DNA of 64,000 bases from an uncultured Myxococcales bacterium (GTDB lineage Bacteria > Myxococcota_A > UBA9042): NCBI GenBank assembly GCA_903955385.1, contig CAJBNH010000194.1, positions 1-64,000 on the forward strand, given 5' to 3'. The translations under genes and the position numbers were made by a program. Numbering within the stretch: the first letter of the stretch is position 1; every line of letters begins with the position of its first letter. Under the pieces are notes generated by a model that worked only from the letters and a program-made list of their open reading frames with translations, did no database searches and was not told the origin of the DNA. Shown piece after piece: positions 1 through 64,000 of the stretch.

Positions 1-1420
1 CGGCGACCGCGGTGTCGAGCTGCGGATTGGCCACTCCCGCGAGTGCTCCCAAGGCGTTGTCGATGCCCCCCGAGCAGTTGTTGGCGGGGGCACACGTCGC
101 GGTGTTGTTGTCCAGGTCCAGACCCTCGCCGGGCTTGCCGCCGTTGCCGATGAGGACGGACCAGAGCTTGGTCGCCTCCTTCGAAAACGATGGTGTACAC
201 GAGCACTGCCCCTTGCCCTTGCAGACCCCGGCGACACACGCATCGTCTTGAGTGCATGGACTTCCGTCGTCGCAGGGGCCGCCGGCGACCGCGGAGTGCA
301 CACAACCCTTGGACGGATCACACGCGTCGGTCGTGCACGGGTTGGCGTCGGAGCAGGAGGCTGCTTTGCCCTTGCAGGCACCCTCCGCGCACGTGTCGCC
401 CTGTGTGCAAGCGTTGCCATCGCTGCACACGGCCGTGTTGAACGAGTAGTTGCATCCGCCCGAGGCCGGGTCGCACAGGTCACTGGTGCAGGAGTCGCCG
501 TCGTCGCAGATCGAGACCTGTCCCACGCAGCACGGGTTCTGGGTGGCGAGGTGATAGCAGCCGAGCAAGGGCTCGCACACGTCGATGGAGCAAGTGTTGC
601 CGTCGTCGCACGAGGTGGGCTCCCCCGCCACGCACGCACCTTTCGCGCACACGTCACCGGTCGTGCAAGCGTTGCCGTCACTGCACTCGACGGTTGACGC
701 GGTCACCACGCAGCCCTGCCCGGGGTTGCAGGTGTCGTTTGTACAGGGGTTGGCGTCGTCGCAAGTGACGGGCTGGCCGATGCAGTCCCCGGCGATGCAG
801 TGGTCGCCCTGGCTGCAAGCGTCCTCGTCGTCGCAGGTCGGCTGCCCAGGAAGTGCAACGTAGCCACAGCCGGTTTCAGGCAGGCACGCGTCGGCCGTGC
901 AAGGCAGCCCGTCGTCGCAAGTCACTGGCTCGCCGAGACACTGGTGGGCCTTGCAGACGTCGCTGATCGTGCACGCGCTACCGTCATCGCACGGACTTCC
1001 GTCAACAAGAGGCGTCCAATGATAGGGGTCGATGTCCGGGACGGCGACGGCACAAGTGTTGTCAGGGTCCTTGGCACCTGACGTGTGGCAAGTACCGTTG
1101 ATGAAAGCAAATCCGGGCTTCAACACCCATTCGCAAGTGCCTAGCACGCAGGAGTCGGTCGTGCAGGCGAGGCCGTCGTCACAACTCGCGACCTTGTCCG
1201 CACTGCAGGGCTTGGGGGCTGCATCCGCGACAACATCGGCTGCAACGTCCTGGGGCACGTCGGCGTCCGTCGCGGTTGCGTCGAAGGAAGCGTCGGCGTT
1301 GTCAGTCGGCGCGTCGGTGGCAGGCGTGTCGTCGGTGAGGTCGTCGCCGCATGCCGCCAACACCGCGACCGCCGCGCAGGCCAACCAGAGCTTCAGAGGG
1401 GTGGGGGGGAGCGTGCTCAT
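1..1420 (-). CDS. Cysteine-rich repeat lipoprotein, C-terminus cut by window edge
   Basis: The frame is open from an ATG at 1420 to base 1, so at least 473 residues are present and the end is missing. Residues 1-24 form a lipoprotein signal: a short basic/hydrophobic stretch ending in LAAC-G, with Cys24 the likely lipidated residue. After an Asp/Ala-rich linker come many CDDGxxCTxxDxC / GC modules, for example CTADACLPETGCGY. Near the window edge the repeats give way to a different region (GLDLDNNTATC, then GIDNALGALAG). The start codon overlaps the stop of the upstream gene as ATGA, so the two genes are probably translationally coupled. The upstream gene is clearly related. Such repeats are common in secreted myxobacterial proteins of unknown role; I infer a surface protein and cannot assign a function. 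Confidence 0.8.
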   Translation of the reverse strand, partial: MSTLPPTPLKLWLACAAVAVLAACGDDLTDDTPATDAPTDNADASFDATATDADVPQDVAADVVADAAPKPCSADKVASCDDGLACTTDSCVLGTCEWVLKPGFAFINGTCHTSGAKDPDNTCAVAVPDIDPYHWTPLVDGSPCDDGSACTISDVCKAHQCLGEPVTCDDGLPCTADACLPETGCGYVALPGQPTCDDEDACSQGDHCIAGDCIGQPVTCDDANPCTNDTCNPGQGCVVTASTVECSDGNACTTGDVCAKGACVAGEPTSCDDGNTCSIDVCEPLLGCYHLATQNPCCVGQVSICDDGDSCTSDLCDPASGGCNYSFNTAVCSDGNACTQGDTCAEGACKGKAASCSDANPCTTDACDPSKGCVHSAVAGGPCDDGSPCTQDDACVAGVCKGKGQCSCTPSFSKEATKLWSVLIGNGGKPGEGLDLDNNTATCAPANNCSGGIDNALGALAGVANPQLDTAVA

Positions 1421-4400
1421 TTCAGCGTTCCCTCCACGATCGAGTTGCCTTGGACGCGCTTCACGTTCTTCGGGTCGATGGCAATTCCTGTGCCGGGAGG
1501 CAGGCCCGGCATCGTGCCGCTGAGGTCGATGACCGGCAGGGGGAAGGAGCCAAGCGCGCCCTGCCCCAGAGCGGCGACGATGCCTCCAATCAACTGATCC
1601 GCCACGAGCTTGGCGATGACCCCCTCGGAAGCGACCAGCGAGTCCTGCAGCACGTTGACTTCGATGTCGACAGACTCGACCTTGGTCAACTGGACCCCGA
1701 TGGAGCCCTGCTGGGCGACGATGTTCACGCCAGCGGTGAACGTCGCGAACAACACGACATCCATCTTCTGACCGAACAGGTCCATCGTCGCATCGACCCT
1801 GAAGTCGCCGATGTGGGCCTTCAAGGCTCCGGCCGGATTGCAGTCGTCCATCGTGGGGGCCAGCATCGCGCTGACCTTCATGTTCAAGTTGCTGATGCCG
1901 TATTGCCCCAGATCGACGTTGCCGAGCAGCGACGCCGGGACCGGGAACTCGAACAGGCCGCCGATCCAGGAGGCGTAGAGCAACTCGTTGAACGCGTCGT
2001 CCGCCACCGCCAACTCCAGCGGGGCCGCGCGTGGAATGACCAGAGTCTGGATGCCGGTGCCGCAGCCGATGCGACTGGGCACACCGAGGTTGTCGAATGA
2101 ATTCGCCTTGGTCGAGAACGCGCGTGAGCGAAGGAAGAAGGCTCCACCGTCGGCGGCAAAGTCGATCTTCGCCGCGTCGGTCGCCAAGTCGACCTTCACC
2201 TTGCCGCCGGAACCGTCGAGCTTGGGGATTTCGAATGCGAACGAAAAGGCGAGAGCGCTGAACGCCGTGCCCAAGGCTGGTTCGAGAGCGGCCGCGACCT
2301 GTTGCTGAAAGGCCTGCTCGATATTGCCGACGAAAAGACCGGTCATGGCGTTGATGATGGGCGAGAGCAACCACCCGAGGATACCGTCGATGCTGATGGA
2401 AATGCCCTGGATGTCGACCGTCGTGTTCTGCATCTTCGCCGCGACCTGATGCGAAGGAGTGACCGACAGTACGACGTCGGTGGCGATGACGATGGCTGTC
2501 ATGTTCAAGGTGCCCGTAGCGCTAGGTGCGTACCAGACCTTGCTCTGAGCGTTGAGGTTTGCCTTCGGCTTGGCCAAGGTCGCGACCATTCGCAGACCAC
2601 CGCTTTGGGCCTTCAGCGTCACCTTCGCTGGCTCGTGCGTCAGGTTGTTGATGAAGACCTTGTACTGGTCGTTCTCGAACGCTGGCTGAGGCAAGAGCGC
2701 ATTCAAGTTCATCGACTGCAGGTAGAGCTCGAAGATGGTCGCCAAGTCGTTGGGGGGCAGCGAGTGGTTACCGTCGTCGATGACTCCCTGACTCAAGAAG
2801 TAGCCAAGGCCCGGGTCGACGATGCCGGTCGCGGGGTCCTCTTTGGTCGGCTTGAAGTACTTGCTCGACCACAAGAACGCCTGAACGCGCTTCTTGCTCG
2901 AGCCCAGCACGTCCGTTGCCTCGAACACGAGTGTGTTGCCCCCCGGCTTGGCCATCAGCGGAATGGAGAACGCCCCGTCCGCCTGAAGTGCCACCGGCTT
3001 GCCACCGAACATGAAGGATGTGATGGCGCCGGCACCGCTGGTGACCTTTCCCGTAACCTGCAAGATTGGGCTGTTGCCTTGCAGTGTTGCCGCGCGAGGA
3101 GGGAACGTGACGTCGATCTTGGGGCGACAGTCGTGGGACGACACGACGGCGTGCTTGCAGCCGGACTTGGGGTCGCAGGAGTCGGTGGTACACGCGTTGC
3201 CGTCGTCGCAGTTCACCGCCGCACCAACGCACTTGCTCTGGCTGCAGATGTCAGCTTCGGTGCACGCGGTGCCGTCATCGCACAAGTCGTCGTTGGGCAT
3301 GTTCGAACAGCCGGTCGCCGGCAGGCACGCGTCGTCGGTGCAAGTGTTCGCGTCGTCGCACTTCAGCAGGCTGCCGCCAGGGACGCACTTGGCCGCGGAA
3401 CAGGCATCCCCGAGCGTACACGCGTTCTTGTCGTCACAAGGCAGCTGATTGGGCACGTGGGCAACACCGGTCTTGGGGTCGCACGCATCGTCGGTGCACG
3501 GGTTGCCGTCATCGGTAACTGCGGGTGCGCCGAGGCACGCTCCGTTGATGCACATGTCCCCGAGCGAACAGGCGCTGCCGTCGTCACAGGGAACGGAATT
3601 GAAGGGGTAGACGCAGCCAAGCTTGGGGTCACAGGTCTCGTCCGTGCATGGATTCGAGTCCGCACACATAGGTGCTAAGGACTTGAGCACGCAACCCTGC
3701 TTCTGGTCACAGAAATCTACGGTGCATACATTGTTGTCGTCGCAGTCGACCGGCCCCCCGCCGGTGCACTTTCCACCAACGCAAATATCGGTCTCGGTGC
3801 ATGGGTTTGCGTCATCGCATGGAGATGAGTTGGTCTGGGTCGAGCACCCCACTGCTGGGTTGCAGACGTCGCTTGTGCACACGTTGCCGTCGTCGCAATC
3901 AAGCGCCGACAATCCGGCCGCACACTCGCCGTCGACGCAAAGGTCTCCGACGGTGCAGATGTTGGCGTCGTCACACGTCGCTTCTGCCGGCAAGTGAATA
4001 CAATCTCCGGCCTCGCCGCAGCCATCTGCCGTGCACGGGTTTGCGTCATCGCACGGCTTGTCGACGGCCACGCACGTGCCCCCGACGCAGCGATCTCCTT
4101 GCGTGCATGGGTCCCCGTCATCACAAGGCCCTGTACCAACGGCAGTCCATTCAGTGCGCGACGCGAGCACGATGCAAGCCATGCATAAGTTGCCGGGCAT
4201 CGGCGCCATGTTCTGAACGCAGCTTCCGTTGATGTCGCACTGGTCCCACCCGCATGTCTGGAGAACATCGAGGGTTTCCACGACCGGCAAGTCCATCGCT
4301 CCGTCCGGTCCCAGGTCTCCGGTCACGACGTCTGCCGGTGGACCGTCGGGGACCGTGTCCGTGTCGCCCGGGAGACTGTCCGACGAGCACCCAGCTGCTG

Positions 4401-4473
4401 CAAGGACGAGTTGCGCGCCGAAAGCAAGGATGCAGAAGCGCTTCTGCCCGATGAGAAACGGTGAAAACTTCAC
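1417..4473 (-). CDS. Large cysteine-rich repeat lipoprotein (1018 aa)
   Basis: A 1018-residue predicted lipoprotein with signal and lipobox LAAAGC (Cys29). An Asp/Pro/Thr-rich spacer is followed, from about residue 75 to 450, by roughly fifteen tandem cysteine modules of the type CDDANPCTxxDxC alternating with CDPKxGC. After these comes a segment resembling an Ig/PKD-like beta domain (PRAATLQGNSPILQVTGKV) and then about 450 residues without cysteine repeats, with alternating hydrophobic and polar stretches. The gene overlaps the next one (1-1420) by ATGA. One repeat (VLKSLAPMC) departs from the usual pattern and coincides with a copy of the dispersed 21-bp palindrome. The product is probably exposed on the outer membrane; its function is unknown. 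Confidence 0.85.
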   Translation of the reverse strand: MKFSPFLIGQKRFCILAFGAQLVLAAAGCSSDSLPGDTDTVPDGPPADVVTGDLGPDGAMDLPVVETLDVLQTCGWDQCDINGSCVQNMAPMPGNLCMACIVLASRTEWTAVGTGPCDDGDPCTQGDRCVGGTCVAVDKPCDDANPCTADGCGEAGDCIHLPAEATCDDANICTVGDLCVDGECAAGLSALDCDDGNVCTSDVCNPAVGCSTQTNSSPCDDANPCTETDICVGGKCTGGGPVDCDDNNVCTVDFCDQKQGCVLKSLAPMCADSNPCTDETCDPKLGCVYPFNSVPCDDGSACSLGDMCINGACLGAPAVTDDGNPCTDDACDPKTGVAHVPNQLPCDDKNACTLGDACSAAKCVPGGSLLKCDDANTCTDDACLPATGCSNMPNDDLCDDGTACTEADICSQSKCVGAAVNCDDGNACTTDSCDPKSGCKHAVVSSHDCRPKIDVTFPPRAATLQGNSPILQVTGKVTSGAGAITSFMFGGKPVALQADGAFSIPLMAKPGGNTLVFEATDVLGSSKKRVQAFLWSSKYFKPTKEDPATGIVDPGLGYFLSQGVIDDGNHSLPPNDLATIFELYLQSMNLNALLPQPAFENDQYKVFINNLTHEPAKVTLKAQSGGLRMVATLAKPKANLNAQSKVWYAPSATGTLNMTAIVIATDVVLSVTPSHQVAAKMQNTTVDIQGISISIDGILGWLLSPIINAMTGLFVGNIEQAFQQQVAAALEPALGTAFSALAFSFAFEIPKLDGSGGKVKVDLATDAAKIDFAADGGAFFLRSRAFSTKANSFDNLGVPSRIGCGTGIQTLVIPRAAPLELAVADDAFNELLYASWIGGLFEFPVPASLLGNVDLGQYGISNLNMKVSAMLAPTMDDCNPAGALKAHIGDFRVDATMDLFGQKMDVVLFATFTAGVNIVAQQGSIGVQLTKVESVDIEVNVLQDSLVASEGVIAKLVADQLIGGIVAALGQGALGSFPLPVIDLSGTMPGLPPGTGIAIDPKNVKRVQGNSIVEGTLK
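3667..3687. repeat. Dispersed 21-bp palindrome, intragenic copy
   Basis: The run AGGTGCTAAGGACTTGAG (18 bp) is identical to the copy at 5772-5792, 2.1 kb away. This copy lies inside the 1018-aa lipoprotein gene, where it is read on the minus strand as VLKSLAP in place of the usual short linker before a CDD module. An identical 18-mer is not expected by chance in 64 kb. Confidence 0.65.
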
Positions 4474-4595
4474 GGTAACCCCATTCGGCGGGAATCAGGT
4501 GTCAGGACGAAGCGATGAACGGTGACCGCCTCAGACCGTCGAGTGTACGCGGCCGCAAGGTCATTCGGAAGGGCGGCGGCGAACGAGACCAGAGG

Positions 4596-5699
4596 TCAAG
4601 ACTCGCCTGGACGCCCGCGCAACCGTTGTCCTGCGTCCAACAGCAGCGCCTGCAGGGCAAGTCTGGCATTTGGATTCAGCACCATGCGTTCCTCAAGGCG
4701 TTGGCAGGCGTCGATCACCGCCATGATTTGACCAACGTCGGCACGCTGAACCAAAGCCGAAATTGCCGCTGCATGGCGAACGTGCGGCAGGGTCTGCACC
4801 TCGATGCCTCCGGCCACCAGCACGGCATCTCGCAGCACCGCGCGAATCACGTCCAAAGTCCACTGGAGTCCGTCTCGGGTCAAGTCAGCGCGAGCGGACG
4901 AACGCGCTGCGGGCTCAGGACTCTCGTCTCCCTCAGAGCCGCCGCCGGCGGCCGTCTCAGCCAGCCGCGCGCCGAGTTGCTCGATGAACGCCGCAGAGTC
5001 CGACGAGGGGCCCTCACCCAACGCAAGCGCAAATATTGCCACGAAATCAATAACTTGTATCTTTGCGGGGTCACACAGCGACCTCGCCAGCACCATCGAC
5101 CCTTGCGCCAAGGCCGCCGCCGTTCGGGCGTCGTGCGGGGTCTTGCCGTCCGCAACCAATAGGTCTGCGATGTCCGTGGGTGAAAGCTCTGCGAACCTCA
5201 ACACTTGGCAACGCGAGCGGATGGTCTCAAGCAACAACTGCGGCTTGGACGTGACCAGGACGAATACGGTGTTGGAGGGTGGCTCCTCCAGCGTTTTGAG
5301 CAGCGCGTTTGCCGCCTCTTCACGCAGCAGCTCAGCAGACTCAACGATGAGGCCCTTGACGCGCCCCACAACGGGGTCGAACCGCAGCCGTCCCAGTGCG
5401 TCCCGCACCTGATCGATACGAATCGTCGCGCCGTCTTTCGACAACCGGGCAAGGTCGGGGTGGTCACCTCGCTGCACGGCTGCGCAGGATCGACAACGGC
5501 CACACGAATCTTGGTCGCCCGCCTCAGTTCCCAAGCACATGAGACGTGCCAGAAAGGCTTGGGCCACAGTGTCCTTGCCAACCCCTTCTGGACCTTCGAA
5601 AAGGTAGGCGTGGCCTGGCCGGCCGCAAGCCGCAAGCTTGTGCAGGGCCGACACTTGGCTCCGATGACCTCGTATCCGACTGAACTGATGAAGGGGCAT
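4596..5699 (-). CDS. holB: DNA polymerase III subunit delta'
   Basis: Clamp-loader delta' subunit (367 aa), part of the complex that loads the sliding clamp during replication. The N-terminus has a P-loop-like GPEGVGKDT, followed by the Cys cluster CGRCRSC (zinc module), the LLKTLEEPPSNT segment and the SRCQ motif typical of clamp-loader AAA+ proteins. The order and length fit the family. The Cys cluster and GK in the P-loop are more like DnaX/HolB of non-enteric bacteria than E. coli delta'. The start ATG at 5699 is 198 bp from the divergent transposase gene. The downstream neighbour on the same strand is the 1018-aa lipoprotein, 122 bp away and not obviously related in function. Confidence 0.93.
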   Translation of the reverse strand: MPLHQFSRIRGHRSQVSALHKLAACGRPGHAYLFEGPEGVGKDTVAQAFLARLMCLGTEAGDQDSCGRCRSCAAVQRGDHPDLARLSKDGATIRIDQVRDALGRLRFDPVVGRVKGLIVESAELLREEAANALLKTLEEPPSNTVFVLVTSKPQLLLETIRSRCQVLRFAELSPTDIADLLVADGKTPHDARTAAALAQGSMVLARSLCDPAKIQVIDFVAIFALALGEGPSSDSAAFIEQLGARLAETAAGGGSEGDESPEPAARSSARADLTRDGLQWTLDVIRAVLRDAVLVAGGIEVQTLPHVRHAAAISALVQRADVGQIMAVIDACQRLEERMVLNPNARLALQALLLDAGQRLRGRPGES

Positions 5700-5771
5700 G
5701 GTCTCGCCGAATCGGGCGCGGGCCCGGACGGCGAAGGGTGCGGCCCCGCCGCGATTGGGTCAAGGCTGTCC

Positions 5772-5792
5772 CGCAGGTGCTAAGGACTTGAG
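5772..5792. repeat. Dispersed 21-bp palindrome, copy upstream of transposase
   Basis: The right arm is GGACTTGAG and the left half is CAGGTGC, around a TAA centre. It lies in the 198-bp spacer between holB and the REP-associated transposase, 107 bp before the transposase ATG. REP elements beside their own transposase gene are the usual arrangement for RAYT families. It is followed by a locally AT-richer stretch (5793-5820). Confidence 0.7.
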
Positions 5793-5898
5793 AAAAGTTT
5801 CGCATACATTACATGATGTTGCACTGGCACTGGAGGATCGGCGCCACTATTCTGGCTTCCCGTCCGCGGCAAAACTGCGCCCGGAGCGATCATGGGGC

Positions 5899-6834
5899 AT
5901 GAGACCACTTCGCCACCTTCCCCCCGGCACTCTTCACGAGATCTCGGCTCGCACGATCGACGGTCGGCACTGGCTGCGACCGACTCCTGCGATCAGGTCT
6001 ATCGTGGTCGGAGCCATCGCGCACGCACAAGGAAAGTTTGGATTGGAGATCCATGCTCTAGCCGTAATGTCGAACCACCTCCACCTTCTTGTGACTGCGA
6101 GCTGCCCGACGCAGGTCGCCCGGTTCATGTCGACGGTCCTCTCTACCATCACGCGAGAGGTCAGTCGGTTGCACAACCGTCGAGGCCGGATGTGGGACGG
6201 CCCCTATCACTGCATTCGAATCAGCGCGGAGCCAGCGGCCCAAATTGGCCGACTCTGCTACGTGCTCGGGCACGGTGCCAAGGAGAGAGTGGTGGCAGAC
6301 CCACGGCGTTGGCCAGGGGCTCACTCGGCGGGGGCGCTACTTGATGGTGCCCCGATGGAAGGAGTTCGCCACCTGCGAACCGCAGAACACGCATCGACCC
6401 CGCGGCAGGTCGCAGCAAGACCTGAGCGCTTCCAAAGACGCCTTTCCGTCGTCCACACGCCGCTGCCGTGCCTTGCGGACTTGCCGGAGACCGTTCGGCG
6501 AGCACGTATCGCCTCTGCACTGTCCGACTGGCTCGACGTGAGAGGACTTCCTCGCCTCGAACGAACGCCGCCGCCCCACCCCACCGAAACAGTGCAGTCG
6601 TGGCGCAGCCCGCGAACGGGAGCTCGCTCGCCCAAGCGTGCGGCCCCTCGGTGTCACGCATCCACGGGCGCTGAGCGCGAGCGACTCGTGGCGGAATACC
6701 GGCAGTTTGTAGACGCCTACCGAGTCGCGGCCGCGGACCTGGCCGCAGGACGGGTGGCGGTCTTTCCGCCATGGTGTTTTCCGCCACGGCCACCTGCGTC
6801 AACCGCGGGAATCGTTGTCCAAGCTATCTGCTAG
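5899..6834 (+). CDS. REP-associated tyrosine transposase (RAYT, Y1/HUH family)
   Basis: A single-strand transposase of the IS200-like Y1 superfamily. Residues 57-65 are MSNHLHLLV, the HUH metal-binding motif (His60, His62). The segment around residues 92-103 (NRRGRMWDGPYH) and the helix RLCYVLGHGAKERVV contain the expected catalytic Tyr (Tyr121), although the usual NPV after this Tyr is replaced by GHG. RAYTs mobilise or maintain short palindromic REP elements rather than themselves. I chose ATG 5899 over the upstream in-frame ATG 5698 because homology starts here and GGAG lies 12 bases before it; the earlier part reads like non-coding DNA and overlaps holB and a palindrome. The roughly 170-residue C-terminal extension is basic and poorly conserved-looking. 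The gene ends 4 bp from the convergent ABC-F gene. Confidence 0.85.
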   Translation: MRPLRHLPPGTLHEISARTIDGRHWLRPTPAIRSIVVGAIAHAQGKFGLEIHALAVMSNHLHLLVTASCPTQVARFMSTVLSTITREVSRLHNRRGRMWDGPYHCIRISAEPAAQIGRLCYVLGHGAKERVVADPRRWPGAHSAGALLDGAPMEGVRHLRTAEHASTPRQVAARPERFQRRLSVVHTPLPCLADLPETVRRARIASALSDWLDVRGLPRLERTPPPHPTETVQSWRSPRTGARSPKRAAPRCHASTGAERERLVAEYRQFVDAYRVAAADLAAGRVAVFPPWCFPPRPPASTAGIVVQAIC

Positions 6835-6838
6835 AATT

Positions 6839-8848
6839 TCAGGCGATTGGCAGTGCCTCGATCCGCTGAAGGACTTCCTCCAGACCATCCAAGGCCGCGT
6901 CGACGGTTGAGCGCAGAGCCGCCTGTTCCAAGAGAAGCTTGCGCACCGTCTCACCATCTTCATAGTGCTCCGGTTCGGCTTGGAGCCGGGCAATCTCAGC
7001 CAGTCGGGCCTCATCGCGCCCGAGCTGTGCTTCCATCCGCTCGACCTGGTCGCGAAGTGGCTTGAGTCGACGTCCGTAGTCGTTTCGCCGCTCGGCCTCC
7101 TCGCGCTTGCGGGCCTTGTCTTGGTCGCGCTGCCTGGCTGCATCTGGCTCCCCCTCCTGCAACGCATCGCCGGACTGCGCACGCCCCGCCTCGCGCTCGA
7201 AGTCTGTGTCGCCGCGCAGCAACCTCTCAATCAGGTCCGGGTCGCCGCCCCCCTTCCTGTACAAGTACATGTCGTAGTCGCCGAGGTGAAGGGTCGTCCG
7301 ACCGCCAGGCTCAACTTCGAGAACCTTATTGGCCACCGCATTAATGAAGTACCTGTCATGACTCACAATTACCACGGTGCCAGGGAACTGAGACAAGGCG
7401 TTCTCAAGCACTTCCCGACTGGCCAGGTCCAGGTGGTTGGTAGGTTCGTCCAAGAGCAAGACATTGGGCGCGCGCAGCACCATTCTGGCGAGCGCAAGCC
7501 GGGCTCGCTCACCACCAGACAGCACGGCCACGCGCTTCTCTACCGACTGCCCGGAAAAGCCCAGCCCCCCCAGCACGCCTCGGATCAGGGGCACGGTCTG
7601 GTCCAGAGTCGCCCTGCGCGCTTCTTCGTAGACGGAACTTGTCGACTCCAGCGCGTCCAATTGGTGCTGTGCGTAATAGTCCCTGACCACGCCTGAACCG
7701 ACCCGAACTTCGCCACCTTGGACGTCGGTGACCCCCGCAAGGACCTTCAGAAGAGTCGACTTGCCGGCGCCATTCGGACCGACGAGCGCTACGCGGTCAC
7801 CTCGATAGATCGTGAGCCCCAAGTCGGTATAGACGACGTTGTCTCCCCAGCACTTGCGCACGTGAGAGGCGACCAGAACCTCCTTGCCCGTCCGCGAGGG
7901 TTCCGGGAAGCGCAGTCCAATCCCTCCTGAGGCACTGTCGATCTCAACGGACTCGAGCCGGGCAAGCATCTTCATGCGTGATTGTGCTTGCTTGGCTTTG
8001 CTGGCCTTGGCACGAAAACGCTCGACGAACCGCTCCAAGTGCGCCCGTTGGCGGTCTACGCGCGCTTTCTGCGCCTCGAGCTGCTCTTGTCGGGCACCTC
8101 GTCCTTCGAGGAAGTCGTCGTAACCGCCCGGGTACTCGTTCAGTCCACGTTTGGTCAGTTCAACGATATGTGTCGGAAATCTGTTGAGAAAGAACCGGTC
8201 GTGACTCACCGCGACCACTGCGCCTTCGTAGGCTTCGAGGAAGGACTCAAACCACGAAAGAGACTCAAAATCGAGGTGGTTGGTTGGCTCATCCAGTAGC
8301 AGGACTTCTGGTCGCAAGACAAGCAGTCGCGCAAGCGCAGCTCGCATCAGCCATCCGCCGCTCAGGATGCGCGCAGGCCGATTCTGACTGTGTGCGTCAA
8401 ACCCCAGCCCGGTCAGAGCCGTCCGTGCACGCGTCTCCAGAGCGTCTCCGCCCAGCAGTTCAAAGGCCGTCCCGGCCCGGTCCAGGTCGGCCAGAGCGCG
8501 CTCAGAAGCGGCAAACACCGCGTCGCTGGCCATGCGTTCGTGGACTCCCCGCAGTGCATCCCGAGCCGTCGACCACCCAGGCACGCCGTCGAGGACGGAC
8601 TCAAGGACAGTGCCCTCCCCCAAGCGTTCGACCTCTTGTGGCAGATACCCAGTCCTGAGGCGCTTGGCACGTACGAGTCCACCGGCATCTGGTTGCAACT
8701 CTCCATGGATGATCCGCAACAGCGTGGTCTTGCCCGCCCCATTGGGCCCGACAAGACCGTAGCGGCGGCCGGGACGCAGTTCCCAGTGCAGGCCATCGAA
8801 CAGCACCTGCGGTCCGAATGACTTGGCAATGCCCTGAATCTGTATCAT
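6839..8848 (-). CDS. ABC-F family ATPase (Uup/EttA-like, ribosome-associated)
   Basis: A soluble tandem ABC protein (669 aa) without membrane segments. Domain 1 has Walker A GPNGAGKTT (about residues 34-42) and signature LSGGW; domain 2 has GPNGAGKST and LSGGERARLALARM. Both have LLLDEPTNHLD. The linker between them is rich in Lys/Arg (ERFRAKASKAKQAQSRMKM), like the P-site tRNA interaction motif of ABC-F factors, and the last 100 residues form a charged coiled coil as in Uup. The family acts on ribosomes to relieve stalling or confer resistance; which member this is cannot be decided here. I placed the start at ATG 8848 (MIQIQGIAKSF) with AGAAGAG just before it; the longer frame to 8947 has no homology. 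Confidence 0.9.
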   Translation of the reverse strand: MIQIQGIAKSFGPQVLFDGLHWELRPGRRYGLVGPNGAGKTTLLRIIHGELQPDAGGLVRAKRLRTGYLPQEVERLGEGTVLESVLDGVPGWSTARDALRGVHERMASDAVFAASERALADLDRAGTAFELLGGDALETRARTALTGLGFDAHSQNRPARILSGGWLMRAALARLLVLRPEVLLLDEPTNHLDFESLSWFESFLEAYEGAVVAVSHDRFFLNRFPTHIVELTKRGLNEYPGGYDDFLEGRGARQEQLEAQKARVDRQRAHLERFVERFRAKASKAKQAQSRMKMLARLESVEIDSASGGIGLRFPEPSRTGKEVLVASHVRKCWGDNVVYTDLGLTIYRGDRVALVGPNGAGKSTLLKVLAGVTDVQGGEVRVGSGVVRDYYAQHQLDALESTSSVYEEARRATLDQTVPLIRGVLGGLGFSGQSVEKRVAVLSGGERARLALARMVLRAPNVLLLDEPTNHLDLASREVLENALSQFPGTVVIVSHDRYFINAVANKVLEVEPGGRTTLHLGDYDMYLYRKGGGDPDLIERLLRGDTDFEREAGRAQSGDALQEGEPDAARQRDQDKARKREEAERRNDYGRRLKPLRDQVERMEAQLGRDEARLAEIARLQAEPEHYEDGETVRKLLLEQAALRSTVDAALDGLEEVLQRIEALPIA

Positions 8849-9203
8849 TTCTCTTCTCGCGGGATGAACCAAACGACGACACGCGGGTCCGCTCAAGACA
8901 TGTCTTCGTGAGTGCCACGGACACGTGCGGGGGCGGCACCTTCTCACGTCTCGTGGTCCGGGTCACGCGTACTCGGTCAAGGTCAGGCGACGGTCCCATT
9001 GATGGTCCCTTTCACATCGCCAAAATCGCTGGAGAATCTCTCTCAAGTGCTTGGGACTTGAGCAAGCTCGTTCGAGTTCACCGAACGTCCTCACGCAACG
9101 CCAATCGACCCGGCCCGCCCCCGACTCGTCGCCGCCCCTTGCCCCCGCCCCAATCCCCACCTACCTTACGGGGCCGCGCACCGACCGCTGCGCCAGGATG
9201 GCC
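8849..9203. other. Divergent spacer between ABC-F and secA genes
   Basis: These 355 bp separate the two divergent starts and must hold both promoters. The only structure I can support is the 21-bp palindrome at 9042-9062. No convincing -35/-10 pair stands out. Confidence 0.6.
9042..9062. repeat. Dispersed 21-bp palindrome, secA upstream copy
   Basis: Arms CTCAAGT and ACTTGAG are perfectly complementary, with GCTTGGG between. The bases just before it (AATCTCT) are shared with the copies at 33990 and, on the opposite strand, 58236. It lies about 140 bp before the secA start. Confidence 0.75.
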
Positions 9204-12155
<2,952 letters not shown>

Positions 12156-12287
12156 AGTCCCCGCTGGGTGTGTTCCGCCCCGGACGCGGCAACGTCTTGC
12201 TGCGATGGGTTGGCCGCGCGAGCGACCTTTGCTAGCGTCAGCGCTCCACGGACCGTGGTTGCGTCACGGGCTGGAAGGGAGCGCGGC

Positions 12288-13982
12288 TTGGCAGACGTGT
12301 ACGGCAACCGTTACGAGGTCATCGAGCGCGTCGGCGACGGCGGCATGGCGACCGTGTACCGGGGCATCGACCGCGTCCTCAAGCGAGACGTCGCCATCAA
12401 GGTCATGCACCCGCACTTGGCGGACCGCAACGACGCGCGCGCGCGATTCAACCGAGAAGCCCACGCCATCGCCCGGTTGCATCACGGCAACATCGTCGAT
12501 GTCTACGATTTCTCGGTCGGCAGCGACGAGCAGGCCTTTCTGGTCACCGAGTTTGTGCACGGCGAGACACTATCGCGATTCGTGGAGGACCACGGCCCGT
12601 TTCTGCCACAGGCCACCGCCCTGGTGGGACACGCGCTGGCAGGAGCATTGGCCCACGCCCACGCCTTCGGCATCGTTCATCGCGACATCAAGCCTGACAA
12701 CCTCATGATCTCGCGAACCGGCGAGCTCAAGCTGATGGACTTCGGCATCGCGACCGCTCTGGACCTCGAGCACATGACGACGACCGGAGCCATCGTGGGC
12801 TCGCCCGCGCACATGGCTCCCGAACAGATCGAGGGAGGGATGCTGGACCAGCGGTGCGACGTCTTTGCTCTGGGGACGGTGCTGTACTACCTCGTAACGC
12901 GAAAGCTGCCGTTCTCGGCCCCGAATCCTCACGCGCTGTTCCGCTTGATCCTCGAGGCTCGGTTCGACCCTCCCAGCCGCCACAACCCAGCCGTAGACAA
13001 ACAGTTCGAGGCCATCATCTCGCGCTGCCTCGCGCGCCACCCTGCGGACCGGTATCCGAACATGCTCGCCTTGCAGGAGGCGTTGGCAGCCTATCTCAAG
13101 CACTTCCGAATGTCGGACGTCTTGGGGCTGCTTGCGCGTTTCCTCAAAGCGCCCGAGGTGTTTCAGTTCGACCTGCGACCCTCGATCGTGCAGATGCTGA
13201 CGACCGAAGGGGATCGCCATGCCGAGCTCGGCCAGCTCGCGCTTGCGATCGATGCCTTCAACCGCGCGTTGGCCGTCGACCCCGAGGCCGAGCAGCCCAA
13301 GGTCGCCCTCAACCTGCTCTCCAGCCGCAGCAAGCGACGACGCCAATACCGTCAGATGCTGCGCGCGGGGGCGGTGACGGTGCTGGCGGTGGGTGTGGCC
13401 TGGCTGACGGTGCAGTTGCTGACCGCCCCGGAGCGGGTGGTGTCGCCCACGACCCTGCCAAGCCCACGAGCACAAGCGACTCGTGCCGTTGCGCTGCAGA
13501 AAGCAACTTTGCCCAGCGGCTCTCCGAGTGTCATTCCGGCCGCCCTGCCCGCTTCGCCCACGGTGGCGACCGTACCTGCCGCACCCGCTGCAGAGGGTCT
13601 GACCAACGGCGCGGAATCGGCCCCGGCGGTTTCCCCAGACACCCCGGTCCGACGGGAACCGCGCCGTCCGTCCGAGCGTCAGGTCGTTCGCCCCGATTCA
13701 GGCCAGGTCGGTGGCGATGGAAAAGCTCCGACAACGACGATTCCGGTGCAGCTGGGCTGTGTTCCCGCCTCAGGCATCCTGACGTTTCAGGGAGAGGTCG
13801 CCCCGGGCATTCGGCGCGTGCAACTGGAGCCGGGTGCCTACGTCTTCGAGTGCCGGTTCAGCGAACTGGTCTGCCCGGGCTGTAAACCTGTGGTGCGCCA
13901 CTTCCAAGTGCCGACGACAGCCCCGAAAGACAAACTGATCATCAAAGGGCACTTCGCCGACGCCGATCGGACCGGGCCCTGA
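12288..13982 (+). CDS. Membrane-anchored Ser/Thr protein kinase (Hanks type)
   Basis: A eukaryotic-like kinase (about 564 aa). The N-terminal catalytic domain shows the Gly loop GDGGMATV, the VAIK lysine, catalytic loop IVHRDIKPDNLM, DFGIA and the MAPEQIEGG activation segment end. After the kinase comes a helical region that includes a TPR-like stretch (HAELGQLALAIDAFNRALAVDP), one membrane helix (AGAVTVLAVGVAWLTVQLL), a Pro/Ala/Thr-rich spacer and a small beta domain resembling PEGA, with CVPASG, ECRF and LVCPGCKP. The start is TTG 12288 (ADVYGNRYEV) because GGAAGGGAG lies 6-7 bases before it; the longer ATG frame from 12168 lacks similarity. Topology puts the kinase in the cytoplasm and the Cys-containing domain outside. 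Substrates are unknown. Confidence 0.9.
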   Translation: MADVYGNRYEVIERVGDGGMATVYRGIDRVLKRDVAIKVMHPHLADRNDARARFNREAHAIARLHHGNIVDVYDFSVGSDEQAFLVTEFVHGETLSRFVEDHGPFLPQATALVGHALAGALAHAHAFGIVHRDIKPDNLMISRTGELKLMDFGIATALDLEHMTTTGAIVGSPAHMAPEQIEGGMLDQRCDVFALGTVLYYLVTRKLPFSAPNPHALFRLILEARFDPPSRHNPAVDKQFEAIISRCLARHPADRYPNMLALQEALAAYLKHFRMSDVLGLLARFLKAPEVFQFDLRPSIVQMLTTEGDRHAELGQLALAIDAFNRALAVDPEAEQPKVALNLLSSRSKRRRQYRQMLRAGAVTVLAVGVAWLTVQLLTAPERVVSPTTLPSPRAQATRAVALQKATLPSGSPSVIPAALPASPTVATVPAAPAAEGLTNGAESAPAVSPDTPVRREPRRPSERQVVRPDSGQVGGDGKAPTTTIPVQLGCVPASGILTFQGEVAPGIRRVQLEPGAYVFECRFSELVCPGCKPVVRHFQVPTTAPKDKLIIKGHFADADRTGP

Positions 13983-13988
13983 CGCGGA

Positions 13989-14468
13989 CTACGCGTGCGG
14001 AAGGCGGTGGAGCCGCTCCAACCTCGCTTCCCTCCTGCGCTTTCCTTCACCGAACCGATGCTCGTCCAGTTCGTTGCTCAGCAGCAGCGGCGGAACTTCT
14101 TTGGGCTCCCCGTTCTCGTTCACCGCGACGAATGTCACATACGCGGTGTTTGAGTGTTCGCTCGACCCGTCGCGACGCTCGCGTGTCACCTGTACCTCGA
14201 CCTCCAGCGACGTGCGGCCGGCAAACGTGACGCGCGCGCGAATGTTGACCACTTCACCCAAGCGAATCGGGGTGATGAAGTGCACTTCATCAAACGCGAC
14301 CGTCACGCAGACCGCCCGCGCGTGACGTCCAGAGCAGATGCCGGCGGCAATGTCGATCCAGCCAAGGATCGTCCCACCGAAGCAGGTTCCAAGGGCGTTG
14401 GTGTGCTGGGGCAACACGAGTTCGGTCATCTGGACCTGACTCTCGTCAGGATGGCGGGGGGCTAGCAT
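13989..14468 (-). CDS. Acyl-CoA thioesterase, hotdog fold (YciA/BFIT-like)
   Basis: A 159-residue single-hotdog thioesterase that would hydrolyse acyl-CoA to free acid and CoA. The family motif QMTELVLPQHTNALGTCFGG, followed by GWIDIAAGICSGRHA, matches the YciA/cytosolic acyl-CoA hydrolase group; the Asn-x-x-Gly-x-x-x-Gly-Gly segment and the Asp of the following helix are the expected catalytic region. The C-terminus is basic and variable. I set the start at ATG 14468 (MLAPRHPDES), since the longer frame to 14666 has no homology. Its Shine-Dalgarno-like GAGGTG sits at the edge of a 21-bp palindrome (14475-14495). It is convergent with the kinase gene, 6 bp apart. Confidence 0.88.
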   Translation of the reverse strand: MLAPRHPDESQVQMTELVLPQHTNALGTCFGGTILGWIDIAAGICSGRHARAVCVTVAFDEVHFITPIRLGEVVNIRARVTFAGRTSLEVEVQVTRERRDGSSEHSNTAYVTFVAVNENGEPKEVPPLLLSNELDEHRFGEGKRRREARLERLHRLPHA

Positions 14469-14474
14469 GGACAC

Positions 14475-14495
14475 CTCAGGTGCATGGCACCTTAG
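14475..14495. repeat. Dispersed 21-bp palindrome overlapping a ribosome binding site
   Basis: Arms CTCAGGTGC and GCACCTTAG (one mismatch) with an ATG centre. It lies 6 bp upstream of the thioesterase ATG. On the mRNA strand the distal arm ends CTGAG and runs into GTG, together forming the only good Shine-Dalgarno sequence. Confidence 0.7.
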
Positions 14496-14719
14496 AAATA
14501 GCACTTCGTATCTAAAGGAGAATTTCGAGCCCCGTGAATTCGCGCTTAGCGTCGAGGCGACCGAAAGGTGCGCGACCTCTGTCATCGCGTCAAGGTTCCC
14601 ACCTATGATGGCAATACTTGTGCCCGTTGGCGGGTTGTCACGTCGGCAGGTGGACAAGCCAAGCACCGATGCGCTATCTCGGCCGCCTTGGCCACCACGG
14701 CCCCAGCAGGAAGACTCGC

Positions 14720-15454
14720 ATGTCCGTCGCCGTGATCCGCCGCGAACTTGACGCTGCCGATGTTGACACTCGTGCCCGTGGGCTGCGTCGCTTGTCGCTA
14801 TACTGCGGCACCAGTTCGGTCGACAACCGTCGCCCAGCCGACTTCGCAGAGCGGCGCGCGAGTCTCGCAGACTGCGAGGCCAAGTTGTTTGACTTCGCGC
14901 ACGGCGAAGACGAGGTCATGCGCGAGCTTGCGGCCGACGCGTTGGGCGCCTGGCTGGGGGACCGGGCCTTGGCCGTCTTACTCGAGCTGGCCTCCGACCC
15001 GGTGGAGCGAGTGCGGGCTTCGGCGATTGGCGCCCTGGAGGGGTGGCCTGACGACCCTCGCGTGCTCGACGTGCTCTTGAACGCCTTGGACGCTCCACGC
15101 TGGACGGTGAGGATGCGAGCCGCCCGTGCGCTGGCGCCGTTCCAGAACCCACAGGCGGATGATGGTCTGCTCGAGGCTCTGGTGGACCCGGACAGCTATG
15201 TCAGGTCCGGTGCGTGCGACGCCCTGCAACAACGCGACCCCGCTCGCTATCTCGATCGCCTGCGAAAAATGAGCGACTACCCGGCACCGCACCTGCTGGA
15301 CGCAGCGATGGACCTGCTGGGGGCCGTCGGAACCGCTGAGGACGCGAAGTTCCTCGAGAAGGCGGGCTCCTGGCTCAACCTGTCCCAGCCCGGTTTTGTT
15401 CGCAGTTGGGCCCGCAAGGCCGCCCGCACCATCCGCAAGCGACAGCGCAGCTGA
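14720..15454 (+). CDS. HEAT-repeat protein
   Basis: A soluble alpha-helical repeat protein of 244 residues. From about residue 65 on, repeated units such as DEVMRELAADALGAWLGDRALAVLLELASDPVERVRASAIGALEGW and DDGLLEALVDPDSYVRSGACDAL show the HEAT/PBS-lyase pattern of paired helices with conserved Asp-Pro and Val-Arg turns. Such proteins are scaffolds, and no enzymatic residues are visible. The start is ATG 14720, preceded by AGGAAG at 7 bases; an earlier in-frame ATG exists at 14669. It is 24 bp upstream of the DedA gene and on the same strand, so the two probably share a transcript. Confidence 0.75.
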   Translation: MSVAVIRRELDAADVDTRARGLRRLSLYCGTSSVDNRRPADFAERRASLADCEAKLFDFAHGEDEVMRELAADALGAWLGDRALAVLLELASDPVERVRASAIGALEGWPDDPRVLDVLLNALDAPRWTVRMRAARALAPFQNPQADDGLLEALVDPDSYVRSGACDALQQRDPARYLDRLRKMSDYPAPHLLDAAMDLLGAVGTAEDAKFLEKAGSWLNLSQPGFVRSWARKAARTIRKRQRS

Positions 15455-15478
15455 TCCGCCCACCAGTACGGAGACTCC

Positions 15479-16153
15479 TTGGACGCCTTCTTCACGCAAG
15501 CCACCCAGTTCTTCGCCACACTCGACATCGTTGCGGTGTGGGGGATCTGCCTTGGCGTACTGCTGTTGTGCGGCATGGGCCTGCCGATCCCGGAGGACAT
15601 CACGCTTGTCGTGATGGGCTACATGACGTGGCTGCTTGTGCCTGCCCACGCACAGCCCGGACCTGTGGTGCACGTCGCTGGCGCGGTTGCCGTCGGTCTG
15701 TTGGGCGTGCTGGCCGGCGACGCACTCATGTTTACCTTGGGACAACGCCTGGGCATACGACTTATCCACCGCTGGCCGTTCCGGTCGATCCTGGGCCACG
15801 GCCGCGACCAGCGCGCGCGGGAGTTCCTGGCAAGCCACGGTCCCAAGGTGTTGTTCAGCGCCCGGTTCATGCCCGGTCTGCGCTCGGTGGTGTTCTTCAC
15901 CAGCGGCACACTCGGCATTCGGCTCAGAACCTTCCTGTTCTACGACGGACTCGCCGCTTTCGTGTCGGTGCCCGCGCTGGTGCTCTCCGCTTGGTACTGG
16001 GGCGAGGAGATCCAGACGGTCATCGAACACGCGCGCAAGGCCGAGAACGGCATCCTCGCCATCCTCCTTGCGTTGCTGCTGTTTTTCGTGGGCAAGGCCT
16101 GGTGGTCACGACGACGCCAGCGCCAGCAAGAGGCCCAGCAGCCCCCGAACTGA
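15479..16153 (+). CDS. DedA-family membrane protein
   Basis: A 224-aa integral membrane protein of the DedA/SNARE-associated family, which takes part in undecaprenyl phosphate or phospholipid recycling. It shows four or five hydrophobic segments and the family motifs: an acidic residue in GLPIPEDITLVVMG near residues 34-47, GDALMFTLGQRLG, and the RFMPGLRSVVFFTSG segment (usual F-x-R-x-x-P-G-x-R). The C-terminus is a charged Arg/Gln-rich tail. The start is TTG 15479, with GGAG at 5 bases. The gene directly follows the HEAT-repeat gene. The exact substrate is unknown. Confidence 0.88.
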   Translation: MDAFFTQATQFFATLDIVAVWGICLGVLLLCGMGLPIPEDITLVVMGYMTWLLVPAHAQPGPVVHVAGAVAVGLLGVLAGDALMFTLGQRLGIRLIHRWPFRSILGHGRDQRAREFLASHGPKVLFSARFMPGLRSVVFFTSGTLGIRLRTFLFYDGLAAFVSVPALVLSAWYWGEEIQTVIEHARKAENGILAILLALLLFFVGKAWWSRRRQRQQEAQQPPN

Positions 16154-16224
16154 CGTTGCCCACGTGTGGGCCGCCTGCAGCCAAGAACCGCCGCTAGCGT
16201 CGAATGTGATGGCCCCTGGAGGGG

Positions 16225-17454
16225 TCAGGACTGCGCCTTGCGTTGGGCAAACGCGTTCAGTCCGGCCTGAATGATGGCGACCGAACGCTCAAGCTTGGCC
16301 GTCTCCAGAACATACGCCGCGCGTATCTGATTGCTCCCGGCCCCGGGGGTCTCGTAAAAGCCGTCCCCCGGCGCAAGCATGACCGTCTCGCCGCCCAGAT
16401 CGAACTCCCGCAACATGAAGATGCAGAACTCCTCGGCATTCGCGACCGGCAGACCCGCCATCAGGTAGAAGGCGCCCGCTGGCGACCGTACGGTCACGCC
16501 GGGAATGCGCTGCAGCCCCTGCACCAGCACGTCACGACGACGACGGTATTCGTCGATGGCGCTTCGAAGCTCGGTCTCAGGCGTCGCAAGCGCGGCCCAG
16601 GCTGCCAGCTGATCCACGACGGGCGGAGACAGCCGGGCCTGAGCAAACTTCAGGCACGCCGCATAGATCTGCGGATTGCGGGTAACCATGCAGCCCACAC
16701 GGGCTCCGCACGCCGAGTAGCGCTTGGACACCGAGTCGACCATGAACGCCACGTCGTCGAGCCCCGGCTGAGCGAGCACTGAGGGAGCGACCTTGGCTCC
16801 ACCGTCATAGACGAAGTCGCGATAGACCTCGTCACACATGAAGTACAACCCTCTCTCCACACACAGCTTTCCCAAGTCCGCCAGCTCTTGCGCCGACAGC
16901 ATCGCGCCCGTCGGATTGCCCGGGGTCGACAACAGAACCGCCCGCGTCCGAGGTCCGATGGCCTCCCGCACCCGATCGAGCGACAATTGAAACCCTTCTG
17001 AAGCGTGGGTGGGGATCGGCCGGACATTGACGCCCAGAAGGTGCGCAAACCCCTTGTAGTTCGGATAGAACGGCTCGGGCACCAGCACTTCGTCATCGGG
17101 GTCGCAAGTCGCTGCGATGCCAAACTGCAGGGCCTCAGAACCGCCAACGGTCACCAGAATCTGCGAGGGCGCAATCGGGGCTCCACCGGCCGCAGCGCCC
17201 AGACCGTTGTAGTAGTCCGCAAGGGCCTTGCGGTATCCAAGGGAGCCTTCCGACACGCCATAGGCCAACACTGGCTCCTGAAACGTGCGGTAGGCGTCCA
17301 GCACCGCACGCGGCGTCGGGATGTCGGGCTGGCCGATGTTCAGATGGTGAACGTGCACGCCGCGTTGGCGTGCGAAGTCGGCATGGGGCGCAAGGCGGCG
17401 AATTGGGGAAGCGGGCGCCTGCTGGCCACGAAGGGAGGGAACGGGGGGGGGCAT
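16225..17454 (-). CDS. Pyridoxal-phosphate aminotransferase, class I/II
   Basis: A fold-type I aminotransferase of 409 residues, aspartate/aromatic aminotransferase-like. Visible features are LNIGQPDIPTP near the N-terminus, VTVGGSEALQ, TPGNPTGAML (Asn180, Pro181), DEVYRDF (Asp208, Tyr211) and the Schiff-base lysine in DSVSKRYSACG (Lys244), plus the substrate-binding Arg region near IRAAYV. The length is usual. I chose ATG 17454 because GGAGG lies 8 bases upstream; the frame extends to 17685 without homology. It ends the minus-strand run that begins with the thioredoxin-fold lipoprotein, but there is no clear functional link. The amino acid substrate cannot be told from sequence. Confidence 0.9.
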   Translation of the reverse strand: MPPPVPSLRGQQAPASPIRRLAPHADFARQRGVHVHHLNIGQPDIPTPRAVLDAYRTFQEPVLAYGVSEGSLGYRKALADYYNGLGAAAGGAPIAPSQILVTVGGSEALQFGIAATCDPDDEVLVPEPFYPNYKGFAHLLGVNVRPIPTHASEGFQLSLDRVREAIGPRTRAVLLSTPGNPTGAMLSAQELADLGKLCVERGLYFMCDEVYRDFVYDGGAKVAPSVLAQPGLDDVAFMVDSVSKRYSACGARVGCMVTRNPQIYAACLKFAQARLSPPVVDQLAAWAALATPETELRSAIDEYRRRRDVLVQGLQRIPGVTVRSPAGAFYLMAGLPVANAEEFCIFMLREFDLGGETVMLAPGDGFYETPGAGSNQIRAAYVLETAKLERSVAIIQAGLNAFAQRKAQS

Positions 17455-17570
17455 CGCAAGACCTCCAGCCAAACGACACGGCCGAGTCACCAGAGCCTGA
17501 CGCACGAAGCGCGCAACGGCAAGGGTTCCACCAGAAGGCAAGCGTGGCGAAAACGGGCGGTGCGGGCGAT

Positions 17571-18014
17571 TCATGCGTGTGGGGGACGGCGAAGGCTCTG
17601 CAAGAACACGACAAAGTCGCGGCGCACGTCGAAGCTCAATCGGACTGTGGCGATGGTGCGGTCCTGTTCGACCAGCTCGCCCCAAAGCGTCGTCGCGCTC
17701 GCAATCGGCCGCATCAGGCGCACGTGCTTGGCACCTGAGAACCGCAGCAGACGCCCGTCGGCGGTCGCAAACTCAAAAGCGTAGGTCAGGTGCCGGGGAG
17801 CGCGCGCCTCCAGCCGCAACTCGCCTTGGACAGTAGCGGCGGTGGCAAGGCCATCGAAGGTCGCCGTGCCCGAGAGCTCACCCCGGGCAGCTTGGAGTTT
17901 TGCCCCCGACCTGCTGAGCCGAATGGACAACACCACCTCGCAAAGGCGCGCCTCGTCCGGACGGTCGACAGGAAACCAGCTGCCGCGCAAGGTCTCTTGG
18001 AAAGTCACGCTCAC
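17571..18014 (-). CDS. Conserved hypothetical protein (147 aa)
   Basis: A small protein with no signal peptide and no cysteine apart from one near the N-terminus. It reads as alternating beta strands (GELSGTATFDGLATAATVQGELRLEA, LTYAFEFATADGRLLRFSGAKHVRL), so a compact beta fold is likely. The pattern FSGAKxVRL recalls a small beta domain I associate with GMC-type oxidoreductases in myxobacteria, but this is from memory and uncertain. Its ATG overlaps the stop of the cysteine-less thioredoxin-like gene upstream (18011-18014), so the two are probably co-translated and may work together. No function can be given. Confidence 0.7.
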   Translation of the reverse strand: MSVTFQETLRGSWFPVDRPDEARLCEVVLSIRLSRSGAKLQAARGELSGTATFDGLATAATVQGELRLEARAPRHLTYAFEFATADGRLLRFSGAKHVRLMRPIASATTLWGELVEQDRTIATVRLSFDVRRDFVVFLQSLRRPPHA

Positions 18015-19321
18015 GGTGGGGCTCCGGGGGCAGCGGTCGGTCCGCCGTCGGTCGGGGGCGTGGCATCTCGAACCTGTCGCACTGCTTGGGTCAGGCGCTC
18101 CAAGTCCAAGGGGCCCGTGTAGAGGCGGTCGCCGACGTAGATCACAGGGTCGTCAGCCATGTCGAGCCTGACGGACAGATCCGCGGCCAGTCGAGCCACG
18201 GCACCCGTGGAGGGGGCGTCGATCCCGTTCTGAAACGCTCGCTTGGGCAGCCGCAGCTTGCGGACGAGACGGCGGATCACGCTCCAGTCGTTCGGATGTG
18301 ACGACGCAAACAGTCGCTCTGCCATCTCCAGGCCCTTGCCGAGACGAGCTGCGACGGCAAAGGTGGCGCCCGACGCCGTCACGCCCGGCTCCGCGTGCGA
18401 GATACATGAAGCCATGTGCAGGCGAATCGGCAGGTCGGGCGAGTCGACCAGCGGCCGCAAGAGCCGAAAGGCCTCGCGCGAACCTGGACCGGTGAAGTCC
18501 ACGAACAGGTAGACAGGAACCCCGGTTCCGAATGCCGGCAACGGCGACAAGTCGCCCAACGCCTCGGGCTCGCTCAAGTCGGTCGAGGCCACCGCGGCAC
18601 TGGGGTCGCCGCCGCTGGTTCGCGGCACGGACAGTCCTGTTCTTGTGGACGAATCGGCAACCGTTGCCGCAGCAGCTCCTGACCGCCAAGCGGCAAAGGG
18701 CGCCAGCAAGTCCGGTGCGTGCCGCTGCAGGCCCCGCAGCTCTGTGCCTCCAGAGGCGTCTGCCTTGCGGTAGTCCTCGTTCGATTCCTCCAGAGCAACT
18801 TGCAGGGCGCGCTGCAACGCCTCAGGCGGCGGCAGACCTGACAGCGGGCGACCGCTCAGGAACGCCATCGGCGCCGCGCGAACTCCCAGAGCCAACGCGG
18901 CCTGACGGTCCCGGTCAACTTCCCGTGTCACTGTCGAACTCTTGGCCTGTTCCGCCAGCTCGCGCGGGTCGATGCCCACCGACGCGACGGCGCGGGCCAC
19001 CGCCGGACTGTCCAGCACCGGCTCTCGCAACAGCGCTTCGACAAAGGCGATCTCGAGTCCCCGCGACCGCAGCGCCGTCGCCGCCCTGGCCGGTTGTCCG
19101 CCAGCGTCGAGAGCCACAGCGGGAACGTAGTGCAACACCAACAGCCCGCGCGGCACGTCCTGCAAGGCATCGCGGTAGAGGCGAAAGGCCTCCCGACTGT
19201 CAGGAGCCTGCAGGTCCAGAAACAGCCGGACCGTGACAGACGCCTGCCCCAACGCCAACCCCGGCCACAGGGCCGAGATCAGCGAGCATGTCCACCAGAG
19301 GATGAGCAGGCGTTTCCGCAT
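18011..19321 (-). CDS. Exported protein with two thioredoxin/DsbA-like domains lacking CxxC
   Basis: 436 residues with an N-terminal signal peptide (about 26 aa, ending ALG-Q). Two DsbA-like halves follow. In each, the strand that normally leads into the active site is intact but the CPFC is gone: FLDLQAPDSREAFRLY in the first, FVDFTGPGSREAFRLL in the second. The cis-Pro loops remain (AAPMAFLSG, DDPVIYVGD). Only one cysteine is present in the mature protein (HMASCISH). It therefore cannot act as a thiol oxidase and may be a chaperone-like or binding protein. I place the start at ATG 19321 (MRKRLLIL), with GGAAGGTGG upstream; ATG 19339 is also in frame. It lies 94 bp downstream of the three-domain DsbA-like lipoprotein gene. 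Confidence 0.82.
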   Translation of the reverse strand: MRKRLLILWWTCSLISALWPGLALGQASVTVRLFLDLQAPDSREAFRLYRDALQDVPRGLLVLHYVPAVALDAGGQPARAATALRSRGLEIAFVEALLREPVLDSPAVARAVASVGIDPRELAEQAKSSTVTREVDRDRQAALALGVRAAPMAFLSGRPLSGLPPPEALQRALQVALEESNEDYRKADASGGTELRGLQRHAPDLLAPFAAWRSGAAAATVADSSTRTGLSVPRTSGGDPSAAVASTDLSEPEALGDLSPLPAFGTGVPVYLFVDFTGPGSREAFRLLRPLVDSPDLPIRLHMASCISHAEPGVTASGATFAVAARLGKGLEMAERLFASSHPNDWSVIRRLVRKLRLPKRAFQNGIDAPSTGAVARLAADLSVRLDMADDPVIYVGDRLYTGPLDLERLTQAVRQVRDATPPTDGGPTAAPGAPP

Positions 19322-19415
19322 CCGACGCCACCTTCCCAAGCTGCACGAAGGGCGTGGTCAGCGTAGGGGGCGGGCGGTCAAAGGGCAAGATTGTGGGAAG
19401 GAAGCAGAGGAGCGA

Positions 19416-21431
19416 CTAGCGGGTGCCGAGCAAGCGGCGAACGGCCGAGCGGAACGTGTTGGCCGAGAAACCGGTCTGCGGCACGAACGCGTGGCCGTTG
19501 ATGAACACCGACGGCGTGCCCTTGACGCCGATCGTCTCGCCGATCTTGCGCTGCTTGGCGACGGCGTCGGCGTGCGTGTGGCGATCCAAGGCCTCCTTGA
19601 GGGCCTTGACGTCCATGCCGGCCTTCTTCGCACGCTCAAGCACGGCGTCCTGATCCAGCCGACTGTTGTCGGCCATGATCTCCTTGTGGAACTGCCAGAA
19701 CTTGCCCTGCTTCTGGGCTTCCTGACCGGCTTCGGCCACGGCCTGCGCCATCGGGTGGATGTCGCTCAGCGGGAAGTCCATCCAAGTCACCTTCACGCGA
19801 CCCGGGAACTCCTTCTCGATATCGGCGATGTGCGGATCCAGCCGAGCGCTGAAGGGGCACTGGAAGTCCTGGAAGGTCACAATGTGGATGGCTGCGGCGG
19901 CGGGGCCACGGGTGGCAGCGCCGGTGACGTCGATCTCCTTGGGCTCGAGACCCAGCGAGTCCAGCAGCTTGCCCTTGCCGACGATCGCCTCGTAGACCTT
20001 GTCTGCCGCGGTGCCGGCCTTGATCAGGTCCTCCGCCTTCTTCATTTCGACGTCGATCAGCTCGCGCAGGACCTTCTCTTCCTTGGCGCCCACAAGCTTG
20101 CGGCCGTTGATGAAGAGGTTGGGGGTTCCGCGGGCGCCCAAGGCGGCAGCCTGCTCGGCGTCGGCGTCAATGCGCTCCTTGGCGCCGCTGGCGGCAAGCG
20201 CCGTGTCGAACGGGCTGCGGTTCAGCTTCAGCTCGGTGGCATAGGCCTTCAGCGAGTCGAGGTCGAGCTTGTCTTGGCGGGTCAGCAGCAGTTCGCGCAT
20301 CTCCCAGAACTTGCCCTGCTGGCGGGCGGCTTCCAACGCCTTGGCGGCGTTCTCGGCATCCTTGTGGAAGGGCAGCGGATTGTGCTTGAACACGACGCGA
20401 ATCTTGCCCTTGTAGTCGTCCGACAGCTTGCTGAGCGTGGGCTTGAGACGGGCGCAGAAGGGGCACTGCATGTCTTCGAACACGACGACGGTCACGGGCG
20501 CCGTCGCGGGGCCGACGGAGGGGTCGTCCGGGCGAATCGCCACTTGCCACACGGTGCTCGGGTCGCCCTGCTCGCCGCCGACCTGCACAGGATCACCGAC
20601 TTGCATGCCGCCGGTGCCGCCGACGGCGGTCACGTTGGCGCTGGCGACGCCTGAGGTGCGGACGACCTTCGCGGGAACTTCGGCCGCCGGCGCGGGCTGG
20701 CCCTTCAGGACGTACTTGATGTAGTCGGCGGCACCCTTGGGGTTGCCGGACGAGACGAGCGCCTTCTGCAGGTCGTCCATCTTGGTGCCGGTGGCCAGCA
20801 GGGCCTCCGCGCGGGCGATCTCTTCGGCAATGCGGTTCTCCCAGACCTTGGGGGACTGAACGCCCTGCATCAGGTTGCCGTTGATCATGAACGACGGCGT
20901 GCCGGTCATGCCCATCGCCTTGGCCAGTGAGACGTCGCGTCCCACGATCTTCGCGGTGTCGGGGCTGTCCATGTCGGCCGTGAACTTCTTGGCATCGATC
21001 CCAGCCTCGACGGCCCAAGCCACCGCAGCCTCACGGGTGATCGCTGCGCCGCCCATGAACTTGTCGAAATACTTGCGATAGGCCTTCTGCTTGTGAGCGG
21101 CGACTGCTGCCTTCGCACCCACCACGCTCTGCTGATGCACGTCGAGCGGGAAGTTGAAGAAGCGGATGCGAACGTCCTTGTTGTGCTTCGCGACCACATC
21201 CAGCAACGGCTTGGCCTGCGCACGGCAGAAGGGACACTCGAAGTCCACGAAAGCGAGGATGTCGACCTTCGGGGTCTCTGCTCCGACGAACGGAGTCTCC
21301 AGACCGGCGCCTTGACCTGCGGCATCACCGCTCTTCTGGCATCCGGCCGCAAGCGCGGTCAGACCCAGGACCGCGCAGAACACGCTGATCGAAAATCCGC
21401 GAACCGCGGGGGCGAAACGGAACAAGGACAT
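19416..21431 (-). CDS. Lipoprotein with three DsbA/thioredoxin-like domains
   Basis: 671 residues, with lipobox LAAGC (Cys31). Three DsbA-like modules follow in tandem. Module 1 has FECPFCRAQ (Cys66, Cys69) and GTPSFMING. Module 2 has MQCPFCARL (Cys323, Cys326) and GTPNLFING. Module 3 has FQCPFSARL (Cys525, with Ser528 in place of the second Cys) and GTPSVFING. The spacing of about 200-260 residues fits complete DsbA folds. It is probably a periplasmic oxidase or isomerase anchored to a membrane; single-Cys module 3 could form mixed disulfides. The start is ATG 21431 with AGGAG 7 bases before it. A cysteine-less paralogue is encoded just downstream. Given the many Cys-rich exported proteins in this window, a role in their folding is a reasonable inference. 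Confidence 0.88.
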   Translation of the reverse strand: MSLFRFAPAVRGFSISVFCAVLGLTALAAGCQKSGDAAGQGAGLETPFVGAETPKVDILAFVDFECPFCRAQAKPLLDVVAKHNKDVRIRFFNFPLDVHQQSVVGAKAAVAAHKQKAYRKYFDKFMGGAAITREAAVAWAVEAGIDAKKFTADMDSPDTAKIVGRDVSLAKAMGMTGTPSFMINGNLMQGVQSPKVWENRIAEEIARAEALLATGTKMDDLQKALVSSGNPKGAADYIKYVLKGQPAPAAEVPAKVVRTSGVASANVTAVGGTGGMQVGDPVQVGGEQGDPSTVWQVAIRPDDPSVGPATAPVTVVVFEDMQCPFCARLKPTLSKLSDDYKGKIRVVFKHNPLPFHKDAENAAKALEAARQQGKFWEMRELLLTRQDKLDLDSLKAYATELKLNRSPFDTALAASGAKERIDADAEQAAALGARGTPNLFINGRKLVGAKEEKVLRELIDVEMKKAEDLIKAGTAADKVYEAIVGKGKLLDSLGLEPKEIDVTGAATRGPAAAAIHIVTFQDFQCPFSARLDPHIADIEKEFPGRVKVTWMDFPLSDIHPMAQAVAEAGQEAQKQGKFWQFHKEIMADNSRLDQDAVLERAKKAGMDVKALKEALDRHTHADAVAKQRKIGETIGVKGTPSVFINGHAFVPQTGFSANTFRSAVRRLLGTR

Positions 21432-21585
21432 GGCATGGCTCCTCTGCCGCTTGGAAAGGCGGCGCGTCAGGGTAAGGTGCACTCGCGGCGGGGTCAAGGC
21501 CACCCGGCCGCGCGCCGTGCGGAACGGAAACTGTCGAACGCGCCAAGACATTCCGCCTGCGTCTACAAACGGCATCCGGTAAGGC

Positions 21586-22992
21586 TCACGGCTTGCGAGG
21601 TTTGCGGTTTTCCGCTTCAGCTTCGACGGTCAGTTGTCGCCAAAGCGCCAGCCTGTCGGCGATCCGCGCCTCGTGTCCGTTTCGGGTCGGCTCGTAATAG
21701 CACTGCCCCTGCAACGCGGTCGGAAGGTGGTGCCCGGGGGCCCATCCGCCATGCGCGTGCGGATCGTCGTAATCCTTGCCCCAGCCCATATTACGCGTCA
21801 GGCCGGTGGTGGGATTGCGCAGGTGCAGCGGAACCTCAAGCGATCCGGTGCGTTGGACTGCCTCGGTGGCTGCGGCCAGAGCCCGATAGCTGGCCTTCGA
21901 CTTGGGCGCGCACGCCAGATAGGTCGTTGCCTGCGCCATCGCGATCCGCGACTCCGGCAACCCCGTCAGCTCGTGCGACTGGGCCGCGGCGACGGCAAGG
22001 ATCAGCGCCTGCGGGTCGGCATTCGACACGTCCTCAGCCGCAAACACGACCAGCCGGCGGCAGATGAAGCGCGGGTCCTCGCCCGCTTCGAGCATCCTCG
22101 CAAGGTAGTACAGCGCCGCATCCGGATCCGAGGCCCGCATCGACTTGATGAAGGCCGAGATCACCTGATGATGCAGGTCACCATCGCGGTCGTAACGAGG
22201 TCCTTGCCGCATCGGCGCGCGGTCCAGCGCCGCTTCGTCGACATGCGCGACCAGCTCGGGGTCTGCCGCAGCCTCATGCAGCATCAAATCGGCCGCAGTC
22301 TCGAGCGCAGTCAAGGCCCGCCGCGCATCCCCATCCGCTTGGACGGCCAGCCGCTCCAACGCCTCTGCGCTTACCGTCAGGCCAGACCCACCGTAGCCGC
22401 GCGGGTCGTCGATCGCTCGCCGCAACAACACCAACAGGTCGGCCGAGGCCAACGGGTCCAGCACGACCACGGCGCAACGGCTCAGCAGCGCTGACGTCAG
22501 CGAGAATCCTGGGTTCTCCGTCGTCGCGCCGACCAGCGTGACCAACCCCGACTCGACGTGGGGCAGCAGAGCGTCCTGCTGGCCTTTGTTGAATCGATGG
22601 ATCTCGTCGATGAACAGCACGGTGGGCCGCCCGGACCGCCGCGCCGCCTCCGCCCGCTGCACGACTTCTCGCACCGCCGCCACGCCGTCCAGCACCGCAG
22701 ACAGCGCCTCGAACTCTGCCTGACTGTGAAGGGCAACCAGTCGCGCTACGGTCGTCTTTCCGGTGCCCGGCGGCCCCCACAGCAACAGCGAGGGCAACCG
22801 GTCCGCCTCCAGCGCGCGCCGCAAAAAACCATCTTGTCCCAGCCACTTGGACTGCCCGACCAGCTCGTCCAAGGTGCGCGGTCGCATGCGTTCGGCCAGC
22901 GGGGGACGAGCAGGGGCCGCCGCTGAGGAAGCGAACAGGCTCAGCGATTGCCCGCGCGAAGTGTCCGCGCGACTGGTTCGGGGGGGCTTCAC
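21586..22992 (-). CDS. rarA: Replication-associated recombination protein A (AAA+ ATPase)
   Basis: RarA/MgsA (468 aa), a clamp-loader-like AAA+ ATPase acting at stalled replication forks. The sequence shows MRPRTLDELVGQSKWLG, Walker A GPPGTGKTT, Walker B LFIDEIHRFNKGQQDALLPHVE, sensor-1 GATTENP and the SRC motif, then the family-specific C-terminal domain with YDRDGDLHHQVISAFIKSMRASDPDAALYYLARMLEAGEDP and GWGKDYDDPHAHGG. The N-terminus has about 35 extra residues compared with E. coli. Its ATG overlaps the stop of the upstream universal stress gene (22989-22992), so both are co-transcribed. Confidence 0.94.
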   Translation of the reverse strand: MKPPRTSRADTSRGQSLSLFASSAAAPARPPLAERMRPRTLDELVGQSKWLGQDGFLRRALEADRLPSLLLWGPPGTGKTTVARLVALHSQAEFEALSAVLDGVAAVREVVQRAEAARRSGRPTVLFIDEIHRFNKGQQDALLPHVESGLVTLVGATTENPGFSLTSALLSRCAVVVLDPLASADLLVLLRRAIDDPRGYGGSGLTVSAEALERLAVQADGDARRALTALETAADLMLHEAAADPELVAHVDEAALDRAPMRQGPRYDRDGDLHHQVISAFIKSMRASDPDAALYYLARMLEAGEDPRFICRRLVVFAAEDVSNADPQALILAVAAAQSHELTGLPESRIAMAQATTYLACAPKSKASYRALAAATEAVQRTGSLEVPLHLRNPTTGLTRNMGWGKDYDDPHAHGGWAPGHHLPTALQGQCYYEPTRNGHEARIADRLALWRQLTVEAEAENRKPRKP

Positions 22993-23924
22993 GCTGCCGA
23001 CTTGCCCTCGCGTGCCGACCAGCCATGCCGGATCGTCAGCACCGGGCAGCGCGCGTTCTTGATGACGTGCTCAGCGACGCTGCCCAGCAAGGTGTTGCGC
23101 ACCGAGTCTCGGCCGATCGTGGGCAGCACGATCAGGTCGACGCCGTTGCGGTCGGCGTAGCTCATGACGCCAGAACCCGGCTTGTTGTCCTCGATCAACT
23201 GCCAGCACGCAGGCGCCCGTTGCAGCGTGTGCGCGGCGTCCGAAAGACGAGCCTGCAGGCGCGACTTGATCTGATACTGGATGTCCTTCGGCAGCAGGAT
23301 GTCACCCTCAGGCGTCGTGAGTACCTGTGTCTGCAGTGGCTCGACGACATGGACGACCTCGACCCGGCCGCCGAACTCGATGGCGAACTCCTCGGCCGCC
23401 ACCAACCCCTCCTCGAAGGGGCCGTTGAAGTCGATCGGGTGCAGGATCCTGCGGAATCCGCTCCAGCTTTCCGCCCTCTCTGCGAACTTCTCGTTGACCG
23501 TCAGCACGGGCACATCGGTGTCGCGAATGATGCGCGCAGTCGTCGAACCGAGAACTCGCCCGGTGAACTCGTGGTGCCCTTCGGTCGGGATCACGCAAAG
23601 ATCGGGCTTCGACTCAAGAATCAGGTCCACCGCCAGATCAAACGTCGACCCGACCCGCGTCATGATTTCGCAGTCGACGCCCATGCCGGCAAGCTCAGCG
23701 CGGAACGATTCGAGTTGAGGCATCGCACGCTCGCGGTCGGCCTCATCGATCAGACTGCGCAGGCGGGCGGCCTCCCCCTCCAGGTAGAACAATTCGCTGG
23801 AGCCGCGGAAGGCGTGGAAGATCGTTACTCTGGAACCGAAGGCTCCGGCCACAGCCGCGATCGGCCGGAACGCGAGGCGCGTGGCTTCGGTCAGGTCGGT
23901 CAAGAGCAGGATGCGGTCGAACAT
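22989..23924 (-). CDS. Tandem universal stress protein (UspA family)
   Basis: 311 residues made of two Usp folds. The first starts MFDRILLLTDLTEAT and ends near GSTTARIIRDTDVPVLTV; the second starts RRILHPIDFNGPFEEGL and ends TLLGSVAEHVIKNARCPVLTI. The second half keeps the glycine-rich region before the last strand (PTIGRDSVRNTLLGS) that in ATP-binding Usps contacts nucleotide. There is no signal or membrane segment, so it is cytoplasmic. ATG 23924 is preceded by GGAG. It is the first gene of an operon with rarA, suggesting a stress- or DNA-damage-linked role (inference). Confidence 0.88.
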   Translation of the reverse strand: MFDRILLLTDLTEATRLAFRPIAAVAGAFGSRVTIFHAFRGSSELFYLEGEAARLRSLIDEADRERAMPQLESFRAELAGMGVDCEIMTRVGSTFDLAVDLILESKPDLCVIPTEGHHEFTGRVLGSTTARIIRDTDVPVLTVNEKFAERAESWSGFRRILHPIDFNGPFEEGLVAAEEFAIEFGGRVEVVHVVEPLQTQVLTTPEGDILLPKDIQYQIKSRLQARLSDAAHTLQRAPACWQLIEDNKPGSGVMSYADRNGVDLIVLPTIGRDSVRNTLLGSVAEHVIKNARCPVLTIRHGWSAREGKSAA

Positions 23925-24307
23925 GCGGCAGTCTCCAAGCGCGGTTCCTCGCGCGGGTTTTGCGGGATGGTGCTGTGCTGACGGTTCGTCGTCAAGCCGA
24001 ACAGGTGTCGCCGTCAGCTAGCGCTCAGCAACGCCGACACCGGCCGACCTGCGAGCTGCGCCATCGGCCCGATGACGACCACGACCGTGAACACCAACGG
24101 CGTCGATCTGCATCGGCCCCGGCCCCCGCCGTGCGCCATCCGTGAAGCGTTCGGGGAGTCGGGGACGGTGCTTCTCGATTGACAAGATGTTGCGGCCACT
24201 GGTACTAGCTGACCCACGTCGCAGTATCAGGTGGCATCACGTCCCCAAGTGGAGGACGACCCGATTCCGCCACCGCGTCCGCCACAACGTCTGCCCTGGA
24301 GTATTCG
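23925..24307. other. 383-bp divergent intergenic region
   Basis: This spacer separates the divergent universal stress gene and the small Cys-rich lipoprotein gene. I see a promoter-like pair at 24179-24208 for the rightward gene. Short reading frames here (for example minus strand 24014-24217) show no coding character. Nothing else stands out. Confidence 0.5.
24179..24208 (+). promoter_or_regulatory. Candidate sigma-70-type promoter for the Cys-rich lipoprotein
   Basis: TTGACA (24179-24184), 18 bases, then TACTAG (24203-24208). The predicted transcript would start about 95 bases before the ATG at 24308. Confidence 0.45.
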
Positions 24308-24631
24308 ATGAACGTCCTCCGCACGCTCGCCGCTTTCGTCTTCGCCCTTTCCCTCATCCTGGTGATCGGCTGCTCGTCGGCCGCCAAGAAGGATGATGCC
24401 CCGACCGGTCCTGCCTATCCCGCGTGCTCGGCCGACGCGAATTGCGCCAGCCACGGTCAAGTCTGCGCGAACGGTGCCTGCGTGCAGTGTCGCGACGTCG
24501 GCCAGTGCTCCAGCCTCGGCCCCTGCGGTCGCTGCGAAGCCGGCACCTGCGTGAAGACCGACGGCTGCTGCATGTCCGACACCGACTGCCCGGCCGGCGT
24601 CCGCTGCAAGGCAGGCAAGTGCTCGCAGTAG
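24308..24631 (+). CDS. Small cysteine-rich lipoprotein, paralogue of the Pal N-terminal module
   Basis: 107 residues. The signal ends in LVIGC (lipidated Cys22). The mature part is almost entirely a cysteine module, with about 16 cysteines: YPACSADANCASHGQVC, then ACVQC, PCGRCEAGTCVKTDGCC and TDCPAGVRCKAGKC. It aligns position by position with residues about 30-110 of the Pal-type lipoprotein encoded 285 bp downstream (YPNCSTDSHCKARGEFC, KCAQC, CGRKADCC), but the OmpA domain is absent. The start ATG has GGAG 7 bases upstream. A duplication of the Pal module is the simplest origin. The function is unknown; it is probably an envelope structural protein stabilised by disulfides. Confidence 0.8.
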   Translation: MNVLRTLAAFVFALSLILVIGCSSAAKKDDAPTGPAYPACSADANCASHGQVCANGACVQCRDVGQCSSLGPCGRCEAGTCVKTDGCCMSDTDCPAGVRCKAGKCSQ

Positions 24632-24771
24632 TGCTTCTGGTGCTCACCTAGCGGCCGTTCCCCCTCCTTCTGCGCCTGCACGCTCAGGCGGGGTGGACTG
24701 GCCTGCGGTGCATTCGGTGACGAGTCGGCGAACCAACACGAACGGCTGTTCTGCATTCGGTTGGCCGCCCC

Positions 24772-24799
24772 TTGATTACTGACAACTCGGACCTACAAT
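24772..24799 (+). promoter_or_regulatory. Candidate sigma-70-type promoter for the Pal-like gene
   Basis: TTGATT (24772-24777), a 16-base spacer and TACAAT (24794-24799). It lies about 115 bases before the start codon at 24916. Confidence 0.5.
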
Positions 24800-24915
24800 A
24801 CGCGCCTTGCGGGCCTCGTTTGGGGCCGCGCCCCCATGGTCGCTCCGTCACCCCAGTCACCGTCTCCGCACACGGGTGCAGGCCAGCGCCCCAGCAGCCG
24901 GTCAGCGAGGTCTTC

Positions 24916-25734
24916 ATGCTTCAATCTCCGTTCGCAGCCCCCACTCGCGCCCTGCGCAGCGTGCTCGCCCTTGGGGCGTTTGTTGCCGCCGCTTGGCTGC
25001 TGACCGCCTGCGGTCCGACCTACCCCAACTGCAGCACCGACTCGCACTGCAAGGCGCGCGGTGAATTCTGCCTCGACGGCAAGTGCGCCCAGTGCCGCAT
25101 CGACGCCCACTGCCCCGGTGCCGGCACCGACGCTTGCGTCACGTGCGCCCAGGGCGCGTGCGGTCGCAAGGCGGACTGCTGCACGTCCAAGCTCGACTGC
25201 GGCTCCGGCCGTCAGTGCGTGGGCAACCGCTGCATCGCTGAGTGCGCGGCGGATACCGACTGCACGGGCGGCAAGAAGTGCGTTGCGGGCTCCTGCACCG
25301 CACCGGCCGGCGTTCAGGCTGGCGGCGGCTGCAAGGCCGACACCGACTGCGGCGCAGGTCTGATCTGCGACAGCGGCAAGTGCGTTGATTCGTCTGGCCT
25401 TTGCCGCCCGGTGCCGGTGTACTTCGACTTTGACGAGTACGCGCTGACCAGCTCGGCTCAGGACGCCGTGTCCGCGACCAGCAAGTGCTTCAAGGACAAC
25501 GACGTGAAGTCCGTCATCATTGAGGGACACACCGACGAGCGCGGCACCGACGCGTACAACATGGAGCTGGGCAATCGCCGCGCGAAGGCCGCCAAGGAGT
25601 ACCTGCTGCAGATCTCGCCCAAGCTGAAGGCCAAGACCCTGTCGTATGGCAAGACCAAGCCGGTCTGCAGCGAGGAGAGTGAGGCGTGCTGGTACCGCAA
25701 CCGCCGCTCCGAGTTCAAGGCGTCCGACAAGTGA
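24916..25734 (+). CDS. pal: Peptidoglycan-associated lipoprotein (Pal) with cysteine-rich N-terminal module
   Basis: 272 residues. The signal ends WLLTAC (Cys27 region), followed by a Cys-rich module of about 120 residues and then an OmpA-like peptidoglycan-binding domain: VYFDFDEYALTSSAQ, VIIEGHTDERGTDAYN, LGNRRAKAAKEYL, ending WYRNRRSEF. The Asp and Arg of the TDERG/NRRA motifs that hold meso-diaminopimelate are present. Normal Pal is about 170 residues without the cysteine module. The start is ATG 24916, with a GCGAGG site 5 bases before; an upstream in-frame ATG at 24772 overlaps the promoter. The next gene resembles CpoB/YbgF, as in tol-pal loci, but tolA/tolB are not here. It probably links outer membrane to the cell wall. 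Confidence 0.88.
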   Translation: MLQSPFAAPTRALRSVLALGAFVAAAWLLTACGPTYPNCSTDSHCKARGEFCLDGKCAQCRIDAHCPGAGTDACVTCAQGACGRKADCCTSKLDCGSGRQCVGNRCIAECAADTDCTGGKKCVAGSCTAPAGVQAGGGCKADTDCGAGLICDSGKCVDSSGLCRPVPVYFDFDEYALTSSAQDAVSATSKCFKDNDVKSVIIEGHTDERGTDAYNMELGNRRAKAAKEYLLQISPKLKAKTLSYGKTKPVCSEESEACWYRNRRSEFKASDK

Positions 25735-25787
25735 TCGCTGCCGCACCCTCCCCCGTCGACCGGCGCCTTCCAGCGGTCCGGGGGAGG

Positions 25788-27095
25788 ATGCGTGCGTTCG
25801 CCAGCACGGCAGTGCCGCTTCTGCTGCTTGCGGCATCGGGCTGCATCGCCACCCGGGCACAGGTCGCGCACGTCGAGGACCGCATCACGGCCTTGGAGAA
25901 GCAGCGGACTCTGGCGGCCATCGACACCGACCGCGAAGCCAAGCGACTTGAGAACCTGCGTGTCATCGTCGAAGAGTCGAGCGACCAGCTGCGCGAGAGC
26001 CTCGCGAAGTCCTCGTCCCGTCTGAGCGACATCGAGCGGTCCGTGCAGCGGGCACGGGGCGAGATCGAGGTGCTGCTGCACCGGCTTGAGGCGGTCGAGA
26101 AGTCGGTGAGCGGGAACTCGGCGGCGACAACAGAACTCCGCAATCGAATCCAACAGTTGATTGCGGACCTGCGCGACCGTGCCGGGATTTCTATCCTCGC
26201 GCTGCCGGCTGAGCTGCCGCCGGACGCTGCCGGCTTCGTCGCCCTGGCAGAGAAGACGCTGGCCGCGGGCGATTCCCGGGTCGCTGCGGCCGTTGCCAAT
26301 GAGTGCCAGAAGCGGTTTCCGGGGACCGAGGAGTCCGGAGCCTGCGGCTTGGTGCTCGGACGCATTGCGCTGGAGGAGCAGCGCTACGTCGATGCCATGC
26401 GGATCCTTCAGGCAGTGCACGACGGGCTGAACGGAAAGCCGGTACCGGTGGTCGGGCAGGCCCTGTTGGATATTGCCAACGTGCTGGAATTGCAGGGCCG
26501 CTGCGCCCGCGCTGCAGAAGTGCTGAAGTACCTGCGCACGGAGATGCCCAAGGTTCCCGCGGCCAAGGTCGCCAAGGACCGTCTGGCGACCGCAGCGACC
26601 AGGTGCAAGGAAGGCGTGAGCCTGAAGGACCGCAGCGAGAAGCCCGCCGACGCGGCCCCAAGCGACACCGCACCCGCTGCTGAGCCACCGGGTGGAGCCG
26701 CAAAGGCCCCTGACAAACCTGCAGACAAGCCCGCAGACAAGCCCGCAGAAAAAGTCATGGACAAGCCTGCCGACAAGCCGACGGACAAGCCTGTAGACAA
26801 GGTCATCGACAAGCCTGCCGACCGGCCCGCGGACAAAGTCACCGACAAGCCGACGGACAAGGCCGAGGTGAAGCCCGTCGTGGCTCCGACGGGCCAAGAA
26901 GCGGGCACTGCGGTCGCACCTGCAGCTACTCCCGCCCCGACCGATGGCAAGGCAGAGGACAAGCCCGCGGAAAAGGCCGACGAGAAGCCGACGAGCAAGC
27001 GCCCCGCCAAGCCCGCCATACCGCCTGCCAAGCCGGCTGTGCCGACGGCCAAACCTGCGGTGAAGCCTGCCAAGCCCGCGGCGGCCAAGCCCTGA
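25788..27095 (+). CDS. CpoB/YbgF-like lipoprotein with coiled coil, TPR region and Lys-Pro-rich tail
   Basis: 435 residues, lipobox AASGC (Cys19). Residues about 25-120 are a long coiled coil (RITALEKQRTLAAIDTDREA and following). Residues 150-280 look like TPR helices: FVALAEKTLAAGDSRVAAAVANEC, EEQRYVDAMRILQAV, LLDIANVLELQGRCARAAEVL. From about residue 305 the chain is low complexity: DKPADKPADKPAEK-type repeats, then PAKPA. The coiled coil plus TPR layout and the position right after pal suggest a CpoB-like role in the Tol-Pal system, here as a lipoprotein, which is unusual. I chose ATG 25788 since the signal starts there; an alternative GTG overlaps the end of pal. It ends 1 bp before the mnmG start. 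Confidence 0.8.
   Translation: MRAFASTAVPLLLLAASGCIATRAQVAHVEDRITALEKQRTLAAIDTDREAKRLENLRVIVEESSDQLRESLAKSSSRLSDIERSVQRARGEIEVLLHRLEAVEKSVSGNSAATTELRNRIQQLIADLRDRAGISILALPAELPPDAAGFVALAEKTLAAGDSRVAAAVANECQKRFPGTEESGACGLVLGRIALEEQRYVDAMRILQAVHDGLNGKPVPVVGQALLDIANVLELQGRCARAAEVLKYLRTEMPKVPAAKVAKDRLATAATRCKEGVSLKDRSEKPADAAPSDTAPAAEPPGGAAKAPDKPADKPADKPAEKVMDKPADKPTDKPVDKVIDKPADRPADKVTDKPTDKAEVKPVVAPTGQEAGTAVAPAATPAPTDGKAEDKPAEKADEKPTSKRPAKPAIPPAKPAVPTAKPAVKPAKPAAAKP
26708..26880 (+). repeat. In-frame Asp-Lys-Pro repeat in the CpoB-like gene
   Basis: About fourteen imperfect 12-bp units encode DKPA/DKPT/DKVx. The units vary at third positions and by substitution. Such tracts typically span the periplasm or contact the cell wall. 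Confidence 0.75.
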
Positions 27096-27096
27096 C

Positions 27097-29055
27097 GTGG
27101 ACGCCCGCCCTTCCGACAAGCTGCCGTTCCTGCACCCTGGCCACTTCGACGTGATCGTGGTCGGTGGCGGCCATGCGGGCTGCGAAGCGGCCTTGGCGAG
27201 TGCGCGGTCGGGCTGCCAAACCCTGTTGCTGACCCACAATGTCGACCGCATCGGCTGGATGAGCTGTAACCCGGCCATCGGCGGCGTGGGCAAGTCGCAG
27301 CTGGTGGCCGAGATCGATGCGCTGGGCGGAGAGATGGCGCGCAACGCCGACCGGGCAGGCACACACTACAAGCTGCTGAACAGCTCGCGGGGACCTGCGG
27401 TGCAGGCGATGCGCGTGCAGTGCGACAAGCTGGCGTACGCGACGGCGGCGCGACGGGTGCTGGAAGGTCAGAACAACCTGTTGATCAAACAGGGAAATGT
27501 AACTTCGCTTTGGCTCGAAGACGGGCTGTTGCGCGGGGTCGCGACTTCCAACGGCCTTCGGTTCTTGACGAGCACCGTCGTGCTGACCGCCGGAACCTTC
27601 CTGGAGGCGGTCTGCCACACCGGCGACGCCAAAGAGGTCGGCGGACGCGCGGGCGACGGCGCTTCGGTGGGTCTGGGCGGCCAACTGCGCGCGTTGGGCG
27701 TGCGTACGATGCGTCACAAAACGGGGACTTGTCCGCGGTTGGACGGCCGCACGCTGGACGAGTCGCTGCTGCGCTTGGACCCCGGCCTGAAATCCCCTCG
27801 GCCGCTGTCGCGCGGAGGGCCCCCGCCGGCGCTCGCACAGATGGACTGTCTGGCCGCCGCGACGACGGCCGAGACCCATCGGATCATCCGCGACAACCTG
27901 CACCGGTCCCCGCTCTACGGCGGCGTGATCGAAGGCATTGGGCCGCGGTACTGCCCCAGCATCGAGGACAAGGTCGTCCGTTTCGCCCACCACGACAGGC
28001 ACTTGTTGTTTCTGGAGCGCGAGGGCTGGCAGACCGACGAGGTCTACGTCAATGGCCTGTCGACCTCCCTGCCGGCCGACGTGCAGGTCGACATGGTGCG
28101 GTCGATTCCTGGTCTGGAGCGGGCCGAGATCGTGCGCTTTGGCTACGCCGTCGAGTACGACGCCATCGACGCACGACAGCTGGATCGGACACTTGAACTG
28201 CCCGCGCTGCCTGGTCTCTTCTTCGCAGGACAGGTCAACGGCTCCAGCGGTTATGAAGAGGCAGCGGCCCAAGGGCTGGTGGCCGGACTGAATGCGGTGG
28301 CACGGGTGCGGAGCCAGCCGCCGGTGGTGTTCGACCGCACCGACAGCTATCTGGGCGTGCTGGTGGACGATCTGGTCACGCAGGGCGCCGATGAGCCCTA
28401 CCGAATGTTCACCGCCCGCGCCGAGCATCGACTGACGCTGCGCGCGTCGAACGCAGACCTGCGGTTGACGCCGTTGGGGCGACGGCTGGGCTTGGTGGAC
28501 GATGCGCAGTGGGGGCGGTTCGAGGCTCGACGGGAGCGACTGGCCCTGGCCCGGCAGGTGTTCGCAGACGTCGCGCTGCGGCCGACGACGGAGACGCGCG
28601 CGGTGCTTGCGAAGTGGGACCACGACCTGACGATGCCGATGTCGTTGGAGTCGCTGGTGAAACGGCCGGACCTGCCGTGGCAGGCCGTGCTTGCCTGGCT
28701 GCCGGACGACCTGCTTGCCGGTGGTGCCCATGCGTTGGACGACGATGACGCCGACGAGCTGCAGGTTGCGCTGCGCTATCAGGGCTACGTTGCCCGGGAC
28801 AACTCGCGGCGACAGCGCTCGCTGCGGGCGGAACACCTCTCGATTCCTGAGGATCTGGACTTCGCCGCGGTCGGCGGGCTGACGTCGGAGGCGGTGCAGA
28901 AGCTGCAGCGCGTGCGACCGGCGACTTTGGGGCAGGTGGCGCGCATTCCGGGACTAACCCCCGCGACTGTGCAGGCGCTGGCGGTCCACTTGGCGCGACG
29001 GCGGCGGGCGGATCGTCTGTCTGGTGCTGCGGAGTCGGGCCTCAGCGAACCTTGA
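27097..29055 (+). CDS. mnmG: tRNA uridine-5-carboxymethylaminomethyl modification enzyme MnmG
   Basis: MnmG/GidA (652 aa), the FAD-dependent partner of MnmE that builds cmnm5U at the wobble base of several tRNAs. Features are the dinucleotide fold VVGGGHAGCEAALASAR, MSCNPAIGGVGKSQLVAEIDALGG, RGPAVQAMRVQCDK, TGTFLEA-like TAGTFLEAVCHTG, HKTGTCPRL, and GLFFAGQVNGSSGYEEAAAQGL. The C-terminal helical domain ends with the LRRARPATLGQVARIPGLTP-type segment. The start is GTG 27097, one base after the upstream stop, implying coupling. Its 3' end overlaps the convergent FHA gene by 14 bp. Confidence 0.96.
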   Translation: MDARPSDKLPFLHPGHFDVIVVGGGHAGCEAALASARSGCQTLLLTHNVDRIGWMSCNPAIGGVGKSQLVAEIDALGGEMARNADRAGTHYKLLNSSRGPAVQAMRVQCDKLAYATAARRVLEGQNNLLIKQGNVTSLWLEDGLLRGVATSNGLRFLTSTVVLTAGTFLEAVCHTGDAKEVGGRAGDGASVGLGGQLRALGVRTMRHKTGTCPRLDGRTLDESLLRLDPGLKSPRPLSRGGPPPALAQMDCLAAATTAETHRIIRDNLHRSPLYGGVIEGIGPRYCPSIEDKVVRFAHHDRHLLFLEREGWQTDEVYVNGLSTSLPADVQVDMVRSIPGLERAEIVRFGYAVEYDAIDARQLDRTLELPALPGLFFAGQVNGSSGYEEAAAQGLVAGLNAVARVRSQPPVVFDRTDSYLGVLVDDLVTQGADEPYRMFTARAEHRLTLRASNADLRLTPLGRRLGLVDDAQWGRFEARRERLALARQVFADVALRPTTETRAVLAKWDHDLTMPMSLESLVKRPDLPWQAVLAWLPDDLLAGGAHALDDDDADELQVALRYQGYVARDNSRRQRSLRAEHLSIPEDLDFAAVGGLTSEAVQKLQRVRPATLGQVARIPGLTPATVQALAVHLARRRRADRLSGAAESGLSEP

Positions 29056-30415
29056 GGGCCTTGAGGTACTTCTGCTCGACCGCGGGCTTGGCAAAGCCGG
29101 TCGACAGGGCCTGGCGGTACTTCTCCTGACAAGCGGCACCGCTCTTGGCTGCGGCCAAGGCGTCGCCCTCGAGCTCAAGAACCTGCGCAATCGCATCGAG
29201 CGCGGCATTGGCGTCGGCGCGATACACCGAAGACTGCGGAATCATCCGGTGCTGCTGAATCGCGGTGGCAAGGTCCTTGCGGGCAAACGCTTCCTCGGCC
29301 TGAGCGAACCGCGCGCCGGCCCGCTTCTCCATCGCAATCATGTTCAAGGCTTCTGTCGGCTTGGTGCTGATGGGGTCGATCCGCCGCGCCTTCTTGAACA
29401 GCCCTTCAGCCTCGTCCCACTGCCGTCTGGCAATCGCATCGGTCCCGCGCTCGACCAGGTCGTCAAAGGGCGAGGCCGCGTCCGCGACCTCTGGTTGCGG
29501 TACCGGGCGGGGCGCGGGAGCGGGAGCGATCGCAACGCTGCGTCGGGCCTCTAGCGCCGGTCCCACCCAGCGGTCGTACGCCAAGCCCACGAGGATGACC
29601 AGACCGACGACCGCAACGAGAATCACTGCAACCGCAGCCACTTGGGGCAACACGGACCGGGGCGCAGGTGCGTAGGCTGCGTCGACGGCCGACAGCGGCG
29701 CCTCCGCCGGTGCGTAGGCGCTGTACTGGCTGTACTGGGCCTGCAGGCGCGGAGCCGACCTGGGCGACGGAACGTAGGCTGGCTCTTCGACCTCGATCTC
29801 TGGCATCCCGTCGACTTGATAGGCGAATGCGACTGTGCCGAAGCGAATGCGGTCGCCGTGCTGCAGTTCCTGCTGGTCGACGCGGCGGTCGTTGACGTAG
29901 GTGCCGTTCGAGCTGCGCAGGTCTTCGACGGCGACGCGTCCGGCTTGGTCCTGCGTGATCTTGGCGTGGATGCGGGAGACCGACACGTCGCTGAGCACGA
30001 CGGCGCAGTCCTTGCCGCGGCCGATCAGAACGGTGGCGTGCGCCAGATCAGTCAGCTCGCCGATGCTGCCGGGCATCGGGATCAGGCGCGCGTAGACCGA
30101 TGCGCCAAGGGGGCGGGCGTACGCAGCTCCCTCGATGTGCAGGAAGAAGTCGCCGATGCGGACCTGGGCGGACCGTGGCAGCTCGGTGATGTTGTAGATG
30201 CGCTTGCCGTTGAGCCAGACGCCGTTGGCGGCCTTCAGGTCCTCGATGTAGCAGCGTCCGTCGACCGTAAAGAGGCGAGCGTGGCGGCGCGACACGTTGT
30301 CGGCGGGCAGCACGATGTCGGCCTGCTGGCTTCGACCGACGATGAACTCCCCGTCCTCGAACGAGTATTCGTCGACAATCGCGCCGTGCTTGTCCTCGAT
30401 GATCAGCGTGAACAT
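29042..30415 (-). CDS. Protein with two FHA domains, a membrane helix and a C-terminal helical domain
   Basis: 457 residues. FHA domain 1 (about 20-95) has FIVGRSQQADIVL, NVSRRHARL and NGVWLNG; FHA domain 2 (about 125-205) has LIGRGKDCAVVL, SVSRIHAKI and SSNGTYVNDRRV. Both keep the Arg, Ser-Arg-x-His and Asn-Gly residues that bind phosphothreonine. A Pro/Tyr/Ala-rich linker leads to one membrane helix (VAAVAVILVAVVGLVILVGLAY) and about 120 residues of TPR-like helices. The N-terminal FHAs should be cytoplasmic and could read phosphorylation by Hanks kinases such as the one at 12288-13982 (inference). It is 35 bp downstream of the FHA-CpaF gene, on the same strand. Confidence 0.87.
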   Translation of the reverse strand: MFTLIIEDKHGAIVDEYSFEDGEFIVGRSQQADIVLPADNVSRRHARLFTVDGRCYIEDLKAANGVWLNGKRIYNITELPRSAQVRIGDFFLHIEGAAYARPLGASVYARLIPMPGSIGELTDLAHATVLIGRGKDCAVVLSDVSVSRIHAKITQDQAGRVAVEDLRSSNGTYVNDRRVDQQELQHGDRIRFGTVAFAYQVDGMPEIEVEEPAYVPSPRSAPRLQAQYSQYSAYAPAEAPLSAVDAAYAPAPRSVLPQVAAVAVILVAVVGLVILVGLAYDRWVGPALEARRSVAIAPAPAPRPVPQPEVADAASPFDDLVERGTDAIARRQWDEAEGLFKKARRIDPISTKPTEALNMIAMEKRAGARFAQAEEAFARKDLATAIQQHRMIPQSSVYRADANAALDAIAQVLELEGDALAAAKSGAACQEKYRQALSTGFAKPAVEQKYLKALKVR

Positions 30416-30450
30416 CGGCCTCTCGCAGCGGAACGGGAAGTCGGACGAGG

Positions 30451-32331
30451 TCAGGACAACAGGGGAACTGCAACCAGAACGCCCGAAGCGTCGAGCGCCA
30501 CCTCATGTACCTGGCTGACCCGATCGGGTCCGGCGGACTCAGGCGAGAATACCGCCACCGCGTCCACCGTACCAGCCACTCTTGAGGCAGCAAGCGAATC
30601 CGGGATGCCGGGGTGCCGCAGTGAGACACCGTGGGCTGCACGGGTCAGGAAATCCTCGGCCGAGGTGGCATGGAACGTCGCCATCCAAGGCGGCAGACCG
30701 TCCGCGGCCGCCATCACCAGATCGACGGCGCCAACCGTTGCTGTCTCGCCGAGCACGAGTCGGTCTGCTCCCAACCGCCTTGCCAGCTGCAGCAAGCCCG
30801 TTGCACTGTCATGGCGTGCCGTACCGTCCAGTCGGACCACGTGCGCTTGAGGCAACCGCAGCCGCAAGCCGTCCTCGACGACCACGATGCGCTCCGTTGG
30901 GTCGAGATGCTGGGCCAAGGCGTGCAGCAAGGTGCGTCGTCCCACGTGAGGGCGACCGCACACGGCAATCGACCGACCCGAGCGCACCAACTTGACCAGC
31001 AAAGCCGCCGCGGGAGAGGTCAGCAGGCCGCGTTCGACCAGACTGTCGAGGTCGGGCATTTCCGCGCGGGGCTTGCGTAGCACGACCACGGGTCCCTGTG
31101 GACACAGCGGCGGCCAGATCACGCGCACCGACGTCCCGTCGATCAGCGTACCCTCGGCATGGGTCGCTGCGTGGGCCCGGACATGTCCGGTCGCCCGCAC
31201 CAAGCGGTCGACCGCCGCCGCAAGCGCCGGCTGACCGCTGAAGCGCTGGCCAACGGCCTCGCGGCGCCCTTGCCGGAACACGAACAGCTGCGCTGGACCG
31301 TTGACCTCGATCGTCTCCACCGTCGGGTCGTCGAGCATCGGCTCCAGCGGCCCCAAGCCTGTCAGCTCGTAGATCAGATCCCGCTTGAGGTCCGAGAGGT
31401 TCGGCAACGCCAGCACCTCACCGACGGCCACAGCCTGGTCGATGAAGACGCCTACGCGGTCTTCCATCTCCGCCCAATCGGTGTCGGACATCTGTGCGGC
31501 ATCGGCGGGCAGCTCAGGGCGCAAGTCGCGCTGGGCGTTGTGATACAGCGTGGCCAAGGCGTCGAAGTAGGACTCCGGAGCGTCTGCCATCGCCGGAACC
31601 TGCCCTGCGCGACCGGCAGGCCGCGCGGGGGGGGCCAGCGCGTCCGGTGTCGGGCCGTGTGCCCCCGGCCAGCGCTGCAACGGCGGCGCCGGATGGCCCT
31701 TGACCCTCGCCTCGGTCTCGCGGGCATGGGCCAGACCATCGATGGGGCCAGTCAAACGTTGGCCTTCAGAGTCCTCGTCGTCGTCGACCAGGTCCGGGTC
31801 CACAGTCTCCGGCAAGTTCGGCGGGTCCTCCAGCGGTACTGGCGGCGGCTGCGGTGCGGCGTCCAAGTCGCTGAGATCCAGTTGATCCTCGTAGATTGGC
31901 TCGGGTTCGGGTTCCGGCTGCGGCTCGACAGGCGGCGGAGGCGAGACCGGTTCCGGGCCACCTCGGGGCGGCGGGATGTCGACATCGGCTTCGGGCATGT
32001 CGGGGACGTCCACAAGCACCGCGTCCGACGCCGCCACTTGACCCAAGTCTTGGAAATTCATCACGAAGTCGCCAAGATAGACCTTGTCCTCTGGACCGAT
32101 TTCGACGGCCGAGCCGATGCGATGACCGTTGACGTAGGTGCCGTTGGTCGACCCCATGTCCTCGACCGTGAAGCGGCTGCCGAGCACGCGGATCATCGTG
32201 TGGCGCTTTGAGATGTTCTGCTTGGGCAGGATGACGTCGTTGCCCTTGACCCTACCAATCAGCACTTCGGACTTGTCGAAATGGAACGTGTAGACCTGCC
32301 CGCTCCTTTCGCGAATCGTGATGCTGAACAT
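30451..32331 (-). CDS. FHA domain fused to a degenerate CpaF/type II secretion-type ATPase
   Basis: 626 residues. The N-terminal FHA domain (about 20-95) has VLIGRVKGNDVIL, ISKRHTMI and STNGTYVNGHRI. A long acidic/Pro-rich linker (100-260) follows. The C-terminal part matches CpaF: LTGLGPLEPMLDDPTVETIEVNGP (325-346), then the nucleotide site. There the P-loop is GRPHVGRRT (459-467), with the essential Lys replaced by Arg465. The Asp box is VVEDGLRL, the Walker-B-like element is LVLGE, and a His box TFHATSAEDFL remains. ATP hydrolysis is doubtful. No pilus or secretion genes are nearby. The start is ATG 32331, with GGAG 6 bases before. The downstream neighbour is the double-FHA membrane protein. 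Confidence 0.85.
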   Translation of the reverse strand: MFSITIRERSGQVYTFHFDKSEVLIGRVKGNDVILPKQNISKRHTMIRVLGSRFTVEDMGSTNGTYVNGHRIGSAVEIGPEDKVYLGDFVMNFQDLGQVAASDAVLVDVPDMPEADVDIPPPRGGPEPVSPPPPVEPQPEPEPEPIYEDQLDLSDLDAAPQPPPVPLEDPPNLPETVDPDLVDDDEDSEGQRLTGPIDGLAHARETEARVKGHPAPPLQRWPGAHGPTPDALAPPARPAGRAGQVPAMADAPESYFDALATLYHNAQRDLRPELPADAAQMSDTDWAEMEDRVGVFIDQAVAVGEVLALPNLSDLKRDLIYELTGLGPLEPMLDDPTVETIEVNGPAQLFVFRQGRREAVGQRFSGQPALAAAVDRLVRATGHVRAHAATHAEGTLIDGTSVRVIWPPLCPQGPVVVLRKPRAEMPDLDSLVERGLLTSPAAALLVKLVRSGRSIAVCGRPHVGRRTLLHALAQHLDPTERIVVVEDGLRLRLPQAHVVRLDGTARHDSATGLLQLARRLGADRLVLGETATVGAVDLVMAAADGLPPWMATFHATSAEDFLTRAAHGVSLRHPGIPDSLAASRVAGTVDAVAVFSPESAGPDRVSQVHEVALDASGVLVAVPLLS

Positions 32332-32421
32332 GCAGGCTCCGTGGGGTCGTCGCCGCCTCGGTCGCACGCAGACGACCATGAGCAGGGCAGTCGGCTATGG
32401 TCGGCAACGCCCGAAGATCCG

Positions 32422-33126
32422 TCAATAGCGCCCAGAGGTCGCCAGACACGCCGCAGCTAGCGCGGGACAGCCCGGCTCCCAAGCTGCGCGCAGGCAAGCC
32501 ACGCCCGCCGCACCGGCGCGAAAGACGCTCGGCACGCACTCGACTCCGATGCCACCCAGCGCCACGACCTGCCCAGGATGTTCTTGCGCAAGCTCAGACA
32601 GCCCCTCGAGTCCCAGTGGCAGCTCGCCAAACTTGGACGGCGTTGCAAACACGGGGGACACCCACGCCCAGTCGGCGCCGGCCCGCAACGCCACGGCCAG
32701 TCCGGACTTGTCGTGGCAAGAGCGTCCGAATGCGAGCCGACCCGCGTCGCCGTGGTCCAGCACCGTCCGCCAGTGGACGGTCGCCGCGGCGTGCTCCGGC
32801 ACCTGAACGAACGAGATTCCCCGGTCAAGCAGATCTCGTGACCACGCAACGGCTTGCGCCTCGTCCCGCACCGTCGCCGCCGTGACCCCCACCGCCAGCG
32901 GCAGGGAAGCGAGGTCCAGTTCCAGAGCGTCCAACAGCCGCGCCCACGCTGCCGGTTCCAGCCCGTGGGCACGCAGCAACACGGCGGCTCCGGGACCAAA
33001 TGGCGCCACGGCACGGCAGAGGCGGTCGAGATTGCGGAGGAAAGCTGTGCGGCGGCCGGCCTGCGCGTCCTGCCAATCGGGGGCAAGCGCGATCGCGGTC
33101 AGACGCGGCGGCGCGAGGGCAGACAA
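32422..33126 (-). CDS. thiE: Thiamine phosphate synthase (ThiE/TenI family)
   Basis: ThiE-like protein (234 aa) that would join HMP-pyrophosphate and thiazole phosphate to thiamine monophosphate. Recognisable parts are GRSCHDKSGLAVALRAGADWAWVSPVFATPSK, the LGLEGL segment, and VVALGGIGVECVPSVFRAGAAGVACLRAAW, the phosphate-binding end of the TIM barrel. The N-terminal third is more divergent than usual, so the regulatory paralogue TenI is a possible alternative; position right after thiG favours a thiamin role. The start is a TTG at 33126 (SALAPPRL). It begins 17 bp after the thiG stop. Confidence 0.82.
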   Translation of the reverse strand: MSALAPPRLTAIALAPDWQDAQAGRRTAFLRNLDRLCRAVAPFGPGAAVLLRAHGLEPAAWARLLDALELDLASLPLAVGVTAATVRDEAQAVAWSRDLLDRGISFVQVPEHAAATVHWRTVLDHGDAGRLAFGRSCHDKSGLAVALRAGADWAWVSPVFATPSKFGELPLGLEGLSELAQEHPGQVVALGGIGVECVPSVFRAGAAGVACLRAAWEPGCPALAAACLATSGRY

Positions 33127-33143
33127 GTGAACCCCATGAAGCT

Positions 33144-33932
33144 TCAGGAGATCATTCCGGTCATCGGACTCGACGCGTTGGCGTACAGGCGACGCTCGAT
33201 GCGTCCGGCGAGATAGGCGAGGCGACCGGCCTCGACCCCGAGCTTCATCGCAAGCGCCATGGCAAGGGGGTCCTTCGCTCCGGCAATCGCCGTGTTCATC
33301 AGAACCGCCGTACAGCCAAGCTCAAGCGCAAGCGCCGCGTCCGACGCCGTCCCCACGCCAGCGTCGACCAGCACCGGCACCGCGGCCTGTTCAAGGATGA
33401 TCTTGAGGTTGAAGGGGTTACGGATGCCCAGTCCGCTGCCGATCGGTGCACCCAAGGGCATGACGGCCGCGCACCCGACGTCCTGCAACTTGCGGCAAAT
33501 GATCGGGTCGTCCGAGCAGTAGGGCATGACGATGAAGCCCTCAGCCACAAGCACCTTCGCCGCTTGGAGCAGCGCCTCGTTGTCCGGGAACAGCGTCTTC
33601 GGGTCGCCGATGACCTCAAGCTTGACCAGGTCGCCCATGCCGGCCTCGCGGGCCAGTCGCGCCGTGCGGATTGCGTCTTCGGCGGTGAAACAGGCGGCCG
33701 TGTTCGGCAACAGCGTGTGGCGCTTCGGGTCGAGCGCGTCGAGTACGGTGGGACCGGACTTTCCCGTCAGATCGACCCGCCGAACCGCGACTGTGACGAT
33801 CTGGGCGCCGCTGAGGTCGATGGCCCGGCGGGTCTCTTCGACGGATGCGTACTTGCCGGTGCCGACGAGCAGGCGCGAGTGAAAGGTGCGGCCGGCGAGG
33901 GTCCAGGTGTCGGGGGCGGGGGAGGCGGTCAT
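33144..33932 (-). CDS. thiG: Thiazole synthase
   Basis: ThiG (262 aa) forms the thiazole phosphate carboxylate of thiamin from deoxyxylulose phosphate, dehydroglycine and ThiS thiocarboxylate. The chain shows [14 protein letters not shown], the active-site lysine in [10 protein letters not shown] (Lys104), [43 protein letters not shown] and [17 protein letters not shown]. The length is normal. GGAG precedes ATG 33932. It lies between thiS and thiE on the same strand, with a 21-bp palindrome in the 97-bp thiS-thiG spacer. Confidence 0.96.
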
Positions 33933-33989
33933 GGGGGAACTCCGAATCGGGTGCGTATTCTAACGCTTTGCAATCACTGACCAATCTCT

Positions 33990-34010
33990 CTCAAGTGCCA
34001 AGCACTTGAG
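33990..34010. repeat. Dispersed 21-bp palindrome, perfect copy in the thi operon
   Basis: Arms CTCAAGTGC and GCACTTGAG are fully complementary around CAA. It is preceded by AATCTCT as at 9042. It sits between the thiS stop (34030) and thiG start (33932). I see no TPP-riboswitch motifs in this spacer. Confidence 0.78.
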
Positions 34011-34029
34011 TCAAGCGCCGTCGCGGACT

Positions 34030-34272
34030 TCAGCCTCCACCGACGAACTGGACAACCTCGATCACGTCACCGTCGGCCAACCGCGTTTCAGCGTGCTGTG
34101 CCCTGCGAACAACCTCGCGGTTGCGCTCGACCGCCACCGCCACACTGCGGATGTCCAGATCGCGCAACAGGTCCGCAACCGTATGGCCAACGGCCACCGA
34201 CCGCAGCTCACCGTTCACGGTCAGGTGCAGTTGAGGGGGAAGCGTCCTCTCGGGGGGCATCGCGGGTACCAT
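34030..34272 (-). CDS. thiS: Sulfur carrier protein ThiS
   Basis: A ubiquitin-like sulfur carrier (about 76-80 aa). The fold starts [22 protein letters not shown], continues [15 protein letters not shown] and ends [11 protein letters not shown]. The C-terminal Gly-Gly is the site that is adenylated and converted to thiocarboxylate; one extra Gly is present. Two ATGs are possible (34272, 34260). Either start overlaps the last 50-65 bases of the ligase gene in another frame, so thiS is probably coupled to the polysaccharide operon. The adenylyltransferase ThiF is not in this window. Confidence 0.88.
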
Positions 34273-36028
34273 CCTCGCTAGTGCGGCGGGTCGCCAGAAC
34301 CAAGCCGATGAGCGGCCAAACGACCACGGCGACCTGCGTGTAGGCAAGAAAGTAGTCGACGAGACTGTGGACGGCAAGTCCGCAGAGACCCGCTGCGGCG
34401 GCGAAGGGCACAACCGTCGCAAGTCTGCGCGAACTCTCCTCGGGCCACGGGAAGCGCGCGACACGGCGCACGGCGACGACCAGCGCCGCAATGACGGCGG
34501 CGAGCGCGGCCAGCCCCAACAAGCCAAGATCTGCGGCCGTCTCGAGAATCACGGAGTGCGCGCGAGCCCGCTCGTCGTACGCTGCGGCAGGAACATACCG
34601 CTCGTGCTCCAAACGGAACCGATCAGAGCCGAAGCCCCACAGCGGGCGGTCGAGGAACACCTTGCCGGCAGCGGTCCAATAGTCGATGCGGTCGAGTTCC
34701 ATCGGGCGGCCCGACCGAACCGCGTTGAGGTTGCGCGGTATGCCGACGCGAGGCGGCCGCTTCAGGTAGGGCGCCGGAGACACGTCGGCAGGCAGCACCT
34801 CGCAGGTCAGGAATGCCATGGCGTTACCCAACTCACTGATCCGCAGAACATTCTTCCGTTCGATGTCAGCCGCAAGCAGGTACGTCCCGGGCTCCGGCGG
34901 CAGCTTGGTCGACAGGGCCAACTCGACCTTGCCTTCCGGCTCGAGGTCGGGCAACGGCTCTTGGGCCCAGCCATCCTTGCGCACCGGGTCGCCGTCTTGG
35001 GTGAGCCATTGGTGCAGCACCACGCCCGGTGCCTGACGATTCGACAGTGACCACTCTCCGTGGTTGCGCACACGGACTCGGGCGGTGAAGGCGTCGCCAG
35101 GATGACCAGCACACGGTGCCAGAAAGCGGTAGGAAGCTTGGTAGGAGCGCGGACTCAGGCCGATGCGAGCGCGCATGTCAGGGTTGACGGCGTAGGCGAA
35201 GACGACGAGCAACGCGTAGAGGCCGGCGACCCAGAAGAGCTTTCGCCCCGAAGCCGCACGCCAGCCCAGCCACGCCAGACCCGCAGAACCAGCGACGGCG
35301 GCCAGCAGTCCGGCGCGCGAGTAGGTCAGGCTCAGCAGGACCGCAACGACGGCGAGCCATACAGTGCCGCCGACCCGCACCCAGCGCCGCTGCCATTGGG
35401 CCACCACGGCGACGAGCAGGAAAGGTGCTGTCAATTCGAGGTACGCGGCGGCAATGTTCGCGTGGTAGAAGACCATCGTCAGGCGCTGTTCACCCAGCAT
35501 CCAGGTCGGCTCGTCGCGAAAGAGCAGCAGCAGCCACTCCATGTCGCGCCCCAGCAACCGCTCGGCGGAGCCCACCACGGTCAGGACGGCCAGGCCGACC
35601 AGCACACCCACGAACACGCGGAGACGAAAGGCCTCGTGCCGCGCCAACGCCCAAGTCGCGAGCCCCAGACTGACGCTGCCCGCCACGCGCAGGCCTGACT
35701 TGAGGACGTCGCCCGCTCCCGCCGGGGCCCAAGCAGCGCTGGCCACATGCACGGCCATCCACGCCAGCAACGCCACGGGCGCCCAGCGGCGCAGGCGATC
35801 CCCTGTATCGACGGGAGGTTGCGATCCCTCAGACCGGAGCCGCCACCACGCCAGAATGGCGACCCCCAGAGCAAACGCGGACAGAATCTCAGGGAGCGTG
35901 GTGTTCAGGCCCGCCAGCTTGACGGTGCCATAGCGCGACTCCAGCGGGCCAAACGCCACCACGCCAGCGACGGCAAGGCCTGCCGCGCGCACCCAAGCGG
36001 CGCTGGAGGACAAGGTGCGGGCGCTCAT
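34208..36028 (-). CDS. O-antigen ligase/polymerase-like membrane protein with a lumenal Ig-like insertion
   Basis: 606 residues with roughly ten to twelve membrane helices. The Wzy_C-type core is recognised by [32 protein letters not shown] and, late in the chain, the large-loop end [16 protein letters not shown] plus [18 protein letters not shown], where the His-Ser/Asn and Glu are typical of ligases. Between about residues 300 and 413 sits an extra soluble region ([33 protein letters not shown]) that reads like an Ig/CARDB-type beta domain in the periplasmic loop, which most ligases lack. ATG 36028 overlaps the flippase stop by ATGA. It probably transfers or polymerises lipid-linked polysaccharide repeat units. 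Confidence 0.82.
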
Positions 36029-37326
36029 GGGCCCTCCGCAGCGACCGCAGCGGTGTTGGCTGTGGCGTGCGCGCGTGCGCGCCGCAGACCGTACCAAACG
36101 AGCGGAGCCGCCATGGCGAATAGCGCAAGCTCGGTCAGCGCCGTCGCCACCGCCGCACCCACGCCGCCCCACTTCGGAATCAGCACGAGGTTGGCTGCGA
36201 TGTTCACGCCGATCAGGGCCGCCGTGATGGCGAACTGGGGCCACACGAGACCCAGTGCCACCAGCATGTGCGTCTCCAGATAGTTCACGAACGTCAGCAG
36301 CACCGACGGGGCCAGCGCCTGCAGGACATCGGCGGACGGGCCGAACTGGTCACCGTACAACAACCGCGTGATCAAACTGGGAAAGACGGCCAGCAACAGA
36401 CCGGCCGCAACACCTGCCGCCACCAGGGCGGATAGGGTCTTGAGGTGCAGCCGCCCCGCTTCGGGACCCGCCAGATGCACCGCCCGACTGAGCGCGGGAA
36501 AGGTCGCGGCCATCAGCACCGCCGGAATCGCCGCCAGATTCTCGAACACCTTGTAACCCGCGTTGTACAAACCTGTTTCCACGTCACCGCGCATCTCTCG
36601 CAGCATCAGGACGTCGATCTTGAAGTAGACCAGACTGGCGACGATGGCCAGACCCAGCGGCAGGACCTCAACGGCGAACCGCCGCAGCGTCTCCCGCGAC
36701 CAGCCCGGCAACGGCCGCACGACTTTCAAGACCAGCGACCACGCGTGCGCGACGGCCACCAGCCCGGCGACCGCCATCGCAGCGGAAACCGTGACCATGA
36801 TCTGCGTGGAAGTCAGCCCCGCGACTTGAGATCCTGCCAGCGTCGCGCCGGTCACTCCCAGCTGGACGGCCGCATAGACGGCGCTGCTGCGGGCCTCGAG
36901 CTCCAGCCGCTGCACACCGCGGAACACCTGCCACGCCGCCTCGACCAGCGACGTACACAGCCCCGCGACACCGGCCAGCCCCAACGTCCACGCCAGCGCC
37001 GGCTCGTCCGCGTGCACCCATGCGATCACGGCGACCACGGCCAGATACGCCAACGACAACACACCCTTCAGCGTCAACACATGCCCGACGAGCTTGGGCG
37101 GCGGTTCTTCGGCCCGCGCGATCTCCCGCGCAAGGAACAGCCCCAGCCCCAGGTCCGTCATCTGCACGGTCAGCAGCGCCAGCGCCACCGCATACGTGTA
37201 CTGGCCATAGGTCGCGGTCCCCAGCGCACGAGCCACCAGCGCCACGAGCACCAGACGCAGGCCCTTCTCGACGACCACGCCCGCCGTCTTCCAGCCGATG
37301 TTGCGCACGATGCGGTGGGTGGCCAC
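36025..37326 (-). CDS. Polysaccharide flippase (Wzx/MOP superfamily)
   Basis: About 433 residues with 12-14 predicted membrane helices. The N-terminal segment IVRNIGWKTAGVVVEKGLRLVLVALVARALGTATYGQYTYA is typical of Wzx-type lipid-linked oligosaccharide flippases, as are VYFKIDVLMLREMRGDVETGLYNAGYKVFE and NYLETHMLVALG. No ATG lies at the homologous start; GTG 37326 is the best choice and avoids overlap with the upstream glycosyltransferase. It is in the same minus-strand operon as the ligase (ATGA overlap) and probably moves undecaprenyl-linked units to the periplasm. Confidence 0.87.
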   Translation of the reverse strand: MATHRIVRNIGWKTAGVVVEKGLRLVLVALVARALGTATYGQYTYAVALALLTVQMTDLGLGLFLAREIARAEEPPPKLVGHVLTLKGVLSLAYLAVVAVIAWVHADEPALAWTLGLAGVAGLCTSLVEAAWQVFRGVQRLELEARSSAVYAAVQLGVTGATLAGSQVAGLTSTQIMVTVSAAMAVAGLVAVAHAWSLVLKVVRPLPGWSRETLRRFAVEVLPLGLAIVASLVYFKIDVLMLREMRGDVETGLYNAGYKVFENLAAIPAVLMAATFPALSRAVHLAGPEAGRLHLKTLSALVAAGVAAGLLLAVFPSLITRLLYGDQFGPSADVLQALAPSVLLTFVNYLETHMLVALGLVWPQFAITAALIGVNIAANLVLIPKWGGVGAAVATALTELALFAMAAPLVWYGLRRARAHATANTAAVAAEGP

Positions 37327-37364
37327 GGTCGGTCCAGGGTCCGGCGGGTCGGACGAAGGTCGTT

Positions 37365-38531
37365 TCAGGATACGGACTTGCCTGTGGTCACGTGACCGGC
37401 CGCGGACAATGCATCCTCGATGGCGGCCACCATCCGGCGCAAGAACGCCGCCCGGTCGAACCGCAGGGCCTGCTCGCGACAAGCCTGAGGCGAGATACCG
37501 GTGGAGTCCAGCGCCTCAATCGCCTGTGCCAGCGCCTCAGGCGTCGGGTCGTCGAAGAACAGACCGGTTTCGCCGTCGCGCACGCTCTCGAGCGCCCCGC
37601 CGCGCCGAAACGCGATCACCGGCACGCCTGCCGCCTGCGCTTCCAGAGGGACGATGCCGAAGTCCTCCTCACCCGGGAAGACGAGGCAGCGCGCCTTGGC
37701 GTACCAGCTCGGCAGGTCTTCCTCACTGGTGCGACCGGCAAACGTGACGTTGGCAGGGGCGGTGCGCTCGATACGCGCTCGCTCCGGACCCTCGCCGACC
37801 ACCATCAGCTTGCGATGGGGCAGCAGTCGGTACGCTTCGACCGCCAAGTCGACGCGCTTGTAGGGCACCAGGCTGCCGAGCACGAGGTCGTACTCCGGCA
37901 CTTGACGCTGCAGGCTCGTGAAGCGGTCAAACTCGACCGGCGGTGCCACGACGGTGGCTTCGCGCTCATAGAACTGTTTGATCTTGTTCGCAGTATTCTG
38001 GCTGTTGGCCACGAACGCGTGCACGCGGGGCACGGTTTCCTTGTCCCAGTGGCGCAGCCAGCGTGCAGCGACCATCAGCAGCGGCGTGGCCAGGCGCAAA
38101 GCCGGGTGGCTGCCGCGGACGTAATCCGCCGTGCGGTCCCACGCATAACGAACCGGCGTGTGGCAGTAGCAGACGTGCACGGCGCCCGGAGCCACGATCA
38201 CACCCTTGGCGCAGCAGTGGCTGGACGACACGACCAGATCGTACCCGGACAGGTCCAGCTGCCCCACGGCGGTTGGGTACAGCGGCAACAGCCAGCGGTG
38301 GCGCTTGTGGGCGAATGGCACGCGGTCGGCAAATGACGTGACGTGCTTCATGGCCTCGATGCGCGGCGTGGCCACCCCGGGCACCCGCACCAGTGTGTGC
38401 AAGGTCGCGTCGGGAAACAGCTCGCACAGCGCGTCCAGCACCCGCTCACCACCGCGCAGGGTGACGAGCCAGTCGTGGACAAGAGCGACGCGCAGGTTGC
38501 GCAGGGAGGTTGGGGCGGTCGAATCGGTCAT
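37365..38531 (-). CDS. GT4-family glycosyltransferase (WbaZ-like)
   Basis: A GT-B fold transferase of 388 residues. It starts LRVALVHDWLVTLRGGERVLDAL, with the glycine-rich acceptor loop, and has CYCHTPVRYAWD, FVANSQNTANKIKQFY, and the donor-binding half VLGSLVPYKRVDLAVEAYRLL, VVGEGPE, and EEDFGIVPLEAQAAGVPVIAFRRGG with the E-x7-E motif. This set matches mannosyl-/rhamnosyltransferases of O-antigen clusters; the sugar is not known. It is a peripheral cytoplasmic enzyme. The start overlaps the upstream FAD-oxidase gene by ATGA. Confidence 0.9.
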   Translation of the reverse strand: MTDSTAPTSLRNLRVALVHDWLVTLRGGERVLDALCELFPDATLHTLVRVPGVATPRIEAMKHVTSFADRVPFAHKRHRWLLPLYPTAVGQLDLSGYDLVVSSSHCCAKGVIVAPGAVHVCYCHTPVRYAWDRTADYVRGSHPALRLATPLLMVAARWLRHWDKETVPRVHAFVANSQNTANKIKQFYEREATVVAPPVEFDRFTSLQRQVPEYDLVLGSLVPYKRVDLAVEAYRLLPHRKLMVVGEGPERARIERTAPANVTFAGRTSEEDLPSWYAKARCLVFPGEEDFGIVPLEAQAAGVPVIAFRRGGALESVRDGETGLFFDDPTPEALAQAIEALDSTGISPQACREQALRFDRAAFLRRMVAAIEDALSAAGHVTTGKSVS

Positions 38532-40021
38532 GTCGGTCCCGGGTCGGCGTCGAGGAGGCGAAGGGCTGGGGCGATCACGCGGTCGTACAGGTCAGTGGCC
38601 AGCACGCCGTCGGGGTCCAGTTCCTTGCGGAAGGCTGCGAACTTCAACAGGTTCTCGCGGGGAAATGCCGCCAGCACCGACTTGGGTTCCAGCGTGGCGT
38701 CCTTGGCGAAGTAGAAGCGACCGCCGTGCTTGACGACAATCGCGTCGAGCTCGTGGCACATCGCCCACAAACGCGCACGGTTGGACTTGGTCACGTGGAA
38801 GTCCATCGCCATCGAGTAGCCGTCCAGCCCGTGGGTCATCAGGAACGGGTCTGCCCGGTGGCGCTTCATCACGGCCAGCCACGTGGGCATTCCGCACTTC
38901 TGGGTGTGGGCGATGATCTCGCGGAAGGCGGCCGGCGCGTTGGCGTGCGGCACGAAGCTCTGGTGCTGGATCAGGCCGCCCGGCTTGTACGCCCACTTCC
39001 AGTTCGGCACGTAGTCGAGCAGGAAGTGGAAGGCGGCGTGGCTCTGGCGGTACTTCTTGCCGTGCTCCAAGACCCTGCCCGACACGTACTTGGCCCAATT
39101 GACCATCCGCATCCCAAGGTTGAACGAGAACGGCCACATCGCCGCCCACATCCACCTCTTGGGGAAGACGCCGAACAGGCGCGACGGCAGCTGTTGTCCA
39201 GCAAGTGAGGTCGAGGTCTTGGGGTCAGGATCGACGCCCTCCTTGATCTGCCATGCCACGTGAATCAAGCCGCGGCCCAAGGACTTGCCGCCCGCGAACC
39301 CGTCAATCCAGCCGACCAGATAGTCCGAGTCCGCCTCATGCTCGCGAAACTGCGCGAACAGCTCGTCCAGATGGGTCGAGGCCAGGCCCAGGACCTCGAT
39401 CTGCCCCGAGTACACGCGCTTCAGGTGCAGCTCGGCCTCCAGGATGATCGCCAGCTCGCCGAAGCCGCCCACGATCGCGTGGAACAGGTCCGGGTCGCCG
39501 TCGGGCGTCAGGTCTCGCACCTCACCGTTGGCGAACATGACCTTCAGCGATGTCACGTACTTGCCGATCGGCCCGGCCCGGTGCGCGTTCTTGCCGTGCA
39601 GGTTCATGCCCAGTGCGCCGCCAAGCGTGGGCTCCATCGTCCCCGACACGACCGGCGGCCACCAGCCTTCGGGCAGGCTGCGTTGCCACACGTCGCGCAG
39701 GGTCGCCCCGGCCTCGACTCGAATCACGCCCGTCTGGGCGTCGAACGCGAGGATCCTGTTCATGTCTCTAAAATCAATGACGATCTTGCCCGTGCCGCAC
39801 GCCCCGTCGCCGTACGAGCATCCTGAGCCGCGCAGCGCGATTCGGGTGCCCTCCGCGCGGGCGCACGTCAACGCCGCTCGCACGCCCTCGGCATCGGTGG
39901 GGCGAAACACGCGCGCCTCGCCGCCAACCGCCATGCCCCAGCCTTCGACACGCTGAGGAATGAGCGCGAGGCTGCCGCCGGTCAGAAGTTGAGTCGCCGG
40001 AACAGAATCGAGGGTATGCAT
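38528..40021 (-). CDS. FAD-dependent oxidase, DprE1-like
   Basis: 497 residues of the PCMH-type FAD oxidase fold. It follows mycobacterial DprE1 closely in key places as I recall them: RVEGWGMA, RGSGCSYGDGACGTG, TLGGALGMNLHGKNAHRAG, VGGFGELAII and GGRFYFAKDA. DprE1 oxidises the 2'-hydroxyl of polyprenyl-phosphoryl ribose, the first half of an epimerisation to arabinose. The cysteine targeted by benzothiazinones in mycobacteria falls in DGYSMAMDF here and appears to be Ala. Ser-Tyr-Gly at the flavin site is consistent with no covalent His-FAD. It overlaps both neighbours (a DprE2-like SDR upstream and a GT4 downstream). The start ATG 40021 is inside the SDR gene end. Confidence 0.8.
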   Translation of the reverse strand: MHTLDSVPATQLLTGGSLALIPQRVEGWGMAVGGEARVFRPTDAEGVRAALTCARAEGTRIALRGSGCSYGDGACGTGKIVIDFRDMNRILAFDAQTGVIRVEAGATLRDVWQRSLPEGWWPPVVSGTMEPTLGGALGMNLHGKNAHRAGPIGKYVTSLKVMFANGEVRDLTPDGDPDLFHAIVGGFGELAIILEAELHLKRVYSGQIEVLGLASTHLDELFAQFREHEADSDYLVGWIDGFAGGKSLGRGLIHVAWQIKEGVDPDPKTSTSLAGQQLPSRLFGVFPKRWMWAAMWPFSFNLGMRMVNWAKYVSGRVLEHGKKYRQSHAAFHFLLDYVPNWKWAYKPGGLIQHQSFVPHANAPAAFREIIAHTQKCGMPTWLAVMKRHRADPFLMTHGLDGYSMAMDFHVTKSNRARLWAMCHELDAIVVKHGGRFYFAKDATLEPKSVLAAFPRENLLKFAAFRKELDPDGVLATDLYDRVIAPALRLLDADPGPT

Positions 40022-40719
40022 CGAACCACCGCCATGATCAGGCGCCACCGCGCAGGCACGTACACCGTTTGCTCGCCGCGCTCCAGAGCCCTGACGATGC
40101 GCTTGGCCGCCTGCTCGACCGGGATGACGAAGGGCTGCTTGGGGCCGCCCTCGATCATCGGGGTTGCGACCGGTCCGGGCTTGATGGTGACCACCCGGAT
40201 GCCGCGCACGGTCAGGCGATTGCGCAAGGATTCCAAGAATGTGTGGAGGCCCGCCTTGGACGCGCCGTACGCAGGTCCGGGGCGTCGACCGCGATCGCCG
40301 GCAACGGAACCGATGCCGCAGAGCGTGCCGTGTCCCTGCGCCAAAAACGCGGTCGCTCCCGCGTCCAGCCAAGCCACGGCGCCGAGCAGGTTGGTCGCGA
40401 ACACGGCCCGGTCTTGCTCGGCGGGGAACTCGTCGGGCCCTACGGGAGGCATGATGCCCGCGCAGTAGACGAGTGTGTCGATGCCCCCCATGCGGTCGGA
40501 CAGACGGGCGAAGCAAGGACCGGCAGCGGAAACGTCTGCTGCGTCGCAGGGTTCCACCACGGCGCGGCCACCACGCTTCTCAACCGCCGCTGCGACCGAC
40601 GCCAAGGCATCGGCCCGTCGGGCGACCAGTCCCAGCACGCGGTTCGGCTGCGCCAAGGCCTCAGCCAGCGCTGCGCCGATGCCCGACGATGCGCCCACGA
40701 TGACGATGCGATCCAGCAT
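39982..40719 (-). CDS. Short-chain dehydrogenase/reductase, DprE2-like
   Basis: 245 residues. The Rossmann motif is IVIVGASSGIGAAL, the NAG-like element is VYCAGIMPP, and the catalytic pair is in GPAYGASKAGLHTFLES (Tyr-x-x-x-Lys) with a Ser before it (GIGSVAGDRG). The C-terminus (QTVYVPARWRLIMAVVRCIPSILFRRLNF) resembles the membrane-associated tail of DprE2, which reduces the keto intermediate to arabinose. Pairing with the DprE1-like gene, with 40-bp overlap, strengthens this reading. Other polyprenyl-sugar epimerases remain possible. ATG 40719 was chosen because the dinucleotide fold starts there. Confidence 0.8.
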   Translation of the reverse strand: MLDRIVIVGASSGIGAALAEALAQPNRVLGLVARRADALASVAAAVEKRGGRAVVEPCDAADVSAAGPCFARLSDRMGGIDTLVYCAGIMPPVGPDEFPAEQDRAVFATNLLGAVAWLDAGATAFLAQGHGTLCGIGSVAGDRGRRPGPAYGASKAGLHTFLESLRNRLTVRGIRVVTIKPGPVATPMIEGGPKQPFVIPVEQAAKRIVRALERGEQTVYVPARWRLIMAVVRCIPSILFRRLNF

Positions 40720-40866
40720 GGCAGGCTCGAACGCCGCGAACCGACGCGGGGGCCAAGATCGTAGTGCGCGGGGACCGAGACTGCAACCGGGACCACGGAG
40801 AGAAGGCGCGGCGTCGGCTCCGATTCCGGCGGATCGAAACGGACCACCAGCGACTCGCAAGCGCCT

Positions 40867-40887
40867 CTCAAGTCCCAAGCACCTTAG
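40867..40887. repeat. Dispersed 21-bp palindrome, copy in a divergent promoter region
   Basis: CTCAAGTCC, CAA centre, GCACCTTAG. On the other strand it matches the 5772 copy at 17 of 21 positions. It lies between the divergent SDR gene and the membrane glycosyltransferase-like gene. Confidence 0.7.
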
Positions 40888-40972
40888 TGTCCAACCATGC
40901 GTCATTCCTTTGTTTTTCCCGATGATGCCGAGGGTTTGCAACGCCCCCGGATGCAGGGCATTCTCGCCCGCC

Positions 40973-42712
40973 ATGAACGCCTCATCCCCCCGTGCCACGT
41001 CCGACGCCCTTCCCCGCCGCTGGCTGCTCCTGTTCGGTCTGGTGTGCGCTTTCGCCTACCTGTGGTTGTTCAACTGGTCCGAGTCCACCAACAACCCGAA
41101 CGAGAACGTGCGGATCTACATGACCCGCGCCATGGCAGAGCACGGTACTTACGCCATCGGTCATCGAGAGATCGTCGGCGGTCGACAGGTGGACTCCGGG
41201 CCGATTCTGGAAGAGTGGGGCTACGTCAACGACAAGGCCCTGCGCTGCCAGGACTCGACACAGACCGCTCCCAAGTGCACGGGCAACCTCTATGCCGGCA
41301 AGGCGCCTGGGCTTTCCTTTCTGGGCGTGGTTCCCCTGCTGGTCTTGCGCGCCGGCTACAGCGCCCTTGGCTGGGGCCAGCCGTCGCGGGCGGTCGTCGT
41401 GTGGTGGCTGCGGTTGATCGTGGTGGTGCTGCCGACGCTGCTGGCGTGGCTGTGGCTGGCGCGCCACTTGGTCCGGCGGGTGGACGACCCCCGACTTGGC
41501 CTCGCCGCCGTGCTTGCCGCCGCGCTGGGGTCGCTGTCGCTGACGTATGGCCAGATGTTCGCGGGGCACCAGCCCACCGGAGTCGCGCTGCTGGTGACGT
41601 TCGGCGCGGTCGTTGCGGCGGGGTCCAAGGGGCGACCATGGCTCGTGGTTCTGGCCGCGTTTGCCGGGGCTTGGGCCACCGTCATCGAGTTTCCGTCTGG
41701 TCCGGCGGCCGCGCTGCTGCTCGGCTGGCTACTGCTGCGGAGGCGCGACTGGCGTGATCTTGGGTGGCTTGCTCTGGGCGCGGCCGTGCCGGTTGCCCTG
41801 TTGGCGCACTTCAACGCAAGCGCTTTCGGCAAGCCGTGGAGCCTGCCCTACGGCTTTCTCGAAAACCCCGGCTTCGTGCGCGACATCGCCCCCGGCTTGT
41901 TCGGCATCTCGTTTCCAACGCTGGAGAAGTCCGCGGGTTCTTTGATCTCTCCGTTCACCGGCCTCTATTTCTGGGCCCCTTGGGTGTTGCTTGCGTTTCT
42001 GGGGTTCCTGGCGAGCCGCCGCTCCTATGCCCCGGCGGCCGCCCCAAGCGAGAGCACGGCCGCTCGCCCTTCCCTATGGCTCGACCGTCGCGGCGAAGCG
42101 CTGGTGGCGTCGTTGATCTGCCTGTATTTCCTGTACTTCCAATGCAGTCACAGCCTCTGGCGCGGCGGCTGGGTGATCGGTCCGCGCTACATCACGGGCC
42201 TGGTGCCGTTTGCCGCCATCGCGGTGGCCCACGGTCTCGACTCCCTGAGTGGGCGAGCCAAGTCCTTGACCTGTCTGCTGTTCGGGGTGGCCGCCGCGGT
42301 TGCCGTCGCCGTCACGGGCCTCGCGTCATCGGTCTCTCAGGGCTTTCCGTTCGAAAACTACAACCCGCTGCCTGAGATGGTGCAGCCCCTGCTGCAAAAC
42401 GGCTTTGTCGCGCGCAATCCACTGATGGCGCTGGGGGTTGCCGGGCCGTGGAGCGGCCTGCCGTACTTCCTTGCCCTGCTGGCGGGCGCGCTCTGGGTCG
42501 TCTGGCTGGTGCGCCCGCGCTCGGGCTCTCCCGCGGTCCGCAACGCCGCCGTGGCCGCCGTGCTTGCCATCGCGATGTTGGCTGTCCTTGGGCTGTGGCA
42601 CGTCGGTCCCGGGCGTCGGCCACACACCGATGCCGCGCTGCGAGGCCGGATGGAGGCCTGGACGCCGGCGAATCCGCCCGGCTCGTTCATCCCGCCTGAC
42701 CTGCCGAACTGA
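40973..42712 (+). CDS. Polytopic membrane protein, GT39/GT-C-like
   Basis: 579 residues with about eleven hydrophobic helices. After the first helix comes an acidic lumenal loop (NPNENVRIYMTRAMAEHGTYAI), placed like the catalytic loop of GT-C glycosyltransferases, then TGNLYAGKAPGLSFLGV. Similar proteins with NEN-R-x-Y loops occur in myxobacteria, but I know no characterised member. Being next to a DprE-like pair, a role using polyprenyl-phosphate sugars is plausible (inference). The start is ATG 40973; the frame is open upstream without homology. Transcription is divergent from the polysaccharide operon. Confidence 0.75.
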   Translation: MNASSPRATSDALPRRWLLLFGLVCAFAYLWLFNWSESTNNPNENVRIYMTRAMAEHGTYAIGHREIVGGRQVDSGPILEEWGYVNDKALRCQDSTQTAPKCTGNLYAGKAPGLSFLGVVPLLVLRAGYSALGWGQPSRAVVVWWLRLIVVVLPTLLAWLWLARHLVRRVDDPRLGLAAVLAAALGSLSLTYGQMFAGHQPTGVALLVTFGAVVAAGSKGRPWLVVLAAFAGAWATVIEFPSGPAAALLLGWLLLRRRDWRDLGWLALGAAVPVALLAHFNASAFGKPWSLPYGFLENPGFVRDIAPGLFGISFPTLEKSAGSLISPFTGLYFWAPWVLLAFLGFLASRRSYAPAAAPSESTAARPSLWLDRRGEALVASLICLYFLYFQCSHSLWRGGWVIGPRYITGLVPFAAIAVAHGLDSLSGRAKSLTCLLFGVAAAVAVAVTGLASSVSQGFPFENYNPLPEMVQPLLQNGFVARNPLMALGVAGPWSGLPYFLALLAGALWVVWLVRPRSGSPAVRNAAVAAVLAIAMLAVLGLWHVGPGRRPHTDAALRGRMEAWTPANPPGSFIPPDLPN

Positions 42713-42721
42713 CCCCGTGCG

Positions 42722-43771
42722 CTACTTCGCCCGCCACACCCGCGTCAGCTTCCGCAGCGACTCGACGGTGCGAAAGTCGATGTTCATGTGTCCGCCCTCG
42801 AACTCCTCGATCTCGTGGGGAATTCCGTGTGCCCGCAGCCGACTCGCCAACACGCGATGGCCAAGGTCCAGGTACCACTCGTCGCTGGTGCCTGCGTCCA
42901 GGTACAGCAACTCCAAGCTCTTCAGCGCATCGACGTGGTGCTGCACCATCTCGACCGGGTCGCACGCCAGCCACTTGCGCCAGACGGTGTCGACCAGCTC
43001 GCCCGTCTCCAGATCGAACGGCAGGTCCGCCAAGATCTCAGGAACTTCCAAGTTCGGCGAGTAGCACTGCGCGTACGCCAGAATCATCATCGCGCTGAAG
43101 TCGTTGCCCCCGCGCTTGCGATGGGTCGGGAACGCGCGGGCGAACGGCGCGGGGCCGCCCCACTTGCGAAACACTTGAAATGCCTTGCCGAAGTCGCCGG
43201 GGCACGAGACCGGAAAGTAGCTGTCGGCCGCCGTCGCACACACCAGCCCGAACACCTCGGGCCGCGTCATGCCCATCACCAGCGCACCGTAGCCGCCAGA
43301 GCTTTTGCCGAACACCGCGCGGTGCGAGCGGTCCGGAATCGTGCGAAAACGCGCGTCGACCTCCGCCACCAGCTCGTCGGCCAAGTAGGTGCCGTAGCGA
43401 CCGGTCGCGGGTGAGTCGCGGTACTGCGCGCCCCCGAAGCGGGTGAAGCCATCGGGAAAGGCGACGATCATCGGCTCGATCTCGCCAGAGGTCATCCACG
43501 CATCCAGCTGGTCCGGCAGCGTCTCTTCCCAAGCGCGAACGGTCGTCGCCTTCAGCTCGCCCCAGCCGCCGTACCCGGACAGCAGCCAAGCCACCGGAAA
43601 GCGTCGCTGCGGCTCGGTGTCGTACTGCGGCGGAACGTAGACGGGGAACTGCCGGATGTGCGGGTCGCCCAAGGGGTTTCCGTGAAGGGCAGCGCTGTCG
43701 TGAACGACGTCGTGGAGCTGGCGGCGGGCGCGGGGGGCAGGCAAGGGGAACCTCCGAAAGGGCAAGACCAT
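42722..43771 (-). CDS. Alpha/beta-hydrolase esterase (esterase D / Ag85-type superfamily)
   Basis: About 349 residues with no clear signal peptide. The nucleophile elbow is FGKSSGGYGALVMGM (G-x-S-x-G), with an oxyanion-type PVAWLLSGYGGWG earlier. A late acidic residue (LDAGTSDEWYLD) and His (FEGGHMNID) complete a plausible catalytic triad. The family covers S-formylglutathione hydrolase, ferulic and enterochelin esterases and mycolyltransferases, and sequence alone does not decide. Start choice is uncertain: ATG 43771 is used, ATG 43810 is also in frame. It converges with the membrane glycosyltransferase-like gene, 9 bp apart. Confidence 0.82.
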   Translation of the reverse strand: MVLPFRRFPLPAPRARRQLHDVVHDSAALHGNPLGDPHIRQFPVYVPPQYDTEPQRRFPVAWLLSGYGGWGELKATTVRAWEETLPDQLDAWMTSGEIEPMIVAFPDGFTRFGGAQYRDSPATGRYGTYLADELVAEVDARFRTIPDRSHRAVFGKSSGGYGALVMGMTRPEVFGLVCATAADSYFPVSCPGDFGKAFQVFRKWGGPAPFARAFPTHRKRGGNDFSAMMILAYAQCYSPNLEVPEILADLPFDLETGELVDTVWRKWLACDPVEMVQHHVDALKSLELLYLDAGTSDEWYLDLGHRVLASRLRAHGIPHEIEEFEGGHMNIDFRTVESLRKLTRVWRAK

Positions 43772-44016
43772 CCGTCTTGAGCGGCGGCGAGCGAGGTTGG
43801 CACGGGCCATGCACCTTGGGAAGCCGGGAGGCGGTGCGGCTGCCGGATCTGGAGCACGCGCGCGGCACCCGAAGGGCCAAGCGAATCTTGCAGATCGGCG
43901 CAGGCCTGCTAGAAGACTGCGGAAGATCGAAGCAACCGGCCCGCAGCGAGTCGGCGACAGACAACAGGCTGGTGGAGCAACCCTACTCCACGCGGGGAGG
44001 CGGTCCCGAACAGGCG

Positions 44017-45312
44017 ATGGCGAAGATCCGGGTCTGCGATGTCAACGACTTCTTCAGCCTCACGGGGGGCGGCGTGCGCCGCTATCACCTCGAGAAGCTG
44101 CGGTTCATGTCGCGTCGCGAGGACATCGAGTACCACCTGCTGCTGCCCAGCGACCACGCGGGCATCGAGGTGCACGGCCACGCCCGGATTCATCACGTGC
44201 CGGCCATTCCGCTGCTGCGCTCGGGCTACCGTCTGATCGTCAACCCGTTGCGACTGCGCAGGATTCTGCGCCAGATCCGCCCCGACATCGTCGAGGTCGG
44301 CAGCCCGTACAACACCCCGGATTGGGTCCGCTTCGCCCTGCGCGGTCTGTCGTGTCAGGTGGTCGGCTTCTGGCACGCGAACTTCCCGGTCACCGACGTC
44401 GGCCGCGTGCTGGCCAAGGTGAGCAGGTCGTTGGGGCGGCTGGGCGAGCGGCTGGGCTGGGCGTGGGCGCGGCGCACCTATGGCCGGTTCGCTGCGACGA
44501 TGGCGGCAACCCACACGATGGTGCAGCAGTTGGAGGGCAACGGCGTCCGTGGCGTCGTCCACGCGCCGCTCGGCGTCGACACACACATGTTCCACCCCCG
44601 GCACCGCGACGAGGTGCTGCGGGCCAGCTGGGGCGCAGGACCCGACGACATCGTCCTGTGTTATCCCAACCGCCTGAGCGAAGAGAAGAACTACAAGCCG
44701 CTGCTGGAGGCCTACGAGCGGCTGCGCACGACTACCGACCTCAAGCCCATCCTCGTGGTGGCCGGCTATGGTCCGGGCAAGGTCGAAGTGCGCGCGCTGG
44801 CTGAGCAATACAAGGAAGTCCACTATCTCGGCTTTCTGGAGAAGCCGCGCGACATGGCCCGGCTGATGGCCTCCGTCGATGTGGTGGCGGTGCTGTGCCC
44901 GTACGAGACCTTCGGTCTGTCCGCGGTCGAGGCGATGGCGAGCGGGGCGGCGCTGCTGGGTTCCGCACACATGAGCATCGGCGAGCTGCTCGCGACCTGC
45001 CGCTGCGGTCTCGCCCTGGAGGAGACGACGGCACAAACGGTGGCCGATGCCTGGCTGGAACTGCTGAAGCCCGGACGCGCCAAGCTGTTGGGCGCCCGCG
45101 GCCACGCCGAGGCCCTCGCACGCTACTCGTGGAAGGCGACGTTTGCGCGCATCGTCGAAGTCTACAACGCGGTGCTTGTCCAAGCGGCCAGCCGTCCGAC
45201 ACTCGGGGTGCCCTCGGTCAGCATCGCCGGGCTGCTGGCGCAGGACTCAGACCTGCCCACCGAAGCGGAAGCTCGCGAGGACATGGAGCATCCGTTCAAG
45301 GGCTCCTTCTGA
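44017..45312 (+). CDS. GT4-family glycosyltransferase
   Basis: 431 residues of GT-B fold. It begins KIRVCDVNDFFSLTGGGVRRYHLEK, with a Gly-rich acceptor loop, then IVEVGSPYNTPDWVRF, the linker helix, and the donor half YPNRLSEEKNYKPLLEAYERL, VVAGYGPGK, HYLGFLEKPRDMARLMASVDVVAV and CPYETFGLSAVEAMASG with E-x7-E. Similar enzymes transfer hexoses to lipids or polysaccharides. The start is ATG 44017 (AKIRVCD); the upstream in-frame extension overlaps the divergent esterase. The next gene is a lipoprotein on the same strand, but with its own promoter. Confidence 0.88.
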   Translation: MAKIRVCDVNDFFSLTGGGVRRYHLEKLRFMSRREDIEYHLLLPSDHAGIEVHGHARIHHVPAIPLLRSGYRLIVNPLRLRRILRQIRPDIVEVGSPYNTPDWVRFALRGLSCQVVGFWHANFPVTDVGRVLAKVSRSLGRLGERLGWAWARRTYGRFAATMAATHTMVQQLEGNGVRGVVHAPLGVDTHMFHPRHRDEVLRASWGAGPDDIVLCYPNRLSEEKNYKPLLEAYERLRTTTDLKPILVVAGYGPGKVEVRALAEQYKEVHYLGFLEKPRDMARLMASVDVVAVLCPYETFGLSAVEAMASGAALLGSAHMSIGELLATCRCGLALEETTAQTVADAWLELLKPGRAKLLGARGHAEALARYSWKATFARIVEVYNAVLVQAASRPTLGVPSVSIAGLLAQDSDLPTEAEAREDMEHPFKGSF

Positions 45313-45340
45313 ATTCCTTTCCAGATCGCTTTGCTCGACA

Positions 45341-45369
45341 TTGACTTGACCCGAGGTCAGGTCTATCAT
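45341..45369 (+). promoter_or_regulatory. Sigma-70-type promoter of the Thr-rich lipoprotein gene
   Basis: TTGACT (45341-45346), exactly 17 bases, then TATCAT (45364-45369). This leaves an untranslated leader of about 135 bases before ATG 45513. Confidence 0.6.
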
Positions 45370-45512
45370 GCTCGTCCCCCCCCACCGTGTTTACCTAAGG
45401 TTGGCCCGCCGATACGGGTCGCTCAGGTGTTGCACGAGAGGGTGTTGGCGACGCGCACGGGGGCTCGCCGCCGCAAGACACCATGGCCGGGACAAGGTCC
45501 TGAGCCGCAAGG

Positions 45513-46115
45513 ATGAACAAGCAGATGAAGAAGTTGAACTGGATGATCGCGATGATGGCCATGACTGCGGTGCTCACCGCATGCGGCAGCGACGATACCA
45601 CCACGACCACGCCCGACACGACCGCTGACGTCGCCGCCGATACGACGGTCGACACCACGCCCGACACCACGGTTGAAGACATCGCTGCTGACGTCACGGC
45701 AACCGACGTTGCTGCAGACACGACCGTGACGGCAGCCGCCGGCTGTACGTCCTCGACCGATCAGGCGTTCATGGGCGGCCTGCTCAGCGACGAGACCAAG
45801 AACAACGCATTCCGTCTGGTCGTGAAGGACTGCACCCTGACCAAGGGCTGCTTGGCCAAGCCGACCGCGAACGACAAGGTCCTGTGCATCTCGCAGTGCA
45901 TCGCCGATGCGAACACCGCGATGTCGCTCGATTGCGCTTCCTGCTTCGGCATGAACGCAGCGTGCGGCGCTGGCCCGTGCCTCGCCAAGTGCGCGGTCGA
46001 CGCCGGTAGCCAGGACTGCAAGGACTGCATGGCGACCAACTGCGACGCGCCCAAGAACCTGTGCGCCGCTGGCAAGTGCGATCCGTACGACGGTTCCTGC
46101 ACGGCTACGAAGTAG
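45513..46115 (+). CDS. Thr/Asp-rich cysteine-containing lipoprotein
   Basis: 200 residues with lipobox VLTAC (Cys24). The next 50 residues are a Thr/Asp/Val linker of repeating DTT and DVAAD units, followed by a globular part of about 120 residues with some 18 cysteines: VKDCTLTKGCLAKP, CISQCIADANTAMSLDCASC, GPCLAKCAVDAG and CKDCMATNC. No known domain is recognised. AAGG precedes ATG 45513 closely; ATG 45525 is an alternative. The gene has a good promoter and is followed by a strong hairpin terminator, so it is monocistronic and probably well expressed. Confidence 0.83.
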   Translation: MNKQMKKLNWMIAMMAMTAVLTACGSDDTTTTTPDTTADVAADTTVDTTPDTTVEDIAADVTATDVAADTTVTAAAGCTSSTDQAFMGGLLSDETKNNAFRLVVKDCTLTKGCLAKPTANDKVLCISQCIADANTAMSLDCASCFGMNAACGAGPCLAKCAVDAGSQDCKDCMATNCDAPKNLCAAGKCDPYDGSCTATK

Positions 46116-46138
46116 TCGGTAGACCGCAACTCGGCTGG

Positions 46139-46177
46139 AGGGCCGGTCGCTCGCCGCGGCCGGCCCTTCGGCGTTTT
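46139..46177 (+). terminator. Rho-independent terminator after the Thr-rich lipoprotein
   Basis: Perfect 8-bp stem AGGGCCGG / CCGGCCCT (46139-46146 with 46160-46167), a 13-base loop, then a T5 tract at 46173-46177. Confidence 0.75.
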
Positions 46178-46225
46178 TGCCCTTGCATCCACAAGTCATC
46201 GACGCCTGGCGTCAAGGAGGCCCTC

Positions 46226-47737
46226 ATGAGTCCGCTCTCCCGAACCTGGACCGCCGTCGCTACGCTGGTCGTCACGTCCGGCCTGCTCACTGCTGGTGCG
46301 GCCTTGGCCGCCGGCTACGACACGCCAATGCTCTACAGTGCCCGCCACATGGGCATGGGTGGTACCGCGATCGGCGACGTCGACGACCCCAGCGCCATGT
46401 TCCACAACCCCGCTGGTCTGGCGCAGGTCAAGGGCGGCGCCGTGATGGCCGACTTCTCGCCGCTGCTCGGCCAGATTCAGGGCACCCCGGCCGACACCGC
46501 GGTTTCCGTGAAGAGTAACTACGCGATGTCGCCGTTCTTCCTCGCGGCGGCCGCCTACCGCGTCACCGACTGGCTTGTGCTCGGCGCTGGCGTCTACCCC
46601 GTGGGCGGCGCGGCGGGTGGCTACGACTACACCAAGAATTCCGGCAAGATCTCGACCGTCGATGACGCCAAGCTCTCGTTCGTCGAGCTTGCACCTGCGG
46701 TCGCCGTGAATTTCGGCGCCTTCCGACTGGGCGGCGAGCTGCGAATGACCACGACGTCCTTCGACCGCCACGTCATCAACACCGAGAACGGCAAGGAAAT
46801 CCCGTACATCGACCTCGAGATGAAGGGCTGGGGCGACCTGGGCTTCCGTCTGGGCGCGCAGTACACCGCGGGTCCCTTCGACTTCGGCATTGTCTACCGC
46901 AACCGCGTCGACTCGACGGTCAAGGCGAACGCCGGCAGCTCGCACGACAAGTACCCGGACTACGCGATGGACGGCGCCGACGCGGTCGTCACCGGTCTGG
47001 GCGCCCACGACGTCACCTTCCAGTTCATCCTGCCGTCCAAGTTCGGTGCCGGCGTGGCCTACCGCGCCACCGACGACCTGCGCTTGGCTTTTGATTTCGA
47101 GTACGTGCGCAACTCCGAGAACGTGAAGACCGCCGTCGCCGGCACCGCGATGTTCGGCCCAGGCATCCCGGAGGCCGCCGTCACGCTTTGGAACTACTCG
47201 GTGTGGAACGACAGCCAGACCTACCGCTTGGGCGCGGCGTACACGTTGGGCAAGTCCGAGCTGCGCGCAGGCTTTGCCTACGACACGCAGGCGACGAACA
47301 ACTCGTTCCCGACCGCGTTCGGCACGCCTCCGGGCGCAACCACGATCGAAACGCTGGGCGCAGGCTACGCAATCACGCCGGATCTGGACGTGTCGATCGC
47401 GGGTGCCTGGCGTCAGGGCTCGGCGACCGTTTCGCAGGCGGACATCGACGCCCAGAAGACCCAAAGCGTCGACGGCAAGACCGAGAACTGGACCTGCGCC
47501 TTCTGCGGCAAGGCCGGCGACTACTCGATCAACCTGTTCGGTGGCTATGTCGACGTGCGGTGGCGTTTCGGCGAGCCTGCGAAGACGGTTCCGGCCGTCA
47601 TCACCGCGCCCCCGGCGGATGAGTCTGCTCCCGCCATCGAGCCTGCGCCCGCTGCACCGGCTGTCGCGCCCGCACCGGCTGTCGCGCCCGCACCGGCTGT
47701 CGTGCCTGAGACGCCGGCGACCGTGCCAGCCGGGTAG
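46226..47737 (+). CDS. OmpP1/FadL-family outer membrane transport protein
   Basis: 503 residues with a clear signal peptide (cleavage near ALA-AGYD). The start of the mature part, YSARHMGMGGTAIGDVDDPSAMFHNPAGLAQ, is the hallmark of OmpP1/FadL proteins, whose N-terminus plugs the barrel; amphipathic strands follow through WRFGEPAK. FadL-type porins import long-chain fatty acids or other hydrophobic molecules. The last 45 residues, after the barrel, are an APAPAV repeat tail encoded by three 18-bp units, which is unusual for the family. AAGGAGG lies 6 bases before ATG 46226. Confidence 0.9.
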   Translation: MSPLSRTWTAVATLVVTSGLLTAGAALAAGYDTPMLYSARHMGMGGTAIGDVDDPSAMFHNPAGLAQVKGGAVMADFSPLLGQIQGTPADTAVSVKSNYAMSPFFLAAAAYRVTDWLVLGAGVYPVGGAAGGYDYTKNSGKISTVDDAKLSFVELAPAVAVNFGAFRLGGELRMTTTSFDRHVINTENGKEIPYIDLEMKGWGDLGFRLGAQYTAGPFDFGIVYRNRVDSTVKANAGSSHDKYPDYAMDGADAVVTGLGAHDVTFQFILPSKFGAGVAYRATDDLRLAFDFEYVRNSENVKTAVAGTAMFGPGIPEAAVTLWNYSVWNDSQTYRLGAAYTLGKSELRAGFAYDTQATNNSFPTAFGTPPGATTIETLGAGYAITPDLDVSIAGAWRQGSATVSQADIDAQKTQSVDGKTENWTCAFCGKAGDYSINLFGGYVDVRWRFGEPAKTVPAVITAPPADESAPAIEPAPAAPAVAPAPAVAPAPAVVPETPATVPAG

Positions 47738-47773
47738 TTCCCGCCGACCGGTCGCAGCCCGCAACCGCCTCGA

Positions 47774-48058
47774 CTACTTGCAGATCTCGGTCTTCTTGCA
47801 GGCGCAGTGCAGGCGCTTGGTGCACTTGGCGGTCTTGGCGATGCAGGTGTCGCCGCAAGCCTTGCCGTTCTCGCAATTCTTGGCCTTCAGCGTGCACTTC
47901 TTGCCGGCGGGCAGACAGGTGTCGCCGCAGGGCGTTCCCTTGTCGCAGACCTTGCAGCAGTCGGCGGCAGGCGTGCAGGCCTTCTTCGCCTCGGCCGTCG
48001 ACACTCCAGCGCCCATCAGCATCACCGCCGCGACCAGCACCATCCAAAGCTTGCCCAT
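47774..48058 (-). CDS. Small exported cysteine-rich protein (CGDTC motif)
   Basis: 94 residues. A signal peptide ends around STAEA-KK. The mature part has 14 cysteines, including DCCKVCDKGTPCGDTCLPAGKKC and KNCENGKACGDTCIAKTAKC. The doubled G-x-PCGDTC motif suggests an internal duplication. Small proteins with KGKxCGDxCI motifs occur widely in proteobacteria and I know no assigned function; metal binding or disulfide knots are both possible. AGGGGG precedes ATG 48058. It converges with the FadL-like gene. Confidence 0.78.
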   Translation of the reverse strand: MGKLWMVLVAAVMLMGAGVSTAEAKKACTPAADCCKVCDKGTPCGDTCLPAGKKCTLKAKNCENGKACGDTCIAKTAKCTKRLHCACKKTEICK

Positions 48059-48178
48059 GCGTTCCCCCTCGGTTCCTGACCGAATTGCTTGGTTGTCGGC
48101 GCTCCTCCGCGCCAGCCGCATGAGTCTACGGTGGCTTTTTGCGACCGCAAGAACGAGCGAAACCGCGCTACAGCAGGC

Positions 48179-48207
48179 TTGACACCCCGGGGGAGTTCGC
48201 ACACACT
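48179..48207 (+). promoter_or_regulatory. Candidate promoter for the tRNA pair
   Basis: TTGACA (48179-48184), 17 bases, and a weak -10 CACACT (48202-48207), about 38 bases before tRNA-Phe. A GC-rich stretch between the -10 and the tRNA is typical of stable-RNA promoters. Confidence 0.4.
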
Positions 48208-48244
48208 CCGCGTCCGCTCGCGGGTCCGCCCTGCGGGTTTCGAT

Positions 48245-48317
48245 GCCCAGGTAGCTCAGTTGGTAGAGCAGTGGACTGAAAATCCACGTGTCGTTGGTTC
48301 AAATCCGACCCTGGGCA
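48245..48317 (+). tRNA. tRNA-Phe (GAA)
   Basis: The acceptor stem is GCCCAGG / CCTGGGC, the D-loop AGCTCAGTTGGTAGAGC, the anticodon loop CTGAAAA (GAA at 48278-48280) and the T-arm GTTGGTTCAAATCCGAC. The 3' CCA is not encoded (ACC-C follows). Confidence 0.97.
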
Positions 48318-48409
48318 CCCTGGCCGACACCGGAAGACCTCGCGTCATCCGGACCGTCAGGAGGCCGACCTTTTCGAAAGCCAAGGCCGACCTGAGAACT
48401 GGACAATTT

Positions 48410-48482
<73 letters not shown>

Positions 48483-48570
48483 CTCCACGGAAGGCCATTC
48501 GTGCTCAGGTGCGAATGGCCTTTCCGCTTTTTGGCCCGCTCACCACCGAGCGGCCGCGCCTGGAGGCCCG

Positions 48571-50037
48571 ATGCCCACGATCCGGATCACCGCCGATACC
48601 GCCGAGTTGGTCACCACCTCACACTCACTGGTCGTCGTCGCCCGCAAGGCCGACCTGACCGACGGCTGGCCGACCCAAGGGCTGCCGCAACTGATTCGCG
48701 ACGCCGTGTCCCGTGCTGCGGCCGACGCCCGTCCCGGTGCCGGTGCGGTGGTGTCGACGCTGGTGACCGAGGGCTCGCTTCGCACCGTGTCGGTCGTTGC
48801 GCTGTACGATCAGGTGTCACGGCACTTGAGCGACACGCGCTCCTACGAGATCTCACAGGCGATCAAGGGGATTGCTCGTCCCGACGGCGGCCGCGTGTCC
48901 GTTATCCTGGGTCTGGCCGACGCGGCGCACGCGACCGGCGCAGTGCTGGGCGTCGCCCGCAGCTATCCCGTTTACACCCGCAAGACGACCGGCAAGGGCA
49001 CGGCGGGCGAAGTGCTGGTTCACGTCACCCTGCGCCAGGGACCGCTGACGCAGGGGCTGGACCGTCTGGGTTACGCCGCCGACGCCACCGCGCTGGCCCA
49101 GCGTCTGGTCGATATGCCGACGGCCGAACTGGACACGGCGGTGTTCGAGGCCGAGGCTCGCAAGGCTCTGGAAGGTCTGGCCAATGTCACGGTGACCAGC
49201 ATCGTGGGCGACGACCTGCTGCGGGAGGGTCTGCGCGGTCTGCACGCCGTCGGCCGCACGGCCATGGTGGCGCCGCGTCTGGTGGTGCTGGACTACGCGC
49301 CTCCGTCGGCAGAGGGTCAGGCGCCGATCGCGCTGATCGGCAAGGGTCTGGTCTACGACACTGGCGGCCTGAGCCTGAAGATCGTCGGCGACCGAATGCT
49401 GACGATGAAGTGCGACATGGGTGGCGCGGCAGCGGTGCTGGGGGCGTTCCAGCTGCTGGTGCGCGCCAATACCGGCAAGCGGATCGTGGCGGCGCTGTCG
49501 ATGGCCGAGAACGCCATCGGTCCCGACGCTTACCGCCCCGACGACATCCTGGAGATGCACAGCGGCAAGACCGTCGAGGTCAACAACACCGACGCCGAGG
49601 GACGCATCGCGCTGGCGGACGCCGCCTCGTACATCGCCCGCAAGTACAAGCCGACGGTGCTGATCGATGCCGCCACCCTGACCGGCGCCCAACTCGTCGC
49701 CACCGGCAAGTGGCACGCCGCGATCATGAGCAACGACGCCGACTTGGAGGCACGCGCGGTGACGGCCGGCCTGAAGAGCGGTGACCACTGCATGGCCGTG
49801 ATGTTCAGCCCCGAGCTGCACGTGGTCGAGTTCAAGAGCACGGTCGCCGACCTGCGCAACTCGGTCGCTGACCGCAACAACGCCTCGACCAGCGCTTCGG
49901 GCCTGTGGGTCTATCTGCACATCGAGGATCTGGGCCTGAAGTGGTTGCACATCGACCTGGCCGGTCCCGCGTTCATGGACAACCGTGGCACGGGCTACGG
50001 AATTGGCTTGATTGCCGAGATCGTGACGGCGCTGTAG
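48571..50037 (+). CDS. pepA: Leucyl aminopeptidase (M17 family)
   Basis: Cytosolic zinc/manganese aminopeptidase (488 aa). The metal and catalytic residues are visible in IGKGLVYDTGGLSLKI (Lys, Asp), MKCDMGGAAAV (Lys, Asp), SMAENAIGPDAYRPDD and the signature NNTDAEGRIALADA (Asp, Glu, Arg). The N-terminal regulatory domain is divergent, as usual. GGAGG lies 4-5 bases before ATG 48571. It removes N-terminal residues from peptides; some PepA proteins also bind DNA. The gene follows the tRNAs and is followed by a palindrome and a sigma-54-type promoter. Confidence 0.94.
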   Translation: MPTIRITADTAELVTTSHSLVVVARKADLTDGWPTQGLPQLIRDAVSRAAADARPGAGAVVSTLVTEGSLRTVSVVALYDQVSRHLSDTRSYEISQAIKGIARPDGGRVSVILGLADAAHATGAVLGVARSYPVYTRKTTGKGTAGEVLVHVTLRQGPLTQGLDRLGYAADATALAQRLVDMPTAELDTAVFEAEARKALEGLANVTVTSIVGDDLLREGLRGLHAVGRTAMVAPRLVVLDYAPPSAEGQAPIALIGKGLVYDTGGLSLKIVGDRMLTMKCDMGGAAAVLGAFQLLVRANTGKRIVAALSMAENAIGPDAYRPDDILEMHSGKTVEVNNTDAEGRIALADAASYIARKYKPTVLIDAATLTGAQLVATGKWHAAIMSNDADLEARAVTAGLKSGDHCMAVMFSPELHVVEFKSTVADLRNSVADRNNASTSASGLWVYLHIEDLGLKWLHIDLAGPAFMDNRGTGYGIGLIAEIVTAL

Positions 50038-50104
50038 CCGCCGGGTGTGTGGAAATTCTCCACATGTCGCAATCGCCAACAGTTTTCGCCTCACCAGCGG
50101 ACCT

Positions 50105-50125
50105 CTCCGGTGCCTGGCACCTGAG
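50105..50125. repeat. Dispersed 21-bp palindrome, copy after pepA
   Basis: CTCCGGTGC, CTG centre, GCACCTGAG; one mismatch between arms. It is 68 bp after the pepA stop. A second small hairpin (TGTGGA / TCCACA, 50048-50064) precedes it; neither has a T tract. Confidence 0.65.
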
Positions 50126-50181
50126 ACGAAAAACCTTGACTTGCCGGACGGTTCTGGGCTGGATCCCGGTCACGGTTCGGC

Positions 50182-50200
50182 TTGGCACGGTTCCTGCTTT
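50182..50200 (+). promoter_or_regulatory. Sigma-54 (RpoN) promoter candidate
   Basis: TTGGCACGGTTCCTGCTTT matches the -24/-12 consensus TTGGCACGN4TTGCW at all but one position, with GG and GC separated by exactly 10 bases. The expected start is near 50207, about 90 bases before ATG 50296. Confidence 0.65.
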
Positions 50201-50295
50201 ACTTGAGAGCAAGCGCGAGCGACGACGACTCGCCCCCTTGCCGACCGTGCCGGAACGACATCGCGCGAACGGCCGACACCGATAGAGGAGACACG

Positions 50296-51465
50296 ATGAA
50301 GAACGCACCCCGCACCCTTGGCTTTCTGGCCACCGCGCTGATCACCACGTTGTGGACGGCCACCGCGTTTGCTGGCGGCTACTGTGACGACAAGACCCCG
50401 TGTCCGACCGGGGAAGTCTGCATGGCCGGCCTGTGCATCCCCGAGGCGCGCTTGTGCCAGACCGACGCGTCGTGCACCTCGTGGCAGAAGTGCGACTTCA
50501 CCTGTCCGTGGCTGGGCCAGAGCACCGGCGGCAGCTCCGGAAGCGGTTCTGTCGACGCCGGCACGGCCGTTTCGGTGGACGCGACCATGAGCGACGGCGG
50601 CGAGGCTGGCAAGCAGATGCCCGCCCAGGACGCCGGCAGCGGCGCCGACCCGATGCCCTACCCCGACGACGCCCGCGGCTACTCGGACATCGAGTACGAC
50701 GTGCCCCCGCCCGCCAGCTGCCCCACGACCACCGGCGTCTGCGTCGTCGAGCCCACCAAGGTCGCGCTGCAGGACGGCTGCATGGCGTTCTGCTCGGCGA
50801 TGCTCGCGTGTGGCGGTTCTTCGACCACCAGCGTTGACGTCGACGGCGGCTCGACTGAGCCGCAGCCCGCCCCCGACGCCTCCGCCGGCTTCGCCCCTCC
50901 GTACCCCGCTGACGCAGGCACCTCCAGCGACGGCGGCTCAGGCGTGTACTACAACCCCGACGCGGCCGATCAGCTTCCGCCGGACGTGACCACCGTCCCG
51001 ACCGAGGCCGACCTGACCCAGTGCGTGCTGTTCTGCAGCGTGATCAAGCTCGAGAAGGTCGCCCAGTCCGAGTTCAGCGCGTTCGAGAAGTGCGTGGCCG
51101 AGTTCCCCGCTTGCGACACCATGAAGGCGAATTGCGCTGATGAGTCGAGCGCTTTCGAAGCGGCGATGAGCAGCGATTGGCTGTGGAGCCTGGGCTTCGG
51201 CTACTTCGGCACCGCGACCAGCGGCAACGGCGACCCGAAGACCGACAGCGACACGGCGGTCGGACCCGTGCTCAGCGACGCGTCCTCCGACGCCATCGGC
51301 TCGGGGCCCGGTCAGGAGAGCAGCAAGACCACCGTCGATGACTCGGCCAGCAGCGGCTGCACCGCGGGTGCGGCGTCCTCGCCGATCGGTCCTTTGGGTC
51401 TGGTGTTGATGGCGCTTGCGGCCGTGTGGCTGCGTCGGCGTCAGGAAGTGCGCGCGCGCTCGTAG
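50296..51465 (+). CDS. Secreted protein with MYXO-CTERM-type sorting tail
   Basis: 389 residues. A signal peptide (cleavage after AFA-GG) is followed by a Cys-rich head CDDKTPCPTGEVCMAGLC and a Gly/Ser/Asp-rich spacer. Then come two segments with CMAFCSAMLACGG and CVLFCSVIKLEKVAQ-type cysteine patterns, and another Ser/Gly spacer. The C-terminus has SSGC (Cys355), a short gap, a hydrophobic helix (GPLGLVLMALAAVWL) and RRRQEVRAR. This tripartite tail is the MYXO-CTERM signal thought to be processed by a rhomboid/CAAX-type protease, leaving a lipid-anchored surface protein. AGAGGAG precedes ATG 50296. A sigma-54 promoter lies upstream and a strong terminator follows. Confidence 0.88.
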   Translation: MKNAPRTLGFLATALITTLWTATAFAGGYCDDKTPCPTGEVCMAGLCIPEARLCQTDASCTSWQKCDFTCPWLGQSTGGSSGSGSVDAGTAVSVDATMSDGGEAGKQMPAQDAGSGADPMPYPDDARGYSDIEYDVPPPASCPTTTGVCVVEPTKVALQDGCMAFCSAMLACGGSSTTSVDVDGGSTEPQPAPDASAGFAPPYPADAGTSSDGGSGVYYNPDAADQLPPDVTTVPTEADLTQCVLFCSVIKLEKVAQSEFSAFEKCVAEFPACDTMKANCADESSAFEAAMSSDWLWSLGFGYFGTATSGNGDPKTDSDTAVGPVLSDASSDAIGSGPGQESSKTTVDDSASSGCTAGAASSPIGPLGLVLMALAAVWLRRRQEVRARS

Positions 51466-51556
51466 GGTTCCGGTAGGGGCCGGGCCCCTTCCCCTGGTCC
51501 GGACGTAACCCTCCCGGCGTCCCGGCAGGCGGTCCCGCAGAACCTGAGCGCATCCG

Positions 51557-51603
51557 GCGGCCGGTACCCCTTCCCAAGCAGGGGGCCGGCCGCAGCGCGT
51601 TTT
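51557..51603 (+). terminator. Hairpin terminator between the MYXO-CTERM gene and rlmN
   Basis: Perfect 8-bp stem GCGGCCGG (51557-51564) with CCGGCCGC (51586-51593), extended by CCCC/GGGG inside, and TTTT at 51600-51603. It may serve both convergent genes. Confidence 0.65.
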
Positions 51604-51616
51604 GGCTCGCTGTTTC

Positions 51617-52735
51617 CTAGGGTTGCTGAGTCTTGCCAGCCAGCTGACCGCACGCTGCGCCGATGTCCTGGCCCTTGGACTCGCGCAGCGTCACGGAACC
51701 GCCTGCCCGCTCCAGGTCGTCCACGAATCGGCGAATCACGGCCCGCTCCGGGCGCTGGTAGTCCGTGCCCGGCCATGCGTTGAACGGGATGACGTTGGCG
51801 TGTGCGTCCAGCTCGCGGGAGATGCGCGCCAGCCGTGCGGCATCGTCGGCCGAGTCGTTTACCCCACGCAACAGAGCGTACTCCAACGTGATCTTCCGGC
51901 TCTGGCTGGGCGGCAGGTCTCGCAACGTGTCGACCATGCGCTGAATCGGCACACCCTTGTTCACGGGCATCAGGCGGTCGCGCACCTCGTCGGTCGTGGC
52001 CGTCAGCGACCAGGCCAGGTTGACGTGCGGGTGTGCCGCGACCAGCGCCGGGATGCGCTTGGCCAGGCCTGAGGTCGAGACGGTGATGCGTCGCGGCGAG
52101 AAGTCGTAACCTTTCGGATCGCAAAGGATGTCCAGCGAGTCGACCACCGCCTGCAGGTTGTCCAGCGGCTCGCCCATGCCCATGTAGACCAGGTTGTGCG
52201 GCCGACCCGACAGCGGTCCCGTCTCGCCGCCCGCCACTCCGCCGCGCCCCTGCCCCGCCGCAAAGGACTGCCGACACGCAATGGCCACCTGTTCGACGAT
52301 TTCTGCCGCCGTCAGGTCCGCCCGGTCGGGCAGACGACCCGTTGCACAGAAGTCGCACCCCATCTTGCAGCCGACCTGCGACGACAGGCACTCCGTGACG
52401 TGACCGCCTGCCATCGGCATCACGACCGCCTCGATGGCCAGCCCCGCCTGCGTGCGCAGAACGTGCTTGGTCGAGCCGTCGGTCGAGACATAGGCACGCA
52501 CAGGCTCCAGCACCCGCAGCGACCGCGCCACGCGCAACCTGGTGCGCAGACTCGCTGGCAGGTCGGTCATCTCGTCGAGGTCGCGCACCAGCCGTACGTG
52601 CAGCCAGCGGAACAGCTGCTCGGCGCGGAACGGCTTCTCGCCCGCCTGAACGAACAGACGCTGCAGCGCGGGCCGAGGCAGCGACAGCAAGTCCGCATTC
52701 GCAAACGTTTCTGTGGTGTCAGGTGCGACGGTCAA
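51617..52735 (-). CDS. rlmN: 23S rRNA A2503 / tRNA A37 C2-methyltransferase RlmN
   Basis: Radical-SAM methyltransferase (372 aa). The 4Fe-4S motif is VGCKMGCDFCATG (Cys123, Cys127, Cys130); Cys116 and the methyl-carrying Cys362 in GAACGQLAG complete the known catalytic set. NLVYMGMGEPLDN, TVSTSGL, LAWSLTATTD, EYALLRGVNDS and NVIPFNAWPG are diagnostic. A Gly-rich insertion (about residues 155-172) is longer than in E. coli. It methylates C2 of A2503 in 23S rRNA and A37 in some tRNAs. It is transcribed alone toward the terminator at 51557-51603. Confidence 0.96.
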   Translation of the reverse strand: MTVAPDTTETFANADLLSLPRPALQRLFVQAGEKPFRAEQLFRWLHVRLVRDLDEMTDLPASLRTRLRVARSLRVLEPVRAYVSTDGSTKHVLRTQAGLAIEAVVMPMAGGHVTECLSSQVGCKMGCDFCATGRLPDRADLTAAEIVEQVAIACRQSFAAGQGRGGVAGGETGPLSGRPHNLVYMGMGEPLDNLQAVVDSLDILCDPKGYDFSPRRITVSTSGLAKRIPALVAAHPHVNLAWSLTATTDEVRDRLMPVNKGVPIQRMVDTLRDLPPSQSRKITLEYALLRGVNDSADDAARLARISRELDAHANVIPFNAWPGTDYQRPERAVIRRFVDDLERAGGSVTLRESKGQDIGAACGQLAGKTQQP

Positions 52736-52945
52736 AACGGGGCCTCGGCAGTGGTGGCGGGGCCAGTGTAGGGCGCGAAGCGAGCGGCGTCACGGCCCAC
52801 GCCGGAAGTGTCGCGGATGCTTCGGATCGAGACACGCCCCCTTGCGCCGAAGACGCTTGGAGAGGTACGATCCGTTTCAAGCTGAAACATACGAGACAGC
52901 AACGGACGCCCGGCGCCGCTGGTGCCTCGTTTCGTGGAGAACCGC

Positions 52946-54475
52946 ATGCCAGCGACACCCGCCAAGGGTACCGTGCTGATCGTCGAGGATGATCCCGGCG
53001 TCGTCGAGGTGATTGAGGAGCTGCTGCGCTCGCAGGGGCATGTGGTGTCGTCCGTGCGGACGGCACGCAGAGCCGAAGCCGCCGTGAGTGGCGGTCAACA
53101 GGGCGTGATCCTTCTGGATTTGACGCTGCCCGACAGCACGGATCTCGACCTGTTCCACCGCCTGAAAGCTGCCGAGCCCCACAACCGCATCATCATCATG
53201 ACGGCGCAGGACAACCTGGACGTCGTCATCGCCGCCACGCGCGCGGGCGCGTTCGACTTCATCACCAAGAGTCCGGACCTGGTGCAGCGGGTGGGCGTCA
53301 CGGTGCGCAACGCCTTTGAGTCGATCGCGCAGGAAGCGCAGGTCGCCGAGCTCTCGAATTCGCTGATGCGCCGCGGTCGCTTTACCAAGCTGATCTCGCA
53401 GTCGCCGCAGATGGATGAGGTGCGTGCGGCGATCGACAAGCTCTCGCAATCACGGGTCAACGTGCTGGTGACGGGTCAAAGCGGCACGGGCAAGGAGGTC
53501 GTCGCGCACACGATCCACGACGCCGGGCCGCGCCACATGCACCCGTTTGTCGCGATCAACTGCGCAGGCATCCCCGATACGCTGCTGGAGAGCGAGCTGT
53601 TTGGTTACGAGCGGGGTGCCTTCACGGGTGCGAATGCCCGCAAGATCGGCAAGTTCGAGGCCGCGCACCAAGGCACCTTGTTCCTGGACGAGGTCGGCGA
53701 GATGTCGCTGCCTCTGCAGGCCAAGCTGCTGCGGGTGCTGCAGGACGGCCGGTTCGAGCGCTTGGGCGGCAACCAGCTGATCCACGCCGATGCGCGCATC
53801 ATCACGGCCACCAACCGCGACCTGCAAGCGATGGTGCGGCAAGGTCTTTTCCGGGAGGATCTGTTTTACCGCATCGCCGTGTTCAGCGTGCACCTGCCGC
53901 CGCTGACCGAGCGCCAGAATGATGTTCCGCTGCTGGTCGACCACTTCGTCAAGTCGGCAGCTCGCGAGGAAGGCAAGGATATCCGGGGTGTTGCTCCCGA
54001 AGTGTTGCGCCTGTTCGAGCTTCACCCTTGGCCCGGCAACGTGCGCCAGCTGCAGAACGTCATTGCGCGGTCGACGGTGGTCTGCACCTCCGAGATGATC
54101 TCGCTGCGCGACCTGCCCGAAGCGTTCGTGAAGGAGCTGCAAGCGCACGCCGCCGACGTTCAGGCCGCAGTGGTCAAGGCCGCCGCGGATGAGCCGCGAC
54201 TGCCCTCGACCCCGCCCATCGCCGTGCTGGAGAAGCTGCGCAGCGGAACGGCCGGCCGCAGGCTGGCGTACGCGTTGGACCTCGCGTTTCCCGACAGCGA
54301 CGTGCTGCCCACCGTTGCGGAACTCGAGGCCGCGGGCATTCGACTGGCGATGCGACGTCTGGCCAACAACCTGCAGATGACCGCGCGGCGCCTGCAGATC
54401 AGCCGGGCAACGCTGTACCGTCGGATCGACAGCGTCGGCCGCGATCCGTCTCTGGACGGCGACGAAACGAACTAG
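52946..54475 (+). CDS. Sigma-54-dependent response regulator (NtrC/AtoC type)
   Basis: 509 residues in three parts. The receiver domain (8-125) has acidic VEDDP, phosphorylation site Asp58 in ILLDLTLP and Lys in FITKS. The AAA+ domain has Walker A TGQSGTGKEVVA, the sigma-54-contact loop GAFTGA, Walker B GTLFLDEVGE, RIITATNRDL and HPWPGNVRQLQN. A long C-terminal region ends in a Fis-like helix-turn-helix (ANNLQMTARRLQISRATLYRRI). GGAG lies 6 bases before ATG 52946 (an earlier ATG at 52922 is in frame). No sensor kinase gene is adjacent. The sigma-54 promoter at 50182 is a possible target (inference). Its stop shares CTAG with the convergent gene. Confidence 0.93.
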   Translation: MPATPAKGTVLIVEDDPGVVEVIEELLRSQGHVVSSVRTARRAEAAVSGGQQGVILLDLTLPDSTDLDLFHRLKAAEPHNRIIIMTAQDNLDVVIAATRAGAFDFITKSPDLVQRVGVTVRNAFESIAQEAQVAELSNSLMRRGRFTKLISQSPQMDEVRAAIDKLSQSRVNVLVTGQSGTGKEVVAHTIHDAGPRHMHPFVAINCAGIPDTLLESELFGYERGAFTGANARKIGKFEAAHQGTLFLDEVGEMSLPLQAKLLRVLQDGRFERLGGNQLIHADARIITATNRDLQAMVRQGLFREDLFYRIAVFSVHLPPLTERQNDVPLLVDHFVKSAAREEGKDIRGVAPEVLRLFELHPWPGNVRQLQNVIARSTVVCTSEMISLRDLPEAFVKELQAHAADVQAAVVKAAADEPRLPSTPPIAVLEKLRSGTAGRRLAYALDLAFPDSDVLPTVAELEAAGIRLAMRRLANNLQMTARRLQISRATLYRRIDSVGRDPSLDGDETN

Positions 54476-55440
54476 CGGCGCGTAGGGTGGCGGTCAGACA
54501 GGACGTCCTGCATCGCGACCAGCGCCGCGGGTTCAACGCTACCACCGCGTTGCACCAACAGCACAAGCACTTGCGACAACAGCCGGTGGATCTCGTGAGC
54601 GTCGGGCTCAGCCGCCAGCGCCTCCAGATGACGGGCGAGGGTCGACGCATCTCCCCGCGATACGGCTCCCGTCAGGCCAAGGGCCAGCGGCGCGTCGTTT
54701 GGAACGGCGGCGACGGCGTCCAGCGAGGTCCGCATCAAGTGCAGCAGCCCGGATCGGGCGACGTCGTCCGCCAACCCGGCACGAGCACAAAGAATTTCCC
54801 CCAAGTGCAGCAGCGCGACCAGGTCGTTGGCCACCAGCGCCGCCGCGGCGTGGTAGGCAGGACGCGAGGGCTCTGGCACCTGAATCGGCCGACCTCCCAC
54901 CGCGGCCACCAGTCGCGTAGCCTGGCGCAGTGCCTCGGGATCTCCGGCAATGGCACACAAGGCACCGTGCAGAGGTCGGGTGTCGACGGCTTGGGGCGCG
55001 TCAAGAGGATCCGGCAGCGCACACAGCGGGTGCAGCGAGCCCACGGCCGCTGGCAGACCAGGCACGCGGATCGTTTCCGGGGACGCAACGCCGGAAAGGT
55101 GCAGCCACACGGAGGGGTTGACCGACCTCTGTTGATCGGCAAATTCACGTGCACAATCGGCCAGATGCCGGTCGGGTACGGCCAGCACGACGAGCGGTGC
55201 CTCGATCTCTCCCACACCCGCCACCACGTGAATCGGGGCACGCAGAACGTCCGCAGCCACCCACGCCGTCACCCGCCCATAGCGCTGCGGCGACCGACAC
55301 ACCAGAGCAATCCGGGGAGCTTCCGCGTCGTCGCGAAGGGTCAAGACCGCGACCGACAGCGAGTGCGCCAGATGACAGCCCGCGCGACCGCCACCGACGA
55401 TGACGATGTCGAACGCATCCGCGGGCAGGCTAGCGGCCAT
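54472..55440 (-). CDS. Rossmann-like/DUF2520 domain protein
   Basis: 322 residues. It starts with an NAD(P)-binding fold (DIVIVGGGRAGCHLAHSL), then VVLAVPDRHLADCA and HLSGVASPETI, and GSLHPLCALPDPLDA, the usual boundary to the C-terminal all-helical DUF2520 half (AYHAAAALVANDLVALLHLGE, GLTGAVSRGDASTLARHLEAL). The architecture is that of the F420/NADP-oxidoreductase-like family related to pyrroline-carboxylate or ketopantoate reductases; the substrate is unknown. ATG 55440 overlaps the end of nadD by 11 bp, so it is in the same operon. An upstream ATG at 55470 is also possible. Confidence 0.82.
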   Translation of the reverse strand: MAASLPADAFDIVIVGGGRAGCHLAHSLSVAVLTLRDDAEAPRIALVCRSPQRYGRVTAWVAADVLRAPIHVVAGVGEIEAPLVVLAVPDRHLADCAREFADQQRSVNPSVWLHLSGVASPETIRVPGLPAAVGSLHPLCALPDPLDAPQAVDTRPLHGALCAIAGDPEALRQATRLVAAVGGRPIQVPEPSRPAYHAAAALVANDLVALLHLGEILCARAGLADDVARSGLLHLMRTSLDAVAAVPNDAPLALGLTGAVSRGDASTLARHLEALAAEPDAHEIHRLLSQVLVLLVQRGGSVEPAALVAMQDVLSDRHPTRR

Positions 55441-56014
55441 ACAGCCCCCGATCCGCGATGGCAGCGGCAACTTCGAGGGGAAGCAGGCCCAGCGGCAACG
55501 GTTCTCCGCTGCGCAGGCGCTGGCGAAGCTCGGTCGAGCTGACGTCGGGGAGTTCTACGGCGAGCGCGTGGTCCAGAAAGGCTGCCTCCACGGCATAGCC
55601 CGGTCTTCGCAGAACCAAGGGAGGCGCGAGGTCTGCCAGCCGGTCGAATTGCTTCCAGCGGTGGCGTTCATGCAGCAGGTCGCTGCCGATGACGAGGCGA
55701 AAGTTCGCGTCCGGATGGCGTTCTTGCAGCCAGACCACGAGGTCGACGCTCGCTCCCGACGCCGCAGGGCGCGCCTCGTCGTCGCGCACCACGACCCGGT
55801 CCCCAAAGATCGCGAACGCCCTGCGACACAAGTCCATCCGGTCGGCAAACGACACACCCGGCGTCTTGCCCAACACGTGATGCGCCACCGGAAAAACCCA
55901 GACCTGACGGACGGATGCCGCACTGAGCACCGAGGCCACGGCAAGCACATGGGCCACGTGAGGCGGGTCGAAGGTGCCGCCGAAGACCGCGATCTCGGCA
56001 GCCGGCGCGGTCAC
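55430..56014 (-). CDS. nadD: Nicotinate-nucleotide adenylyltransferase
   Basis: NadD (194 aa) makes deamido-NAD from nicotinate mononucleotide and ATP. The nucleotidyltransferase motif AVFGGTFDPPHVAHV and the C-terminal VSSTELRQRLRSG (ISSTxIR) are present, with FRLVIGSDLLHERHRWKQFD between them. The start is GTG 56014, whose GTGA overlaps the stop of the upstream muramidase-like gene. Frames further upstream lack homology. It forms an operon with the NamZ-like and DUF2520 genes. Confidence 0.94.
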   Translation of the reverse strand: MTAPAAEIAVFGGTFDPPHVAHVLAVASVLSAASVRQVWVFPVAHHVLGKTPGVSFADRMDLCRRAFAIFGDRVVVRDDEARPAASGASVDLVVWLQERHPDANFRLVIGSDLLHERHRWKQFDRLADLAPPLVLRRPGYAVEAAFLDHALAVELPDVSSTELRQRLRSGEPLPLGLLPLEVAAAIADRGLYGR

Positions 56015-57273
56015 GGCGTCCCCCGGTCGGCCAAACCTGCGTCCAAACCAGCGAACACACCGCGAGCACGGGGGTAGATCAGGTGCGGCAAGGCGCGTCG
56101 GGCAAAGACGCGCTCCGCTTGGGCAAAGTCGCTGCAAGCGTCCCGGTAGTCGCCGCCCGCTTCCAGCACGGTGCGGGCGTGCGTGCCGCCCATCAACAGG
56201 TCGATCGCCAGACGATCCGACACGAACTCATAGACTTCCGTGCGCCACTCGAAGCGGGCGATGTCCTGCTCGCGCATCGCCTGGATCACGGCGACGCCCG
56301 CACGCACCGACGGAAACACCTGCCGATTCGTCACGTCCAACGCAACGCCGCCACAGGCCTGCCCGGCAAACTTCTGGAACGTCGGCTCGTAACGCATCGG
56401 CCGCGCCAGCAGACCGGGAATGCCAAGATCCATCAGCCGATCTGCCAACTTGCGGGCGTCCAGCCAGGGGGCGCCAACGAGCTCGAAGGGACGCGTCGTG
56501 CCGCGGCCTTCGCTGAGCTTGGTGCCTTCGACCAGACAGGTGCCGGGATAGACGACGGCGGTGGCCACGGTCGGCATGTTCGGCGACGGCGCGTACCACG
56601 GCGAGCCCCGCCCACCGTCGTCGCACTCGTCCAGGTGCAGCGCCGGGTCCCAGCCGCGACACGCGACGACGTTCAGGTCGACGTCGAGGCCCTGCTCATG
56701 CGCGTAGAGGCGACCGATCTCGCCCAGAGTCAGCCCGTGCCGCTGCGGCAGGTCGATGTAGCCGACAAAGCTGCGGTAATTGAGCGCGACCTCGTTGCCC
56801 TCGACCGTCTCGCCGCCCAGCGGATTCGGCCGGTCCAGCACCACGACCTGCACGCCCGCATTCGCGCACGCGGTCAGCGTCATGCACAGCGTCGCGGCAT
56901 AGGTGTAGTAGCGTGCGCCCACGTCCTGCACATCGAACACGACCACGTCGAGACCGCGCAGAACCTCTGGCCGCGGGGTCAGCGAATCGACGGATCGGCC
57001 ATACAATGTCGCGACTTCCAAGTCGAAGACAGGGTCACGACCGCCCTCGACCGGGATCAGGTCTTGCGCCGTGGACCACAAGCCGTGCTCCGGTCCAAAC
57101 AACCGCACGATCTGCACGCCGTGGGACCGCAACGCGTCGACAAGGTGGTGACGGCCGGGACCCAAGCGGGCCGCGCGCACAAGCGAGCTCGGGTTGCCAA
57201 CGACGGCGACGCGGCGCCCCTGGAGGAAGGAGAACCCATCCAGCTCCGCAACTTCAGCGCCTGTCCACAGCAT
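56011..57273 (-). CDS. NamZ-like exo-beta-N-acetylmuramidase (DUF1343)
   Basis: 420 residues of the DUF1343/NamZ family, which release N-acetylmuramic acid from peptidoglycan fragments. Motifs are GRRVAVVGNPSS, RLFGPEHGLWS, DVVVFDVQDVGARYYTY, VLDRPNPLGG, GYIDLPQRHGLTLGE, EGTKLSEGRGTTRPFE and YEPTFQKFAGQ. The C-terminal domain follows. Characterised NamZ is secreted, but this protein begins MLWTGAEVAELDGF and has no signal peptide, so it probably works in the cytoplasm on recycled muropeptides. The upstream small gene (57291-57536) is 17 bp away on the same strand. Confidence 0.88.
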   Translation of the reverse strand: MLWTGAEVAELDGFSFLQGRRVAVVGNPSSLVRAARLGPGRHHLVDALRSHGVQIVRLFGPEHGLWSTAQDLIPVEGGRDPVFDLEVATLYGRSVDSLTPRPEVLRGLDVVVFDVQDVGARYYTYAATLCMTLTACANAGVQVVVLDRPNPLGGETVEGNEVALNYRSFVGYIDLPQRHGLTLGEIGRLYAHEQGLDVDLNVVACRGWDPALHLDECDDGGRGSPWYAPSPNMPTVATAVVYPGTCLVEGTKLSEGRGTTRPFELVGAPWLDARKLADRLMDLGIPGLLARPMRYEPTFQKFAGQACGGVALDVTNRQVFPSVRAGVAVIQAMREQDIARFEWRTEVYEFVSDRLAIDLLMGGTHARTVLEAGGDYRDACSDFAQAERVFARRALPHLIYPRARGVFAGLDAGLADRGTP

Positions 57274-57290
57274 GCGTCGGCCTCCGGGGG

Positions 57291-57536
57291 TCAGCGGTCG
57301 GTGCGGTCGGCGCCGGACTCCGGGAAGCGCAGCAGCCGCAGCTCGCCCTCGCCCTCATGCCGATACACCTCGATTTCCTTGACGTTGGTCAGGTTCACGT
57401 AAAGCGACGGGCTGGTCTCACGCTCGTTGCGCAGGGCGATGAAGCCCGACTCGACGGCGTCGACGATGCCGATGACCGAGGTGTCCTCGTCGTCGAACTG
57501 GATGACCCACACCTTCTGACCGATCAACTGCTGCAT
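57291..57536 (-). CDS. Small conserved hypothetical protein (81 aa)
   Basis: 81 residues: MQQLIGQKVWVIQFDDED, then VIGIVDAVESGFIALRNERE and YVNLTNVKEIEVYRHEGEGEL. It reads as five beta strands with an Sm/SH3-like look (GxIVDAVESGFIAL), but the match is too weak to name. It is soluble and cytoplasmic. AAAGGAG at 5 bases strongly supports ATG 57536. First gene of the operon with the NamZ-like, nadD and DUF2520 genes. Confidence 0.72.
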   Translation of the reverse strand: MQQLIGQKVWVIQFDDEDTSVIGIVDAVESGFIALRNERETSPSLYVNLTNVKEIEVYRHEGEGELRLLRFPESGADRTDR

Positions 57537-57670
57537 CCGGACTCCTTTGCCTGAGGGGCGAGGATGATACACGAAGGCCCAGTTCGCTCCAAAGGATCGA
57601 CTTGTGCGGTGAACCGTCCGTAGAATCGCCGTGTGCAGCGGACCTGTCAGCCGCGACGACGAGGGAAAGG

Positions 57671-58201
57671 ATGCGAGGATCGGCGACTTGTTTGGGATTG
57701 GCACTGTGGCTCCTGACGGGCTGTGGTGGCGCACAGACGCCATCGGGACCCGCGCGAATTGCCGACGGCAGCCAAGTGCTGGTGACCGGACTGGGAGCGA
57801 CCGTCCTGGTGCCGGCGGGCTATACGTTCTTTGATTCAGCCACTTGGCTGCTCGACCTGTCGCCGACGGAGCGCGTGGTCCTGCATGTCGAGCGCGGACC
57901 GGAGCCCGAACAGGGCTACGAGGCTGTCGTCGATGCGCGCATCGAGCAGATGAACCGCGACGGAGAGGCCGGCGTCGAGCGCGACGAGTGGGTCAAGCTG
58001 GACGACCTGGACGGACGGATGATCGAGGCGATCGAGCTGCGCCGACGGCCCCCGGGTGCGCTTTGGCTCGTCGTCACCGGCGCCGAAGACGGGATGTATA
58101 CCGCAAGCGCGGCAGGACCGGCGGCAGCGCTGCGGCAGCGGCGGACGGAAATCGAGGGGTTCCTGCGGTCGCTGCGGGTCCCACGCGTCCCGGGAAAGTG
58201 A
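57671..58201 (+). CDS. Small predicted lipoprotein (176 aa)
   Basis: The signal ends LLTGC (Cys18). The mature part has the pattern LVPAGYTFFDSATWLLDLSPTERVVLHVERG and ends in a helix (RTEIEGFLRSLRVP). Similar layouts occur in DcrB/PsbP-like small lipoproteins, where a short beta sheet packs against a helix, but I would not assign one. AGGGAAAGG precedes ATG 57671. It converges with the transporter gene; a 21-bp palindrome lies between them. Confidence 0.72.
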   Translation: MRGSATCLGLALWLLTGCGGAQTPSGPARIADGSQVLVTGLGATVLVPAGYTFFDSATWLLDLSPTERVVLHVERGPEPEQGYEAVVDARIEQMNRDGEAGVERDEWVKLDDLDGRMIEAIELRRRPPGALWLVVTGAEDGMYTASAAGPAAALRQRRTEIEGFLRSLRVPRVPGK

Positions 58202-58235
58202 CGCATCCAATCGAGGCGAGGCTCTCTCAACCGCT

Positions 58236-58256
58236 CTCAAGTGCCAAGGACTTGAG
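58236..58256. repeat. Dispersed 21-bp palindrome between convergent genes
   Basis: CTCAAGTGC, CAA centre, GGACTTGAG. The pairing extends outward by CT/AG to give a longer hairpin. Read on the minus strand, it is preceded by GAATCTCT as in the 9042 copy. Confidence 0.75.
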
Positions 58257-58310
58257 AGAGATTCACGCAAGATTACGAGTTATTATAGAACGGGGTGTGA
58301 GTCGGTGGCG

Positions 58311-60134
58311 CTAGTGCCCGGCGTTCGCGTTGGGCTTGGAGTTCCAGATCCGCAGCGACAGCGCAAAGCCTAGCGCCGCAAACGGGATCAGGAAGATCGG
58401 CCACCAGAACCAGTCCTGCGAGGTCAGGAAGCCCAGCGACACCGACTGGAGCGCGGTACCCAAATAGACGAAGCCGTCGATGACGCCAACCGCCGTCGCG
58501 GCGCCCTTCTTGCCGCCGAAATCCATCGTCGCCGTGCCCGACAGCAGACCGTGGCTGCCGATCACCGAAACGCTGACCAGCACGACGATCAGGCCCAGCC
58601 ACCAAGGACTCATCGGCAGCTCGGGTCGGTCGGCGAGCAGCCGGTGATCCCCGGCGCGCTGGGATGGCTTGGGGTCCTTGACCATCACCTCGATCGTCTG
58701 GCCCTGCCGCAGCACCTTGGCGGGCAGGAAGCCTGCGGGCTGCGCGATCTTCGCGTTGGGGTCCGCCAGCTGACCCGTGCACATGCAGGCGCCGGCATCC
58801 CACGACGAGTTCTTGCACACGGGCTGCCAGCACGCGACGGCCCGGCTGACGTCGGCCCAACCCTCGACCTTGCGGCCGGCGATCACGAGCACCCGGTCGC
58901 CGGCCAGCAGCCCACTGCCCTTGGCCGGGACCGCCACGTCGGGGTGCGCGGGGGCAAGGGTGAACACCATGGCGATGGCAAGCAGGATGAGCGCGCCGTA
59001 CAAACCGGCCACGGCAGGACCGCGCCTACTCTGGAAGAAGAGGTCAGACACCCACCCCGCCACATTGCCGCCGACGACGCCTGCGATGAACAGCAAGCCA
59101 CCCCAGCCGCCCTGAACGAACGGCGAGAGGAACAGCAACCCGGCGACAACGTAGACCCAGCCCTTGGCCGAGCCTTTGAGACGACTGGCGGCAAACGCAA
59201 GCAAGGCGGCGGCGGCGAAAGAACCGACCAGCAGCGTCGGGTTTTCCCACTCGCCCTCCATCAGCAAGTGCTGCTTGGGAAGGACCCACACCTCTTTGGC
59301 GTAGATGGGAAACCAATGCATCACGCCGTTGCGAAGGATGCCGGTGCAGAACTCGATGGCGGCCACCACCAGGATCACCGGGTGCGTCAGAATGCGCTTG
59401 AGCAGCGCAAGCGTGGCCTCTGGCGCCGAGCTGGTGTCGCCGGACGAGGCGTCGCCGGTGTCGAAGTCGCGGTGCCCCGCGTCTCCCGGGGTGTCCTTGA
59501 GCAGAAAGAACTCGAGGAGCGTGAACGCTCCCAGAAACAGCGCCGGCCCCAAGAAGACGATCCACTGCGCAGGCTTGTCGGGCCACCAAGAGTCGGCCAG
59601 GGTCAGCAGCCACCCGTTGACGGTGAAGGCCAGGAACAGACCCGACGAGATCATGGTGCCGAAGATGCCGGAGAAGCCGCCGCGCTCGTTGACGTGGAAC
59701 CAATGCGCGTTGACCTTGACGACCGAGACGGCACCAAAGCTCTGGAAGTACATGTTGATGGCGTACAACAGGCTGAAGATCAGGACCTTGTGGCCGCTGT
59801 CCGCACCGGCGTCGATGACCCACCACACGTAGGCGCCCATCACCAGATTGGCGACCGCTGCGCCGCCGGCCGCCAGCAGGATGCCGCGACGCCCGCCGAT
59901 GCGGTCGATCAGGGGGCCGTTGACCAGAAAGGCGATCGCGTAACACACGGTGCCGGCGCCAAAGATGATGCCGAAGTCCTCCTTCGTCATCAGCTCGCCC
60001 AAGGAATTCTTCGCCACCGTCAGGTTGTAGCGCGCCATGTACAACAGGGCGTACGTGACCCCCATCGGGAACCAGTTCAGGACGCGGCGGGTCTTGAACG
60101 CCTTCGAGTGCACCGGCGGGTCGGCAGCGGTCAT
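58311..60134 (-). CDS. OPA-family MFS transporter with PDZ-like insertion
   Basis: 607 residues. The MFS organophosphate:phosphate antiporter (GlpT/UhpC-like) pattern is visible: RYNLTVAKNSLGELMTKEDFG, GPLIDRIGGRRGILLAAG, NAHWFHVNERGGFSGIFGT, and GTATMDFGGKKGAATAVG in the second half. The two six-helix halves are interrupted at about residues 395-508 by a soluble segment with VPAKGSGLLAGDRVLVIAGRKVEG, a PDZ-type signature, plus four cysteines (435, 440, 450, 452). Typical family members have about 450 residues and no such domain. It lies after the helix that follows residue 378, so the segment faces one side of the membrane; I cannot say which. AGGAG precedes ATG 60134. Confidence 0.85.
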   Translation of the reverse strand: MTAADPPVHSKAFKTRRVLNWFPMGVTYALLYMARYNLTVAKNSLGELMTKEDFGIIFGAGTVCYAIAFLVNGPLIDRIGGRRGILLAAGGAAVANLVMGAYVWWVIDAGADSGHKVLIFSLLYAINMYFQSFGAVSVVKVNAHWFHVNERGGFSGIFGTMISSGLFLAFTVNGWLLTLADSWWPDKPAQWIVFLGPALFLGAFTLLEFFLLKDTPGDAGHRDFDTGDASSGDTSSAPEATLALLKRILTHPVILVVAAIEFCTGILRNGVMHWFPIYAKEVWVLPKQHLLMEGEWENPTLLVGSFAAAALLAFAASRLKGSAKGWVYVVAGLLFLSPFVQGGWGGLLFIAGVVGGNVAGWVSDLFFQSRRGPAVAGLYGALILLAIAMVFTLAPAHPDVAVPAKGSGLLAGDRVLVIAGRKVEGWADVSRAVACWQPVCKNSSWDAGACMCTGQLADPNAKIAQPAGFLPAKVLRQGQTIEVMVKDPKPSQRAGDHRLLADRPELPMSPWWLGLIVVLVSVSVIGSHGLLSGTATMDFGGKKGAATAVGVIDGFVYLGTALQSVSLGFLTSQDWFWWPIFLIPFAALGFALSLRIWNSKPNANAGH

Positions 60135-60320
60135 CGGGGGCTCCTGGCGCGAGGGGTCCTGAGGTGAACCGTGGGGTGGATCTGGCGGGCGGCTCTTTGG
60201 GGCGGGCGAGGCCTTCGAGAGGCTTCGGGCCGCGACTTAGCCCGGCCGTCCCGCGCAGGGCAAGATCGAACCCGTGACAGCCAAGCAACATGTTCGTGAC
60301 TGGCCAACCGCCCGTTCGGA

Positions 60321-61922
60321 ATGTATCGTGAGTCTCCAGTGCTGCCGCACTTCACCTCTCGCATGTACGACTACCCAGCTCCCAACGAGCTCCATCTTCG
60401 GGTCGATGTTCACGATCGCTCGCGTGTCGAGTGGGTCGCCACCGTCCCCATGGCGCCGGCAGGTGAGCAACATACCTACGAAATTCTGTTTGAAGCCGAC
60501 GTGCCCGACTCCGTCTGGGTGCGTCACGTCCCTTGGGACCACTTCCAAGTACGCACGCGGCTGACCAGCCCGACGCTGACGCCGGGCCAGAAGCTGACGT
60601 GCCCGCCGATCGATCTGGTGCGCCGACGCGGGCTCGGGGCGGTTCACCTGCTGAAGCTCGGCACGCGCCCCCTGCTCGAGACGCTGTCTCAGGCACGGCG
60701 ACGGGACAACACGCTGCATCCGGAAGAGGCCGAGCACGTCCTCGACTCCCTGCGCGCCGCCATCGGGCGGGCCAATGCAGCCCGGCAGGCCATCGACGAG
60801 CTGCACGACTCGAACGACGCCTCGCTGGAGCGGGAGCGGGCACTTGCGGGCGAGTACATCTCGACGCAGGTCATGCTGGTGATCACGCGGGTCGGCGACG
60901 CCATGGCGAAAGCGCGTTCTCCGCGCGGTCGGGTCCGCCCGGCGCTGGGAGGCGCCGTCTCTGGCGTGCGCGCCGCGCTGCAAGAGGCGCTGCTGGCTGA
61001 GCAAGGCTACCGACGCACGGCTGGCATCAAGATCGAGGCGATTCGCACCGCGCGCGACATCGAGCCGTTCGTCAACCGCGCGGCCCTGCTGAAGAAACAC
61101 TTCCAGCAAGCCCTGTTCCTGGACGCCAGCGCGTACATGCTGGACCAACGGCTGCGCAACTGGATCGCGGCGGCCGTCGCGATGATCGCGTCGACCTTCT
61201 ACTTCGTGTGGCAGGTCTACGTGCTGAACACGGCGATGTCCGCCCAACAGACCACGGTTTCGCTGGCCATGGCCGCCTTGGTCGCCGCGCTGGTGTACGC
61301 CGCCAAGGATCGCATCAAGGAGGTGGGGCGCGACTGGCTGGCCCTGCGCCTCAAGCACATCTTTGCCGACCGCGTCGCGCACCTGCGCCTGCCCGCGCGC
61401 ATGGACAAGCGACGTCGCGGCTTTGCGCTGGCGAGAGAGACGATCTCGGTGACCAAGCAGCTGCAACCCGACCCGCTGAACCCCGGCGTGGGCCAAACGA
61501 CCTCTGTGCACCACCTGAAGGTCCGCGAGCTGCTGCGACACCGCGGCTTGGGACTGTTGCACGACCAAGGCCTCAACGGCCTGAAGCACGTGTTCCGCTA
61601 TGACCTCTCGCCCCATTTCGCCAAGCTGGACGACCACTTGAAGCGGGTGCCGATGGTAACGATGGGCGGCGTGCGGTCCGTCGGCGCGACCCGGCTGTAC
61701 CGCATCCCCATGCGCGTCAGCCTGCAGCGCATCGACGTCGAGGGCGCACCGATCATCGAGCGCCGCGTCGTGCTGCTGCTGCGCCGTCGGGGTCTCGAGC
61801 GGGTGGTTCCGGTCGACGACGTTCGCAACGGGCGCACGCTGCCCGCGGCGATGCCCACGCCCAAGGCCGTCGAGACGACGGTTGCCCCGGATGACAACGC
61901 CACCGACCGCGCGAGGACCTGA
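60321..61922 (+). CDS. Unknown membrane protein with central helix pair (533 aa)
   Basis: 533 residues. The N-terminal 110 residues look like a beta-rich domain. A helical, charged region (about 110-270) includes EALLAEQGYRRTAGIKIEAIR. Two membrane helices follow (NWIAAAVAMIASTFYFVWQV and TVSLAMAALVAALVYAAKD), and a basic C-terminal 200-residue region with LPARMDKRRRGFALARETIS and HDQGLNGLKHVFRYDLS. I do not recognise the family. The stop overlaps the start of the next small membrane gene as TGATG, so the two are coupled. The start ATG 60321 has only a weak ribosome site. Confidence 0.72.
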   Translation: MYRESPVLPHFTSRMYDYPAPNELHLRVDVHDRSRVEWVATVPMAPAGEQHTYEILFEADVPDSVWVRHVPWDHFQVRTRLTSPTLTPGQKLTCPPIDLVRRRGLGAVHLLKLGTRPLLETLSQARRRDNTLHPEEAEHVLDSLRAAIGRANAARQAIDELHDSNDASLERERALAGEYISTQVMLVITRVGDAMAKARSPRGRVRPALGGAVSGVRAALQEALLAEQGYRRTAGIKIEAIRTARDIEPFVNRAALLKKHFQQALFLDASAYMLDQRLRNWIAAAVAMIASTFYFVWQVYVLNTAMSAQQTTVSLAMAALVAALVYAAKDRIKEVGRDWLALRLKHIFADRVAHLRLPARMDKRRRGFALARETISVTKQLQPDPLNPGVGQTTSVHHLKVRELLRHRGLGLLHDQGLNGLKHVFRYDLSPHFAKLDDHLKRVPMVTMGGVRSVGATRLYRIPMRVSLQRIDVEGAPIIERRVVLLLRRRGLERVVPVDDVRNGRTLPAAMPTPKAVETTVAPDDNATDRART

Positions 61923-62224
61923 TGAACCGCAAGCTGTTGACCCTGGGACTGATTCTTCCCGGCGCCGGGTCGCTGCTGCGAGGACGCTGGCTCGACGCCG
62001 GCCTCGCGCTGTGGACGGTGCTGTTTCTGGTCGCGCTAACGGTCGCTGGCCTGCTCGACGCCAACCTGCAAGGACGCGAGCTGCCGCTGGACCCGCGTGC
62101 CGCGCTCGACCTGCTGCCGAAACACCCTAGAATCACGCCTCAAGTCGCCGTCACCGGCATCGCGGCGCTGGCCACCCACTTGCTGACGGCGTTCGGCCCT
62201 GCACGCAACCCGCCTGCCAAGTAG
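61922..62224 (+). CDS. Small membrane protein (100 aa)
   Basis: 100 residues with three likely membrane segments: LLTLGLILPGAGSLLRG, AGLALWTVLFLVALTVAGLL and VAVTGIAALATHLLTAF. The PGAGSLLRGRW motif resembles short TM2-type or DUF5683-like proteins, but only loosely. Overlapped by the stop of the 533-aa protein; 7 bp before the helicase. Function unknown. Confidence 0.7.
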   Translation: MNRKLLTLGLILPGAGSLLRGRWLDAGLALWTVLFLVALTVAGLLDANLQGRELPLDPRAALDLLPKHPRITPQVAVTGIAALATHLLTAFGPARNPPAK

Positions 62225-62231
62225 CACCACC

Positions 62232-63632
62232 GTGCCGCTTCAACTCGCCATCGCAGACCGCATCGTGGTGCACGCGCACGGGTGCCCGCCCGAAACGTTC
62301 GCCGCACTGCGAGCTTGGGCTCTGGAGCGCTTCTGCTTCGACAACCCCGCGTATTGGCAAGCCCGCGAACACCGCCGAGCCTGCAAGCACATCCCTCGCC
62401 GCATCGAACTGGCCCAAGCGGACGACGAGCGCATCGTGTTGCCGCGGGGCGCGAATCTGGAGCTCAAGCGCTTCCTGGCGGAACACGCCCCCGACCTGGC
62501 CATCGTGCTCGACGATCAACGGGTGTCGCCGCCGCTGGGTCCGTTCGCGCTGAGCTTCGAGCTGAGGCCCTACCAGCAAGAGGCCGTCGACCGGGTGGCC
62601 CTGCAGCGTGAAGGCGTGATCGTGGCGCCGACCGGCACGGGCAAGACCGTGATCGCACTGGGGATCATCGCGCGGCTGGGCGTGCGGGCCTTGGTCCTTG
62701 TCCACACGCGCACGCTGCTGGACCAAACCTGCGCGGTGCTTGAGAAGGGCCTGGGGGTTCGACCGGGTCGTATCGGTGGCGGCAAGGACGAGCCAGGCCC
62801 CGTCATCGTCGCCACGCTGCAGAGCCTGATGCGGCGCGACCCCAAGGAACTCCGCGATGCGTTTGGCCTTGTGATCCTGGACGAAGCGCACCACTGCCCC
62901 GCCGCGACGTTCACCGACGTCGTGCAGCGCTTTACCGCCCGCTACCGGGTGGGACTGACCGCAACGCCCGAGCGTGCGGACGAGCTGCATCCGCTGATGT
63001 ACGCGACGCTGGGACCTGAGCTCTGCCGCGTGCAACCGGGGCAGATGGTCGACGAGGGTTCGCTGTGGGCGCCGCAGATCATCCCGGTGGAGACGGAGTT
63101 TCGCGGTGGGCGCATGGTGGACCGGGGCGCGATGATCCATCGGCTCTGCGGTAACGAAACCCGCAACGCGGCCATCGCCGCCACGGTGTCGGCGACGCGG
63201 GGCGAACGGTCGCTGGTGTTGAGCGAGCGGGTCCAGCACTGCGAGGACTTGGCCGCGAGGCTGACCCACGCAGGCGTGGACACCCTGCTGCTGGTCGGTA
63301 CGGTGGCGGCGCCTGAGCGCGAGCTGGTGCTGCAGGCCCTGCGATCCCGGCAAGGCGCCGTGCTGGTCGCCACGACCTCGTTGCTGGGTGAGGGGTTCGA
63401 CCTGCCGGTGCTCGACACGCTGTACCTCGCCACACCGTCGGGGAACACCACGCGCACGACCCAAGCGATCGGCCGGGTGCTGCGGCCGTCCCCCGGCAAG
63501 GCCAAGCCGCGCGTGTACGACTTCGTCGACGTGCACACGCCCGGGTTGGTCCGCGCCTTCCGCAATCGGTTGTCGGTCTACCGCCTGCACCATGCGGAAA
63601 TTCGCTTGCCGTGGAGCCCTCCGGCCCCGTGA
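62232..63632 (+). CDS. DEAH-box superfamily 2 helicase (RAD25/XPB-like)
   Basis: 466 residues. Helicase motifs: Q-like LRPYQQEAVDRV, motif I APTGTGKTV, Ia LVHTRTLLDQT, II ILDEAHHC, III GLTATP, V TTSLLGEGFDLPVLDTL and VI QAIGRVLRP. The N-terminal 100 residues are specific to this group and resemble the DNA-binding damage-recognition part of XPB-like bacterial helicases. It probably unwinds DNA in repair; no partner nuclease is nearby. The start is GTG 62232. It directly follows the small membrane gene. Confidence 0.88.
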   Translation: MPLQLAIADRIVVHAHGCPPETFAALRAWALERFCFDNPAYWQAREHRRACKHIPRRIELAQADDERIVLPRGANLELKRFLAEHAPDLAIVLDDQRVSPPLGPFALSFELRPYQQEAVDRVALQREGVIVAPTGTGKTVIALGIIARLGVRALVLVHTRTLLDQTCAVLEKGLGVRPGRIGGGKDEPGPVIVATLQSLMRRDPKELRDAFGLVILDEAHHCPAATFTDVVQRFTARYRVGLTATPERADELHPLMYATLGPELCRVQPGQMVDEGSLWAPQIIPVETEFRGGRMVDRGAMIHRLCGNETRNAAIAATVSATRGERSLVLSERVQHCEDLAARLTHAGVDTLLLVGTVAAPERELVLQALRSRQGAVLVATTSLLGEGFDLPVLDTLYLATPSGNTTRTTQAIGRVLRPSPGKAKPRVYDFVDVHTPGLVRAFRNRLSVYRLHHAEIRLPWSPPAP

Positions 63633-63704
63633 CGCGCGCTTCTCCGTTGCCTGCCGCCCGCCGCGGCGGTACGCTTGTTCGTCTGTTCCACTGACAGGTG
63701 CACC

Positions 63705-64000
63705 GTGCAGATCGAACGCAGGACGTTGCCAGGCGCGCATATGGCGTTCGTGGTCTATATCGGCCCGATCGACGGCGTCACCAGCGCAGTGCCCGGCCTT
63801 CTGGATGCCCTGCGCCAGGCTGGTGCGGAGCCGCTGGGGCCCCCGATCGCCGTCTATCCGAGCGCGCAGCAGGACCCGCACGCGATCATGGCGCGCGTCT
63901 GCGTGCCGGTGCCCGATGGGTTCGAAGGCCATGCCGGGCTGCGCACGCTGACAATGGGACCGGTCGATGTCGTCGTCGCGCATTTCTACGGACCGCATCG
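63705..64000 (+). CDS. GyrI-like / AraC effector-binding-domain protein, 3' end cut
   Basis: 98 residues are present, open to the window edge. From GTG 63705 the chain runs MQIERRTLPGAHMAFVVYIG, then VTSAVPGLLDALRQAGAEPLG, IAVYPSAQQ and ARVCVPVPDGF. This is the layout of small-molecule binding SOUL/GyrI-like domains (strand, helix, strand). These stand alone or follow AraC-type DNA-binding domains; no such domain precedes it here, so a stand-alone ligand-binding protein is likely. AGGTG lies 4 bases before the start. Confidence 0.72.
   Translation, partial: MQIERRTLPGAHMAFVVYIGPIDGVTSAVPGLLDALRQAGAEPLGPPIAVYPSAQQDPHAIMARVCVPVPDGFEGHAGLRTLTMGPVDVVVAHFYGPH

Follow-up and report, generated by a model that had tools for sequence, protein, structure and literature searches.

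A conserved gene pair encoding tandem DsbA-domain proteins, most domains lacking one or both reactive cysteines, in a myxobacterial family

The window analyzed here, a 64,000-nucleotide stretch from an uncultured Myxococcales bacterium, carries two adjacent genes that encode a lipoprotein, P0001, and a secreted partner, P0002 (Table 1). The P0002 gene starts 94 bases downstream of the P0001 gene, and its stop codon overlaps by four bases with the start of a 147-aa ORF that has no Pfam match and is possibly translationally coupled to P0002. The remaining flanking genes are housekeeping genes and are uninformative as to a function in the envelope.

Table 1. Features of the gene pair and its neighbors (positions in the window).
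Feature	Positions	Strand	Motif or basis
Class I/II aminotransferase, conserved flank	16225..17685	-	Pfam Aminotran_1_2, synteny
147-aa protein	17571..18014	-	Conserved beside pair in 16/19 relative loci
Partner P0002, 436 aa, secreted pseudo-DsbA protein	18011..19321	-	ORF, Pfam, home-built profile, orthologs
P0002 second domain (partner domain 3)	18080..18520	-	GPGS at 18479-18490, residues 278-281; orthologs mostly SPHS
P0002 domain 1	18803..19246	-	APDS at 19196-19207, residues 39-42; orthologs mostly CPHS/CPYS
Lipoprotein P0001, 671 aa, three tandem DsbA domains	19416..21431	-	ORF, lipobox, Pfam, AF2
P0001 domain 3	19443..19907	-	CPFS at 19848-19859, residues 525-528
P0001 domain 2	20055..20513	-	CPFC at 20454-20465, residues 323-326
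P0001 domain 1	20829..21284	-	CPFC at 21225-21236, residues 66-69
RarA/MgsA-type AAA+ ATPase, conserved flank	21586..22992	-	Pfam MgsA_C 2e-58, synteny
Universal stress protein, conserved flank	22989..23924	-	Pfam Usp, synteny

P0001 bears a lipobox (LAAGC followed by Q) and matches Pfam Thioredoxin_4 (E=2.4e-66) and DSBA (E=1.7e-55), in three stretches each, with a GTP cis-Pro loop after each of its three active-site motifs. The combination of CXXC and cis-Pro that is typical of DsbA oxidases is present in domains 1 and 2 and absent from domain 3 and from P0002. Since these two domains have the full CXXC, this copy of the lipoprotein may still be redox-active. Domain 3 has the configuration of a natural trapping mutant, in that the nucleophilic Cys and the cis-Pro are kept and the resolving Cys is replaced. 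Neither protein reached the cut-off of 190 bits for NF041057, the Rcas_1661-family (seleno)lipoproteins (160.9 bits for P0001 and 11.8 bits for P0002). Selenoprotein versions were considered and rejected; the flags of a single TGA apparently represent matches running past terminal stop codons, and no in-frame TGA was seen at an active site in the ORFs used.

P0002 has a Sec signal peptide and lacks a lipobox. Its match to Pfam DSBA (E=2.7e-9), with the matches of P0001, places both window proteins in the DsbA superfamily (Pfam DSBA/Thioredoxin_4). A DsbA-domain profile that we constructed matches it twice, with E-values of about 7e-35 and 1e-32, which are optimistic because the profile was iterated over the same ORF set. 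The counterparts of its cis-Pro loops are AAP in domain 1 and DDP in the second domain. The single Cys of the mature protein lies outside the active sites, and the CXXS configuration of trapping mutants is absent from window P0002. Both ORFs and all five motifs were thus found where the sequence-only reading had placed them, and its claim that the cis-Pro loops are retained held as well.

That reading had also assigned a DsbA fold to both proteins, and the structural analyses agree. The AF2 model of the window lipoprotein has a mean pLDDT of 86 and a pTM of 0.50, the latter leaving open the relative placement of its domains. For the partner, we modeled a full-length three-domain ortholog (L059) rather than window P0002 and obtained a pLDDT of 89 and a pTM of 0.85. 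In Foldseek searches with this model the best match was UGGT (E=1.6e-8), followed by single-domain DsbA/ScsC proteins, and all 20 partner members match Pfam DSBA. A non-thioredoxin fold for the partner is rejected on these data together with the DsbA-domain profile.

The partner was found in 20 of 22 genomes of this myxobacterial family, and in none of the 262 genomes examined from the rest of the phylum. (In a contig profile search P0002 alone retrieved no match, while the partner alignment retrieved 19 loci.) Members of the family are freshwater relatives of myxobacteria. In all 19 family genomes with a contig spanning the site, the window included, the two genes are adjacent, on the same strand and within one conserved block, so the adjacency noted in the window is a conserved trait. 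Another Myxococcales MAG (L090) has, in an unrelated neighborhood, a distinct DsbA protein with two domains and no CXXC, which was left out of the ortholog count. No account of such a pair was found in the open-access PMC literature.

The count of five DsbA domains given by the sequence-only reading is true of the window but represents a derived state, as the partner normally has three domains and the pairs of relatives have six. Domain 2 is missing from window P0002 and present in the other 19 partner orthologs, and the second P0002 domain falls within the partner domain-3 clade (SH-aLRT 99); the window partner has lost its middle domain and its Cys. Similarly, the active sites of the window partner are free of Cys, as had been stated, but this is atypical, one Cys being kept in domain 1 of most partner orthologs (CPHS/CPYS).

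Profiles of the partner and lipoprotein are colinear end to end over 572 columns (probability 100, E=1.1e-43, 21% identity), and for this reason we consider the partner to be probably a tandem duplicate of the whole three-domain lipoprotein gene. In the domain tree the six positions form six clades, four supported at 99-100 and P2 at 95, and the clade of lipoprotein domain 2 is broken only by the dead copy of genus g5. Lipoprotein domain 3 groups with the third domains of two paralogs in the same genome, G000 C24 and C8 (SH-aLRT 83-91). On this phylogeny the six positions are six old orthologous classes, and the stepwise loss of Cys within the locus that had been read from the window is rejected, as each domain position has its own clade.

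The window copy of the partner, without one domain and all of its active-site Cys, could be taken for a functionless, decaying duplicate. This is very improbable, however, because partner ORFs are intact in 20 genomes (one being cut by a contig end), the gene has a fixed position, and the domain-1 cis-Pro is invariant. Moreover, close pairs are under purifying selection, with dN/dS values of 0.16-0.34 for the partner and 0.06-0.27 for the lipoprotein, although some of these pairs are near saturation at synonymous sites. The domain-1 cis-Pro is invariant in 20/20 partners even where the Cys is gone, which makes substrate binding by the Cys-free copies plausible. The kept groove, in suggesting peptide binding, also argues against a regulator or scaffold that binds the lipoprotein and tunes its activity or localization with no client contact. 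Such a role would fit the strict gene pairing and common origin, and pseudoenzymes are frequent regulators of active paralogs, but we regard it as improbable.

Conservation of the active sites differs between domains of the lipoprotein. The nucleophilic Cys and GTP loop of domain 1 are present in 19/19 orthologs and its resolving position is Cys, giving CXXC, in six and Ser/Thr in 13. The nucleophilic Cys and cis-Pro of domain 3 are likewise invariant (19/19); here the resolving Cys is replaced by Ser/Thr in 15 orthologs, and four have CXXC. Domain 2 has CXXC in 12/19 and AQE[TSA] in genus g5. In most orthologs, therefore, lipoprotein domains 1 and 3 and partner domain 1 resemble natural trapping mutants. 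At least one CXXC is found in 15/19 lipoproteins, and in four pairs (L055, L060, L064, and L066) neither protein has one.

These counts bear on the suggestion that the pair is an oxidase with a binding or chaperone partner. In its fuller form, Cys-rich exported proteins would be delivered by the partner and have their disulfides introduced or rearranged by the CXXC domains of the lipoprotein, a model for the delivery being the b and b' domains of PDI. Consistent with this are the two CXXC domains with cis-Pro in the window lipoprotein, the at least one CXXC of most lipoproteins, and the abundance of possible substrates, the expected Cys-rich exported proteins being represented by six predicted inside the window (4.9-14.9% Cys). 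A Cys-rich OmpA-like lipoprotein is encoded at 24772-25734. For this organism, with its two CXXC domains, an oxidase/isomerase role is equally open. However, the four pairs entirely without CXXC indicate that plain oxidation is not the general function, the invariant residues are single Cys rather than CXXC, and several further tandem DsbA proteins in the same genome, all-CXXC, are available for plain oxidation. Overall, we consider this explanation somewhat unlikely.

The domain-1 thiols of the two proteins appear complementary: 5/6 lipoproteins with CXXC in domain 1 have a partner without the domain-1 Cys, and 12/13 without CXXC have a partner with it (Fisher p=0.003), the exceptions being L059 and L070. 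This pattern could reflect a split active site, with the domain-1 Cys of lipoprotein and partner forming a redox pair and lipoproteins with a Cys-less partner having their own resolving Cys. The raw p-value is not claimed here, because only two to three independent changes occurred on the species tree and the association is not significant once kinship is counted, and with the two exceptions a shared site of this kind seems improbable. Less probable still is a UGGT/ERp44-like misfold sensor, in which the lipid-anchored monothiol array and the duplicated, Cys-poor partner would share one redox or trap site, so that a resolving Cys in one protein is traded for a nucleophile in its neighbor.

Arrays that mix active and inactive thioredoxin-fold domains and serve to hold clients and recognize misfolding are known best in the eukaryotic ER (PDI, ERp44, AGR2, and UGGT). 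Like the TRXL1-4 domains of UGGT, which likewise works in a secretory compartment, the partner is a tandem array, with three DsbA-like domains in L059. UGGT has four DsbA-like domains in its misfold-recognizing region (PMC7687155, PMC8024514). In contrast to UGGT, the glucosyltransferase and beta-sandwich domains are absent (none of the 20 partner members matched GT24, beta-sandwich or UGGT Pfam families), three domains occur in each of two proteins, and the full-length superposition is poor, an rmsd of 15-20 Å and TM of 0.3-0.4 indicating a common tandem architecture and not a common arrangement or ancestry. The partner may therefore work like UGGT but is not one. TMX5 and other proteins of the CRFS type act as natural trapping mutants, keeping their clients bound through mixed disulfides (PMC11443168). 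The CPHS, CPFS, and CPYS monothiol sites described here, with their cis-Pro, resemble those of ERp44, AGR2, and TMX5, but they belong to a DsbA fold with a helical insertion in bacterial, tandem and lipid-anchored proteins, and their trapping is putative. PDI (a-b-b'-a') also mixes catalytic and non-catalytic thioredoxin-fold domains, which here have a DsbA-type fold and are divided over two genes. Individual domains match bacterial DsbA, ScsC, TsdA, and BdbD in sequence and fold (3gyk, 7rgv, 7unn); those are CXXC enzymes, single-domain or oligomeric, whereas the pair is tandem and mostly CXXS or Cys-free. The same-genome paralogs C24 and C8 share the three-domain layout of the lipoprotein but have CXXC in every domain and, by eye, an N-terminal transmembrane anchor without a lipobox, and no partner gene was found beside them.

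As most of the domains lack one or both reactive Cys, the probable role of the pair is to hold folding proteins or to check them, and not plain disulfide formation. We tentatively propose a two-protein system for client handling in the envelope, consisting of a monothiol trap/holdase lipoprotein and a mostly non-covalent client-holding partner. It would act much as ERp44, AGR2, and TMX5 do, and its build recalls the tandem Cys-less DsbA-like array of UGGT. The membrane-anchored lipoprotein would display three DsbA modules. Thiol-bearing clients are expected to stay bound to domains 1 and 3 as long-lived mixed disulfides, because these domains keep the attacking Cys and cis-Pro, usually without the resolving Cys. 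Domain 2, where it is CXXC, could act in exchange or release. The soluble periplasmic partner, having kept the fold and cis-Pro grooves and lost the redox chemistry, would hold clients mostly non-covalently. Oxidizing power may come from the single VKOR of the genome, a VKOR-DsbA fusion, which we propose as the source because no DsbB was found in the genome. The clients are presumed to be Cys-rich lipoproteins, and we infer complex formation, client holding and the direction of electron flow.

This conserved bacterial pair sets apart DsbA modules that are active, monothiol or Cys-free, and its natural variants with three, two, one or no CXXC would provide a comparative series for roles of the Dsb fold without redox chemistry. 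It would help in asking whether bacteria have evolved a covalent form of quality control for envelope proteins rich in Cys.

The sequence-only reading described five DsbA-like domains in two adjacent genes with loss of active-site cysteines, and these motifs were confirmed by the ORFs, Pfam and profile alignment. Domains 1–3 of the lipoprotein have the active sites CPFC, CPFC and CPFS, each with a GTP cis-Pro loop, and the window copy of its partner has APDS and GPGS, with AAP and DDP as the cis-Pro-loop counterparts. Pfam assigned three stretches of the lipoprotein to Thioredoxin_4/DSBA (E=2.4e-66 and 1.7e-55) and gave a single DSBA match in the partner (E=2.7e-9). Both partner domains were matched at E about 1e-32 or better by a DsbA-domain profile that we iterated over the same ORF set, although these values are optimistic because the partner domains had entered the profile. 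Structure prediction (AF2, family alignment), a check proposed with that reading, modeled the window lipoprotein as three DsbA folds (pLDDT 86; pTM 0.50, so the folds are supported but not the inter-domain arrangement), and likewise L059, a full-length ortholog of the partner (pLDDT 89, pTM 0.85).

The DsbA pair, the VKOR fusion and predicted Cys-rich exported proteins of the window organism
Feature	Position	Strand	Remarks
Lipoprotein	19416-21431	minus	671 aa; signal peptide ends LAAGC|Q; three DsbA domains
Partner	18011-19321	minus	436 aa; Sec signal peptide; two DsbA domains
Cys-rich lipoprotein	24308-24631		
Cys-rich lipoprotein with OmpA domain	24772-25734		candidate client
Predicted exported Cys-rich proteins	47777-48058, 2-1420, 45513-46112, 50296-51462		4.9-14.9% Cys
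VKOR-DsbA-SUMF-TlpA fusion	G000 (window organism's genome) contig C156, about 27400-29960 (L021:5406-7964)		one 853-aa frame

The pair is better conserved than that reading could have known. We searched related genomes and the regions around matches, counting only genomes with a contig spanning the site, and in 19/19 of these (window included) the partner gene comes immediately after the lipoprotein gene, in the same orientation. Contig ends account for the apparent exceptions: genome G002 begins within the partner gene, and G018 and G020 stop at the lipoprotein. The conserved gene order is universal stress protein, RarA, lipoprotein, partner, 147-aa protein and aminotransferase, with the 147-aa protein adjoining the pair in 16 of 19 relative loci. 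In the window this protein (17571-18014) is without a Pfam match and overlaps the partner stop codon by 4 bases. At E<=1e-55 the partner profile matched 20 of the 22 family genomes and none of the 262 other genomes of the phylum; on these profile matches, the pair appears limited to one bacterial family. Named relatives are mostly "Myxococcales" or deltaproteobacterial MAGs, and isolate names point several to lakes or groundwater. One locus (L074, CAMDBH010000011.1), titled as a Klebsiella pneumoniae MAG, has the myxobacterial gene pair and synteny, and its label looks wrong.

Three domains are the usual layout of the partner, and the middle one is missing from the window copy, whose second domain falls among the third domains of other partners. 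Partner domain 1 has CPHS, CPYS or similar in 14/20 and is without Cys in the window and at loci L056, L058, L062, L063, and L070, though its cis-Pro is invariant (20/20). Domain 2 is the most degenerate; in domain 3, SPHS with DEP predominates. CXXC occurs in lipoprotein domains 1, 2, and 3 of 6/19, 12/19, and 4/19 genomes, respectively. In one genus (g5) domain 2 is AQE[TSA], and four complete pairs therefore have no CXXC in either protein. Partners were without the domain-1 Cys in 5/6 cases beside a lipoprotein with domain-1 CXXC vs. 1/13 otherwise (Fisher p=0.003). A site shared between the two first domains would suit this co-variation, but is a lead only, since a tree of flanking genes reduces the association to two or three independent changes.

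In an unrooted domain tree the sequences cluster by domain position, and those of lipoprotein domain 3 cluster together with the third domains of CXXC paralogs. The profiles of the partner and the lipoprotein aligned end-to-end, including the linkers (572 columns, E=1.1e-43, 21% identity). The simplest history would be that a three-domain gene was duplicated in tandem and thiols were then lost independently at fixed positions, the direction being inferred as the trees are unrooted. Both genes have more synonymous than non-synonymous changes in six close pairs (dN/dS of 0.16–0.34 for the partner and 0.06–0.27 for the lipoprotein, some dS being near saturation). Another Myxococcales MAG encodes, in a different neighborhood, a two-domain DsbA-like protein, separate from the pair, that has no CXXC (DPSC, SSWS; L090:3125-4792) and whose C-terminal region contains Cys; Cys-poor tandem DsbA proteins may thus have more than one origin.

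In Foldseek searches of the PDB, the top match of the L059 partner model was UGGT (E=1.6e-8), followed by single-domain DsbA-like proteins, while for the lipoprotein model single-domain DsbA proteins ranked first and UGGT next. Four DsbA-like domains make up the misfold-recognizing part of UGGT (PMC7687155, PMC8024514). The likeness is one of tandem architecture, with a full-length rmsd of 15–20 Å, and partner members matched none of the UGGT Pfam families.

PDI-family CXXS proteins keep clients in long-lived mixed disulfides (PMC11443168), and in DsbA the substrate is positioned by the cis-Pro (PMC13269488). Lipoprotein domains 1 and 3 may act as a monothiol trap or holdase, because their nucleophilic Cys and cis-Pro are invariant (19/19) and the resolving position is usually Ser/Thr. 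The partner, with folds and grooves present and little or no thiol chemistry, would be a client-binding companion. An oxidase or isomerase role remains open for the window organism, whose lipoprotein retains two CXXC domains. Any oxidation would depend on VKOR, since the genome has no detectable DsbB and a single VKOR, the fusion, in which the DsbA motif is CSYC and a SUMF1-like stretch and TlpA-type thioredoxin domain were recognized by eye. Other tandem DsbA proteins are also encoded, including two three-domain ones with CXXC throughout. Clients of a trap and its companion would likely be Cys-rich exported proteins, six of which are predicted within the window and lend support to a Cys-rich secretome; the OmpA-like one is itself conserved in 10 relative loci, about 3 kb upstream of the DsbA genes.

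The sequence-only finding is therefore real, and its interpretation, an oxidase with substrate-binding or chaperone partners, half right: the partner may bind clients, while an oxidase is not supported as the general function. The pair belongs with known tandem DsbA proteins that mix active and inactive modules, and, with its function putative, separates redox from non-redox modules in an ER-like manner.

Follow-up and report, generated by a model that had tools for sequence, protein, structure and literature searches.

The best-described relatives of the transporter analysed here belong to the OPA/SLC37 branch of the MFS, represented by GlpT (1pw4), SLC37A2 (9ucm) and SLC37A4; the OPA family also contains a receptor, UhpC. 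In SV2A and SV2B, a luminal domain occupies the TM7-TM8 loop. Periplasmic PDZ domains mounted on a membrane core are found in site-2 proteases (S2P) of the RseP type, including 3id3, 3wkl and MucP, and PMC4597795 describes the RseP PDZ tandem as covering the membrane core and acting as a size-exclusion filter. The animal OATP1B1 and OATP1B3 carry a Cys-rich Kazal-like domain of unknown function in ECL5, above the C-bundle, which is said in PMC10507018 to be absent from other transporters. In mycobacterial Rv1410, extra helices are required for transport and a TM9-TM10 β-hairpin is not, according to PMC10576003. An MFS transporter with a PDZ domain in a loop was not found described in the literature searched, with subscription papers and preprints lying mostly outside that search, and the words 'transporter' and 'MFS' are absent from the main text of the microbial PDZ survey PMC6411480.

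The window, a stretch of 64,000 nucleotides from an uncultured Myxococcales bacterium (contig CAJBNH010000194.1), contains a gene whose product combines features of several of these systems. Like OPA/SLC37 members, which take Foldseek ranks 1-16, the protein aligns with both GlpT arginines, and unlike them it carries a TM7-TM8 hairpin and a predicted TM9-TM10 PDZ domain and scores far below the NCBIfam OPA cut-offs. The PDZ finds its best sequence and structure matches among the RseP/S2P PDZs, with which it would share the placement of a periplasmic PDZ on a membrane core, but the window protein has no metalloprotease domain (Pfam places only MFS_1 above its cut-off), a Cys module lies within the PDZ, and a single PDZ is housed in a transporter loop. 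SV2A and SV2B are among the structural matches of the full model in VIA-align and differ from the window protein in both the domain and the loop that holds it. By loop counting, ECL5 of the animal OATP/SLCO proteins is the TM9-TM10 loop, so that both families have a Cys-rich extracellular domain at this site (PMC10507018), but the OATP domain is Kazal-like and that of the window protein a PDZ; Kazal families were not detected in 31 inserts at E up to 0.1 in Pfam, and the likeness is one of convergent placement, not kinship. The mycobacterial DHA2 transporters Rv1410 and MHAS2168 likewise add an extra helix hairpin and periplasmic elaborations to an MFS core, but their hairpin lies between TM6 and TM7 and their elaborations are TM11-TM12 extensions and a β-hairpin, as described in PMC10576003.

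Transporter core and TM7-TM8 hairpin

The gene lies at 58311..60134 on the minus strand, as do all features of the protein given below, and encodes 607 residues of an OPA/SLC37-like MFS transporter with two periplasmic-side insertions. The preliminary description gave the coordinates correctly, and the strand is added here. The reading frame runs from an ATG at 60134, preceded by GGAG, to a stop codon at 58311-58313, and its N-terminus agrees with those of the orthologues in the alignment. No promoter-like site was found for the gene, the single site seen lying on the opposite strand; two terminator-like sites both fall within the gene, at a frequency no higher than in shuffled sequence, and plasmid records gave no match at E 1e-10.

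MFS_1 is the sole Pfam family above its cut-off for the whole protein. The NCBIfam models of phosphoglycerate, glycerol-3-phosphate and hexose-phosphate transporters match well under their cut-offs, and those of the PgtP, GlpT, UhpC and UhpT models are not reached (best score 103.6 bits against 407.75). A family profile aligns with GlpT at E 2.9e-11 and pairs R35 with GlpT R45 and R268 with GlpT R269, which we take to be the two substrate arginines; both are invariant in all 51 rows of alignment A2, comprising the window and 50 of the 80 loci of a named-genome scan. The AlphaFold2 model of the whole protein (pLDDT 89.3, pTM 0.89) retrieves SLC37A2, SLC37A4/G6PT and GlpT at Foldseek ranks 1-16 (E 2.7e-10 to 4.7e-8). 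In VIA-align, VAChT (Z 40.1) and SLC37A4 (Z 39.9) are tied and OPA is not separable from other MFS families, so that this comparison does not discriminate for OPA/SLC37. On the NCBIfam matches, the Foldseek ranks and the GlpT profile, the OPA-type class proposed in the preliminary description stands; the core is OPA/SLC37-like, a relative of the named OPA members and not one of them. The two conserved arginines suggest an anionic, organophosphate-like substrate.

The core is divided into an N-terminal half with TM1-TM6 (residues 1-212, 59499..60134, with R35 at 60030-60032), TM7 (residues 252-272, 59319..59381), which contains R268, TM8 and TM9 (residues 344-392, 58959..59105), and TM10-TM12 (residues 509-598, 58341..58610), placed by the full model and by alignment to bare relatives. 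Compared with relatives that lack them, two additional pieces are present in the second half, so that the transporter is not, as had been supposed, otherwise ordinary apart from the loop domain. The first piece, of about 47 residues, is a hydrophobic hairpin between TM7 and TM8 (residues 297-343, 59106..59246) with segments at approximately 299-316 and 322-341 and a positive turn. The net charge of the turn is +2 to +5 in all 42 hairpin rows of A2 (mean +3.8), and the stretch preceding the hairpin has a mean charge of -0.3. Given the turn charge and the positive-inside rule, the piece is predicted to be a hairpin in the membrane whose turn is cytoplasmic, and the 14 predicted helices would represent the 12 of the core and the hairpin. 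The AlphaFold2 model draws one helix over 322-366 and another over 510-573; the objection that a single helix at 322-366 excludes a membrane hairpin was rejected, because the helix at 510-573 must likewise hold both TM10 and TM11. Three members of a distant subfamily (L226, L227 and L228) have a long TM7-TM8 insertion of their own, apparently independent of the hairpin, and their aligned TM7-TM8 span is 112 residues, against 88 in the window protein and 42 in a bare relative. We hold the anatomy of the transporter and its inserts with high confidence.

A predicted RseP-type PDZ domain in the TM9-TM10 loop

The second piece comprises residues 393-505 (58620..58958) in the TM9-TM10 loop. An insert of about 113 residues in the second half had been noted in the preliminary description, and it is retained in all 16 full-length orthologues, which share 51-66% identity. 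In the alignment with GlpT, whose membrane topology was used for siding the loop, residues up to 392 correspond to GlpT up to 340, where TM9 ends, and the insert comes before TM10. From this alignment and from charge we infer a periplasmic location; the TM8-TM9 part of the alignment scores 16.6 bits, and the TM10-TM11 part only 0.8 bits, which counts against this siding.

Evidence for the fold comes from the family and from the models more than from the sequence of the window protein, which matches Pfam PDZ_2 at 12.8-16.7 bits, under the cut-off of 27, and has no match in the PDB at E 0.01 by plain phmmer. From the relatives, 40 loop segments were extracted, 35 PDZ-type and five KSB1-type; the former and the window make up alignment A4, and 30 of them and the window alignment A3. 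Among the 31 inserts, Pfam detects PDZ_6 in 17, PDZ in 15 and PDZ_2 in six at E ≤0.1. The A3 profile matches the tandem PDZ of A. aeolicus RseP (3wkl) at E 6.7e-10, with profile positions 6-42 and 74-100 aligned and the Cys module in between unaligned. Modelled alone by AlphaFold2 (pLDDT 90.9, pTM 0.82), the insert has RseP/S2P-type PDZs as all 19 of its best Foldseek matches (E 2.6e-4 to 1.0e-2), led by 3id3 (E 2.6e-4; TM-score 0.53 by query and 0.69 by target; rmsd 4.8). RseP PDZ2 is the best match in VIA-align (Z 10.2 over 84 residues, 3.3 Å), and the first 23 rows are all of RseP/S2P type, with 2zpl counted as RseP via its sister entry 2zpm.

These models and profiles identify the insert as a predicted PDZ domain of the RseP (site-2-protease) type. 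The contrary reading, that the segment is disordered or a plain extended loop whose PDZ likeness arose by chance, could appeal to the sub-threshold PDZ_2 score of the window protein taken alone, but the family profile, the confident model of the insert and the VIA-align score make it extremely improbable; the segment is predicted to be a compact fold, and the PDZ assignment of the preliminary description is sustained by these three results and by the Foldseek matches. The insert is also not a chance feature because orthologues, the cysteines and purifying selection maintain it. In the full model, TM9 ends at residue 392 and the first PDZ strand starts at 399, and the last bridge is at 503-504 with TM10 starting at 510, leaving linkers of five to six residues on either side.

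The four-Cys module

Four cysteines within 18 residues had been recorded in the preliminary description and are located at C435, C440, C450 and C452 (58779..58832), after the PDZ helix and within the PDZ; in the full model the module sits between the helix at 426-434 and the strand at 469-476. The Cys-rich part constitutes a module of its own, set into the PDZ. Of the 37 loci with the insert in the named-genome scan, from which L070, L083 and L096 were excluded as their sequences end before the insert, 35 have all four cysteines, as do 35 of 35 genomes with the insert in the phylum searches, which overlap with that scan. In the two exceptions, L053 and L063, C2 and C4 are retained without C1 and C3. 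Both are Myxococcota, L053 coming from sheep colon, and they form a single clade in the tree (support 100); the loss of C1 and C3 was probably one event. The four cysteines probably form two disulfides, and the joint loss of C1 and C3 in these loci suggests the pairing C1-C3 and C2-C4.

In the genomes searched, the Cys-PDZ insert was seen only in this transporter. When 377 genomes were searched with the insert profile, with 11 candidates scored per genome, 35 gave a match, in each case in a transporter with the hairpin and the four-Cys module; these are 34 genomes of the phylum sample and one further genome (G364). The window's own genome contains one other match, with a non-significant E of 0.44 (150 of 152 candidates scored): an 805-aa ORF (L236:565-2982) that looks by eye like an RseP/site-2 protease homologue and apparently has three PDZ-like GLxxGD segments, not two.

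Peptide-binding site and gene neighbourhood

The segment GSGLLAGDRVLVIAGRKVEG (residues 406-425, 58860..58919) had been interpreted as the carboxylate-binding loop of the PDZ. From the motif positions that we presume for PDZ domains, it is instead the GLxxGD segment leading from αA to βD, with an invariant D413; in the full model the GLxxGD segment lies between strands 399-402 and 414-418 and overlaps the second. PDZs of the RseP type are reportedly circularly permuted, to go by the title of Inaba 2008, and the peptide-binding strand would then be expected at the end of the domain. An A-G-D-x-R-x-L-x-x-x-P stretch is found there, towards TM10 (residues 494-504, 58623..58655), of which A494, G495, D496, R498, L500 and P504 are invariant in the 17 rows of alignment A1. 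Across the 31 inserts, G495, R498 and P504 never vary, and 26 show the complete motif exactly. The expected position of the carboxylate loop and βB is thus occupied by the charged A-G-D-x-R-x-L, and no β strand is predicted over 494-500.

The neighbourhood was compared across 37 loci including the window, using ORFs of at least 90 aa, BLAST matches of at least 80 bits and flanks of up to 7 kb, shorter at contig ends; the cluster of the transporter itself was set aside, as were three made up of other frames overlying it. No conserved partner gene was found, and the widest non-self clusters reach seven of the 37 loci. A few ORFs downstream, the gene at 56011-57273 on the minus strand encodes a NamZ-type exo-β-N-acetylmuramidase (Pfam NamZ_N 2.3e-61, NamZ_C 4.6e-43), the cluster of which is common to three of the 37 loci (the window, L047 and L057); its proximity hints weakly at the recycling of cell-wall sugars nearby. 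The divergent neighbour at 60321-61922 on the plus strand, of 533 aa, has no Pfam family above cut-off and its cluster occurs in five of the 37 loci.

These results bear on two explanations of the insert. In the first, the transporter is docked, localised or regulated by way of a partner in the periplasm or outer membrane, whose C-terminal tail the PDZ would bind. The RseP-type fold and the close structural match to MucP PDZ2, which has been solved with a peptide (7xfu), would suit such a role, and evolution is faster in the insert than in the core, as could be the case for a domain that faces a partner. The charged stretch without a predicted strand at the expected binding site and the lack of a co-travelling partner gene in the flanks stand against it, and we regard tail binding as unlikely, if still worth weighing. 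In the second, the PDZ is the periplasmic sensing domain of a receptor or transceptor like UhpC. The NCBIfam UhpC receptor model does give a weak match (52.3 bits against a cut-off of 564), but the substrate arginines are kept throughout A2 and no neighbour gene of any kind is widely common to the 37 loci, so that this explanation appears very improbable.

Distribution and history of the loop domain

The transporter family is present in 122 of 282 genomes of the window's phylum, Myxococcota by the titles of matching records, at E 1e-60. Its members divide into 34 with the hairpin and the Cys-PDZ, two with a double Cys-less PDZ, 85 with no TM9-TM10 domain, in which the loop is at most 59 residues, and one cut by a contig end. 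The 34 genomes answer the question raised in the preliminary description of whether the same fusion occurs in other Myxococcota. By title, the insert-bearing records are mostly Myxococcota MAGs, with exceptions that include one 'Oligoflexales' and three 'proteobacterium' titles. Five relatives from Acidobacteria, Planctomycetota and one further MAG have the hairpin without the PDZ (L072, L073, L075, L084 and L104). Two others, L025 and L026, have two PDZs in the TM9-TM10 loop and no Cys module, and their PDZs score 51.3 and 32.7 bits, above the Pfam cut-off of 27. A query with residues 337-553 of L025 spans TM helices, and its matches in 15 of 52 genomes are mostly to the surroundings of TM10; the whole query is matched in two genomes only (G031 and G034).

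A different domain is found in seven KSB1-type relatives (L071, L077, L079, L080, L081, L082 and L100), from four KSB1 MAGs and three other MAGs, in which the TM9-TM10 loop holds an unrelated domain of about 110 residues. In the members tested, this domain gave no Pfam family at E 0.1 (the whole proteins L071 and L100 match only MFS_1 and the L077 insert nothing) and no match to PDB sequences at E 1, and comparison with the PDZ insert by hhalign gave a probability of 0.4%, showing no profile similarity.

A tree was computed for 82 rows after removal of the insert columns, by a quick method with SH-aLRT support only; three long branches were flagged, and one warning was given that long branches meet. 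In this tree the hairpin rows form one group of 33 (support 98). The KSB1-type rows form one group of seven (99) nested in another group (97). The rows with the double PDZ form one pair (100) that adjoins the hairpin group with weak support (85). Twelve near-duplicates and L069, L070, L083, L096 and L101 are omitted, and 16 of the 91 census sequences are included. As the PDZ and KSB1-type rows fall in separate groups, the TM9-TM10 loop has probably been filled at least twice. The four hairpin-only rows included fall within the PDZ-bearing group by two unstarred placements, which suggests that the PDZ was likely lost in these relatives.

When 36 insert-bearing rows are compared with the window protein, the core regions show an average identity of 0.64-0.77, the PDZ one of 0.39 and the hairpin one of 0.36. 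In 10 of 10 pairs, which have members in common and dS of up to 2, the PDZ has a dN/dS of 0.10-0.31, which in each pair exceeds that of TM10-TM12. These comparisons indicate that the PDZ is maintained by purifying selection, yet is freer than the core. The combination of purifying selection and low identity would also fit a ligand-free structural elaboration that stabilises the C-bundle or a homo-oligomer and on which the fold now depends. Such a role is in keeping with the absence of the domain from hairpin-only relatives and with the dispensable TM9-TM10 hairpin of Rv1410 (PMC10576003), but the loop has been filled by different domains, apparently independently (a PDZ in Myxococcota and an unrelated domain in KSB1-type relatives), and eight residues are invariant in all 31 inserts of A3, beyond the needs of a filler. 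A purely structural role is considered doubtful, on a par with tail binding.

Possible role of the PDZ domain

The observation made in the preliminary description is confirmed, and its interpretation is partly supported. The transporter class, the PDZ fold and the fusion in other Myxococcota are supported, and the carboxylate-loop assignment is not; that the PDZ might bind C-terminal tails and gate or localise the transporter is a suggestion of that description. As the best explanation overall, which we hold tentatively and a little short of an even chance, the protein would be a secondary transporter of the OPA/SLC37 branch in which the periplasmic TM9-TM10 loop has been turned into a compact RseP-type PDZ with a four-Cys module. 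The PDZ would be fastened to both TM9 and TM10 and, because the linkers are only five to six residues, would have to rock together with the C-bundle. It could then serve as a rigid periplasmic cap that narrows or filters the outward-facing mouth, or presents a docking face there. The role as cap or filter, taken by itself, is a possibility of somewhat lower confidence; it is favoured by analogy, since a filtering function is ascribed to the PDZ tandem of RseP and the PDZ here is predicted to be anchored to the C-bundle. Its close rivals are docking to the tail of a partner and a role that is structural only.

Several observations argue against a cap. Conservation is far lower in the insert than in the transporter core, hairpin-only relatives lack the PDZ, and 85 of the 122 family members in the phylum sample have no loop domain at all. 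The PDZ domains of RseP/YaeL are reportedly dispensable or non-essential in some assays, to judge from the titles of Bohn 2004 and Hizukuri and Akiyama 2012, which by analogy would weaken the case for a cap. By the same kind of analogy, the TM9-TM10 β-hairpin of Rv1410 can be deleted without losing lipid transport, according to PMC10576003, and an element in this loop may thus be dispensable.

A broader reading, which we consider rather improbable, is that the TM9-TM10 loop is a recurrent MFS site for regulatory domains and that the PDZ acts as a periplasmic gate which reads protein tails or redox state and is coupled to organophosphate transport. It would cover the putatively disulfide-stapled PDZ of Myxococcota, the unrelated domain of KSB1-type relatives and the Kazal-like domain of animal OATPs. 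If a periplasmic gate of this kind were true, it would represent a new mode of secondary-transporter regulation that is easily testable in bacteria. Taken together, the data describe a conserved, predicted-folded PDZ in one transporter family, with natural relatives that have no such domain, two of them or a different one. These PDZ-bearing, bare and other-domain relatives may offer a ready comparison for the role of extracellular MFS domains, including the Kazal-like domain of the OATPs as described in PMC10507018.
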